A stretch of 64,000 nt of DNA from the NCBI GenBank assembly GCA_002189035.1, contig NEEC01000020.1:1178001-1242000 (forward strand), given 5' to 3'. The DNA comes from Utricularia gibba. Lineage: Eukaryota > Streptophyta > Magnoliopsida > Lamiales > Lentibulariaceae. Both the position numbers and the translations under genes were made by a program. Shown here piece after piece: positions 1-64,000 of the stretch; positions within the stretch are counted from its first letter, which is position 1, and each line of letters opens with the position of its first letter. Under the pieces are notes generated by a model. It saw nothing but the letters and a program-made list of their open reading frames with translations. It made no database searches and was not told the origin of the DNA.

Positions 1-419
1 GGTATTCTCGAATAGAGCCACCTACTAACACTAGATATTCTCGAATTGATTTTATAAAAACTTTATCCAGCATTCAATAGAGGCATCTTCTAATTGCTCT
101 AGTTGGATAGGCTTTATTCGAGAATAACAAGAAATATTTAATGTTGATTTTTCCTTTTTTGTAAAACTAACCCCTTTTTTCCTAGTCAAACATGATTAAT
201 GGTTCAATCTTTTTTAGAATAGGAATTTTTTTCTTACGTGTAGTGGACTGCATGCTTGCACCTGAATGCAAAAGATGAATAGACAATAAGGGGGTATTTT
301 TTGAGAGATATACATAGTATCTAGCAATAGAACACATCTCCTCATTGAGTGACACAAAACACCTATAGTATTAAGTGCATCACTTGCATGAAATACAATT
401 AAACATACTTAGGGTTGAT

Positions 420-1545
420 AAACAAAAAATTATGCAAGTTGTTAAAATTAAAAATTCACATATTAAATAAATTTATAAACCTAATTAACAACCAATCATA
501 TTAAAAAGATAAGCATAATGGATTAGAGTCAAATACAAGGAGCTATATGTCTATTGTATTAAGATTGATGCATGTTGTTTTTGTAATGGTTGAAAATTTA
601 GTTTAAGTTAGAGATATGAGTTTCACAATAATATGCAGATAGGTAACAATAGGAAAAATCAGATCTTTATCTAAAATAAAAGAAGATAATGCATTAAAAC
701 ACTCAGGAATAGCATGCTAATCACTATAACTATTCCATCTAAACCAAAAAATTATTCACCTAACAAGAAAAGGCTCAAGTTTACCCAAATTCTTGTTTTT
801 TTCTAATTTTTTATCTACCTCTAATTAGAGTTGTTTATGATAAATACTCCCCTTCTTGAATCTGTCTTGGTTTGATAAAAAAGTTGAGTGATTAAGTGAT
901 GGTGTGATCTAGTGAACAATAAGTATACTCAACTCCCTTTTTTCCAAGGTACCTCTATGTGCCTAGTCACTTATACTAAGGGAAAGAAAATCACTTTTAT
1001 AATATAACATGAAAACTATCTTCGTTCTACAACTTAAAAGCATGAAAAGAAATAATATAACAAGCAGTAACTAGAATCATAAATAGTTGCATGAAAAAAC
1101 TAAAACTATTTTGAGCTAAGAGTAATGTTCTTCATAAGCGAAAGAAACCTTCAAAAGAGTACTTGGTTCCTGTTTCGTCTTCTTCGTTTCTTCCTATAAG
1201 TTCTTCCCAGATCTTCTCCCCATAAGAAGTCTCAGGTGTATTCTCCAAAGCCTTGGAGATATTTTCTTCCACCTCACTATGCTAAAACTCCTCTTTTTTA
1301 TCTTCTTGGAATTTGTTGCTTCTCTTTCTTCTCTTTTGTCTCCTTTTCATGTTGCCTCTATTGTACACTTTTCAGCTCATTGGGATTTACATTGTTGACA
1401 TATGCTGCGTTGCTCAAGAAAATGATTGGAAACACAAGTAGTTGTGCTAGTCACAAAAACGTAGAAATACACTATAAAGTCTGCGTTTTGTAGAAAAATA
1501 TTAATTATTTTCCTATTCTTAAGCACTCAAAAATATATGTTATCA
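420..1545. repeat. Dispersed repeat, copy R1
   Basis: This stretch shares many blocks, in the same order, with 19866-20930. Shared blocks include a phrase on a sequence holding 'ggattag' and 'caaggagcta', the run 'acctctaattagagttgtt' (near 818 and 20250), a block before 'cttata/catgcttaagg', and the end block 'cactcaaaaatatatgtta'. No long reading frame is supported. The layout resembles noncoding leader or LTR-flanking parts of plant LTR retrotransposons, but that is inference. The first 420 bases are AT-rich and show nothing I can name. Confidence 0.55.
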
Positions 1546-1949
1546 AGGGTACATGCCATGTGTTTTGTATGCGTCATTGTTTCGACTCCCATTCCTACAT
1601 AATAAAATATGAAACCCAATAATGAATGATAATGATCAGAGGAGATGAATGCACAATTTCATGAATAGAAAGTAGCCACGAAAATCCAATAAATTTGATG
1701 AGTACAATTTCATGAACGGTATCTAGATATGAATCTTCACGGATGAATGAATTGCATCAATCTAAAATATAGTAGCTATCTCCCTTATGTTGAAGCTGAT
1801 GCATTGCATTCTATAACACAACTTCACTAGTCTTTGTAGTAATACTAGAAGAAACTGAAACCATCGAATACTAATCATCGGTGGAAGGTTGTGGAACAGT
1901 TACATCCCTCTGTTGTTGTGGCCTTGTAGTACCATATTCATTCTCATAT

Positions 1950-2830
1950 AATTCATACAAATAATTTAAAGCATTTAAAGCAAAATCATACATGACTTTA
2001 ACATTATGCAAAAAACCAGACAGATTAAGAAAAATAAACAATCACAAAAAACTTTCAAATGACTTTACACTCCATTTGCCTTTAGTTTAGAATCAAACAT
2101 ATTAACCACAAGAAAGAAATTAAGAATAGTTTCATAATACTTTAAAAATTTGTGAATCACGGTTTTGAGAACATTTTCAAGAACATCAACTCGAAAATAC
2201 TTTTTAAACAAAGAATCAATAGAAACAAAAGCAGGTAACAACAAATGAGATGTGAGATAGTAAACCCCACTAAAAATCTACATATACTTACGAAAAATAA
2301 GTAAAAACTCTATAAGAATTTCATGCTTAGCATACATGGAATCATCTTTTTGAATATTCATATCACCATGCATTATAAAAAATAACGAAATGATATTTTT
2401 ATAAGGGAGAAAAGATTGCAACATTTGTAAAGTTTAATTCCATCTAGTGGGTGAATCACCTTTTAAAGTTTTAGATTGAATGATTTTAAGCTCACATTGT
2501 ATTTGAAAGAATCTCTTATAAATCTAGAAGATTTCAATTGACGAACGATCTTACGCACATAGGACAAAATAGTATCAATATCATTTATAGATAAAATATC
2601 TTGAATACATAAGTTTATAGTATGACAAACACATTTGGATCTAAAAAAGCAACCAACAAAAATGGGGTTCATGAAAGACTTTGAAGTGATAATTGCAATA
2701 GCATTGTTTGAGGCATTATCTAGATTAATATTGAAAATATGATTAAGAATCGACTATTCAAGACAAATAGCAATAATAAACTCAGCAATATGTACAACTG
2801 TTTGAGGAGAATCTCTAGGCTTAAACCCAA
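1950..2830 (-). mobile_element. hAT transposase remnant, middle and C-terminal part
   Basis: Read on the minus strand, this region carries the order of motifs typical of plant hAT (RICESLEEPER/Ac-like) transposases. First comes a catalytic-core block 'LDNASNNAIAI', then 'CVCHTINLCIQDIL' (the C-x2-H-type block that follows), then 'VRKIVRQLKSSRF', and then 'GDSPTRWN', matching the usual D-x-x-TRWNST block. Downstream reading with 'LLLPAFVSIDSLFKKYF' and 'KFLKYYETILNFF' continues the family pattern. Several stop codons break the frame, so it is dead. The matching N-terminal part, with the BED finger, lies on the same strand at 9951-10514, and the gap between is filled by a MULE and a copia element. 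The dimerisation end, expected left of 1950, was not found. Confidence 0.75.
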
Positions 2831-3119
2831 GAATCCTTTTTGTATATTTTATTTACAATCTATCTAATGAGTAGTTACAATAATATAATCACCATTAACA
2901 CCACACCATCACATGTCAATTCAAATTTACAAGAGATAGACTAAATTGAAGAAATTGTTGATATCATTTTTTATATCCATATAATAATGTTTTTTCATTC
3001 TTCATCTCTTTGTTTTTTTTTTTTTTTTTGTAGAAATGATTCCCTTTCTTCACCTAAAAATATAATTTTTATTTTCTAGCATATTCTTCCAGTGGGAATG
3101 CACTTGGGGTGTGAAAGTT

Positions 3120-5540
3120 TTCACCTAATGAATCTTGGATCCTTCAATCTGCTTTGCCTATTCCAATTTCTTTGCATGGTGTTTCCATGATGAGTGTTAC
3201 GGGTAGATACGATAGTGAGATTTTGGTGGTTTTCAACTTCAGTGGCCATATGATTTTTGATGGGGTGAAGCTGAAATATGTTCAAGGAATGCAAGCAGTG
3301 ATTAAGCTCAACAATTCCAAATTAATTACCATTTCATTTCTATGGGGTATTACATCTGCTTATGGGTATCCACATGAAGATAATTATGAAATTTGGATGA
3401 AAGTCATTAACAATCCAAAGCATATATTGGGTGAACCTGAAATTAAACAGTGCATAGAGGTTCTTGATTAATTAGGACTCTTTCGGATCTACATTGATAC
3501 CCCTATTGATGACAACACTTCAAAAACTAGTGATGTTACCGAAAATGTAGATTTCGTGTGCAACCTACAAAAGGTCAATAGTTTTGAGCAATTTTGTTCC
3601 AAAAGATTATCGTGTGCTTACCAAAGCAATTATGGTAGCAATTCAGTAGGTGGTGGGCTTAAAAAAAAAGAAAAATCTAAAGCAAAAGGATCATTTAAAG
3701 CAAACAACACAATTTAAGATATTGGAAAAGGTGATTCAACTAAAAAAATCTTCAACATTTAGTATTCCAATCCTCAATTTCAGATGCTTGATATTTTTTT
3801 AAGTGGATTATATGTTGATACTTTGGGATAGAAACATATGATATATTGTGTGTATATCACACTTTTGCAGTTTTAGATTGGAACATATTATGTACCACTT
3901 TGTTGTGTAGTCTTGTAAATATTTTTTCGATTTGTGCATTATTATATTGTTGTATGGATTGTGCAAAAAGCAATCACTAGAAGTAGATGAGATGTTTAAA
4001 AAGGATAGTGAAAGTTATAGCCAAAGATGATTATACGGCAGAACCTTGGGCTCTTAGAAAAAGTGTGGTTGATGAAGAAACTAAAGATGATAGTATAGAT
4101 TCTATAGCAAGTGATATAGAATTTTGGACTCATGAATTTTACAATGTTCATGAAGAAATAGGACGTCTAGATGCCCATGATGTGGGTACAACTCCAGTTA
4201 AGTGTGATAATCTGACTTTGCAGTATCCAACCGAGTAGTAGGGTAATGAAGGAGTCGTTTTTGGGTTCAAACATTTTGGGACAATGCAAACTGAAAATGC
4301 TGGTATATCTATAGGTAGGGCTGATTTATTTTGAGGAGATGTTAAGAATGCCAATTGAAATTGAGGATGTGTAAAGAAATGATTTTGTGGCTGATAGCAT
4401 GGTAAACTGTACTACTGAAAATCAACAGGAAAATATGAATGTTGATCAAAGTATGAAGAATGACTCATCTCAATTGCTAGCTAAAGGTGCTGAAATAGAA
4501 CTAATGATAAAGAAGGTGATATTGATGAAGAAGATTTGCAAAGTGTGGATTCTGTAGATGATGAAGAGACAAAAACATCTTTAAACATGTTCGACTCGAA
4601 AATAGATAGATTCAAACACAAGATTGCACTTGGTTTGAGATTTAGATCTAAAGAGGAGGCTAAGTTGGCTATACTGCTTTAGAGAAATGAAAGTATCCAC
4701 TTTTCCAACAAATGATAATGAGCGGCTAAGAGCCAAATGTAGGGTAAAGGGTTGTAATTAGTTAATTACAGTAACCAAAAGGAAAAGTGATGGTGGTTGA
4801 GTAGTGAAAAGATTCAATTCCAAACATATAACATGTGACATGAGGCGTACACTGAAAGGGATGAAGCCTTGTTGGCTTAATTGGTATTTTGCACACTATC
4901 ACATGCTAAAGTATAGAGAGTAAAAAATAGAGCTATACAAGCAACTCATGGGAGTGATAAGGAGCAATGAGTAGACTTAAGAAAATATCTATGTGCAATG
5001 CAAAAAAGGTAATCCTGAATCAACAATTATTTTAAGGACTATACTACGTCCAATGCCATTCGAAAGAAGATTTCTTGCCTTGTATATTTGCTATGGAGAA
5101 ACAATGCAAAATTTTCAATATGGATTTGGGCAACTTATGGGGGTAGATGAATGTTTTTTAAAGGGAAAGTTTGGTAGTCACTTATTAATTGTAGTGGGAA
5201 TTGAGGCAAATAATAGTAATTCCTTTATGTATTTTTCATTAGAAATATGAAATGATAGAACCATATGATACACTAAGAGTAGACCTACGTGAGAGAACAC
5301 ATGACTGCAGAAATTGGGATTTAACATCTCTTCCATGTGCATATCGATTGCTAGATTGTGGCATAAAGGATTGAGAATAGAGGAATACGTAGATGATTGC
5401 TACAAGAGGAAACGTACATAACATAATGACAATATAGAATTCAAGGAATTCCAAGTGCAGACTTTGGGATAATGTTAATCTACCATCTCCACTCCCATCA
5501 ATTTATGAAAGGGGATTTGGAAGAAAAAAAAAGAAAGGAA
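3120..5540 (+). mobile_element. Mutator-like (MULE/MuDR) transposase remnant
   Basis: The longest open piece near the left (3154-3471) is hydrophobic and acidic like the variable N-terminal region of MuDR proteins. At about 4620-4850 the sequence reads like the MuDR N-terminal domain ('LGLRFRSKEEAKLA', then a cysteine-containing 'KCRVKGC'). The piece 4993-5250 has 'MGVDECFLKGKFGSHLL' and 'VGIEANNSNSF', which align with the first catalytic aspartate block of MULE transposases. Around 5300-5345 'CRNWDLTSLPCAYR' matches the SWIM zinc finger, but the usual histidine is tyrosine. 'YERGFGRKKKKG' near 5506 matches the basic tail after SWIM. The middle of the catalytic core is missing and stops are frequent, so the element cannot be active. 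It lies inside the split hAT element. Confidence 0.72.
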
Positions 5541-5693
5541 AGGACAACCATAAAAACCCCTTTCCAAAATGAAAGATCTATACAGATTAGTGTGGCTTTC
5601 TCGAAAAAAAAAAAAATCAATGTAGTGTTGCCCACAAAAAGCAACATGTGAGAAAAAATCAAGCTCCAAAACACCTTTGGAGAAAAGAATCAG

Positions 5694-6013
5694 TGAAGAA
5701 ATAACGAAGGTGGTAGAAATAAGGAAACTAATTCTGAGATGCAAAGAGATGGAAGGTAACCCAAGCTACTCAACCCGTAGATTGTGCTAGGCATCAATAT
5801 GTGTTGTGCTATATGAAGAAGTCATGAGAGAATATGGAAAAAGGGATCAGCTAAGCTATGGAAAGATAATCAACCGAGTTCTTTAGCATCTTTCAATATC
5901 TATTTATTTGCAACTTTTGTACACTTTTTAGTATCACAAAAACTGGTGATCAAAGCCTCGCTCGTTCATCTTGCTGTTCAGATTCCCCACCTCTTCCATA
6001 ACCTTCTTCCTTT
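5694..6013 (+). repeat. 5' LTR of copia A
   Basis: This repeat is directly repeated at 9560-9849; the shared stretch 'aagctactcaaccc' followed by 'tagattgtgct' is easy to align. It ends right before the primer binding site TGGTATCAGAGC. The exact outer border is uncertain. Confidence 0.8.
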
Positions 6014-9000
6014 TGGTATCAGAGCAGCCGGTTGTTCATACAATTGCATGCTTCTGCACACTACTTCTCAATGGCATCCTTCACCAATGTCAACATTGCC
6101 AATTTCATTACCGTAAAACTGAATAACACAAACTACCCTCTATGGAAGGAGATGGCTATGGGTCTTGCAGAAAACCAAGGATTCAATGAGCACCTCATTG
6201 GAGAGACCGCTACACCCCTTCAATTTACTCCAATTCCTATTGGGCAACAACCCACAATAGCACCGCAACATACAGAGCAATATGCCAAGTAATGGACTAA
6301 AGATCGACTTCTGCATAGCTGGCTTATGGGTACAATTTTTGAAGATTCATGGCCTTTAATCATGAGTTGCAAAACCTCAGCTGCTGTTTGGACAGCCCTT
6401 CAGGATGCTTATCACTACACACTACGATATCAACTCACGCAAAGCAATAAAATGACCAGCCTCTTAATGACAGCTCAATGAAAAAAAGGAGAAACAGTTC
6501 AACCCTACCAGTTCAATGGTTTACTTGTCTCAAAACTTTGGTCCCCCTGCTCGTTTTTTCTTCAGATGGTCGTGGCTTTCGAGCACAAAGACGATCCAAC
6601 AATATGACACCACGTGGAGCATCACAAAATGCACAACCACATCAATCAAGCTATGCACCACCACTGGGAAAGAGATGAATGACCCTTGGAGAGCGAGAAC
6701 GGTACAAGAATGAGATATGCCAAATTTATTATGAATGTTTCATGGATGATTTTTTCCGTTTTATGTGGTTCTTTCCATTTCGTCAAAAGGTGTTTTTTCA
6801 GTTATCTTTCTTCAATTTGAAGCATATTTAGGTCGACAATTTGGGAAACAAATCGAGATCTTTCAAATCGACAATGGTGGTGAGTTTTTTAACAATTCTC
6901 TAAACTCTCATTTTTGGAAGATAGATATGGTGCATCACTTTTCCTACTAATACACGTATGAACAAATTGGAATGGTTGAAAGAAGACATCTAACTATCTG
7001 AGAACATGGGCTTACTTTACTTTTCCACAATGGACTCCCACTTGCACTATGAGTAGAAGCCTTTTGTACAACCGCGTATATCTCTAAAATTGTCTATTAT
7101 CTCTTTCACTAAAAGGGAAGTCTTCTTTTTCAATACTTTATGACCTTAATCTTGATTATTCTATACTACGAATCTTTGGCTCCAAATGTTTTCCATATTT
7201 ATGGGATTCTAAAAAAAAATAATTTTCACCCAAAACTTCTTTGTGCATATTTGTAGGCTATAGCGATAGTCATAAAGATTATCATTGCTATGACCCATCA
7301 ACACAAGAACTTCACATTTCCCGTCGTGTCATATTTGATGAAAAATCCTTCCCTTATTGTTCATTTGACAAATCACCTTCACACCCTAACCTTGTATCCA
7401 ACCTCTTTGAAATTTGGGACCAAGATACACTGGAGATGCACGAAACCTTAATGACTTCGTCTACTTGTCACAAGTGGTGCAGACTACACCCTACCTAATG
7501 AAGTATACTTGATGGCACCAATAAATGCTGAAACTCCAGCATTTATTGATCATCATGTCCCCATGGACACCCTATTGCATGAAGCTAATATAGAAATTCC
7601 AATTGTTTTCGGGACGACGATTATGACTGATACTTCATCTCGCGAAGGAACCTTCGATGGATTTGAACTCAATGCACCTCATGACACAATTGATGGTGAT
7701 GGGGGTGATGCACTTGTGAGAATGGAAACTGAAATTACAGAGATTGCTACACTTCTACACAGCATACTCACCCCGTTCAAGCAACTTAACCACTTGTTTC
7801 AGAACCGCTGCTCTCACCACATCATGCCAAACAAGGAACAATAGCTGGTCGTCAACAACCATCCAACACCCTTGAGGTACGAGAATTTCATGATGCTCCT
7901 CTTGTAACTGACATGTCTTCTCAATAGCGTTCACATGCCTTGACAACTCGATCACAACAAGGAATAATCAAGCCAAACCCCAAGTATACACTCTACATGG
8001 AGCACTACGGTACAATCCACTTAGAGCCAAAAGGGATCAAAGAAGCACTCAATCACTCATGATGGAAAAAAGCTATGTTTGAGGAGTTGGATGCCCTATA
8101 TCGCAACAAAGCATGGTCTATTGTACCTTGCAATACTATACAACATATAATTGGATGCAAGTGGGTATACAAAGTAAAGCTTAACCCCAATAGATCCCTT
8201 AATTGATTGAAGCCACGATTGGTGGCTAAAGGATATGATCATGTGAATGGTATAGATTACATAGAAATCTTTTCACCAATTATTGATCGGGTACCACTCG
8301 ACTCATTATATCTATAGCACTCACTAATGGTTGGAAGATTCGATAGGTAGATGTGAAAAATGCATTTCTTCATAGAAATATTGATGAAAATATATACATG
8401 GAATAACCCCAGGTATGTGAGATGTTCACTTTCCTAATCATGTTTGCAAACTAAACAAGGCACTATATAGACTCAAGCAAGTATCTAGAGCTTGGTTTGA
8501 TCGCTTTAGTTCATTTCTCTTGCACATCGGATTCTTTTGTAGCCTAGTAGATCCTTCATTGCTTCTCTTTCATGTAGGAAAAGAGACTCTAATTCTTCTC
8601 ATCTATGTGGATGACATTGTTGTAATAGGTTCATCAAGACTCATACTAGACCTTATCGACTCATTATCAACTGAATTTCAATGAAAGATTTGGGCATGTT
8701 GCATCACTTCTTAGGCGTACAAGTCGTGGAGACTAGTAGTGGACTTTATCTCTCTCAAACTCATTATTCTTTAGCTCTTTTGGACAGATTTGGAATGAGA
8801 GACTACAAACCTGCAACCACTCCACAAGCTTCAAAGGTCAAAATCACTCAAAAGGCACGAGTACTCAATGATTCGACTCCATACAAAGCACTAGTTGGGG
8901 CATTGAAATATCTTACATTCACACATCCAGACATTTCCTACAACGTGAATTTCGTGAGCCAATTCATGCAATCGCCTTCTTCCTATCATCAACAATTGGC

Positions 9001-9559
9001 ACTATGGATACTCAAATATGTGAAGTCCACCCTACACTTTGGGATTTCCTATTAGAAGGAGTCGCCCCTACACTTGAGGGCCTTTTCAAACGCAGATTGA
9101 GCAAGTTGTCCACTCATACGGCAATCAGTTACACAATATTGTATCTTTCTTTGATGAAACCCAATCTCTTGGAGCTCCAAGAAGCAATTAATTGTCTCAC
9201 GCTCTAGCACGAAGGCAAAATACAAGGCCATGGTGCTCATAGCAGCAGAAGTTACTTGGTTGTAGTTTCTACTAAAAGACATTTATGTTCAGCTTGACTC
9301 TATGTCGGTTCTCTACTCAACAACATGAGTGTCTTACATCTCTCAGTAAATCCATTCCTTTACTCTCGTAGGAAGCATGTTGAGATTGACTATATCACTT
9401 TGTACGAGAAAGAGTAGACTTGGGGTATCTGAAAACTCAACACATACCCACTCATGATTAAATGGCTGATTTGCTTACCAAGAGAATGCCAACCACAAGA
9501 CAAATATATATTCGAGACAAACTTAGGCTACAACCCTGACCAAGTTTGAGAGAGAGTAA

Positions 9560-9849
9560 TGAAGAACAGAATTAGTGGAGAAATAAGGAAGGTGGTAGAG
9601 ATAAGAAAACTGATTTTGAGACATAAAGAGATGGAAGACAACTCAAGCTACTCAACCCATAGATTGTGCTACACATCAATATGTGCTATGCTATATGGAG
9701 AAGTCATGTGAGAATATGAAAAAAAGGATCAGTTGAGCTATGGAAAGATAATCAATTGAGTTATTACCAACTTTGAATACTATTTATTTGCAATTTTTGC
9801 ACACTTTTTATTATCACAAAACCCATCTCTTCCCCAACCTTCTTCCTTT
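9560..9849 (+). repeat. 3' LTR of copia A
   Basis: Direct repeat of 5694-6013, preceded by the purine-rich run 'gagagagag'. It ends at 'cttcttccttt', the same terminal words as the left copy. Confidence 0.8.
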
Positions 9850-9950
9850 AAAGAAAATGGACCATTTATGCAACAAAAAAGAAAGATACTAAGAAGTAAA
9901 AAAAATATATATTATGTGAGTACAAAAAATGATATAAATCCATGAAGAAA

Positions 9951-10514
9951 TTAGACAAGCTTTTTTTTTTCCTCAAATTGTTTAAATGCTATGCTAACAA
10001 TTTTCCTTCTAGAAAGTGACAAAAAATGAGGTTGCATGCAAGTTTGGGAAAAATTTATTATGAATGGATTTTCTATTTCATAAAATAGTTTCTCACTAGT
10101 AATCAAGTTAAGTACATAATTAATTTTACAATCATTAATATCAAATTTAAATGTTGAAGTAATACTGCTCCTAACTACATTCAACTTCGATTGTCTTAAA
10201 GTCGAAATATACATATCAGGATGTTTGTTTATATTGTGATGTAAAAAATTAGAAGTGAAACCTCTATTACCATGGTCATAGTATATACCACAATAATTAC
10301 ATGTGACTCTTTTGATATTTTTATCATAAATGAAATGATCATGCCAATTCAAAGATGAGGTACCCTTACGATAATTTGAAGTGGAAGATGCTCTTCCAAC
10401 CTCACCAGAGATATCAACATTAATGGAGCATTCCACTTCATTAGTAACAGACACACTTTGGTTTGTTATAACCATGAGTAAACTATACCCAACAAGAAAA
10501 AAGTTTAAAAACAA
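9951..10514 (-). mobile_element. hAT transposase remnant, N-terminal part with BED zinc finger
   Basis: This minus-strand open frame of 187 codons contains a BED-type zinc finger. The order is an aromatic 'WHDHFIYDK', then 'CNYCGIYY', then 'HHNINKH', giving C-x2-C and H-x4-H. C-terminal to it comes 'FYEIENPFIINFSQTCMQPHF' and 'SLSRRKIVSIAFKQFEEKK', which match the conserved hAT segment after the finger (x-D-x-PF...F...L, then SR-x-TV). The frame stops at the border with copia A. It is the likely start of the hAT gene whose remaining part is at 1950-2830. The initiating ATG cannot be fixed; 10514 is only the most upstream possible start, and a start inside the frame near the conserved serine-rich leader is possible. 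Confidence 0.72.
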
Positions 10515-11560
10515 GATTTATATAAAGATTGAAACTTTAATGACATATAATGAAAAGAAAGTTATATGTATGAAAACAAAAAACCTCTAATGATATAAAA
10601 AAAGAAGCCACAAACCTAAATCTCAAAAAAGAGAGTCACCTAAACATAGATATTGAAATAAATAAAACCTCTTTCTCAAAACCATAGATTTGAAGAAGAT
10701 CAACGGAAAATAATGATAAAGGAGATTATTTGGAAATGGGAAAATATGGAATATAGATTTTGAAATGAAATAAAGAACACACATATATGGAAAACCGTTA
10801 TAAATAAGATTGATATAATATAGATTTGGAGAATTTGGAAGAATATTGAAGAATTAAAAGTGAAAATAAATTACAATCCATGTGCACATAACTGCTTGAT
10901 TTATGAAGAAAAAATATTTTTTCTCTACTTTCAAAACATGACAGTTTATCATCTCTAAAAACAATTACCATTTATAAAAAAAAAGATATTTTTTAATATA
11001 TATGGCCGACTCGTTTGACTTGTCGTGTTGGACTCGTATCTGTAAAATCAAACTTGACTCATACTCATTTTTAATAAATATAAGTTATGGGTTCAACCCA
11101 TTACAAGTCAATCTAAGAGATAAACTGGGTGACTCATTCTTATTCTTATATCTAACCAAAGAACATGTAAAAAGTATATATTAGCAATAGGTAATACAAT
11201 TATTTAAAAATTATATAAATTTAAAAAATATTATTTAAAATTTAATATTAAAATATGGAAAATTTGTACATCAATCTAAAGATTGTAATCATTCACAAAA
11301 TTCAAAAATTTCGTAGGCAATTGTAGAATATTTATGTATTAACATAATTTTAAAAAATTCTTGAAAATAAAAATAAATTTTTTATAATCATGTTAATTGA
11401 AAATATAAAAAATAAGCTGTAATCTTATAGGAATAAATATTCATAAACATATTTCAAGCAAATATACATCACAGATACATATTTTTGAATGTATCAAATA
11501 TATATACTTTATTCTTTTATTCATAAATAGAAGAAAATAAGTGAAAAATAAGGCATTTAG
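10515..11560. other. AT-rich spacer with possible hAT end
   Basis: No gene is supported here. The first 450 bases are AT-rich leader of the hAT gene. Between about 11003 and 11130 lies a block rich in 'gactcgt', 'gacttgtcgtg' and 'gggttcaacccatt' words, as often found in subterminal parts of plant hAT elements; similar wording occurs near 47760-47860 and 60990-61160. The remainder, up to the RACK1 3' region, is plain AT-rich sequence. Confidence 0.35.
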
Positions 11561-11778
11561 CAATCTTTACAGTGGACTAGTTTGGCCTCTACTCAGTGAA
11601 CACGGATCAGCAACAGTAATATGATCGTAATCTCAGGAATTCAATGCAGCAGAGAGCAAACTAGTTCCACAGCTGAAAGCAAAATGCACCAAGTACAATG
11701 AGAAGTGAGTAAAGGTGTGCCAAAGAAAGCAAAATCATGTTGACTGGAAATCCAGACCCCGTGGATGGATCGGATCCC

Positions 11779-13024
<1,246 letters not shown>

Positions 13025-13093
13025 TGCAAACAACACACGGCGGCGACGGCGAAGTGAAGGCAGAGGGAAACCACCCAAATTTTGGCATTTGGT

Positions 13094-13156
13094 TATATAT
13101 ACTCACAAAAACCTACCATTTTTCCTTCTTGTTAATGGGCTAGTTCCCCATGGGCC
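13094..13156 (-). promoter_or_regulatory. RACK1 proximal promoter: TATA-like run and two site II motifs
   Basis: A TATATAT run lies at 13094-13100, 70 bp before the RACK1 start codon. Two TGGGCY (site II) motifs lie further up at 13136-13141 and 13151-13156. Site II elements are typical of plant ribosomal-protein and other growth-related promoters and are bound by TCP factors. That fits RACK1 as a ribosome-associated protein. Function is inferred from the motifs only. Confidence 0.5.
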
Positions 13157-13201
13157 TGGAAGGGCAATAACGTGGATCTCTTTCTTTGCCTTGTGCTGAT
13201 G

Positions 13202-13698
13202 GTTATCTACTATTTCTTTGATTGAAAAAATGGAGGATAGTTGTGTTGGTTTCACTTCTCGCATTAAAAATTCTCATTCGTAACCTTGAGCATTGCTTTG
13301 CACCCTTGTTCATAAGGCATGTTTGTACAAAAAATGTGTAACTTTGATTTAAGTTAGGCAACAAATAACCCAAAATAAGATTCAACCAATCTGAAAGATA
13401 AAACCTAGTGAAGTAGAAAGGTAATTGATAAAAAAAAAGTTTCTTATTTTTCACCGCGAAACTCACACACAAAATATACGTATTGCTATAGTAATAAATC
13501 TAAAAGAAAAAAAAAGTCAAACTAGCCAATTAATCAAGCAAATCCATTAGCATTATTCCATCTATGATGGATAAAACTCTAAACCAGAAGTTTCATGATC
13601 AATTGCATCATCTTCTACTCCATCCTAAGACAGCATCATTTGATTCACCAACAACTTTGAAACCAGAAAGAGGGATAAAATCAATTGCCTGAATATTG
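13202..13698. other. Spacer, nothing clear
   Basis: AT-rich sequence upstream of RACK1. Apart from a short possible coding block near 13605-13690 on the minus strand, I see no gene or repeat. Confidence 0.4.
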
Positions 13699-13924
13699 TT
13701 AGTCAGCTTCTACCCTGTTGAGCGTAGTCCATGTTTTTAGAGCAGACGGTGGTGAAGCTACTGGGGAGCATTTTATTTCCTGTGGTAGTGTGCGTTCAGA
13801 ATGGGCTTGTTTGTCAGTCAAGGAACTCTCGAGAAGACACATGCCTATGGTGCGTGGAGGCGTTGCATGCTTAGGAAGTGCAAGCTGAGAAACTGATGAA
13901 ATCCCAGTTACCATTTGTGGTGTT
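13699..13924 (-). pseudogene. Possible orphan terminal exon, not recognised
   Basis: On the minus strand a good splice acceptor (TTATCAG at 13925-13931) opens a frame of about 75 codons ending in TGA or TAG-type stop at 13699. It contains 'ISSVSQLALPKHATPP' and 'SPVASPPSALKTWTTLNR'. Composition is less AT-rich than the surroundings and looks coding. No matching upstream exon was found between here and the oleosin gene. Just downstream on the same strand, 'AIDFIPLSGFKVVGES' (about 13605-13690) could be further coding sequence. I do not recognise the family. It may be a stranded gene fragment or chance. Confidence 0.3.
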
Positions 13925-14845
13925 CTGATAAACAGTGAATGGTGGTTGCTTTTAAATAATAATATATATTTAACATGTTTTTCAATGCACAGGTATTTTG
14001 TAAACAATTATAAAATTATATTTCAAAACGTATCTCTTATGTGTTAAATATAAGGGTCATCCATATAACAGAAATAGTAAATTTAGAAAATTGATCATCA
14101 TGCATTTATTTCTCAAATATTACGATGAAAATTTTATATATATAATAATTATTTTTCTCAGACATTTTAAAGACAGTAACTACTTTTATAATACATCCTA
14201 ATAGAAACCACGTTTTGACAAAGGGTAATATTAGCAAGAAACCTGTTCAATAAGCAAAGATGTCTTTATAGAATAAACACAATGAGGTTGATGATGTTGG
14301 CTTTAAACCATACATGAAAGAATGGGGCAATATCGTGCTCACAATCCGTGGCTTTCCTCAAGATTGATTTCACAATTTTTGAAAATAAGGATGCATATAT
14401 GGCCCCTCCCAAAGATATGAAAAAGAAAAGGAAAGTCACATAGAATACACTAACTTTGAGTAGGCATGTAAGGGAGAAATTCAAATCTACTTTTAATTTT
14501 GAGAAGAGAAAACCTTCTAGCTTTATATCTGAATGATTTCTGAAAGATCCTTCTAATCCCCATAAACTTTCTTTATTTCCCTAGTGTGACAACATCTCGG
14601 TTTTCCTTATTTTTTTGTAGTACCAATTTATTTTCCCATTTTCATTTTTCTTTACTTTGATCCACATTAATGTTATGAAAAAAGGGAACTGAAAAAACAA
14701 CAAATGCTATAACTTTCGGCACTGTTTGTGAGATGAAATTTGTTCCTCACTGAATTTTATAAGCAAAGAAGTGTCAGTCATTGCAAAAGAAGAAATTTAC
14801 TAAAGCAAACTCTATTTTATGAATGATTTCGAGAATAAGAATGTG

Positions 14846-15195
14846 TTAAAATACACAATCCCACATCATAAAATAAAAATGAAATAATCAAGTATATAAG
14901 AAATTATAAATCACAAGTAATTGATTGAGTCTAATCTTTTCTAATATGATCTACGTTTCTTGTGTACTTGAAACTCACATGTACTCGTCCAATAGAATGG
15001 TTAATCTACATTTTAACTAGATTAAATACCAATTCAACTTGAGAATGGATGTTAGAATACACATTACCATATTGAAAAATGAAACTAAAATAATTTAATA
15101 TATAAGAAATTACAAATCATAAGTAATTAGTTGGACTTAATATCTAGTTTCTTATGTACTTAGATTTCACATGTGTGTTCATCTGACCCATTGGA
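14846..15195 (+). repeat. Direct repeat pair of a dispersed element
   Basis: Two diverged copies (about 14846-15005 and 15049-15195) share the order: 'tgttaRaatacaca', a 'cccacat/ccatat' block, 'tatataagaaattaYaaatca', 'aagtaattRRttg', then 'tgtacttRRa..tcacatgt'. A third copy in reverse orientation lies at 17463-17570. No coding potential is seen. They look like small LTRs or another short nonautonomous element. The sequence 14000-14845 to the left is AT-rich without clear content. Confidence 0.6.
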
Positions 15196-15404
15196 TCCTG
15201 AATTTCAACGGAATAAACCAAATGAATGCTGGATGATCATAGGAGAGATATCCAGGAAGAAAACTCTCATTTATTTGGAATGGCTATGAGATTATTAGGT
15301 CTGTATATGATATGTTTTTAGGGTACTTTAGTAACATGAAATGATTTAGAGACTTTTTTAAGAAAGAAACGGAAAAGGTTCAGAATCGTAACCTAAAACC
15401 CTTT

Positions 15405-15970
15405 CGGGCAATGATGCATTGCATAGCAATCTCGCTACTACCAGTGTTTTCCCTTAGCTTTCATATTTGATAGAGTGCTGCACAGCGACCCCCTTTCTGC
15501 ACAGCAACCTCGTCTCTATGAGTTTATACTTGAAACTTTGATTTTTTGCAAGGTTCTACATAACAATCCACCATCCTACAATGGATAGTATAAAATTGCA
15601 TAGAACAATGGGGCTCTGCAGAGCAACCTTGTGTCTAAGGTTACTTTTCCACAACATTCATTTTTAATGAGGATTTGCATAGTAATCCTTGATCAGACAA
15701 CCCGACTCTACAAAGCAACTGCTTAGCAACGAGTTTTAGTTAGCACTTTCATTTATGATGGGGCTTTGCACAGTAACCACACTTTGCGGGTTTTTAGTTG
15801 TAACTTTCATTTGTATTCGAGCTCTACATAGCAACCCCTCATCTCGCAATGGGGTTTTATAGCTACCTTGTCCCTGCAACTTTTTTTTTATATGGGGGTA
15901 TAGCAGCTTATTGGGATTTACAATTTCATAGAAACCGTCATCCACCAAGGGGGCTTTCCACAGCAATCTC
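15405..15970 (+). repeat. Degenerate tandem repeat with 'ctctgcacagcaacc' core
   Basis: A core like 'gctctgcacagcaaccYcgtctc' recurs roughly every 55-90 bp at about 15426, 15476, 15498, 15553, 15612, 15672, 15710, 15765, 15823, 15850, 15900 and 15955. Between cores, words such as 'ttagttRYaactttcattt' also return. The units have diverged strongly in sequence and spacing. No conserved reading frame runs through. It looks like an old minisatellite or a decayed internal repeat of a larger element. Confidence 0.55.
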
Positions 15971-16699
15971 GACATAGATCCTGATGAGTAGCCAACATCC
16001 TTCTCAATCCATTCAATCTCGAATGTTGTCAGTCGTGCAATGGGATTCAGGGTTGAAAATCGGAGAGTAGAATGAAGCCATGCGTTTTGTACTTCGAAAT
16101 GATTATATCATACATACGACAATCCCCTTGAGGGAACCAAGGGAAGTTAGTGGAACCATTTACACCGCCTTTCTTCAAGGGCCAACTCCTGTCCACTCCA
16201 GCATAGTAATGCATCACTTACATCAAATGAGACCCATGCACTCAAACATCCAGATCTGCATCAAGAAATAATGAGAGTCCCTTGTACATATAGCTCGGCA
16301 TTATGAATAATAATCATATATCTCTTCTTAAATTTAAGAAACAGTTATCCTCTTAATTTCTTTTGAAAAATATTCATCTCAATTATATATTTTGAAATGT
16401 AAATTAAAGTATATATTTTCAAAATTACCGGTTCGTAGAAATTAAGGGTTTTTGATTATTTCAAAACCAAACTAACTTGCATGGAACCAGGCAATGAAAA
16501 TGTAAAACAGACCCATTTTTTGCATGACTGTGCCCTGTACCTTATAATCAAATGCAAATAAATTTTTTTTTCTTATACTTTTTCACTTGCTCGGGGGATT
16601 CGGTTTCCCCTTCAGAATTATAATCCATTGAGAAACAACACAAGATATAAAAAATATCGGTAATGATAACATGGATTCAACCAAACTTACATATTATAT
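15971..16699. other. Spacer between tandem repeat and oleosin
   Basis: No gene or repeat is supported. The right part is AT-rich and includes the oleosin 3' region. Confidence 0.4.
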
Positions 16700-17170
16700 T
16701 TAAGCGCTAGGAGCTGCATCCTTGATTCTGCTCTGCAAGTATCCCCCATATTCTCTGGCGTATTCCTTCACCTGCTCCGCCGAGTCGGAAATCCTAATCC
16801 TCGCGAAATCCACCCCAGAAGAACCGGAAGGATTCATTCCCCGAACATACGAGTACAGCCATGAGATCACCATCGCAGAGCCAGCTCCTACCACGATCAT
16901 CGACAGAACTCCGGCAAGGACGACGAGGAAGATGCCTCCGATCGGGATCCATATTGGACTGGAAATGACAACCAAGGGGGTGAAAAAGATAAGACCGAGG
17001 ATGGTGGAGGTGAGGGTGACGCCGGCGAGGAGTATGAGGATGGCACTGGAGATGACGAGAGCGGCTAGGCCGACCAGCTGGCTGGAATTCGCAGAATAAT
17101 CTTTCAGAGTTTGGAGGATGGAGGCGGCGCTTGCGGAGGATCTCCGAGGGATGAATTGGGGATCCGCCAT
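16700..17170 (-). CDS. Oleosin, lipid-droplet structural protein (low-molecular-weight type)
   Basis: A single-exon gene of 156 aa. Oleosins coat seed oil bodies and stop them fusing. A long uncharged stretch (about residues 31-105) contains the diagnostic proline knot P-x5-S-P-x3-P at residues 65-76 ('PLVVISSPIWIP'), where the hydrophobic hairpin turns back in the lipid core. The N-terminal 30 residues are polar. The C-terminal tail from 'YVRGMNP' is amphipathic and holds 'ARIRISDSAEQVKEYAREYG'. Length and the short tail fit the L-type class without the insertion found in H-type oleosins. The ATG is the first in frame and has a favourable context (CCATGGCG). RY and ABRE motifs lie 86-123 bp upstream, as expected for a seed gene. 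The frame is intact. Confidence 0.95.
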   Translation of the reverse strand: MADPQFIPRRSSASAASILQTLKDYSANSSQLVGLAALVISSAILILLAGVTLTSTILGLIFFTPLVVISSPIWIPIGGIFLVVLAGVLSMIVVGAGSAMVISWLYSYVRGMNPSGSSGVDFARIRISDSAEQVKEYAREYGGYLQSRIKDAAPSA

Positions 17171-17255
17171 GGAAAAACCTCAGTACTCGAGGTGCTGGTG
17201 GAGGTGAAAATGGGAGTGTGTACCTCGGAGACATTAGAGTGGTATGTGGGCGTGA

Positions 17256-17293
17256 CACGTGTGGTGGACTTGGTGCATGCATCGATACACGTG
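17256..17293 (-). promoter_or_regulatory. Seed-type RY/ABRE cluster before the oleosin gene
   Basis: Within 38 bp there are two CACGTG G-boxes (17256-17261 and 17288-17293; both inside ACACGTGT, an ABRE core) flanking TGCATGCA (17274-17281), a palindromic RY element. The cluster is 86 to 123 bp upstream of the oleosin ATG. RY is bound by B3 factors such as ABI3/FUS3/LEC2 and ABRE by bZIP factors; together they are the usual mark of seed-maturation promoters. I see no TATA box between the cluster and the ATG. Confidence 0.7.
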
Positions 17294-17462
17294 TGAGAGT
17301 TGGCGCATTTGGAGATCAGTTTGTTCTGTAGTAGTCTATGGAGAGTATTTTTTTTTTCTAAGTACAATACAAATTGTCGGATGGTAGTGCAAAATACAAG
17401 TGACCATGTGAAGCTGTTATACCATATTGAAATTAAATATTCGATTACTTGGATAAGCACAC

Positions 17463-17570
17463 ATAAAACCTAAGTTACAAAAAAATTAGATTACATTAAA
17501 AAAGATTAAATTCAATCGATTATTAATAATTTATAATTTCTTATATATTTAATTATTTCATTTCAAAACT
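17463..17570 (-). repeat. Third copy of the 14846-15195 repeat, reversed
   Basis: Reverse complement reads 'aaatgaaataattaaatat', then 'ataagaaattataaatt', then a 'gattgaatttaatctttt' block, matching the two copies at 14846-15195. It is shorter than those copies. Confidence 0.5.
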
Positions 17571-18940
17571 TGATATTGGATTATTTGTTCTAATATTCTG
17601 TATGAAGATGGGTACTTTCCTACTATTGTCCAACATCTTCTCATGCATAGATTTATCTTTAATTTGAGGGGATGATAAAATTGAATCTTCCTTTGAGAAG
17701 GCATCTACTAAGGAACTTGAGTTAGTCGAAAGCATGCAGTTTTTCAAAGAAAACCATTGAACCAAGAAGGTCATGGTGTTCTCACGAAATAAAACACACA
17801 TCGGATATCCCATCTGCCCATGCATTTAATGCAATCTAAGATATTTGAGATCCATGCAGTATGTATGACGTGATCATATCGCAAGTACACCGTTTTCATC
17901 ATTGCATCGGAAATGTGGTTTCGATTCCTCCGGTAAATCACACTGCAAATCATGTTCTAGAGAGCTTCGATGACTTCATGCAAAACTCCGAGAACACCAT
18001 CATCCCTGCGCAACTAGGTATTTCCTTTTTCCATAATGGTTCCTCTTTACAAAATAGTGTCATATGAAATTCCGACTAGTTAGAGTTGAAAATGGGATAA
18101 ACATGTCCTTTTGCATAGCTACCATAGCTGAGATCTGAAATCCATATATTAGCAATTCTCCTGTGTGCTGATCAAGGCTTCTTTGACATCGTTTCATTCT
18201 CCAATTTTTTCGTATTTTAAATGTTCAAATTCATGCTCTACACCCAGATGTTTTGACCATCCTCATGGCTTACCTCGTGCTAGTAAAGAGACATAAATTC
18301 ACCCTTCATTGAAATACATTTTGAGCCTTTACAAACTTCACAATATGCATGTCAATGGTCCTAACATTCGGGTGGAGGCAAGTTTCTGAATTGTGGAGGT
18401 GGAAAAAATCACAAAAATAGATGACATGCATTTGATGGGAGCCTCATGAAGCCTTGACAACACCAGAGGAGACACAATAGTATCATACAATTTTACAACT
18501 CAAAATAGAAGGGATGCCCAAGACTAAACTCCTCATTCTTACCTTCCATTTCGTATCCCTTCTAAGCCTTCATCTTTATCTTAAATTTCCTGATTCAATG
18601 ATTCAACAAGGCCTCCTCAATCAACTCTTGGTAAGAAGTGGCCATGAAGCATATCCATGACCATATTGAGGTTTCTTTAGAATGAAATGCTTCTGGAAAA
18701 AGTTGAGAGGTTGGAGACCTAAGAGAATAATTTGGAAGAGCTAAGAAAGAGAATGATCCAGGAGCTCACTTAAACATGAGTGAGTCTTGCCCACCACAAC
18801 AAAGTTAGAGACCATCCTCAAATGGAGCAATAGCTGTAGGAGGATCTAAGATAATTGAGAACTGACTGGACTGTTTTGAAAAAAGATAAATGGGTCATTG
18901 TAATCCAAACTCCTGAGTTCAAACAATATGTAGTAAGATA
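17571..18940. other. Spacer without recognisable content
   Basis: Short open stretches exist on both strands (for example 17553-17825 minus), but none shows a family I know. Possible old transposon debris. Confidence 0.3.
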
Positions 18941-19865
18941 TGAAAAATTCCTAATATCATTGCGAAAATAGAATTTTTGTATCAAATAAATTTGTAAACT
19001 TTAATCTTTACATATTATAAATTAAACACACAATGTGTAGTAGAATTTCGGGATCGATCAAGAAGCAAGTACTTATTGCGTGTTTTAGCATATGCAAGTT
19101 CATAAAATAAATGGTACTTTTAATCCAAGATCAGACTAATAGCGATAGGCAAGTTCAGTAAGTAAAATCAAATTTCAACATAGAAAGTAATAAATGTAGG
19201 TTCTAAATACAAAATAATACTAATATACCTAAAAGTGGTTCAAGTGATGTGGTGTTCAAGTTCCTAATCTAATATACAATTTCTCTATATGCATAGATTA
19301 AACCAACTAAGTCTATCCAGATTGTTTCTCATATTTTTGACTAAATTATTCCCTAATATCATCACCCATTTCGCATCTAGGTCAATTCACACCTAAAATA
19401 TGTAGAATTAGGTCTACATGGTTCTACCCAAGAATCGTGTAGATCTACCTCTAAATCAAGCGTTTGAGTTGCAAAGTCGTTCATTCCCCTCCTTAAATCT
19501 ACTTGAAAGATGTTAGAAACCAAAGTTAATATACAAAATCATAGATTACTTAAAAACTTAAAACCACATCACTATTCTACACGTGAAGGCATCTCTAAAG
19601 TCTAGCTATTCATATGTGATAAGCAAAACATGATTTCATAAACATAAACTGGAGAGAATATCACAGACATTGTAAAACAAACAATCAATGAAACAAAATA
19701 TTTAAAAAACTAAAATCATGATAGAATAGTTCTGTTCTCCATCTACTACTATTCACAACCCGGAACAATAGCATTGAATTGAGTTTCGGTGTTTTTTTTT
19801 CATATTAGAGATTTTTCTTTTAGAAATCTTCTTCTTCTTCTTCCTCTCTGATAAACGGAAAATTA

Positions 19866-20930
19866 TGCAATGTCGTTAATGTAAACTTTCCTATCAAATA
19901 AATTTATAACCTAATACACATTCAAGCATAAAACAATTATGAGCATAGTGGATTAGGGTCGAACACAAGGAGCTAGGTGCTTGCTATGTGAAGGTCTATG
20001 CAAGGAATCAATGTCACGTTGGTAAAATTGGTCTTAGCTAGGACTAAGGCAGAACTAAAACGAAATACAGTAAAAAAAAGTAATAAGTTCTAGAGTTCGA
20101 TTGTTTCTGGAATGGAATGGATGATGCCTTGGGACTCCTAGGGGATGTATGCTCATCACTAAACAAACTCACACAAACCACAAATCATACAACTAACTCA
20201 CAAGATCTAGGTCTACCCGGATTCTTGTTTTTCCCCCTAATCTTTGGTCTACCTCTAATTAGAGTTGTTAAGTTGGGTTTCACTACTTCCCCTCCTGGAT
20301 CTATCCTGGTTTGTTAAGGAAGTGGCGTGACTCATGGCTGTTTAGATCTAAAGGTTGATTAACATGTTTCTCTCCTTTTTACCCCAAGGCACCCCCCTAA
20401 GTACTTAGCCACTCATGCTTAAGGTAAACGAAAGTGGAAAAGAAAACATCACCCACAGTGTGCTTATTTCACAGTCAAATACCAAAATGCACACAAGCAA
20501 GTAATGTGAAGTCTCCAAGGGGAGATCTACTTCTCTCTCCATCTTTCCTCTCTTTTTGTCCAAAATCTTCCTTTTTAACCTCCTTGGACTTTGTGTGTAC
20601 TCTTCTTCACACTTCTGTCACCTTTCCTGCCACCACACTGTTCATACTCGGCTCCTTGGGATTTGTGTTGCGACCCATGCTGCATTGCTCTAAAGGAACC
20701 GTTGGACTAAATCTACGATTTAGTCCCAACTAAGACTAAAAGTGCACTCCTACGGTACTTATGTGCAAAAATATAGAAATAGACAATTAAGCTTAATTTT
20801 TGTAGCATAAAATGAGTAAATTCCATGCATTGAACCACTCAAAAATATGTGTTAACACATTATGCTACAACGACACTAGACTTGTCCTCAAGTCCTAACT
20901 AAGACTAATAGGAGGTAAGCAATTGAGGGA
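19866..20930. repeat. Dispersed repeat, copy R2
   Basis: Diverged copy of 420-1545, in the same orientation. Its tail ('atgctacaacgacactagac' followed by 'ttgtcctcaa') recurs near 23873-23910, so a further fragment lies there. A related shorter block with 'caaataaatttgtaaac' is near 18975. The region 20930-21700 continues with noncoding, T-rich sequence and a phrase 'agtcctaactaagactaa' that returns near 21685. It probably belongs to a nonautonomous or decayed LTR retrotransposon. Confidence 0.5.
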
Positions 20931-21713
20931 TTTCTAAACATCCATGCAAACATTTAACATTTAAGTCCAGAATGCAAGAATTTAAAGAGTGTTAGTGTGC
21001 AAGACGGGTAATCACTCAAGCATACATGTGAATTTCATCAAAATAAGTGCCTTCAAAGATTAAATAAGCTAACATGACACAATTAGGCTTTCAAAGGGAT
21101 ACTGGTGGTCTCTTTTCATTTCTTCCTCTCTTCACTTTTTTTTTTTTTTTCATTTCTACAGAGATCAAGAGTAGGGAAAGTTTCAAGCTTAATTCAGGCA
21201 ATTTTCGCTCCCCTCCTTTATATATGGAGTGTGGGCCAAGCACTCCTCTCCTTATTTCTCCTGAGGGTTTCCTACTCCTCTGAGGCATTCTCATAACCTT
21301 CCTTCTCTCTTTACTCTGTTGTCTACACACGCTTTTTAATTGTGTGTTGCTTTTCAAGACATCGGGTCTCATCGCTTTTTTTTGTGATGATGCTTTACTG
21401 ACCCCCTCTTTTTTTTTATCTTTCTATAAGCCTTTCGACCACCAGTATCCATGAAAGAACCAAATATGTCAGCTTGCACAAAAAAAATCTCGATTGCACA
21501 AATCAGAATTCATCACACATGTTGCTACCTCACAAAGATAAGTAGGTTAAAATTCATGCTCACAGGTGTACAAATGGTTAAAACCAAATTCATGCATCCT
21601 GTACTTCATGAAAAGTATCACGCATGCATATGAAAATTCCTCAAATAGCTTGCAAAATTCTCCTGATCCTAGTACCGAACTACTAAATTACTCCTAACTT
21701 AGACTAACGCCCT

Positions 21714-21718
21714 AAAAA

Positions 21719-21749
<31 letters not shown>

Positions 21750-21756
21750 TAAAACT
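21714..21756. repeat. (AAAAT)n microsatellite
   Basis: A simple repeat with a five-base period, about six AAAAT units. Confidence 0.8.
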
Positions 21757-22055
21757 AAAACAATGCAACGATGTTACTTGATTAGGGAAGAGTTATTCAC
21801 TCCCTATTTTAGTTCCTTCACTTCCTTAGCAAATTCCCAAGCCTATCATATATCATGTCAATCATTTCAGTTCAGCAGAAAACTTTCTCATTCCTTTGGG
21901 TCATGGCTGTCTGATTAGGGGTTTTTCCCTTTTCTTTCACTAGAGGTTCCTCCCCACAAAGTCCTGCAAGAGACTTAAAAAAAATCCACTTCCTTGTGCC
22001 CGAATTAGTCTAGCAGTTTTAAGAAAATGAGCATCAAGAGGGGCCAATTTCGTTT

Positions 22056-22480
22056 CTACATGCAAGAATTCCAACTCAGAAATTTTATCAGAGCATAACC
22101 TTTGACAAACAAATCACGTCTGTACAGAGAATTAAATCCTAAGGCCCCACCAAACAGCACAGTAGAAACAACAAAGTGAACATTTCGCATAGTAGGGTTT
22201 GTAAATAAATCAGCTTTCATCCCTTTGGATTTAAATTCTATCCCATGTTGATCAGTTAAAATTTCATAAACCTCTTCAGCATTAAAATCATCAGGGTAAT
22301 CAAACAATGAAGTAGCAAATTCATGGGATTCAACATGCTTTTCTGTACAAAATCCTAAAGCTACATTTCATTCAACAATTGATAATGAGAAATTCTTTCT
22401 TAGCAATTTAAATGTAATGGCTGATGGTGCATCAAATTGATAAAAGAATGTGACCTTCAATTCACGCGAGAGAGGGAAAG
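22056..22480 (-). pseudogene. Broken coding stretch, unrecognised, probably retroelement-derived
   Basis: On the minus strand about 140 codons read as protein-like sequence with a single stop (near 22370). It includes 'LKVTFFYQFDAPSAITF', 'FDYPDDFNAEEVYEILTDQ' and 'LFGGALGFNSLYRRDLFVKG'. The composition looks like real protein rather than chance. It sits directly left of the PIF remnant and right of the R2 repeat region, which suggests a retrotransposon ORF, but I cannot name the family. No ATG start can be fixed. Confidence 0.35.
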
Positions 22481-22634
22481 AGGCAGCAACAAATTAAGAT
22501 AAAGAGTGTTTACAAATTTTCTACCATTCTCAAGATTTTGATAAGTATGCTCAGATTAAATTAATGTATGTTGATCACTCTATTTCAGATTTCGACCATG
22601 TTGTGTAGTAATTTTTTTTTTTTTTGTAATTAGA

Positions 22635-23380
22635 ATGATATCAAAATTAGATCTTGTAGTGTTGTTGGTTTTGCACAAAATTCATCTTACCCAATTGTTA
22701 TTATTTGTTGCTATACTTGAATTGTATTATGGGAGAAGACCTACTAAAAAAATAATATTCAATGATTGGAAGTCTTTGTGGACAAATTACGTATTTTGGA
22801 GAAATGTTTTACATAAGTGATCTTGCTTGTTTGGACAATTTAAGAGTGACAAGTGATATTTTTGGAAGATTAGCACACTTTTGCATGATGTTGATGAATT
22901 GAATAATTCTAAGCATGTTAGCTTATCTAAAAAAGTTACTATTTCTTTAGGAGTTTTAGCTCACCATAAAAAGTGCATAATCTCATGATTTTAAGAGATC
23001 TAAATGGACCATCCATTATTATTTTCATGAGATGCTTCAAATGATTTTTAAGTTGCATCCGCTACTTATTGCAAAGCCTCAATGAATTAATGAAAATACT
23101 ACTGATGGACCATGGAAATATTTTAAGGTATGACAGTTGCTAAGAAGTCATAATATAACAACTATGTTTTATTATTTCTTCATGCTTTTGAATTTACAAA
23201 ATGTTATTTGGGAGCTTTGCATGGAACTTATATTCAACCCAAAGTCAATGCAAGTGAGCAGGCACAGTATCGTTGTCATAAATGTTTTGTGTGTGTTAAT
23301 TTTTTAGGTGCATGCAATATAAACATGAATTTTATATATATCTTGTTGGGATGGGAAGGATCATGAGCTATTTTTTTTCC
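22635..23380 (+). mobile_element. PIF/Harbinger (DDE_Tnp_4-type) transposase remnant
   Basis: Across three frames the region follows plant PIF/HARBI1-like transposases. It begins with a leader like 'IFGRLAHFCMML', then 'VSLSKKVTISLGVLAHHKK' and 'FKRSKWTIHYYFHEML' (the helix-turn-helix-like block). Near 23205 'LGALHGTYIQPKVNASEQ' matches the family block around the first catalytic aspartate (usually GAxDGTH), with Asp replaced by His. 'GACNINMNFIYILLGWEGS' near 23310 matches the second catalytic block (usual form ACDFDMxFTYVLxGWEGSAHD). Stops and frameshifts are frequent. No terminal repeats were found. Confidence 0.75.
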
Positions 23381-23563
23381 TTTTATTGCCTCCATTCTAT
23401 GCTATTTGATTTAAAACTGCTTGGCTACACATGAAAAAGTGTGAGGCTTATAGAGAACTAACCCTAATTTATTGACAAAAAGAGAGGGAACAAGTATGAT
23501 TATTGGAGGAAAAACATTTTTGTAAAATAATAGGATGTTATTATATTTTATTATTATGGAATA

Positions 23564-23590
23564 ATAAACCCATGCGGTAGATGGGTTTAT
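23564..23590. repeat. Perfect 10-bp inverted repeat, 7-nt loop
   Basis: ATAAACCCAT, then GCGGTAG, then ATGGGTTTAT. It lies in AT-rich sequence just after the PIF remnant and may belong to a MITE, since the nearby phrase 'accaaacgagtcctaaa' (about 23713) is typical of such ends. Confidence 0.5.
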
Positions 23591-24439
23591 ATTTCACTAT
23601 AGATAGTGAGTTAAATAAGAAAATTTGTTGGGATATATAATCCATAGTGTTATATAAAAATATATCAAACTAATGATTATGATATTTAACATAACACCAT
23701 CTTACACCGTCAACCAAACGAGTCCTAAATCATAAATTTAGTCTATATTATACAGAAAAATACAAATAACACTATAATTACCAAATATTAAAAATCAAAT
23801 TAAAATACCTAATGTTATTATTAAACATCTCAATTTTATAATCTAAAATCATTAATAAAATGTGTATTATCAACTATGCTACAATGAAACTAGATTTGTC
23901 CTCAAATCCAAACTAATACTAGTAGAATCCTAATTTCGACATTACTCATGATAAACATGAATGACTATGTTCTGATTTCAGATAAATGAACCACAAGTGT
24001 GCTTGTTTGCAAATGACAAAGCGATAAACATGAATGACCATGTTGCATCTTCCCAAAGTAACATTCTTCTTGATTTTTGGAGGACTGTAGACGCCGAATG
24101 ATGAATCTTGATGTGTGGAAAAACAGGAGGGATTGAATCAAGGAACACTAGAGCAGATGAAACAAGTAAATGGGTTTAGTGGTTGAATAACCTAAATGGG
24201 TGAGAGGAGAAATCTCAAACCAGATGACAAAGTTGAATGAGCATCTGGAGCAACTCAGATGACAACTCACATCTTGGATAGTCGAGGAAGATATGAATAT
24301 TAATTTTGTTAATTTTCAAGGAAAACCTGTTCAAGGGAATAACTGTGGGAATTGTGGCAACACTTCGCAAACCTAGAAACAAAACCAACAGCGGTCTCAA
24401 CGCCCATTTTTTACGAGATATGCTTAGTCAATAATACAT

Positions 24440-24978
24440 GAATTCTTTTTCTGATGAGTTGATGGTTTATAGCTTGACTTATGATGCATGGAGACATGTA
24501 GGCCTACCCCTTGAGAATGCACAATTTTAGATTAGAGGTGGCAGGCTACTGAAGGAGAAGCTATATTGGGAGAGAAGGATTACAGGTCTCAGGCAACATA
24601 TTCTTGCATTTGATTTGACGACTGAAGTCTATGAATTCATTAGCTATCCACTATTGGTAGAAGGCAGTTTTAGATACCAGAAGTCACTAATAGGAGCTCT
24701 AGGAAACAAGTTATACTTGTTCGTAATTGAGAGTGATAGTTAGAGGGTTGTTATCAGGTACCTTAGTGGAGGAGGAACATGGATAGCAGCTGCTAGGCTT
24801 CTCTTCACTGGAAATCTGTTTGGTCAGTATGTTCTTCCCTACATAACACCCATGTATTGTACATGGGATAGAATTCTGATTTCCTGCAAGCATTTGAGAG
24901 CTTATGGTCTATGGGATTATAGCTTCAGCATGAGGTGCTTTCATAGAGTAAATATAAACTGCTATAGACCCTTGTAGT
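24440..24978 (+). pseudogene. F-box-associated-domain protein, pseudogene fragment
   Basis: From 24561 one frame reads to a stop at 24978 with a single internal TAG (near 24740). The order matches the C-terminal F-box-associated (FBA) domain of plant F-box proteins. 'ILAFDLTTEVYEFISYP' is the hallmark block in which the protein's 'ordinary' output is compared with the gene's query. Then come 'LIGALGNKLYLFVIES', 'YLSGGGTWIAAARL' and 'YGLWDYSFSMRC'. Upstream in another frame 'ELMVYSLTYDAWRHV' (about 24457) is the usual block before it. The F-box itself is absent. Such proteins choose substrates for SCF ubiquitin ligases; this copy is dead. It lies 220 bp from a fragment of an unrelated WD40 gene on the other strand. 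Confidence 0.65.
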
Positions 24979-25201
24979 GGTATGACAGTCTAGTGAGGGT
25001 GTGAGGTTCTACCTTGTTTCCTCTGTAGAGGACAATGCTTTGGCTGACTACTCCTGACTGAAATTGAAGTGACAATTAGACTTGCATATTCCTAGTGTTT
25101 TGTGGCGAGGACATCAAAACAAAAACAAGAAGAAAATGGAGCGGCTAGAGGGGCAGCCTGATTATCCCTGGAGGTCTATGGGCCGAAGTCCCCCTGCATA
25201 C

Positions 25202-25569
25202 CTTCTGCATATCTCGCCATCATCAAACAAGTTCCAGACCTGCGAAACCAGATGCTCTATGTTTGTAGTAAGTAGAGGAGAGGACGAAGGAAGGATTCTG
25301 GTCCTGGTGCACAAGCAAATTGGACCAACCTTCAGCTTGCATTTGGATCCCACAATTGCCAAACTAAAAGGACTATCTTCCGAGAACGAAATGGAAAATA
25401 CAGCGCCCTGAAAAAAATACATAGACTTCTTCTTGATCAGTGCTACCACATCCCTCTTTCTTTGAAATAACATCGGGAGAGGAGGGGAGGGGAGGCATAA
25501 AAAACATACAGCTTTCGGATTTTTGGATGCAACACATGATGGCTGATTTGACAAATCCCATAGTTTAAC
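25202..25569 (-). pseudogene. PWP1-like WD40 gene fragment (three exons with introns)
   Basis: Three short pieces on the minus strand splice in frame. The first, 25510-25569, encodes 'VKLWDLSNQPSCVASKNPKA'. The second, 25330-25407, encodes 'GAVFSISFSEDSPFSLAI' and 'GSKCKLK'. The third, 25202-25239, encodes 'VWNLFDDGEICRR'. Each has AG before and GT after it. Joined, they resemble a WD repeat region near the C terminus of plant periodic-tryptophan-protein-1 (PWP1) homologues, which work in ribosome biogenesis. Because introns are kept, this is a genomic fragment rather than a retrocopy. The preceding and following exons are absent within several kb, so no full protein is made. 'LAIVGSKCK' differs from the usual GGSKGK, a sign of decay. 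Confidence 0.65.
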
Positions 25570-25599
25570 CTACGCAAACAGAGCCACAAATATCAGAGA

Positions 25600-28550
25600 A
25601 AACATCAGTATTCCACTCAAGGGGTTTGATCCAAGAGGTACAAACCGTATTGTCCACAGAGTTTAACATTCAAAGAGACATTGGACAGGTCCTTCAAACT
25701 CTGAAAATCCATATGATTTGATTAGCCATCCATCAAATTAGAGGGTCACAAAATTCAAATGAGATGGACAATTCTAAAACTTTCATTGAAGTTTTAGTTT
25801 AATTTAGACTTTGTTTCTTTCTAGAAGATTTTCCTCTGTCTTCTCTCTGAAACTTTGCTTTCATTTTTTTTTTTGCTTTGTATGAAACTTCATGATTAAA
25901 ACACCTCATTTCTGGATTGAGAGACTCCTAGCTCAATGTTTCGTTAATTGATCTCCATTTTTTCTTTGAATCTAATCAGGTTCCGTATGTCTCCACGCAA
26001 CTATGTTAGAATATTTTTATAACAATCTCTTATTCAGGATTCATGGTTAGTGGACCATTGTCTATGAGTTTTGAAGAAGAGTAAGGTGGAAAACAGCAAC
26101 TCATGCCTTTTTGGTTCAAGGGAGACAACGTTTTGTTTGTGACCGTACTTCAAGATCGATGGACAAATAGTGATCTCCTATGTTGACTCATTGAGCCATT
26201 GACAACACTTGGGCACATGCGTGCAATTCGATCATGAGGGTAATGATGACTGAATCTCTTATCTTCCCGTTCATCCAAGGGGAAGAAGCATCAGGCTATT
26301 CCCGTATTTCCTTGCAAGAGAGTGTAAGGGAAGATAGATAATTTCTTATTCCCATAATCAAGTACTCTAGAAGATCAAAGAAGAGTAGAGACATCAGGAA
26401 CATAATTGGATAGGATTTCAATCCCAAGAACACCTCTTTATTTAAGTTTATTTTTGTTGTTTGTCTAATAATTTCTTTACTCAAGTTTTAGCATATACAT
26501 TTCTACCACCCTTTTACTTTAAAAATTGTATCAGTTGTATTTAGTGTAAACTTCATTATTCTATCGAACACTAACTCCTTGTGTTCGATATCTGTACTAT
26601 ACATTTTGTGTTTTATGAGTTAAAAATCTTAAAATTTTATTATGGAACGATACATATCAGTAAGACATCTGGTTCATTAGCTTAGATTGCTTGTCTCATA
26701 TGGTGAGAGACGAAAAACATTTTGATTCATTTGACACAACTTCTTAGCACTAGTCAAAGTTTATGATATTTGGCAGGATGTAGCCTCATTGAGCATGCTA
26801 CTCTTTCCTCTATCTTACTAGCTAAGCCCCGTTCTTATGGCCTCAATATAGGGAGTGATCTTTGTAGATAGAGAGAATTTCTTAAAAAGGTTTGAGATCA
26901 TTTTCCTTCCCATTACTGACCATTATAGTCTTGAAGTGTAGAATGTAATTAACATTACCTTCATAAAGATGTAGAGGAATGGGTGTAGAGAGTTTAATTA
27001 GAGATGAAAATAATGATCTAATATAAAAAAAAACATGATGTTGTACATGTATATAATATTCAATGATCATTCATGAAGTAAGAAAACAAACAGATAGTAG
27101 CTACAAGGTCTCCAAGAGCATTAAAAATGATAGTTTCTAGAGTTGCAATGCTGATCTCTAATACTTTTTGGAATTCTTTTTAAATCAATCACTACAAAAT
27201 TTTAGTGTTGGATATTTGGTTGTCTCTACAATATGAGATATTTCTATTCTTAAAATCCCTGTTGTTGGTTGAGAAGGTTGCTCATTGTTTACAATTGCAA
27301 TAGGTTGGAGTATCTTCGAATTGATTCAATTTGATGACATTAACTTTATGTGGGTGAGGACTTGTTTTTCGAATCCTTTCATATTTTTTAATCAGTACCC
27401 CATAAGCATTTGTCCAATCCATGCTTCTTTTTTGTGACATAATGGACAAAAAATTGTCTATATGGTTTTTTATTCCATGGATAATATTATATGAACTGCT
27501 CTGCAAATCTTTAATATTCCTAATAGTAAATATAGACTCCACATTATTGAATTGTGTAGTTGTTACATGCTCCTACACTTGTAGGATCACTGTTATGGGA
27601 TTTATACTCTAGAGATTTGTGAAACCAAGGAAATAAACAAAAAAATGATAACCTGAAAAACCAAGAGAACATGGGATATCCTCATATAATGTAAAAAAAT
27701 TTCATTAATAAAAAGTTGGATTAAAAAATAATATTACTAAAAAAATCATTAAAAATTGATGGTCAACAAAATTTAATATAGTTCTTCTATTTAAATCTCC
27801 TTCTCCCAAAAAATTACCAAAAGCCCTTTCTCTTTTTTCCCTCATATATCTATCCAAAGATGGGATAGTTGGTGGGTATTTTCCTTTTTACCCCATGTTT
27901 TTAGGAAAATTAATTGTCATCTCCTTGAAAGAACTACTAGAATGACAACTCACGATCTCTTGACTTGCAAAACTTTTTCGCAGTTTTCATAGCCTTATTA
28001 GGTTGAGCTCCTTGTCTATACAACTCATTAGGTTGCATATCCCAAAAGCTTATCTCCAATTAGAACCTTTAAGGCTTATCATGCAGTGATTACTATATTT
28101 TCCTCGAGGGGTTCCCTTGAGTCTTCCTACAAAGTTCTTGTTGTGTCTTATCAACTTGAATCTTCCTAATGATATCTTTGACTTTATTCCTCCATTATAA
28201 GAATCATGCAATGAGTCTTTTCCACCATAGGATTTGGTTTCATAACTCTAATATGGTTCCTCACAAGATCATATATCATCTTAGATATATAGAAAAAAAT
28301 ATTCCTAAATGCTTTACTATAGTAGATTTCTAACCATAGGGTACATCCTCTTGAGTTATTGTCCAAGTCCTATCATAAGGCATGCATCTTAGTATAATAT
28401 TATGAGATTGTTAATGTGACTTGCACTAACATGAATAATTTATGTTGAATGTCATGTATAATTGAAATATCAGGTTGAGCATACTGCTTTTCAAGTCAAT
28501 CCCATGTCAATTAACCTGTTTTAGCATTTTTAAAATTATTCACCAACTAA
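25600..28550. other. AT-rich spacer, no recognised gene
   Basis: Minus-strand stretches at 27282-27542 ('INKxHIDNF'-like, lysine-rich) and 28184-28366 look weakly protein-like, but I cannot assign them to a family. The rest holds nothing I can support. Confidence 0.3.
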
Positions 28551-28555
28551 GTAAG

Positions 28556-29166
28556 AAGACTCAATCAAACATCATTGTAAAGTCATATTCGGCCTAATCT
28601 ATCTTTGAGGATGTGAGCTATAAGGTTAGGTGGATGGTGATAATATCCCACATTGATTATGAATGAGAGATAGCACATATTTAAATAAAAGGACTCTTAT
28701 AATTTTATACAAGACTTTTTCATCAGAAGGAATGAACGTAAAATCATGAAAGTTGGATCCTAAAGTGGATAATACAATATAAGATAATTGTGGGTTGTGA
28801 CATGGACTGTAAGGTTAAGATAAGATGTGGGGGAAATAGAATAGCTTTGATGACATAGTTTGTTCTATAATCTTAGCAAATGAGAGATAGTATCATAATA
28901 GTTATTGAGTAGCATTACTTTAAAATAATATTTATACAACTTGTGCAAACAAGTCATTATTTGATATTTATACACATATATACATAGCGACAAGGTTTTG
29001 CACACCAGAACCTTGATCCAAAGTTTCTATTTCATGTTGTTTTTTAGAACTTATATTTTCCTTCTATTGTGGTTTGTGTTATGAAAATTCAAAAGTATCA
29101 ATTTCCTATAAAAACAACTTTTTTCATTATTTTGATGGTTTATATATATTAGTAAAATTATCATCA
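28556..29166 (+). repeat. Decayed LTR related to the solo LTR at 33607-34802
   Basis: The sequence tracks the 3' half of the 33607-34802 LTR. Matching blocks include 'caatcRgacatcRttg' with 'ctaatctRtctWcgaggRtg', then 'gtgggggaaa' with 'gcttRtgcaarcaRgtca', 'aaggttttgcacac' and the end 'atcatca'. A stretch of about 165 bp (near 28640-28800) starting with 'atatcccacattgattatga' has no counterpart and is a probable later insertion. This copy is far more diverged and AT-shifted than the other. Confidence 0.6.
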
Positions 29167-29373
29167 GTTCCATTTATTAAAATTGTAGCAAATAGGAAGA
29201 AGTAGTAGGATGTAGAAAGATTTTTGGGGAAAAATCAATTCCATTGATTATAACAGTTGGTTAACATACAAAAATATATCAATCATCAATTTCCTTGATT
29301 TGACTATGCTCTCTCTTCTTCAACCAAACTCAACTCGAGCTTTATAACTGCTCATTGATTAGAAGCTCGATTT

Positions 29374-29724
29374 AATTGAGATTTAGAAGTGTAGAATGAA
29401 GCAGTAAGAGAGCTGCTACTGCAGCTTGATGTATTGAAATTGAAAGAGTGTAAAATTCAGGGTTACTACCCTATATCCATACAAGATGAATTCTTTCTCT
29501 ATTTATACACAGAAATTCGACCATTGCTTTTGTCCTTTTATTTTGCACACGTGACTTCTAGCCGTTGCACTCTTGGGCTTGGGCTTGGCTTTATGGACTA
29601 GTGAACTCATAGTATTCTTCATTTGGTTCAGCCCATATGATGTCTTGGTCAGCCCAATTGCAAATGTCGCCATCTGTCTTCCACTTCGCAGGAGCAACAT
29701 CACTATGGTTTTGGAGATTCAACA
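29374..29724 (-). repeat. 3' LTR of copia M
   Basis: 351 bp, about 95% identical to 36926-37276 by eye. On the minus strand it begins TGTTGAATC and ends CTCAATT, so the 3' end is not the usual CA. GATTT lies just outside. Confidence 0.9.
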
Positions 29725-30127
29725 CGCCCCCCTGATGTTGCGACCCTTGTAATTCATACTCTGAGGCAATTGAGGCTGATTCCAGGTTTTTACAATCTCA
29801 ATTATTCTCCAATTTGATTTTCCCAAGGTTTTTTTCTTCTTTTGGAGAGTCTAGTTCTTCATCTTGGTCATGTTCAACAGTCTCGATTTCGGGTTTCTCC
29901 TTGTGAGGTACCTTAAATCTTAAGCCAATCCCACACTTCAAGAAATTGTGAGTTTTTGGGTAAAGCAATTTAGTAAGCATGTGAGCTAGTTGCCTATCCG
30001 ATGGTACATGTTTGAGTTTGATTTTTTTTTTCTTTCACATAATGCCTCACCACATGGTACCTAACCTCAATATGCTTTGTTCTTCCAAAGAAGGCCGGAT
30101 TGTTTCCCATTGCGATAGCCGATTTGC

Positions 30128-30614
30128 TGACCCACCCACAGAAAGGCCCACTGCAAATAACGGCTAACCGTCGTGAAATCCCTGAGGCCAAGCTGTAAAG
30201 AGAGCGTAGGGGAGCCGAGAGAAAACAGAGCACATTCTGGGAATTCAAAGAAGAGTTTTCTTTCTTTTCAAGAATACGATCAAGGAAGAGTTGAGTCAGA
30301 AGGGGTTTTCTTCTTCTTTGGGGGGAATTCTGTTTTGCTCTAAAAAGAGTTCGTGTATGTGAAATTGGCTGAGCCTAGCTGTGATTGTTTGGTTTAGAAA
30401 GCCTGTTCTAGGAGCTGTGGATGTTCCTGTAATTTCATATTGGTGATAGTGGATTCTTTAACCTAGTGTGGAGCACCCGAGGTTTTTTCCCGCAAGGGTT
30501 TTCCTCATTAAAATTGCTTGTTCTGTTCCTGTTCATGCTCTATGCTCGCAAGATTCTGTGGTCATGTGTTTGTATTTTGTGAAGTCCAGGTTACATTGTT
30601 CAAAGATCCTGTCA
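30128..30614 (+). repeat. 5' LTR of copia P
   Basis: It is defined by the break in copia M RNase H at its left and by the CA end followed after two bases by the iMet primer site (30618-30629). There is no second copy in the window to confirm the left border. Confidence 0.6.
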
Positions 30615-33606
30615 AATTGGTATCAGAGCTTGGACTCGACAAGGTGTAATTCTTGCACCAAACCAATAGAGGACTTCTTAGGAATGACTAAACTAAACTC
30701 ACAGAATTACTCTTTGTGGTGCACAAAGATGAAAGTAGTTCTAATCTGCAAGGACCTTTGGAATGCTATTTATCTTGGGAAGGAAAAGCCAGAAAAAATC
30801 AGCGATTCAGATTGGAAGACGCTCCACCTGAAGGCCTGTGCATATATGCAATTGTGCATAGAAAATACAAATAAGAAAAGATTTTGGGACTATGAAGATG
30901 CAAAGGAACTCTGGAGGAAAATAAAGAACTTCAGACCCTGCTCAGCACAGAACAAAATGTTGCTGGATCAAAAACTATCCAATCTCCGATATAAGGATGG
31001 AGAACCTATGGCAGACCACATAAGCAAGTTCGAAGACTTGGTAGATGAAATGATATCCATAGGTATGGATTTGGATGATGAAACTCAGGCCATCAAGTTG
31101 CTTCGAACACTACCACCAAGCTGGGAGGTGTTGACAATTACTCTCATGCATACATCAAATGGACTGCCCTATGACTCTATGGTAAACACTCTGTTACACG
31201 AAGAGCTGAGAAAGAAAGATGTCTGTCAAGACTCAAAGGGCACACTCGTAGTCACTGAACAAAAAGGAAAGTGGAAACACAAGAAGCCCCAAAACAAAAA
31301 GAAGGAGTGGAAGGATAAAGGGAAAGGTGTAACTGAGTCAGATAGGAATAAAGGTTGTGATGATACGAGAACATGCTATTATTGCAAGAAGACCGACACA
31401 TAAAGAAGCAGTGCAACTTCTGGTTGAAGCCCCAAGGACAGATCACCAATGATCCTCAAGGACTAAAGAAAGCAGAAAATTCAGGAACAATGCTGGCTCA
31501 TGTAGAAGAAGAATTACTGGTGTTGCTTCCTCAACCAATGGACAGCAATATAATGATGCTCCAAACAACAGCAGAAGCAAACAAGTTGACAAGTTCTGAA
31601 TGGATTGTGGATTCTGCAGCTAGCTATCATGCCACACCGAACAAAGAAATCATGACTAACCTTAAATTGGGAAACTATGGAAAGGTGAAGATGGGAAATT
31701 CTGCTGTCTCAGATATTTTGGGTATTGGAGATATTCATGTTATCACAAATCAATGCCACAAATTGATATTGGCAGATGTAAGATATGTCCCCGACATCCG
31801 CCTGAAACTTATATCTATAACTTACTTGGACCGCTCAGGATATGCAAGCTCATTTGGCAGTAAAAAATGGAAGCTAATTCAGGGCTCAAGGGTGTGCGCC
31901 ACGGGAGAAGTGGATGGGACTCTCTATAAAACTCAGGTGACACCTGTGATGCCTGAATCAGATAGATAATTCCCAAAGACTATGGCACAGAAGGATGGGA
32001 CATCTGTCCTATAAAGGTTTACACTTTCTGATGAAACAGAACCTGATCGATAAATGCTCTCTTGAACAGACCACTTGCGAGGAATGTATTATCGGAAAGC
32101 ACCACAGAGCAGAATTCAAGAAAGTATTTCACAGAAGTAATGAACTTCTAAACACAATGTTTTCAGATGTTGCAGGACCAGTTGAGTGTGAGTCTACTGG
32201 CGGAATGAGATTTTTTGTCAGTTTTATTGATGATGCATCAAGAAAGTCGTGGATTTTTCTTATACATAAGAGTGATGTGTTTGCTCGCTTTCATCAACTG
32301 CATACCCTACTGGAGAGACAAACAGATAAAGTATTGAAGAAGTTCGAAAATGATAATGGTGGGGAATACTGCTCTGCTGAATTCGAAGAATATTGCAAGT
32401 CCAAAGGAATCAAGAAAATAACCACAACTCCTGGAACTCTTGAGCACAATGGGATAGCTGAGAGACTTAATAGGACTCTCATGGACAAGGTAAGAAGCAT
32501 GTTAGTCTCAGCTAGACTACCTAAGAGCTTTTGGGCTGAAGCCCTGAATATAGCTTGCTACCTCTCAAATAGATCATCAATGATAGCACTAAATTTTTTA
32601 ACTCCTCAGGAGATATGGACTTGAGAGAAGCCTAACTTGAACCACCTTCGAGTGTTTGGTTGTAAAGCCTATGTCCACGTGCAAAAGGAACACAGATCCA
32701 AACTGGATGAACGTTCCAAACCATGTATCCTGCTTGGCTATGGTGAGGATAAAATGGGGTACAGATTGTGGGATCCGATTGAAGTCAAGATTGTGAGATC
32801 AAGGGATTGTTAAATTCATTGAAGATAAGACCATCCTTGATATTCATGAGAACTTAGGCAACAAGAAGAAGAGACGCCTAATGATGTTTGGAGACCCCCA
32901 CATCAAGGCCAGGCAGACGCTGAAAGAGTTCACTCAGTGGTCAGAAGATTAGGGAGGAGACTCACTCCCTCCACCCAGTATCTTGCTGATGAATATGAAT
33001 TGATCTCAGAGGCAGGGGAACCTGAAACCATGGCTGAATTTATGTCAATGCCTGACAAAGATAAATGGTTAGAGGCTATGAATGAGGAGATGAACTCCAT
33101 ATGGGCCAATAACACCTTTGATTTGGTAATACTGCCTGCAAGAAGAAAGGCTGTTAAAGTAAAACACAACTCTGATGGCACTATCAGATATAAAGCAAGA
33201 GTAGTGGTAAAAGGCTTCAGACAAAAAGCAGGACTGAATTTTGAGGAAATATTCTCACCGGTTATCAAGCTGGCCACGGTAAGGATCATTTTGTCCCTTA
33301 CTGCTGGGAACTTGAACAATTGGACATAAAGACTGCCTTCCTTCATGGAGACCTACTAGAGGAGATCTATATGAAATAGGTTGAAGGGTTTGTAGAACAG
33401 GGAAAGGAAAAACTAGTCTGTAAATTGAATAAGAGCCTCAATGGATTGAAACAGGCTCCAAGGCAGTGGTATCTCAAATTTGATAGTTTCATGGCAAAGA
33501 ATGAATTCCACAAGACCTTTGGTGATCAGTGTGCCTAATGGAAGATGGGAAAAATGATCACATATTTTTACTCCTATACGTAGATGATATGCTGGTGGCA
33601 AGCCCC

Positions 33607-34802
33607 TGATAAGTGATTTTGTGTCACTTATGTTTGTGCTTTTTAGGATTCACTTAGATGGGTTTTGCATTCTTTTTGTCACACTTTCCTTATGTTTTTA
33701 GAAGAATTTTATATCTTTCATACCACATTGATCTTTTTGGAGGGAAAGTGTGTTTTGTGATTTTCCAGGATAATTTTGACATAATTTGGGGGATTTTCGA
33801 GCTACTTTGATGGAGGCAAAGATTCGGTCCATCTAGATAAAGACTCGGTCAAAGATTCTCGAATAAGATAAGATTCGCATCTTATCTTAGAAAATTTGGA
33901 TCTTATCCTAGAAGATTTGTATCAAATCTTAGAAGATCCGGATAGAAAATTTGATGTGGGCCTATCAAGAAAGCCCGACAAGTCCCCATCATTATATAAA
34001 GATTCAAACGCGAAGATCAAAAGAGGGAGTCAAGGGTGGACGACCAGAGAGTCAATTTAGAGTTTAGAGTTGAGTCTACCATGTTTTGGATATCTTCTTT
34101 TTCGTTTTCCATCAACTTTTGTTGTTTAGAGTCAAGTATGCACGTGTGAGCACTTGCGACTGAGGATCTGCTGTGAAGCCTTGCTTGCGCAAGTCTTGCG
34201 CGCGTGACTGTCTTACTATGTTTTTCAGCATTTAATTTGAGGTCAGATTCTGTTTTTCGCAACGTTTTGTTTACCAACGTGATCTTTAGTACCATATAGT
34301 CCTAAGGGAGTGTAGGAGAATCAAAGGTTGGCCTAAAGCACCTAAGGAGAAGGGTTCAATCGGACATCGTTGGTAAGACATATTCTGTCTAATCTGTCTA
34401 CGAGGTGTGAGGTGTAGAGGTTAGATTTGAGTGTGGGGAAAACATGGGTTATCATAGGAGGTGAAATGGCTCTGGTGGCGTAGTTGATTTCATAACCCAC
34501 AAATCAAGGGACGGTGCTATAACAGTCACCGGGTAGCACTATTTTAGCATAACACCTCCAAAGCTTGTGCAAGCAGGTCAGTTCTCAAGGTTTGCACACA
34601 CGCAAGGGCGAATTTCAAGTAAGATGGATCTTAGATCCAAGGCCACTTTTCTTATTGTTTTTTAAAAAAACTAAATCTTTCTTTTGTTTTCAATCTTCTT
34701 TAAGTCTTTGTTTTGAAGAGAAAATTCCAATAACAATTCCCTGTGGATACAATCTTATTTTATTACTTCGGCGGTTTCTGTGCACTTGCAGAATCACCAT
34801 CA
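33607..34802 (+). mobile_element. Solo LTR, 1196 bp, inserted in copia P reverse transcriptase
   Basis: It begins TGATAAGTGA and ends CACCATCA, with GCCCC on both sides (33602-33606 and 34803-34807). Removing the insert and one GCCCC restores the RT frame across 'YVDDMLVAS' into 'KHQMKKEFCMKDFG'. The TG...CA ends, the 5-bp duplication and the lack of any interior show a solo LTR. The sequence style fits plant Ty3/gypsy LTRs, but the family is not proven. It is related to the decayed LTR at 28556-29166. Confidence 0.85.
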
Positions 34803-36925
34803 GCCCCTGCAGACGCAGAATTGTTGAGTTGAAGCATCAGATGAAAAAGGAATTCTGCATGAAAGATTTCGGAGCAGCTAAAAAAATACTGGGGGTGGAT
34901 ATCACCAGAAACATATCAAAAAGAATCTTAACTCTGTCTCAACGGAATTATATTGATCAGATCTTGAAGAAAGCCTGTCTTGAAGAGGCTAAACCAGTAG
35001 TCTCCCCACTACCTGGACATCTTAAGTTCTCAAAAGAAATGTGACCTCAAGACCAACTAGAAAGGCACCAAATGAACAGAGTGCCCTATGCTTCTGTGGT
35101 ACGTTCAATTATGTATCTGATGATGTGTACGAGACCAAACATCAGTTTTGTAGCAAGCACGGTCAATAGATTCCTAGCTAATCCTGGAAAAATGCACTGG
35201 GAATGAGTCAAATGGCTGCTGAGGTACCTGAAGGGAACCAAGGAATATAAGCTATGCTATGGTACAAATGATACAACTCTTCTTCTGACTCGACTATTTA
35301 GGAGATCCACAACCTCACTTCTTAATTTCAGGAGATATACCTAGTAGTGTTTAGAAAAATCATCCACAAATAATAGAAAGTATTTGTTTCCGTCTTTTGT
35401 GGTTGGTGAGATGGGACTTTCTGGAAAGGATGATCTAGCCATTTTTCCTAATTGGCAGATCTCATAGCAGTCTTCGGTCCGGGTGAGCTCATCTATTCCA
35501 TCTACTAGTTTTCCTTGTTGGCTTTTGATAAGAGAGAATTGATTGTGATGACCAAATCTCTTGTGCCATAGCCTCATGTTCTCTTTTCCTCTAGCACTCA
35601 AGGCAACAGCTTCACTGTCCGTTTTCTGCAGGAAGTTAATGGGGAAGAGACGGTTATCCATAGGAATTTCCAAGAGTGTTTGGCCTACATGGTTAGTGAT
35701 AGTGCATCGCAAATTAGAAAAAAAATATTTCAATTTTTTTACAGGAACAATCTGTCCATTAGCCACTTCGATACTTTTCCCTACAAGAGGCAAAATGGTT
35801 TCAAACAAGTGTTTGTTGTTGCACATGTGATTTGTGCAACCACTGTCCAGTAACAAGGTAGCTTTGCTTTCATCTGTCATAGTTGTTAGTATTGAATTTT
35901 TTCTAAGTGTTATGAGATCAAGGATGTAAGTAGAAGAAACTTCTTTTTCATTAGGATTTGAAAAGGATACAGAGTTAAATAGTTTTTCCAAGGCATCTGC
36001 ATTGAGATTGACTGCAAGGGGTCCATTTGAAGTGAGTTGTCTCTTCACTTGCCCAACTATTTCCTTTTTAAGATTGCATATTTGTTCCTTGTGTCCCCTC
36101 TTGTCACAGAAGCTACAGATTGCATCAGGGTGCCTCCAGCATTTTTCTGTCAGATGATTGGTTACTTTGCAGTGAGCACAAGGTGGTAGCCCATCATTCT
36201 GTGAACCCTGATGTTTGTTTCTTTGTGAGGGTGGCTTGTATACAGCTTGTGAATTTGGTTGCTGATTGTGTGTGGCACTAAAGACCCGCTCCTCAGTAAT
36301 AACATGCTTGTACAGCTCTACCTCCTGCAGACTTTCCAGCAGCTCCTGGTGGGTGAATTTTCTCAGACAGCCAGTGGCCACTAGGGAGTGAACGGTGATG
36401 TTGTAGGATGTCGGCAGTGCAACTAAGATTACGTCCATGAGTCGAGATTCATCAGGTGAAGTCCCAAGGGCCTTAAAATTCCTTACAACAGCCTTTATTT
36501 CCTCTGCTAGGCTTTTGATGGTGTCACCACTTTTCATCTTGAGTTGTCCAAGAGCACGCCATTGGAATGCAGCCTGTTTGTCTCTGGATTCTTCAATTCC
36601 CATATAAGTCTTTTCAAGCAGCTTCCAGGATTCAAGTGGCGTGGAGCAATCAAGTATCACCTCGTAAGCTTCTCATGAGACAGCCTTGTCGAGTATGCAC
36701 TGTACTTTCATTTCTTTCTCATTATACTCCTTCAGTGCAGGAGCATCCTGAGGCTTTGTCTCTGAAAAATAGGATAAAAGGTCAGCTTGATTAAGAAAGT
36801 TATTGATTTTCTTACGCCATGCACGAAACTCATGAGGATCTTTTCCATCAAACTTGGGAGGGGATCCACAAGTAGCCATATGAAGAAGGATGAGTGTTGA
36901 GGATCGCTTCACGTCGGGTTCACCA

Positions 36926-37276
36926 AATTGAGATTTAGAAGTGTAGAACGAAGCAGTAAGAGAGTTGCTACTGCAGCTTGATGTATTGAAATTTAAAGAG
37001 TGTAAAATTCAGGGTTACTACCCTATATCCATACAAGATGTATTCTTTCTCTATTTATACACAAAAATTAGATCGTTGCTTTTGTCTTTTTATTCTGCAC
37101 ACGTGACTTCTAGCCGTTGCACTCTTGGGCTTGGGCTTGGCTTTATGGACTAGTAAACTCATAGTATTCTTCATTTGATTCAGCCCATACGATGTCTTGG
37201 TCAGCCCAATTGCAAATGTCACCATCTGTCTTCCACTTAGTGGGAGCAACATCACTAGGGTTTTGGAGATTCAACA
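36926..37276 (-). repeat. 5' LTR of copia M
   Basis: Direct repeat of 29374-29724 with the same length. GATTT follows on the plus strand at 37277-37281. The primer site lies immediately inside at 36911-36925. Confidence 0.9.
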
Positions 37277-37281
37277 GATTT

Positions 37282-38475
37282 GACTTGAAACTCAAGCTTG
37301 GTTCAAAAAACTTAGTAGTAATAATTGTGTACAATCTATCTTATAATTGTGTTTTCATGTCAAGTATTTTCTTTGATCGAGACTCAAGAGTCATTAAGTT
37401 AGAGTTGAAGATGGAACTTGAATTTATTGATCCGTAGTGGACCCATCGCTCATTTACGACTGGCATGTTTACACCCCGTCGGTCACACACTTCAATTTCT
37501 TCCTTCACATATGCAATACAAATTATTCACTCTCTTTTGGGCTACTCGCTTAGCGGGGCCTCGCCTCGCCTGGATTCATTATTAAATCTCTCTTGCCCCA
37601 GCAAATTATTTCACCCCCACCTTGCAGAATGACTCATCATCCTTTCTTCATTCCTCTAATCCTACTTCTCTCAATCTTCTGTGTACTGGATTTTTCAAGA
37701 CGAGGCAATAAATTCCTTTTGACAGCTTACAGCTGATGTTGTACCACGTATGTGCCACAATTTCTAAGTTGGTGTCTTGGACTAGCGCAATATCAAATGT
37801 TGGACTTGAGAATTAATTATATCAAATATTCAATCAATCGTAACTATTTTTTATATCCCAAATTTTGAGACAAAGTGTGCCCAATAAAAATAATGCTTGG
37901 ATCAATTGTCCCGTGGAAACCAAACGCATAATTTGTATCAAATAATGGGCATTATTTTTGGTATTAAACAAAATAATGGAGATTTTTGACGCAAATGTTC
38001 ACTACACGCAAATGTAGAAGAGGTAGACTAGCTTTAATGGGACCACTTCTACATGAAAATAATTTTGAAGAATAACTATTTTCATTTTTTTGTGTGAAAA
38101 ATAATCATTCTTAATAATAACACTTTATTTGTATATATAAAATATAAGATGATTATTTTTCAAAGTAAAGGCTGCATAAAGTGAAATAGAAGAGACTGAT
38201 TTTATGTATCAAGATAAGCATCAAATGACACGCTACAGTACCATCCACAGAATAACAGTATGTGTGTTTGAAGTTGGGGTCCCCCACATGCTACTAGTTT
38301 ATAATAGCAGACAAAACAAGTGTCCCACATCGGATCATATCATCTCGCTCTCTGTCACTTTTGCAGGAAGGAACTTACAGTTAAAACCTTAAACTGGTGT
38401 GTCATCATTCTCAATCTTCAACACCTTTATTATTCGTTTCCGGATTCAGGGCAGATGGTACCGCTACAGAATCTG
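37282..38475. other. Intergenic region, AP2 3' side
   Basis: Mostly AT-rich. One small plus-strand frame, 37629-37736 (35 codons), starts 'MTHHPFFIPLILLLSIFCVL' and looks like a signal peptide, with nothing protein-like behind it. It could be a stranded first exon or chance. No other gene is supported. Confidence 0.35.
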
Positions 38476-40527
38476 CTATTGCTGCTTTTGCGTTGTTAGT
38501 TTACTTTCGTTGTTGAGGTAATCTGGGAGTTCAATTGTATGGGCGAATCCTGATGATGCTGCATTTGAGACGAATGGCCAGTAGCCACAAGAATCGGCTA
38601 TTGTGCTTCCCTTTAATTCTATCCCCTGCATAAGTTACTGCTTTTAGTTTTATGCAATAAGAAATTGTTCCTAGGCAATAAAGATGGGGTACAGAGATCG
38701 CTTGCAGAGGGAGGAAACTCTATGATTAAACAAATAATACTTTCAATTGCTTTACAGCTAGAGCCTGGAATCATGTACCTTATAAAGGGGACTGATACAT
38801 GAACCTGCTGCAGCATGGCTGTACAAGGGGTGAGTTCCACCAATGGCCTGAGTGTAAAAGAAAAAAAGTAAACAGTAAAACACATAACCAGAAGCAGCAG
38901 CAGGTTTGTATTCTTTAAAAAACCTGCAATTCATCTTTAGGCGCGCTGTGGAGATGAGAACTCCCCAGCTTCTTGATTAACCTATTGTTGCGACTGTTTG
39001 CTGCATCAGGTGGAGCGATGCCCAAGTTCAAATCCAGATCTTGGTGTTCATCTGCAATGAGGATACCTATAGGAACAAAGTTTGGGTTCCAACAGAAAAG
39101 ACAGGATGCGGAAGAATCATCTTTAGTACCTGTCTGATGCTGGGAGCTTAGCTCTTCATCATACATGCTTGGTTCAAAGTTAGTTACGGCTTCTCTACCA
39201 TTGCACTTGATAGCAGCTTTGTCATATGCCCTAAGAAAACCAGACTAACGCTTCTCAAAAAAAGAAATGGAAATAAATAAACCAGATAGACTGTCTGTCG
39301 ACCTTGCAGCTTCGATCTCACTATCAAATAGTCCAAGATAGATGTACCTGCATCAAAAGGACATTTCAAATACTATGCTCAAGGGCCAGGCATCACCAAA
39401 TAGGAAATAGATATTACTTCTTTCCAAGGTATTGTCCCATTCGAGCTTCCCATCTTCCACATTTATGCAGGGTAACTCCTCTATACTTGGAACTCCCTCT
39501 CGCAAACCCCGTGCTCTGGCGACGAAGTATGTGCACGAATTCTTCTTTGGTAAGGTTCCTCATCTGCGGAGCAGTAACAAAGAAAATCCCTCACTATCAA
39601 CGGCTCCAAGTAGATAATTGCAATAGAAACATTGGGGAAGGATCAGCAACCATCTCCAGGTCTTCTTCATAATCACAAACTTCAAAGTTAATATCCGCAT
39701 CCAGTCCACGGAATTTTAGGGCTGCTCGATCATATGCCCTGAAATAAGGATTTCTTATGACATGCCAGATTTTGGGTACCCAAATTACTCAAACAAACAG
39801 GGAGTTCATACCTTGCAGCAGAATGCGCAGTGTCAAAACCACCTACAAAATCAAGTTATGGAAGGAGTGGAGGTGGGATCATCAGCCGGAATCGAATCGA
39901 CTAAGAAAGACGGATCACTTACCTAAGTAAACTTGTTTACCACAATCCCTACAAAGATTATGAGAAACGCGTAATCACATCGTTCTCAGAAAATATTCGT
40001 GGAGTTACACAAGACGAAAGCACCAGTCGACACAGTGGTGTGTGTTCATCACGAAAACAAGATCTGAATCCGATACAAAAGCCCGATAATCATTTCAAAG
40101 ACTGAACTCACCAAATGTGCGATTCCCATCGTCCAGTACGTCGATAGAAAGTAACGCCACGATACTGAGAACTACGAGACCTCGGACCCCTCCTACACTT
40201 CTTCACCTGTTTCCTCCTTTCTGGTCCCTGAAAGAGTGTCTGGTCCTCCAGTTTCTGAACAGGAAAAAACTGCCTCATCACGTAACCGGAAGTCGAATAT
40301 TTCTCACACTCCCCGTTATTCTTCCACACATCAAAACCCACGAAACAACTGGCCTCAGAGTTATCGGCGCTAGAACTCTCCATGATAACATCAGACGACG
40401 CAATAGAACTACCGGAATGCTCAATCGAATCGCCGTTGAGCAGCGAAGTTTTTTTCGAGGCGGCGTCGGACTGATCTGTGACGGTTGATTTAAGATCGAT
40501 GTTCAAATTCAGGCAGAAAATCGCCAT
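38476..40527 (-). CDS. euAP2-class transcription factor (AP2/TOE-like), miR172 target
   Basis: Ten exons splice in frame to 399 aa: 40112-40527, 39923-39948, 39812-39842, 39651-39738, 39418-39563, 39303-39347, 39130-39230, 38924-39051, 38779-38847 and 38476-38625. All introns are GT-AG. The protein has '[17 protein letters not shown]', the basic motif running into AP2 repeat 1 (about residues 119-178, '[17 protein letters not shown]'). AP2 repeat 2 follows (about 211-270, '[18 protein letters not shown]', '[10 protein letters not shown]'). An EAR-type repression motif DLDLNL is at 289-294. 'NAASSGF' in the last exon encodes the miR172 site. euAP2 proteins control flowering time and floral organ identity, usually as TOPLESS-recruiting repressors. 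The N-terminal 'FCLNLNIDL' resembles the family's first motif. The start is the first in-frame ATG. The intron 39052-39129 is 78 nt and open, so its removal rests on family comparison. Confidence 0.93.
38544..38564 (-). promoter_or_regulatory. miR172 target site
   Basis: The minus strand reads ATGCAGCATCATCAGGATTC plus G. The inner 19 bases match the standard miR172 site of AP2/TOE genes; only the two end bases differ from its common form. It lies in the last coding exon, within the codons for AASSGF, its usual place. Confidence 0.9.
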
Positions 40528-40586
40528 GCCCCCAATCCTCCTCCTCTAGCTCCCGCGACACGAAAGGAGAAAAACGCATGTAGGTA

Positions 40587-40602
40587 GGGGGGGGGGGGGG
40601 GG
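40587..40602. repeat. G16 run upstream of the AP2 gene
   Basis: Sixteen G in a row on the plus strand (C on the gene's sense strand), 60 bp before the AP2 start codon. Such runs are prone to length change and can form quadruplex DNA; sequencing error in length is possible. Confidence 0.7.
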
Positions 40603-40619
40603 AGTCCACACGAGAAGAA

Positions 40620-42150
40620 AGGAATAGAGTGATGCATATGCTGACGCCTGACTCGGTTTATTCAATCAAAACGGCTTTTGGCCTTATGGGATCCTAAAAT
40701 TGTTTAATAATCAAATAAGAAAACAAAAAACGATTAAATGACTATTTGGTAATACAAATTACAACAGCACAAGTAGTTGTTACATTTTAATCTATTAGTT
40801 CATGGGTGATTTTTATTTCTGCAATTTCCATTACACAGTATTTTTGTTTATTATATTGGGAGATGCACCATTCTTCTTCTTCTTATTATTATTATTGTAA
40901 TGTTCGTATTGGAGGAACAAATACAAACATTTATGTTCATTTAACTAAAGTTCATAATCGTTTAAGAATGTTCATGAATACATATATTTAATAATTAATA
41001 TTTTATTTCAAATTAGTTGAGAAAAATAAAATATTTTTATATAATTAAATTTAAATACAAAAATTTTATATTAATAAATTTCTGATAGAATATATAATAA
41101 ATAAAATAATAGAATTTTAATTTTCGAAATCAAAACATATCAATTGGTTCAATAATTATTATTTATAATATCACATATATTATAGGAATAATAATAACAT
41201 ACTTATAATATTGGTTAAGATAATATATTTTGTATTATTTTTTATATAAATTCAAAATAAAAAATATTGATTCAATATTAATATTATAATCAAACAAAAT
41301 CAAGTATAATCAAATAATGATCTTGTTTGTATTTGATTATGAAATTAATCAAACATAGATTTTGCCTTTGTTTGTTTGTTTATATTATTTAAACGAAAAT
41401 AAATGATTTTGATTCAAACAAATACAATTTGAATACGAGTTGTTCATTCATTATAACAACATTAAAGATCCTTTTTAAAATTTTATCATGAATAATTTTC
41501 CCAAAATGCTCACTATGTCATGCAAATGTCTTTTTTCTTCCGTCAATAAATCGAACCTCCAAACTAAATTATCAATTTAGCCATGTGCAAAAAAGTTATG
41601 GGTCAAATTCTTCTGTTTGAGAATTATTGGTCAAATAATCAGATTTCATGTATTTATTTATCAAATAATCATATTTTTTTCTCCACTAAATATGGAGCCG
41701 TATTTCATCCAATATAAATAAATAAAAGTATATATAACACAATATATCCATAATAAACAAATATAAATTTAAATACATATCATTGAAAATCTCTTTAAAT
41801 AAAAATATGAAATTTCAATTATATAAAATTAAAAAAACGAAATTGAAACATGTGGTCAAATCCAAATTTTAACAGATTTTGTGATAAACAACAATCATAT
41901 TAAATAGAAAAAAAAAATATTTGTTTTTTCCGATGCTTAGGAGTTATCAACGGCCATTGATGACACATAATTTGTAGTAATTTTTAATTTAAAAAGTTGT
42001 ATTAAGAATTTCAACATTTTAATAGTGTTAATGTAATTATGTTTTTACTCAAATATTTGGATTAAATCAATGATTTAATCTAAATCATGATATAATCTTA
42101 TTTTTCTAATTTAGTAACAAGCCCAAGTATTTCACATTTCAAAAGCATAT
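40620..42150. other. AT-rich intergenic region
   Basis: No gene found. It includes a short TTC/TTA microsatellite near 40871-40895 and long AT-rich stretches. Its first few hundred bases must contain the AP2 promoter, but no motif stands out. Confidence 0.45.
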
Positions 42151-42158
42151 GTTGAACC

Positions 42159-42611
42159 TATTGGACAATGATGTTGAAATTGAGACAAATCAGAAGCAAC
42201 AGAGGCGTGAGGCATAACAATGCAAGCTGAAGGGAAAAGACGCCAGGGAGGAAAATTGCTTCAGAAAATCCTTCACTAGAAATCATTGGAAAAAAATACA
42301 GACATTGGGCTTATTATTATAGGCCCAATAAATAACATATCATATCATACACATAAGCAGAATCATGTTGGACCCAGCAATGATTGAAGCCTGATCCATC
42401 AAAGACCATCTCCTCCAAGGAAATGACTGTTGTATGTTGGAGAATTGAAATGAGAGTTCTCAGAGGATAAGGTATCTCAAATCACTCAATCCAACGGCTA
42501 TTTTTGTATTATATAAATACAACTTCATTGTAATAAATACATATATTGTCTTTGTAATGAATAACTCAATACAATACCCAATTCTCCAACAACAACCCCC
42601 TTCTCCCAACA
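42159..42611 (+). repeat. 5' LTR of copia C
   Basis: Direct repeat of 46707-47161. The start is changed (TATTGGACA against TGTTGGACA); the end is CCCAACA in both. Confidence 0.85.
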
Positions 42612-45600
42612 GCAAAAACCACAAAATACGTCTCAATATCCACTACCACGTTTGAAGCCATCCATTCAACCATTGACCTTATTTGGACTTCCAACATGGT
42701 GAACCCGACATGAAAGAAGATCCACACGTTGCTCTTTTGACAAGTCCAAAATCAAAGAAAAAAGGGATATCGGAGGTAAGTGAAAACTTTGAAAACATTT
42801 TGTTGACTGTGGTCATTTACCTCACTTAGGAACTCAAATCCACAAAATGGAGGGACCCCCTGTCTTCAATGGGCAAGACTATGACATTTGGGCTACCTGA
42901 ATATGCACGATCTATGGACTGTCTTTGAGGATCCTAGCAGCCAAGACCCACTACAAAAATTAGACAAAGCTGCAGCGTTAGTAAAGAAAGCCAAGGTTAT
43001 GATAGGAAAAGCAGTAACCACCGAAGTATACAAGCAGATTCTACAATGCAAAGGACCAAAAGAGGCTTGGGAAAAGCTAGAGATCTACGACAAAGATAAG
43101 AACTCTCAAAAAATAGAGATATCTCATAATTGGAATCGCTTTGAAAACCTGACATTTACTCCAGGTATGACAATCAATCAATTCTATGAAGTTCTAAAAG
43201 GTGTAGTATTGCAACTTCAACTGGGCAAACAAGTCGATGATGACAGAATCAAAAGAAGGATTATAAATACCTTACCTAGAATCTAGGAAAACAAGGGCTA
43301 TGGCTAATAGACAGCGGATGTAGTCACCATTTGACAAATAACAAAGACTCCTTCTCAATGCTTAAAGAAATTATTGGAAAATTCATTGAGATCATAGATG
43401 GGAAATTAATACTTGTAAGAGGACAAGGAATGGTGCTCATATGATCAAACTTGGTGATGTAACTTTATACCAGAGGCTTCTCATAACCTATTAAGTACAG
43501 GATAACTCGTTGAAAAAGGATTTAAGGTGTATTTTGAAGAAAATCAATGTACTATAAGGGACTCTGACAGCAATGTTATACTTACTGCTCAGATGTATAA
43601 TAGAGTATTTCCATTGAATCTGACAGATCCACTCACATAGCAGACTCTGTGCCTCACTATATTTGAGACAAGATGCACTTGGCACAAGAGAATGGGACAT
43701 CATCACTATACAGCCCTCTCTCACCTATGCAAGAGAAACTTGGCACTCGGAATATGAGATATTAGTGGGAAAGAAAATACCTGCAGAATTTGTGTGGAAT
43801 GCAAGATGGATAGAAAATCGTTTCCCAAGCTTGTTGTTCCAGCTGAAAACAATCTTGAAGTAGTCACTATAGATGTGTGTGGACCCATGAGAACTCCTAC
43901 ATGAGTGGGGAAGAGATACTATGTCATATTCATAGATGAACATATCAAGTACACTTGGATCTATCTCCTTAAGTTGAAATCAGAAGTAGTACATTATTTT
44001 AAAATATTCAAAGCAGTATTAGAAGCTCAAAGTGGAAGAAGGGTACTCACACTGCATTCCAACAACAAAGGGGAGTACTGCTCATTTGAGCTGAAATAGT
44101 TATGTGACCTGAATGGTATTATGCACTAATTTACAGCACCTTACTCATCAGAATAGAACAGAATATGTGAAAGAAGGAATAGAAAAATAGTGAACATGGC
44201 AAGCTGTCTACTTCATGAAAAAAAACCTACTTACTCATTTTTGGGGAGAAGCTGTAAACACAGTGTTATATCTGCTCAATCGTCTTCCCTTAAAAGGAAC
44301 TCCAGAAAACAAGACTCCCTACGAATTGTGGCACAACAAAATTCCGGATTTGAGTTACATAAGAATATTTGGGTCGATTTGCTACATCCATATTCCAAAG
44401 GAAAAAGGAAGCAAATGGATAAGAAATCAGAACCAAAGCTTACAGAGTATTGAACCTGAAAAACAAATGAAGTACAAATTAACAAAAATATCATTGTAGA
44501 TGAATCTGAAGTTTATGATTGGGGTCACATCTCATTACCTAAGAAAAATAGCACGGCTCATTTCTCGTAGAACCCATTTCCTCTTGAAGATCAAAATCAA
44601 TTACCTGAAACCCACAATCTGAATGCATAGACCCAAGGAAATGTGCCACCTACACCAAAAACTGGAAGAACTATTACTATGTCAATTAAATTTGAAAGAA
44701 TTTTTGCAAGAGAGAGTATGGTGGAACCATCTACAAAATGCAACGTAACTCACTTACCAAGTGAATATTCACATCCATCTACCCCGGAAGAATCAACGGG
44801 AGAGGAATGGGCAATTCAAGACGTACTCAAGACCTTACAGTCAAAAAGAGCCTATAGCATAAGACTATACCTATGTGAATAAATGACTATGCTTGTGCTG
44901 TCTTTGAAGAGAAAAAAAAGGAGAAATTAAGTTTTAGAAAAACTATGACAGCAACGAGGAAGAATTATCCAACTTCTCAATATACAGTTATGCTTCAGAT
45001 GCTTCGCCAAAGAATAGATCGACCCTGTTCCCATTCTTTTTCGGTGCACTCGCTTTATATCTACGACACACAAGGAAGGACGCAATGGGAAAGAAGCAGC
45101 CCTAGCCTCTGTCCGGTCGATCATTCCACTGGCATCTCGCATTCACAACTCCGTTTGACTGCAGCTCGGGGACATGAACCCATTAGTGTTCAAGAAGCAC
45201 TAAGAGACCCTAAGTAGACGAAATCAATAGATAATGAATTCGACTCTATACACAAATATGGAGTATGGATTGCTGTATCAAAGCCGAAAGGTATAAAACC
45301 TCAGGATCTTAAATTCATATTTAGATTGAAGCTGAACCTAGATAGCAATTTAAACAAAAGAAAATCAAGTCTAGTGGTAAAAGGGTACCTCCAAAGGGCT
45401 GGTGTTGATTACTTCGACACCCTCGCTCCTGTGGCATAGTTGGACACCATAAAGTTAGTGGTTGCACCAAGTAGAAATTGCATCACCTTGATATCCAAAC
45501 AGCATTTTTACACGGAGAACTCACTGAAGATATCTATGTCAATCCTCCCCAGGATTTTTCATCAGGGACAATTCGGATCATATCCTAAAACTCAATAAAG

Positions 45601-46706
45601 CCTTGTATGAACTCAAAGAGGCTTCTAAGAAGTGATACTTAACCATTGATACATTCTTCTTGGAACAAGGTTATAAAAGGAGCAAAAATGGCACTACACT
45701 CTACATCCTAGATGATCAAAGGGGAAAAATTATAATTTCACTATATGTGAACGACATTATGATAATAGGTAGCAGTGAGGAATTAATTTCAGAACAAAAG
45801 GGCTTGCTACAAAAAAGATTCGAACTAACTGACCTTGGACTAGCTCAATATATTCTAGGAATGGAGATTCTGCAAGAAGAGGACTTCATATTTTTAATCA
45901 AAGAAAGTACACCAAGTATCTGCTGAAAAGGATGAATATGAGCAATGCAAAGCCCTCATCTACACCTTTTTCACCAGAAATTAAATAGAAATTAACAAAA
46001 CAAGAGGGCTTACCTACTGATGTGCAGGAAAATCATAAGATTATTGAGACCTTAATGTACCTCACTGCTACAAGACCTGACATAACATTTACAGTATCCT
46101 TTTTATCTAGGTTTATGCACTGCTCACACACGATACACATGGAAATAACAAAAATAGTACTCAGATATTTAAATTCCAATATTCCAAGGGTTTGTTGATT
46201 CCGATTTTGCAGGACACGAACAGGAATGCAAATCAACTACTGGTAACCTTTTAACCTTGCGATTAGCTGGTTTTGCTTAGAATAGCAGAAAACAGGATGT
46301 CACCATTGAATCCTCTGCAGAAGCAGAGTACGTAGTTGACGCTTCAGCTGAAGTTTCAGCTGCAAATTACGTGCAATGGCTCATCAAAATCTGCAAGGAT
46401 CTGAAAATTCCAATACGAAAACCACTAATTCTCAAAATAGACAACAAATCGACCATCAACATAGCATAAAATCCAGTAATATTTGGAAGAACAAAGCACA
46501 TCAAAATCAAGTATCATGTGCTTCGTGATTATGTGAAAGAAGGATCGATTGATTTAGAGTATGTACCATAAGAGGAACAAGTGGCAAACGTACTCAACAA
46601 AAGCCTATTTCCAAAATATTTCAACAAAATCAGGGAAATGTTGGGGCTCAGAAACAAACCTTTGGAAGAAAACACCCTACATCTCCATTCCAACATCAAG
46701 GGAGGA

Positions 46707-47161
46707 TGTTGGACATTGATGTTGAAATTGAGACAAATTGGAAGCAACAGAGGCGTGAGGTAAAACAGCGCGAGCCAAAGGGAAAAGATGCGAGGGAGAA
46801 AAACTACTTCAGAAAACCCTTCACTAAAATTCATTGGAAAAATACAGATATTGGGCTTATTATTATAGACCCAATAAATAGCATATCAGATCATACATAT
46901 AAGAAAAATTACACTAGGCCTAGGAATGACTTAAGCCCGATCTAGCAAAGATCATCTCCTCCAAGGAAATGACCGTTGTCGATTGAAGGAGAACCAAAGT
47001 GAGAGTTCTGAGAGGATAAGATATCTCAAATCACTGAGTTCAAAAGCTACTTTTGTGTTCTATAAATACAGCTTCATTGTAGTAGAATACATATATTGTT
47101 TTTGTACTGAACAATACAATACAATACCCAATTCTCCAACAACAACCCTCTTCTCCCAACA
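46707..47161 (+). repeat. 3' LTR of copia C
   Basis: Runs from TGTTGGACA to CCCAACA, preceded by the polypurine tract at 46697-46706. Confidence 0.88.
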
Positions 47162-48780
47162 TCAATTCTTGATAGGGGGACCAAGAGGTAGATGGTCACA
47201 CATTACACTCTTCATTGATTTCCATATGAGTTTAAAGTATTGGTTAGATAAGAACAACCTCTTTATAATGATTTAGGAGTCATTAGTTTAATAGTTAAAA
47301 AATTACAAATGAAAATTATTTTATTAGATATACATCAAATAAAATTAATGATAAAAAACGAAAAACTAATAGAAATGTTAACTAATACTTTTTCTATCTT
47401 TTTTTGTATACATATTTGAATTTCAAAATTTTTTTAACGTATTTTGTCCAATTCATTAAAAATAATATGTGAAAAATATTCGTATGATTTTCATAAAAAA
47501 ATTAGATAACATATATATAGATTATATCATTAATTTAATATTTACGATTGAAATATTATATTAATAAAACATTTGTATTAAAATATAATATTTTTTTAAT
47601 GTTTGTATTCAAACTGTTTGAAAAATGAAAACGTTTTTAACAAATATTTGTATGTAAAATGAGGTAAACTATGGAAACGTTTGTATGCATTTTGATTTTT
47701 TTTTTCTTAAAAACAATACCTTGTTGAGCACGAGTTCCACTCCACGAGTTATGCATAGAACCTATCAAGTCAAAAATCAATTTTGCGACTCGACAAATAT
47801 GGGTCGACAGGTTGTAATGGTATATCAGTCTCATAGTCACGGTTTGACTTGGGTCAATATAGTATATTTAAAATTCATTTATTATTTATAATATTATATT
47901 TATTTATTAAAAACTTATTCCCGTTAAAACACACACTTCTCACCTATATTTACACACAATGCCACCTTGAATAAGGATTGTGAATCAATTTTTGAGTTTC
48001 TAAAGCAATTGAAAAGGTCGAGAGGATGCCACATCAGACACATTGAGGCTGCCGTTCATAGTATCCGACAGGCTCTAATTATTGCGTCTGCTATTGCTAG
48101 CCGAAATATATATATATATATTATATATATCCGGAGCTCGTTAAAAATTAATTAATTTCAATAAACGCACAGCTTACACCTTTCTCTCGCGGTTGCCGAG
48201 TGCCTCCAAAAGGGGTGAGGAGGAGGACGGACAAATGAAAAAATCTTCCATAATTTGCCCTTCGATTTGGTGGATCCACAGATCTACGCCTCCTCGTTCG
48301 CCTGCAGGTCTCCCTTCCTTGTCCACCATTTTCACATTCCAAGGTAGCTTCATTGTTGAGTTTGGAGTCACCCCTCGTTCTTGTTGTGCTTGGATTACTG
48401 ATTTATAATTCCCTAATGAATGATGTTGTCTGATGTTTGTGATTTTGTGGTTTTCGTTTTGAAGGAGCAGTTTTTCTGTATCTTGATGGTTTCTGAATGA
48501 TTTCATTGTTTGATTGGCCACACAATTGCCCTCTCTGTGTTCTCATCTGTATCTGTAGGCCCTCTAGTTTTGATCATTTGCATTAACTGCCCATTTTTTG
48601 CTACTTCTCGTGAATTGACCTGCGTTAACCGAATGAATGTATATCTGGCTACGTATGCAGCTCCCGTTGAATTCTGGTATGAAACGCAGTTCAGTTTTCC
48701 AGAGGGTTTTTGTAGAAGTACGACCAGACTGAATTCTGGTGTGGTGCGCTAGAACTTGTTTAGTTTGGAGGAGATGAGGG
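47162..48780. other. Spacer and probable PP2C leader
   Basis: Left part: AT-rich, with a block of 'gactcgacaaatatgggtcg'-type words (47700-47860) like those of hAT ends. An (AT)n run is near 48107. From about 48180 the sequence becomes less AT-rich and is probably the PP2C 5' leader; 'CCAAG/GTAGCTTC' (48341) and 'ATCTGTAG/GCCC' (48559) could bound a leader intron. That splice is a guess. Confidence 0.4.
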
Positions 48781-50567
48781 ATGTTATCAGGATTGATGAA
48801 CTTCTTGTGGTCTTGCTTTCGGCCGAAGGAAGATCGGTCTCTGCACTCAGTCTCAGATCCGGGTGGTCGCCAAGATGGTCTCCTTTGGTATAAGGATGTG
48901 GGCCAACACATTTATGGAAATTTTTCAATGGCAGTTGTTCAGGCAAACAATTTACTGGAGGATCAAAGCCAGCTCGAATCAGGTTGTTTGAGCGTTAATG
49001 AGTCAGGACCGTACGGAACTTTCGTTGGTGTTTATGACGGACATGGTGGACCAGAGACTTCCAGGTTCATCAATGATAATCTCTTTCACCATCTAAAAAG
49101 TAAGTTTTTTACACGAGTTTGTTTCTATGTATATTTGAACGTTTCTGACGTTCTTCTTAAGTTTACATGTTTGATCTTGGTTATTAATTACCCGTTCTTA
49201 GAGTATACTTTCGATGAATTATTGAAAATGAATAAGCAAAATCAGCCTGGAGGATGATGCGTTGACCCAGTTTATGTTTATCCTTCTGTTGTTACCAAAG
49301 TGATTTCCTTGTTTCTGTCATTACAAAGGTTTCATGGCTGAGAATCAATCTATATCTGTTGAGGGCATTCGCACAGCATTCCAAGCCACAGAAGATGGAT
49401 TTCTCTCTCTGGTTAGCAGAGAATGGCCGATGAAACCACAGATTGCAGCAGTTGGCTCGTGTTGCCTAGTGGGTGTCTTTTCTGATGAGACACTCTATGT
49501 TGCCAACCTTGGTGATTCCCGTGCTGTTTTGGGAAGGCTTGTCAACGCTACTGGGGAGGTGCTTCCTATTCAACTCTCAATAGAACACAATGCGAGTATC
49601 GAAGATGTTAGAGAGGAGTTGCAGACCCTACACCCGGATGACCCCAAGATTGTTGTTCTGAAGCATAACGTGTGGCGTGTGAAGGGTCTAATACAGGTTC
49701 ACTTATTCTTTACCCTAAATTGCTGTACTTATCAGGTGGTTAAAAAGATTCAGCTTAATGTGATTTTTAAGTTTTACTGAGAATCTGTGAGGCAATGGTG
49801 CTTGAGATTAGTCATTACCCAATGCTGGCATAAAATACATAATGATTTGTCTTCTATGTCAATGAAAGCCTGTATCATCTAATTTTTTCTCTGGTGTTTA
49901 GTTTGGCTGCTGCATAGCATCACTGATGATGATGACTTGTTTTCTTTCATGTAAGAGATTCATTCATCAGTAGCATAAACACCTAGTTTTTATTGCAGGT
50001 CTCGAGATCAATCGGGGATGTGTATCTTAAAAAGGCTGAGTACAACAGGGAGCCATTACTTCAAAAATTTCGACTTCATGAGCCCTTCGAGAGACCAATT
50101 TTGAGTTCTGATCCATCCATCGTAGTGCATCAGTTGCTTCCTCAGGATCAGTTCGTTATATTTGCATCAGATGGCCTGTGGGAACATCTTTCCAACCAAG
50201 AGGCAGTCACTCTAGTTCAAAACTATCCAGCCCATGTAAGATACATCTCCCATTCCTATTCATCTGCGCTGGTATAACTTGGAATACACTATACGGATGG
50301 AACTGAGCCAGAACGTTTGATGTTTATAATGTTCAGGGGAGCGCAAGGAAGCTTGTGAAAGCTGCATTGCAGGAGGCCGCAAGGAAGAGGGAGATGAGAT
50401 ACTCAGACTTGAAGAAGATCGACAGAGGGGTGCGCCGCCACTTCCATGATGACATCACGGTTGTTGTAGTGTTTTTAGATCCACATCTAGTGAGTCGGGC
50501 CACCACAGTGCGATGCCCCGATGTATCCATCAAGGGTGGCTGCATCACTTTGCCATCCATCCGTTGA
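48781..50567 (+). CDS. Protein phosphatase 2C, plant clade D type
   Basis: Exons 48781-49099, 49329-49696, 49999-50235 and 50337-50567 join to 384 aa; all introns are GT-AG. PP2Cs are Mg/Mn-dependent Ser/Thr phosphatases. Metal and phosphate residues are in place: '[11 protein letters not shown]' (DGHGG at 86-90), '[10 protein letters not shown]' (GDS at 168-170), '[12 protein letters not shown]' (Asp 236), '[12 protein letters not shown]' (DGLWE at 287-291) and '[13 protein letters not shown]' (DD at 346-347). '[13 protein letters not shown]', '[13 protein letters not shown]' and the short N terminus are typical of clade D, whose members dephosphorylate the plasma-membrane proton ATPase and are held in check by SAUR proteins during auxin-driven growth. 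The start codon precedes the family's 'LMNFLWSCF' leader. The frame is intact. Confidence 0.94.
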
Positions 50568-51799
50568 AACTGCCGCCCCGCCCCACCTGAATTGTAGAGT
50601 TACATATCAGCGTGTTGTACATTATCATGGATTGTTTGATAAAAGAGTATAGAAAATTTATAATTAAGTTTATTAATATATTTTTATTTAATTTATGAAT
50701 ATATATATATCAATTTTATATAATTATACTATTGACTTATTCATTTTTTGAATATATGAATAACGAATTAATTATATATATTATTCATATATTTAAATTT
50801 TTATTCTCATATATAAAAGATTATATACAATTAATTATATATATATATATTCAATTATATTATATTTAAATATATTAAATATCTTACTATCAAACGACAA
50901 TTATTATGTTTATACCAATCACGAGACTACTTATGAAAAGAGAGAAAGAATGCTGTTGGGTACTCGTGCGAATCCCCGCGACGCCTTCTTCCGTTTTTGG
51001 TAGTTTTCTATTACGATTCCATTCCATGCAGTTAATATCCGTGAATCGATTAGAGCAGAAACTGTCCTGATAATGCATTGGTTTCAGTGGAATTTCATGC
51101 CTTCGAATCGGGCACATGCACCCATTAGTAGAGTTTTGAATGTTAGTATGTCGCACTTGGGTTTTTTATATTGAAAAGAAATGTGGGAGATAGGCATGGG
51201 ATGCGGCTATTAAAATTAAACAAACAAACAAACAGTGTACCACAAACATCGTACCTGCGCACCTGGTACATCACCGGGCACACGGCAAAAAAGTCATTAT
51301 CAATTTATTTGAATAAAACAATAAAAAGGAAGAATTATGACAAACATTAAAGTTGAAGTAAAAAAAGTATAAGAACAAACTCATATATAATGTTAAAAAA
51401 CGTAAAATTATCTTACATCATTTGATATATTCATTTCATTTCGTATATCAAATAATAAATATTTAAAATCTTAAATCTCTAGTTTTTATTTTTAAATCTT
51501 TGTTTTTTTCTAATAATTAAATCCAAAATATTATCTTCTTGTGTGTATTTTAAATAAAACAGAAGAATAAATTAATTATCTTCTGGAGATGATATTTATT
51601 TTACTAAGTTTAAAATATTATTTTAAAAATTAACAATGATTGAACCCAATTCAATCAATATCACTCATGGATGAATAAAACATTCTCAGTTATTCAAACC
51701 CAATTTGACAGCATTTCTAGGCGGCGTCGCCCATTGAAATCTGAAAACCGAACTCAACGATTTGAGATAAATGCGAAGAAGACGAGCGGCCGAAATTGT
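50568..51799. other. Intergenic region between PP2C and MFS gene
   Basis: Long (AT)n-rich stretches (50640-50880) follow the PP2C 3' end. No gene is supported. The right half must contain the promoter of the next gene. Confidence 0.45.
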
Positions 51800-53581
51800 A
51801 TGGCGTCGACCAAATGGATTGCGGCGGCGGCGAGCATCTGGATTCAGTCCATTTGCGGTGCGTCTTACGCCTTCGGCATATACTCGCCGATCCTCAAATC
51901 CACCCAATTTTACACCCAATCCACGCTCGACACAGTCTCCGTCTTCAAGGACATTGGGGCTAACGCCGGGATCCTCTCCGGCCTCCTATACTCCGCAGTG
52001 TGCCGGGCCGGACCAACGTCTTCGATACGCGGGCCATGGCTCGTCCATGCTTCCGGTGCGATACAAGCTTTTGCCGGTTACTTCTTCCTGTGGCTCACCG
52101 TCACCGGTGTCATTTACCGGCCGCGCGTGGAGATCGTTTGCGTTTTTATGTTCCTCGCTGCCCACGCGCAGACCTTCTTCAACACGGCTAATGTTGTGAC
52201 GGCTGTTCTGAATTTTCCGGATCACAGTGGCACAATTGTCGGGATAATGAAAGTAAGGTTGGATTCCATCAATGAAATTCTTCAAATTCGACGTCCTCCC
52301 GTTTATGTTTATCCAGACATTGGCATTTTTTGCGTGCCAAACAATTTTCATATATTTTCATGACTATCTGGCTTCTGTGTAAGCTACCATGGTTATGTGC
52401 AACTTACAGAGTAGAGTTTCTGTGGGCAGGGCTTTCTTGGACTGAGTGGAGCAATACTCATTCAAGTTTATCAGACGCTATTTCTTGGTGAACCAAGTGC
52501 TTTCTTGCTTATGATGGCCTTGCTTCCATCTCTGTTTTCCCTTGCCTTGATGTGTTTTGTGAAAGTCCATGATTTTCAGTCTAATGATTCCGGCAAGAGA
52601 TACCTAGACGGTTTTTCCCTGATCTCCATGATCGTTGCCTCATATCTTATGCTCCTCATAATAGTGGAGAATGTGTTTGTTTTATCTCCTTGGTTCCGTG
52701 ATCTTTCATTATTCCTTCTGTTTCTTCTTCTTGTTTCACCTATCGGCGTTGCCATCAGAGCCTCTAGACATGATCTTCTTCAACGGTCACGTACGTCTCC
52801 CAGTTTAAAAGCCTCCCTTTTGGAATATTGCGAGTCCGAAACCTCATCCTTCAGCTCTGTATCTAGTGAAAATGAGCAGCACCATGGGGTCAAAATCTCT
52901 GAGCCTGTGCAGAATGTGAACATTTTGGAAGCAATCTGCTCACTCAACTTCTGGCTTTTATTCATAGCAATGCTTTGTGGGATGGGATCAGGACTAGCAT
53001 TGATCAACAACATAAGCCAAATGGGAGAATCCCTTAGCTACACTCCAACTGAGAGAAACACACTTGTTGCTTTATGGAGCATATGGAACTTTCTTGGCAG
53101 GTTTGGGGCAGGATACGTTTCAGATGTCTTCATGTACCAGAAAGGGTTCCCAAGGACAATTTTCATGGTTCTCACGTTGGCAATAATGGCCGGTGGCCAT
53201 TTCATCATAAGCTCTGGTTTCCCAGGAAACTTGTACATCGGTTCAGTTGTAGTTGGTGTGTGTTATGGTTCACAATGGTCATTAATGCCAACCATTGCTT
53301 CTGAGATATTCGGTGCGATGCACTTTGGCACTATCTTCAACACCATCGCTGTAGCCAGCCCTGTTGGATCCTACATATTTTCAGTACACGTAATTGGATT
53401 CTTATATGATAAGGAAGCATTAGAGACTGGTGGGGATTCTTGTAGAGGTTCTCATTGTTTCATGCTTTCATTTTGTATATTGGCTGGTGTTGCTCTTTTA
53501 GGTGTGCTGGCTGCACTGGCTTTGTTCATCCGAAGTAGAGCAGTTTATGCTCGAATCTTGTATAGAAGAACCCCTACTTGA
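51800..53581 (+). CDS. Nodulin-like / MFS membrane transporter (NFD4-like)
   Basis: Exons 51800-52252 and 52430-53581 give 534 aa; the 177-bp intron is GT-AG in phase 0. The N-terminal half is a Nodulin-like domain ('KWIAAAASIWIQSICGASYA', 'GIYSPILKSTQFYTQSTL', 'FKDIGANAGILSGLLY'). The C-terminal half is a major-facilitator domain ('GMGSGLALINNISQMGESL', 'NFLGRFGAGYVSD', 'GSQWSLMPTIASEIFG'). About 11-12 hydrophobic segments are visible, so it is an integral membrane protein; the loop between halves is charged and serine-rich (about residues 250-310). Substrates of this family are mostly unknown. An in-frame ATG at 51671 would add 43 basic residues, but family members begin a few residues before the first membrane segment, so 51800 was chosen. 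AATAAA follows at 53622. Confidence 0.92.
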
Positions 53582-53737
53582 GAACCAGGTGTTCTTCATG
53601 TGGCTTGGATTTCTGTTGTACAATAAAAGGATGAGGTTATATCATCATTTTTACATTCCTAGTGGGTTGATATGATCATATATGATTGAGTGCCACCCAT
53701 TTGAGTATGATGGGGGAAAAATATAGTAGAGATGCTG

Positions 53738-56700
53738 CCATATTTTATTTTATTTATTTATTTATTTTTGAAGGTTCACCTTATCTTATAATTATCAGTC
53801 GAAAGATTACAAAAATTTCCTTAGCTTAGTCCCTATTAACTGATGCCCATTGGATCTTGAGGAGGAGTTCTTTCCATCGCCAAGATTGGGTCCCTCAACC
53901 AATCATGAATAGGGACCGTTTTGGGGTTTCCTCTTATTTGCACCCATGATAGTACTTCACTTTGTACAAGATATAGACTCTTGGCAGTCACTGCCGCTAT
54001 TCCCATGGGTTCGTCACATTGTTCATTGAAATGCTTCTTGTTGCGAAGTTGCCATATATGCCACATCATAGATGCAATTGTAGAACACCATGCTTGTTTG
54101 CCTGTCTCTGATTGAAGTGTGCTAGGGCAGAACGAGCACCATGTTGAGAGAGATATAACAAACCTATCGAGCCACCAGTCTAATATACATCTCCATAGAC
54201 ATTGAGCCAAGGTGCATGTAAACATGAGATGATCCATTGTTTTTAGTTCACATCAAGCATATGATTGCTTGTGCTCCTCTTGTCATCACATTGTCCCCTG
54301 TAGGCAACCTATTCATATTAGCTTGCCACAAAAAAATTTTGATTTTTAGTGAAACCATTCCCAAACAGTTGTGAATGGGTTCCATGAGCTTTGGGGTGAT
54401 CTTGGGCACACAATTTCCTTGGCGAGCTTTATTGTGAAAGCTTGTCTTTGTAGGTCGAACATAACAGTGTCCTTGCCGTCTCCTTGGGATATACAGCTTC
54501 GTCTCCCTTCCGTGAGGTGATCTGTTACCGTATTGACAAAAATGAAGCTCAGCTATGATTCTTGTTGTATAGTTTGGAACCAGAGTGGCATGGCAATTTG
54601 GAGGAGCTCCTGTTCTGCTGAGCTGAGGAAGGACCTCGTGGGAATGCCATAACCATAGAAATCCATAAAAGCATTCTTTAGGGTGCATCCAAGTGAACCC
54701 CCAACAATCTTCCCAAAAGTGAATTTGAGTTCCATTCCTTGGTTGATGTTTGAAACTATATGAGATATCCACCAAAGGAAAGCTTTGCTTAATCCTAGCT
54801 TGTATTCTTGTGATGCGGCCCCAAGTGGTGTTTCGCAGACGAGGGCCTAGTGAAAGTATCAAGGCCGCCACCTGCTCCATATATAGACTCAATGACTTGT
54901 TTCCACAATCCTCCATGCTCTATCTTATATTGCCACCACCATTTGATCAATAGAGCTAGATTAGACACCTCCAAGCTTCCAATATTGAGACCCCCTTCCT
55001 CATAAGGTTTGAGTGTTTCCCAACTGATCCAAGCAATCTTCCTATTTGTCGCCGATGGTCCACCTAAAAAAAGTGCATCGGCATCCTCTCCAATTTAGTC
55101 ATCACTATTTTGGGAACCTGAAAAAGTGAAAGATGGTACATGGGTAGACTCCTCAATATTGCTTTACACATGGTGAGGCATCCTCCCTTAGACATCAATT
55201 TTGATGCCCATGAGTCGAAACAAAGATTGACTTTGCATGTTAGCGCACCCATGACTTTGTTTTCCACATATCTGCCCCTATAGGGAGACTGAGGTAGTCT
55301 AGTGACCAGTCACTCACACCACATCCTAATCGACTTGCCATTTGTGTGATGGATGTCTGGCTTACATTGATCCCTAGAACTTTAGTCTTGTGTAAATTGA
55401 CCTGCAAACCTGAGAGGAAATGGAAAACATTAAGCAAAGAGAGTAAATTGAGCAGGTTTTGATCATCCTATTTAGAGAATATTAAAGTGTCATCCGCATA
55501 TTGTAAATGGGAAATGTGAACTCTACCTTGTCCCACCCTGACCCCTTTAATTAACTATAAATCACGGGCTCTACAGAGCATGTAGCTCAACCCTTCAGCC
55601 ACTATCAGAAAGAGATATGGAGATAGAGGGTCCCCTTGTCGTGAACCATGCTCCGAATAGAGTGGGGTTGAGGCTGAGTCATTTACTAAGATTGATAGGG
55701 ACGTCGTAGTTACACATGCCTTGATCTACCTAATTCATCTTTCTCCAAAACCCTATAATCTCATCATCATAAACAAGAAATCCCAATCAATGCTATCATA
55801 AGCCTTCTGAAAATCAATTGTTATGGTTGCAACTTGTATCTTCTTGCATCTAGCGGCTGCCACAATTTCATCTACTGTGAGTATACTATTAAGAATGTTC
55901 TGCCCCTTTAAGAAAGCTGTCAGCTCCTCACTTATCACACATTGTATCACCTGTCGTAGTCTATTTGAGAGTAGCTTCGCTAGGATCTTATATTGGCTAG
56001 TAACTAGACTGATCGGCCTATATTCTCCAAAATGCTATGGACTCTTCTTTTAGGGGATAAGATTGATGAATGTAGCATTAGTCCCCACATCGAGATTTGC
56101 TCTCATCTCGAATCTACGTATCCATGAGACAACCTCCGGGCCAACTGTGTCCTAGAAGGTCACGAAAAATTCCGACATAAAGCCATCAAGGCTAGGGCAT
56201 TTGTCCTTCCCACAATCAACCAAAGCCTCCCAGATTTCTTCCTCTAGGAACGACTATTCTAAGATTGCATTCTCAATGGGTTAGAGTTGAAGCATGTCTG
56301 CCCAGTCTACTTCATAGCACTATGAAGAGGCTTTGCAGAATGCTACTCAAAAATAATTTGACGCTTTGATCTTCATACGAGTGAATTCAAAGATCTATTC
56401 ACCAGTGAACATAAAGCCTCGACATCTATTTCAATTGCACTAGTATACCATGGGTTGGAGAAAAAACTTGATGTTCTTGTCCCCTACTTTTAGCCACTGA
56501 TTGTAGGGTCGCACTTGACAGTGCACGTCATACTCTCAACTCTTGTCCAGCCATTGAGATTGAAGTGCAACCCCCATCCTCAGCTCCTCGTCGGTTAAAA
56601 GATGATCCTTTGTGTCGTGTTCCCATTTCTCTGCCTCTGTGGTCAGCAGGTTCAATTCGCACTCTGTGTGGTTGCCGTGGGTTGCATTCCATACCTTGAG

Positions 56701-58600
56701 TTCAATTTTCTCTCGGGTGGTATGAGAGCCATACACATTTATAAGCTGAATTTCGAAAGGGTTGATAGAGCCTATTTTTACTCTTAAGATGATAACTTTC
56801 TCATATACTACGGAATCTACTACCTCAATGGTCTCTTCATTCTAGATGCATGCCTAACCACCCGAGCATCCGTGAGCAAGGCTACAAAAATAACCACAGT
56901 TAGAAGACCCCCAAATACTCCTTAGAGAACACAATGTTGGCTTTTTGCTCCATCAGGTGTTGTCGAAGAGCCCATATCTTTCTAGTGCTTTTGATACCCT
57001 GGATATTCACATTGACTACGGTCGTCATGGATAGATTGGTGCATCCCTAACATCACCGTGGTGGAAAGTAATGCCAAGATGTCCAGCCAAGAATATTGCC
57101 TCCTCTTCTTGTGGTCGACTATTCTCCCTTGATAATTTAGACTACTCCATTGATTCAATACGATTTTGTTCAGGCTTGTTAAGAATTCTGATGTTTCAAA
57201 GCTTCTCTTGGAATCTTGCGATTGACCCATCACTCTTGAAAGATGTTTGTACCTTGGGCTCAAGATGCTCCATATGTAGGTGGAAATCCTAGTCGGGCTG
57301 CCCATTAGCTCCTACTTTGATGTCCTTTGATTCAGCGTCACTTTCTAAAACGTAGTCATCTGTGGCACTCTAATCCACAACGTTGCTTCCCATTGTCTGC
57401 ATGTCACAAGTCAGGTGTGAGTCATCCATCTCAGAGACCCATATTTGTCGGTTTTCGCCTTTCCATTCAATCCAGCAAAGGTCACAGATCTCTCTCATTA
57501 CTTTAGTGCATACCAGAACACTCAAGAAATTGATCTAGCGGCAGTTTTGTGTGGCTTCCTCAATTGCAATTACTGTCCCCCATTCCTATGCTATAAATTT
57601 TCTTTCAACCACACCTCTAGCAGTATTCAATGAATCTTCAACCATGTATAACGATTTTGCACCTCAAATGATTCAATGCACTTAATCCAATAAAAATGTT
57701 CTGTGAACCATTGATTATTTGCTAAAATGGCTCTTTGCATTTGGTCTGAGTCCCTAAATTCCAACAAGAAATGAGGGCCTTCCATACTCAACACTCATAT
57801 TCCCTGAAAACCTGCCTCTACTAGCATGATTCTGAGAGTAAAGGTTTTGTAGAGTTCTTTAACCTCGCCAACAATGCTTCTTGCTGCCCAAGTCTTGGCT
57901 TATAATGCTTCCACTAGAGGGATATGAGTCTATCTTGGGTCTCATTTTTCCTTTAGTTGGCGGTATTGATTAGTCTCAGTGCTTGCGACCTCAGCCCATG
58001 TACTCTGCCCCATTTGACTAGTTGAGGTGCGGAATCCCTCCACATCAACAAAGATTGAGCCTCCTGAGGGCGAGGCACTCTTGTCTCAGCCCCCTCGTGC
58101 GGTATGTTGTCTCTCTCTGACCAATACCGACGCACAACTAAATGGCAATCGCCCATAGATGTTGTCTCCCTAATGCAATCTTCCAGCGGTTGAGCCTCTC
58201 CTTGTTTGCTGAGCCTCAAGAATCCAAAGTGCTTCCAGTTCCTGCCCAAACGAGAGCTTACATACACGTCTACCAATGTCCCACATTCAGCAAAGTAGTG
58301 ACGGAGCTTTGCTATCCTCTAGTTATCCGAAAACATGGTAACAAAGAAAGTGTGGCAGATGTAAGCTAATGCCTTCCAATAGGGTTCGAGTGTCCTATTT
58401 CTACCCTCCCAAGGTCTCGCCACAATGAGACCCCTTCTGGATCCAGCCATCGAAAGGCACGCAGTGGTCTCGATGCAAATCCGATGGATTTGAAAGCCTA
58501 CAATGTGGGTTTCGCTCGCGTTCTCTCTCTCTAGACATCATATTCGCGACTCTCTCTACGATAAATTCAACTGAAGTTGTATTTCTGGTCATATTTGGTA
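53738..58600 (-). mobile_element. LINE (non-LTR retrotransposon), degenerate
   Basis: The minus strand reads as a plant L1-type LINE. ORF1 starts near 58450 ('MAGSRRGLIVARPWEGRNR') and carries an RRM-like fold ('FFVTMFSDN', 'GTLVDVYVSSRLGRNWKHFG'). The endonuclease start 'NVNIQGIKSTRKIWALRQHL' lies near 57020. RT blocks follow: 'GPEVVSWIRRFEMR' near 56120, 'ITIDFQKAYDSIDWDFLF' near 55800, and 'GISYMLCRARDL'-like sequence near 55590. C-terminal blocks are 'LTMCKAILRSLPMYHLS' near 55150 and a zf-RVT-like 'WLDRFVISLSTWCSFCP' near 54150. The left end carries (TAAA)n-type tail sequence at 53738-53768. Stops and frameshifts break every ORF. It inserted about 100 bp after the MFS gene's polyadenylation signal. 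The 5' border is approximate and no target duplication was confirmed. Confidence 0.85.
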
Positions 58601-59149
58601 TTGAGAAGTAACTCATTAAATAACTCTACATCTCACATATGGCAAATATACCCTCTAAATAACTCTTTACTCACACTATGTTGAGGATTTAGTCATGATT
58701 TTCATTAACTAATTTATGAAACGATTCACTAGAAGGTCACTTAAAAAGGAAAAATAACTTAAAAAAAGTTTGAAACCCGATAAAACAAATAAAAATGAAA
58801 CATCCCAAAAATGTAAATGCAATCAAGGTGAGACTTAATTACCTCCCAAGGTTGTTCATGATTTAGGCTTTCTATCTACTTCTCCAACCTTTCAGCAATT
58901 TTTTCCAATTGGTTACCATGATAATATATCCACATTACAATCTCTCTTCACTACTGGTTGCTATTGACTGTATTGTTGTGGCTTCTCCAACAATTGGTAT
59001 AGCAAGAAGTTTCTTATACTCCTCTTTCTTCTGTTGAGGTATCAGAAATACATAATACATTTCTTTTCTTTGTATTATTCTTGTATTATTCTTGCAAATT
59101 CTCTCCTTTACTTTGTAGCATGGTGGCTAAAGATCTTCTTCCGATGGAG

Positions 59150-59530
59150 GCTCTTGATCTTCTTTTGATAGAAGCTCTTCCTAGGGGGGCATATCAATCA
59201 AGAAACTTATGAACCATTTGCTCCCATGTTGTAATAGAGGATGTTGGCAATTCATACAACCGCTCCAAGGGTCGCTAAGTGAGACTGAAAGAGAAGACCC
59301 GTAACTTGACTTGATTCTCTGTTGCACTTTTTGGGCGCATGAATACACAAACTGTGTGTAACTCTCTAAGATGGTGATTTGGGTCATCATTCTCTCTCCC
59401 AATGAACTTAGAAAGTGTCTGGAACAGATATAGGCGTAGCTTAAAATCCTCTTTCGTGTAAGATGATACAAAGTGATCTGTTAGCGTGATTGGCAGTGAT
59501 TTCTTCTTTAATGGTCCTTAGTGATGGGCC
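59150..59530 (-). mobile_element. Ty3/gypsy gag remnant
   Basis: On the minus strand, across two frames, it reads 'ENDDPNHHLRELHTVCVFMR', then 'KLRVFSFSLT' and 'LPTSSITTWEQMVHKFLD', matching the retrotrans_gag domain of plant gypsy elements (DPN-x-HL...; FPFSL...W...LP-x-GSIT-x-W). Stops show it is dead. The sequence to the right (59640-60350), with 'gagtgtcgatctcatggag' near 59928, is probably the leader between LTR and gag of the same element. Confidence 0.7.
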
Positions 59531-60350
59531 ATGATTAGTGATTGGTAGAATTGAAAAAAATTGAAGATGTTGTTGCTTATGTTCTCCATGGACTAGGAGG
59601 ACTCCAATAGGTGGTTAAATAGTCATTTCTTCGCCAGTAAATAAATTTGAAGTCAATTCTCCATTTTTCGCTAGAAATATGCGCTCAATCTCCAAATATA
59701 ATGGACACACGGCTTCTCATTATGATCTCAAGCTTCGGTGGAGCTAAATGCATAAAAAAAATAGCAGCAAAACAAAAACAAGAAGAAAGAAAAAAAAAAG
59801 AAAAACTATACACAACGCTAAACACAAAAATACAAAACTCCCTAGCAAATGCAAAAATTTTGTTACATATGGTTTCCTTAACAAATTTTAATTTAGAAAA
59901 ATGTAAAACACAAAAAAGCGTAGTACGAGTGTCGATCTCATGGAGTTGAGTTTTGCAAAAAATGTTTTGTTATAAACTTTTATGAATTTTCATGGATTTG
60001 TAAAAGAGGGTTTTTGAAATACAAGAATAAAAGATACAATGCAAGTAATGGACCTTGATTAAGAAAGGTAGTTTTTGAGAAATAGATTATGTTTTCTCCT
60101 TTTGTCTATCTTTGTCTTGACTTTCACTGATTCTTTTCGAATAATTGGTTATAAGAGCAAGGAATAGCCTACTCTTCCTTATACTCTGATTGACAAGAAG
60201 GTACAAGAATAGCCTCATGTGATTCCTCTATGAACGATTTAGAGGACAAGAGGATTACCGTTGATTGCCTCAAATCCAAATTCTGCGTGTGTGCCCAGCA
60301 TTTTTCAATGACGAGTAGCGGGTATGAGGTCACTACCCGTACTACTCACG

Positions 60351-61200
60351 AATGTGACTGTGGAGAGAATTAATAAATCCTACTCCTTTGCTTTGGGATG
60401 GATGAGGAAGAGACGGTGGTTTGAGGAAGATATATTCAATATGAGAGATTATTTAAAAGTTAAAAATGTAAATTAATCAAAAGATAAATATGTATATTGA
60501 TTTATATATATCTATATCAGTTTTTAGTTATTTTTATTTCTAGTGCATCAAACATGAAAATGCTTTAAAGCTAAGTAAATGTAAACCAATCAAATATCCC
60601 AAATAACTCTAATCTAATTTATTTCAATTCTACTACAAAATTGGCCCTTAGAGGATTGTATATATTTGAAAAATTGGAATGATGTGGCAAGAAGAAAAAA
60701 GAAACTACAAGATTAAGAATCAAATTGAAAAGAAGAATATGAGAAAATGTGAATAACATGAGATAATAAGAGTTTTTATTATGTTTTGATTTTTATTTTA
60801 AAAAATTTGTAATATTCATCAAAAGTAAGGGTAAATTAATGAAATTAGATGTATGATCCTCTTTTATATATTTTATGAAAATATTTATTTTATAAATATT
60901 ATGATTTTATTATTTAGTGTAATTTAATTTATAATTAAAAATAAGAAATTTTGTAAAAAATGTATATATTATTTTCAAATATTAAGTCGATCCAATATGT
61001 GAACTTGTTGACTCATTAGATTGTGATCGGGCCAGAAGTTGGGTTGGATTTAATTAAAAGTTATAGTATCAATTTATATATTGATCCAAACTATATCTTG
61101 ATCTGTAGATTAAATCCATCAGATTGATAAATCCGTGAGGCCTGGCCCGCAACCCATCTGGCCCAACCCACGCCCACCACTAGTCACGAATGATTGGTTC
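60351..61200. other. AT-rich spacer with possible hAT-like end
   Basis: No gene. The last 200 bases are rich in 'gggttggatttaatta', 'ggcccaacccacgcccacc' and related words, as in the ends of plant nonautonomous hAT elements; the end 'cccaccactag' near 61175 would fit a terminal repeat. Its partner end was not found. Confidence 0.35.
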
Positions 61201-61214
61201 CTAACCAGGGGTTT

Positions 61215-61376
61215 TTGATTCTTTGGATTACGTTTCTTCGACCTTTCAAAAAGAAATTCCAAAGAGTGATTTCAAAACCCAAACCTCATATAGTGAAGTA
61301 GCAGTTGATTGTTTGGATTACGTTTCTTCTGCCTTTCAAAAAGAAATTGCCAAGGATGATTTCAAAAGCCAAACCT
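61215..61376 (+). repeat. Two 72-bp direct copies, 90-bp period
   Basis: 61215-61286 and 61305-61376 share 'ttggattacgtttcttc', 'cctttcaaaaagaaatt', 'gatttcaaaa' and 'ccaaacct' in the same order and spacing. They lie in the presumed leader of the FAD-synthase-like gene, 410-570 bp before its ATG. The frame through both is open for 95 codons but has no ATG, so it is not an ordinary upstream ORF. Confidence 0.8.
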
Positions 61377-61788
61377 TTCATTTTTTTTTGATCAGCAAAA
61401 AAACGCCAAACCTTTTATCACCTTGTAGCATCTTTGTATCGCAGGCTTCACCTTCATCTGTTCGGTCTTTCTCGGAAGCAGGTGGGGTTTCAGTTTTCAT
61501 TCGTTAGAAGAATGGCCCTCTTCTCTTTGTTAAACATTAGACTCTTGGGGAATTTGATTCAGTTTTTTTTTTATTAAAGAAAATTTTTAATACGCACTGT
61601 TTCACTGTTACGGGAATTGGATGTTAACCCTTCTTATGAAATCTACTATTTAAGCTGGTTGTCGTCTGCCTTTATTGTCAGTGGTCGAAAATTCCAGCGG
61701 ACTATACACCATTCAGACAATTTGTAACTTTTATGTTATGGTTGTTTGATTTCTTGTGGTGCTTGTGCAGAAAGTTGTATTGCCGAAG

Positions 61789-63964
61789 ATGGAGATCGAT
61801 AAAGCAATAAGGGGTACTGGTGATAAGAGATTGAAGACGAAGTATGAAAATGCCATCTATGTAATCCAAAGAGCTCTTGCTCTCTACTCGTATGCCTCAT
61901 TTTCCCTTTGAGCTTTGAATTTTAATTGTGGCATGTGTAGTTGTTTATTGAGATTCAAGACAAAATTTTGCTTTTTTAGTAAGATTATTCTCAGTTTGTG
62001 TTCTATGCATGACATCTCCATGGGCACGACCCAAGCCGTGTCTATCTAGATTTTGGAGCTGCAATTTTGGATCATATTAGATTTGGAGTGTGTCCAGGTT
62101 GTTGACTTTGATGACCGTAACTTCTTAAGTAGATTTAAGTTTATGAATTGAAGAATCTTGAGGAAAGAAGGTGTGCAGAGCAAGCGTATTTTATTTGCAT
62201 GCTATTTGCGTAATAGAGATATGATCATCACTGGATGATGTTGGGAAAAGGAGCTGAAACATAAAGTGCTGTAAAATTAACGGCATAAGAATCAGTTCTA
62301 GTTATTGGATATTGATGTGATATTAAGTGAGCGCTGCTTTTCACATCCAAGAAACGACTTGCATTATCTCGTTGTTGTGTTTCTATATTTATATGTTGGT
62401 TAATGCAACAGAGCGAGATCCTATAGCTTACATATCCAACATGTTTCATTGTCAGCTTTGAAGGACTTGCCCTCAGCTTCAATGGTGGAAAAGATTCAAC
62501 TGTGGGTTTTAACAGACGAATCCATTACCTGTTATAAATACGAGAAAAATAGAGAAAACTACTTCCACTTGTTTTTGTGCAGGTTCTGCTGCACCTTCTT
62601 CGTGCAGGCTATTATTTGCATTTCAGAGGAGAAATTCAGTTTCCAATGAACCCTGAGACTGATGCATTCCCAATACGGACAATTTACTTTGAGAGTCCAT
62701 CTGTTTTTCCCCAAATCAACTCTTTTGCTTATGACATGGCAACAACGTATGTTGAATTTTGGGATGGAATATCCATTTTATTGGCTTTCTCTTCACTATA
62801 GCATAACCATATTATGAGTGCCACTTTCTTTCTTAGTTACAAACTGAAATTGGAAGTCATTCATCAAGATTTGAAATCTGGATTGGAAGCTCATTTAAAA
62901 GAAAATCCAGTTAGAGCTATTTTTCTTGGAGTTCGTATTGGTGATCCAACTGCGGTATATATAAAATATATTCCTCTGTTTTCCTGTTTCATTATTTGAA
63001 TGGGTAAATCATGAATTATTAGAGACTTGCGGTTTGTCACTTTTCAGGTAGGGCAAGCGCAGTTCTCCCCAAGTTCTCCTGGTTGGCCACCTTTTATGAG
63101 GGTGAATCCCATCTTGGATTGGTCGTATAGGTTTGTATCTGTTGGAAATCATAGGAGTGGATTTTCTTATATGTCACCACCATCTCTTGTTATGCATTCT
63201 CAATTGGATTAGACTCTTACCTTCCTTTGTATGTAGGGACATATGGACATTTCTCTTAACGTGCAAGGTTCAGTACTGCAGACTTTATGATCAGGGGTAG
63301 CCATACTTTATGCTTAGATGCTCTGACTTTTTTCGTTTATATGGTTTTCGATCCTTTTGGTACCACTGCGGCCTCTGTTCTTTTGTATCACTGGGGTTTC
63401 TTTTTTTCATTGAAATTTGATCCGTTTCTTACTTGTCCAGTTGTTTAAAAAAACTGCAGATACACTTCCATTGGTAGCATCCATGATACTTCTCCGAATG
63501 ATCATCTATCTGATACAACAGAAAGCGGTAAAACATACTATAAGCCTGCATATTTGCTTCATGATGGAAGGTTTGAAAGAGCTGGAAGAATGAGAAACCT
63601 CAGTTCATCTATGTTGTCTGCTGTGAACAACGGTCTTAAGTGTGAGGATTCACAGGGTAAACGTGTCATGACAGCCTCGATCATCAGTGTTGGAGATGAA
63701 ATTTTGTAATCATTCTGTACTAATTATCTCTTTCTCAAAAATTTATTTTCAACAGAGTGAGGAATGCCTTCTATTTTTTTTTTCGAATTAAGGATCTGAA
63801 AATTCAGTTCAGTTTCCATAGTTCCTGGAATTTTTTTAAATGAATTTTCGTTGATTCCATAGCTCAGATCTGGCTCTGTTGACGATTATATGGGATCCAT
63901 GCTATGTAGAAAGCTTAATTCCATTGGTTGGACTGTCTCTCATCTTGCAGTTACTCAAAATGAG
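61789..63964 (+). CDS. FAD-synthase-like protein: PAPS-reductase domain plus MoCF/MoaB-like domain (partial)
   Basis: Eight exons lie in the window: 61789-61889, 62456-62501, 62583-62746, 62837-62954, 63048-63130, 63237-63296, 63460-63705 and 63868-63964. They give the first 305 aa, in frame with GT-AG borders; the gene continues beyond the window. The N-terminal domain belongs to the PAPS-reductase/FAD-synthase fold: PP-motif 'SFNGGKDST' (41-49), '[17 protein letters not shown]', '[14 protein letters not shown]', '[20 protein letters not shown]' and '[10 protein letters not shown]'. From about residue 262 '[12 protein letters not shown]' starts a molybdopterin-binding-like (MoCF) domain, the pairing found in plant proteins usually called PAPS reductase family or FAD synthase. 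Transfer of AMP to FMN is the family's likely reaction. Exon 2 is only 46 nt, yet it carries the PP-loop. A leader intron probably ends at 61770. Confidence 0.9.
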
Positions 63965-64000
63965 GTGAATATGTGAAGCTTCCTTTCGATTTTAACATAA

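What the first reader, a model, noticed from the sequence alone, without database searches (positions are those of the whole stretch)
24440..25569. Fragments of two unrelated genes side by side, one with its introns
An F-box-associated pseudogene (plus) and three exons with introns of a PWP1-like WD40 gene (minus) lie about 220 bp apart, with no full copy near. Kept introns exclude a retrocopy. This is the pattern left by Helitrons or Pack-MULEs that capture gene pieces, or by segmental duplication followed by loss.
Basis: partly seen in the sequence, partly recalled or inferred. Interest (0 to 1): 0.6.

Follow-up and report, generated by a model that had tools for sequence, protein, structure and literature searches.

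The report
Patchwork pseudogene in plant repeat DNA
A broken piece of two neighbouring plant genes (an F-box gene and the tail of a WD40 gene, PWP1) sits inside an old retrotransposon remnant, most likely copied there by sloppy repair of a chromosome break rather than carried by a gene-capturing transposon; this is ordinary plant genome turnover.

Summary
The same fused segment exists at two other places in the held genome (C402, 93%; C304, 92%), in the same order and with the same intergene. Both copies run on into the full F-box 5' half. The three copies are equidistant, neutrally decaying, and share no common ends. So the two genes were already convergent neighbours before copying. No Helitron or MULE ends were found. 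In the window, the fragment is one tile of a ~1.62 kb patch that replaces ~86-150 bp inside a single solo LTR. The tiles are an order-swapped gag piece, the F-box/PWP1 piece, and a 79-bp piece 92% identical to DNA 206 kb away. Two junctions show 3-5 bp microhomology; no target-site duplication was seen. Best reading: a segmental duplicate reused as filler during double-strand break repair. The intact parent pair was not found, and the held 100 Mb may not be the whole genome. Known kind, low interest.

The parts
24437..25004 (+). 3' half of an F-box / F-box-associated gene, pseudogene: TAG at 24528, 24741, 24975; ancestral stop TGA 25002-25004
25005..25158 (.). convergent intergene between the F-box stop and the PWP1 stop, shared by all three copies, no other repeat match
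25159..25246 (-). PWP1 last coding exon (exon 15) with stop at 25159-25161
   Evidence: coordinates read from the sequence
25328..25414 (-). PWP1 exon 14 (GAVFSISFSEDSPF...), 86% DNA identity to the full gene
25504..25569 (-). PWP1 exon 13 (VKLWDLSNQPSCVASKNPKA), 85% DNA identity
25636..25661 (-). scrap of PWP1 exon 12 and its donor site, 26/26 identical to the C402 copy; right limit of the gene segment
24116..24290 (+). patch tile 1a: gypsy-type retrotransposon gag-region DNA (downstream piece 'B'), 76% to C2:3310822
24280..24432 (+). patch tile 1b: gag-region piece 'A', which lies upstream of B in two relatives; order swapped here
25662..25740 (+). patch tile 3: 79 bp, 92% identical to C317:1410222-1410300 (minus), 206 kb away on the same contig
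24047..24118 (+). left remnant of a ~1.35 kb solo-LTR family (5' ~230 bp missing)
25736..26665 (+). right remnant of the same LTR copy, ending ...CATATCA
24023..24044 (+). 22-bp copy (one mismatch) of window 23950-23971, abutting the truncated LTR: templated-insertion-like

Best explanation
An F-box gene and a PWP1-type WD40 gene once stood tail to tail, about 150 bp apart. A segment carrying the F-box gene and the last exons of PWP1 was duplicated to at least three places; the C402 and C304 copies are long (~4 kb shared), the window copy short. At the window locus the segment arrived as filler: a double-strand break inside an old solo LTR was repaired by copying several ectopic templates in series (gag-region DNA, then the F-box/PWP1 segment, then a 79-bp piece related to DNA on the same contig), with loss of about 86-150 bp of LTR (synthesis-dependent strand annealing, or polymerase-theta-type end joining with template switches). 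Shown: three copies, same internal junction, non-coincident ends, neutral decay, LTR interrupted and collinear, tile order. Inferred: that the genes were native neighbours, that the patch formed in one event, and the repair pathway.
For: Two further copies with the same F-box/PWP1 junction, 92-93% identical. C402 and C304 copies share ~4 kb beyond the window's left limit, mostly at 94-95%. Star-like divergence: private substitutions 39/32/43, K2P 0.072-0.085. Codon positions 19/22/15 and dN/dS 0.8-1.4, and lesions private to each copy, so the F-box gene was probably intact when copied and has drifted since. The LTR family is a real LTR: about 1.26-1.35 kb with exact 5-bp TSDs in several copies. 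The window LTR halves are collinear in many relatives, with only 86-217 bp between them there, against 1.6 kb here. Tiles abut, with microhomology of 3 bp (TGG) at the LTR/gag join and 5 bp (AATTA) at the last join. Tile 3 differs from its relative by 7.6% (6/79), close to the F-box divergence. A 22-bp templated duplicate lies at the left edge. The mechanism is established in plants (PMC3445842; PMC10923293).
Against: No intact adjacent parent pair found; the one complete PWP1 gene (C255) has no F-box neighbour, and it aligns at only ~63% over the region with introns, so it is a paralogue, not the direct source. The gag donor is not identified (best 76-80%). Microhomology at the gag/F-box and PWP1/tile-3 joins is unclear. 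Sequential small insertions cannot be separated from a single event.
Confidence: 0.66

Rival explanations
1. Helitron or Pack-MULE capture: a DNA transposon picked up both gene pieces and carried them to three loci.
For: Mosaic of gene pieces with introns, several copies in the genome.
Against: Copies share neither end. No inverted pair longer than 33 nt (76%) in 22.5-28 kb. The single CTRR+hairpin found at 24876 is inside F-box coding sequence. No transposon sequence between or around the pieces that is common to the three copies.
Confidence: 0.06
2. Plain segmental duplication only: the window once had the long ~4 kb copy, later eroded by deletions and nested transposon insertions, with no patch.
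For: C402 and C304 copies are long segmental duplicates, and both were broken later by insertions.
Against: The fragment lies between two collinear halves of one LTR copy, so the LTR was there first; the flanking tiles are unrelated to the C402/C304 flanks.
Confidence: 0.22
3. Retrotransposon-mediated capture by template switching of reverse transcriptase onto an F-box read-through transcript (PWP1 antisense, hence unspliced), producing a chimeric LTR element.
For: LTR, gag pieces and F-box are all on the + strand; antisense introns would be kept.
Against: The insertion lies inside the LTR, no second copy of the chimera was found in the held genome, and the C402/C304 copies show ordinary genomic flanks.
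Confidence: 0.05

Closest known systems
Gene fragments moved as filler DNA in double-strand break repair (SDSA 'patching' of non-collinear genes, described in grasses; PMC3445842 and the work it cites)
   Same: Ectopic gene pieces with introns, at a transposon site, with target deletion and decay to pseudogenes
   Different: Donor parent not located here; one segment carries two convergent genes and is joined to two other tiles
Polymerase-theta (TEBICHI) templated insertions at plant breaks (PMC10923293)
   Same: Short microhomology joins, fillers copied from flanks and elsewhere, a 22-bp local templated copy
   Different: Fillers here are up to 1.2 kb, longer than typical theta insertions (own knowledge)
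Helitrons and Pack-MULEs (gene-capturing transposons)
   Same: Mosaic gene fragments with introns
   Different: No terminal features, no shared ends

Membership tests
Double-strand break filler / SDSA patch | Insert lies inside a pre-existing sequence with a target deletion and no TSD | tested here: met
   LTR halves collinear, 86-150 bp missing, no repeat framing the insert seen
Double-strand break filler / SDSA patch | Filler copied from ectopic loci that still exist | tested here: met
   C402/C304 relatives of the gene segment; C317:1410222 relative of tile 3; gag donor not found
Double-strand break filler / SDSA patch | Microhomology at joins | tested here: inconclusive
   3 and 5 bp at two joins, unclear at the others
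Helitron | 5' TC and 3' hairpin plus CTRR ends, copies sharing ends | tested here: not met
   only CTRR+hairpin is internal to the F-box CDS; ends of the three copies differ
Pack-MULE | Long terminal inverted repeats with 9-11 bp TSD | tested here: not met
   no inverted pair longer than 33 nt at 76% in 22.5-28 kb
Processed retrocopy | Introns removed, poly(A) tail | tested here: not met
   PWP1 introns with canonical splice sites retained
Segmental duplication | Same two genes adjacent in the same order elsewhere with extended homology | tested here: met
   C402 and C304 copies; the extended homology is between those two, the window copy shares only the core
Segmental duplication | Intact parental locus | tested here: inconclusive
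   not in the 100 Mb held, which may be incomplete

The most novel reading that the evidence does not exclude
The chimera arose by reverse-transcriptase template switching onto a read-through F-box/antisense-PWP1 transcript, so that a retroelement captured gene sequence with introns kept.
Probability: 0.04. Interest if true: 0.45.

Novelty: new member of a known kind. Interest (0 to 1): 0.17.

Why it matters
It is a compact worked example of how gene fragments with introns move in a plant genome without a gene-capturing transposon, and it warns that side-by-side gene pieces should be checked for sister copies before being called Helitron or Pack-MULE cargo. It has little further consequence.

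Tried and rejected
A Helitron-end scan and an inverted-repeat search gave no ends. A Pfam scan of the three window frames alone was nearly empty and phmmer against PDB with the raw PWP1 frame gave nothing; the homology only became clear through the sister copies and the full gene. The start 'TC' where the C402 and C304 copies first seemed to begin (L021rc 3947 / L022 3754) looked like a Helitron 5' end, but it is the 5-bp target duplication TCGTG of a young LTR element in the C304 copy. C255 PWP1 as direct parent was rejected: no F-box neighbour, exons only ~86%, introns hardly alignable. No other plant genomes were available in the collections offered, so synteny of the parent pair could not be tested.

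Full report
What is there. The window is part of a plant genome, held as 100.09 Mb in 516 contigs (C317:1178001-1242000). Window 24437-25661 contains two gene pieces facing each other. On the plus strand, 24437-25004 is the 3' half of an F-box gene; on the minus strand, 25159-25661 holds the end of a PWP1 gene. The F-box part is 85-86% identical over 187 aa to a fuller copy elsewhere, and that fuller copy has a clear F-box domain (4.5e-9) and a weak FBA_1 match. PWP1 exons 15, 14 and 13 are present with introns and splice sites, plus a 26-bp scrap at exon 12. The complete PWP1 gene in this genome lies at C255:1953280-1956420 and was checked as PWP1 by its best PDB match.

Sister copies. The segment occurs twice more: C402:2121113-2122271 (-), 93%, and C304:938922-939990 (+), 92%. 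All three have the same F-box/PWP1 junction and the same 154-bp intergene. Outside the window's limits, C402 and C304 stay homologous for about 4 kb: the F-box 5' half with its ATG, an upstream stretch, and repeat-rich DNA beyond it. The C304 copy was later split by a 5.1 kb LTR retrotransposon (244-bp LTRs, 99.2% identical; target duplication TCGTG). The C402 copy has a 1.19 kb insert that C304 lacks. On the PWP1 side, the C402 copy runs into a repeat family near L021:3988 and C304 stops at L022:5492. The three copies therefore share a core but no ends.

Age and decay. Private substitutions are 39, 32 and 43, K2P 0.072-0.085: a star, not a nested tree. In the F-box frame they fall 19/22/15 on codon positions 1/2/3, with dN/dS 0.8-1.4. 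The window's three TAG stops and the deletions of C402 (~29 bp) and C304 (40 bp) are each private. So the F-box gene was probably intact when the copies separated, and the copies have drifted without constraint. This argues that the source was a functional neighbour pair, not an already broken transposon cargo; that step is inference.

The window site. The flanks are repeats. Left of 24014 are an internally deleted Harbinger-like element and other high-copy repeats. The fragment itself lies between 24047-24118 and 25736-26665, two pieces of one LTR family. That family is a ~1.35 kb LTR mostly seen solo, with exact 5-bp target duplications in several copies. In many relatives the same two pieces are separated by only 86-217 bp, so they are read here as one LTR interrupted by about 1.62 kb with a small deletion. 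The insert consists of abutting tiles: gag-region DNA of a gypsy-type element (24116-24432), with its two halves in swapped order relative to two relatives (element class from weak Pfam matches, and own reading); the F-box/PWP1 segment; and 79 bp (25662-25740) 92% identical to C317:1410222-1410300. The first and last joins show 3 and 5 bp of microhomology; the middle ones are unclear. At the far left a 22-bp copy of nearby sequence (23950-23971 repeated at 24023-24044) abuts the truncated LTR.

Mechanism. Multi-donor filler with a target deletion, microhomology at some joins, a local templated copy and no target duplication is what break repair by ectopic copying leaves in plants (SDSA filler: PMC3445842; theta-mediated templated insertions: PMC10923293). 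Transposon capture predicts shared ends and terminal features; neither was found. Plain segmental duplication explains the C402 and C304 copies but not the interrupted LTR in the window. A retroelement template switch onto a read-through transcript cannot be fully excluded, since PWP1 introns would be antisense there, but the chimera is single-copy in the held genome and sits inside an LTR.

Limits. The held genome may be incomplete (its total is just over 100 Mb), so the absence of the parent pair is weak evidence. No other plant genome was available for synteny. Whether the patch arose in one event, and which polymerase made it, are inferences.

Noticed in passing
window 22440-23728: Internally deleted PIF/Harbinger-like element; three longer relatives on C2, C304 and C1 have ~2 kb more between the same two parts. 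Transposase match only weak (PF13359, 0.025).
   Followed up: partly
L044 2665-7758 (C304:933164-938257): Young LTR retrotransposon, 244-bp LTRs 99.2% identical, target duplication TCGTG, inserted in the C304 sister copy.
   Followed up: yes
L014 and L015 (C317:1540.6 kb and 1519.1 kb): Two loci of 3203 bp are letter-for-letter identical 21.6 kb apart: a very recent duplication or an assembly artefact.
   Followed up: no
C304:860-1000 kb, C402:2.12 Mb, C460:97-130 kb: The repeats upstream of the F-box copies, some foldback-like (516-bp self-inverted), cluster in these regions.
   Followed up: partly
window 29374-29724 and 36926-37276: A 351-bp direct duplicate at 95% identity.
   Followed up: no
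window 12437-12712 (-): WD40 coding stretch resembling RACK1 (own reading), unrelated to the PWP1 piece.
   Followed up: no
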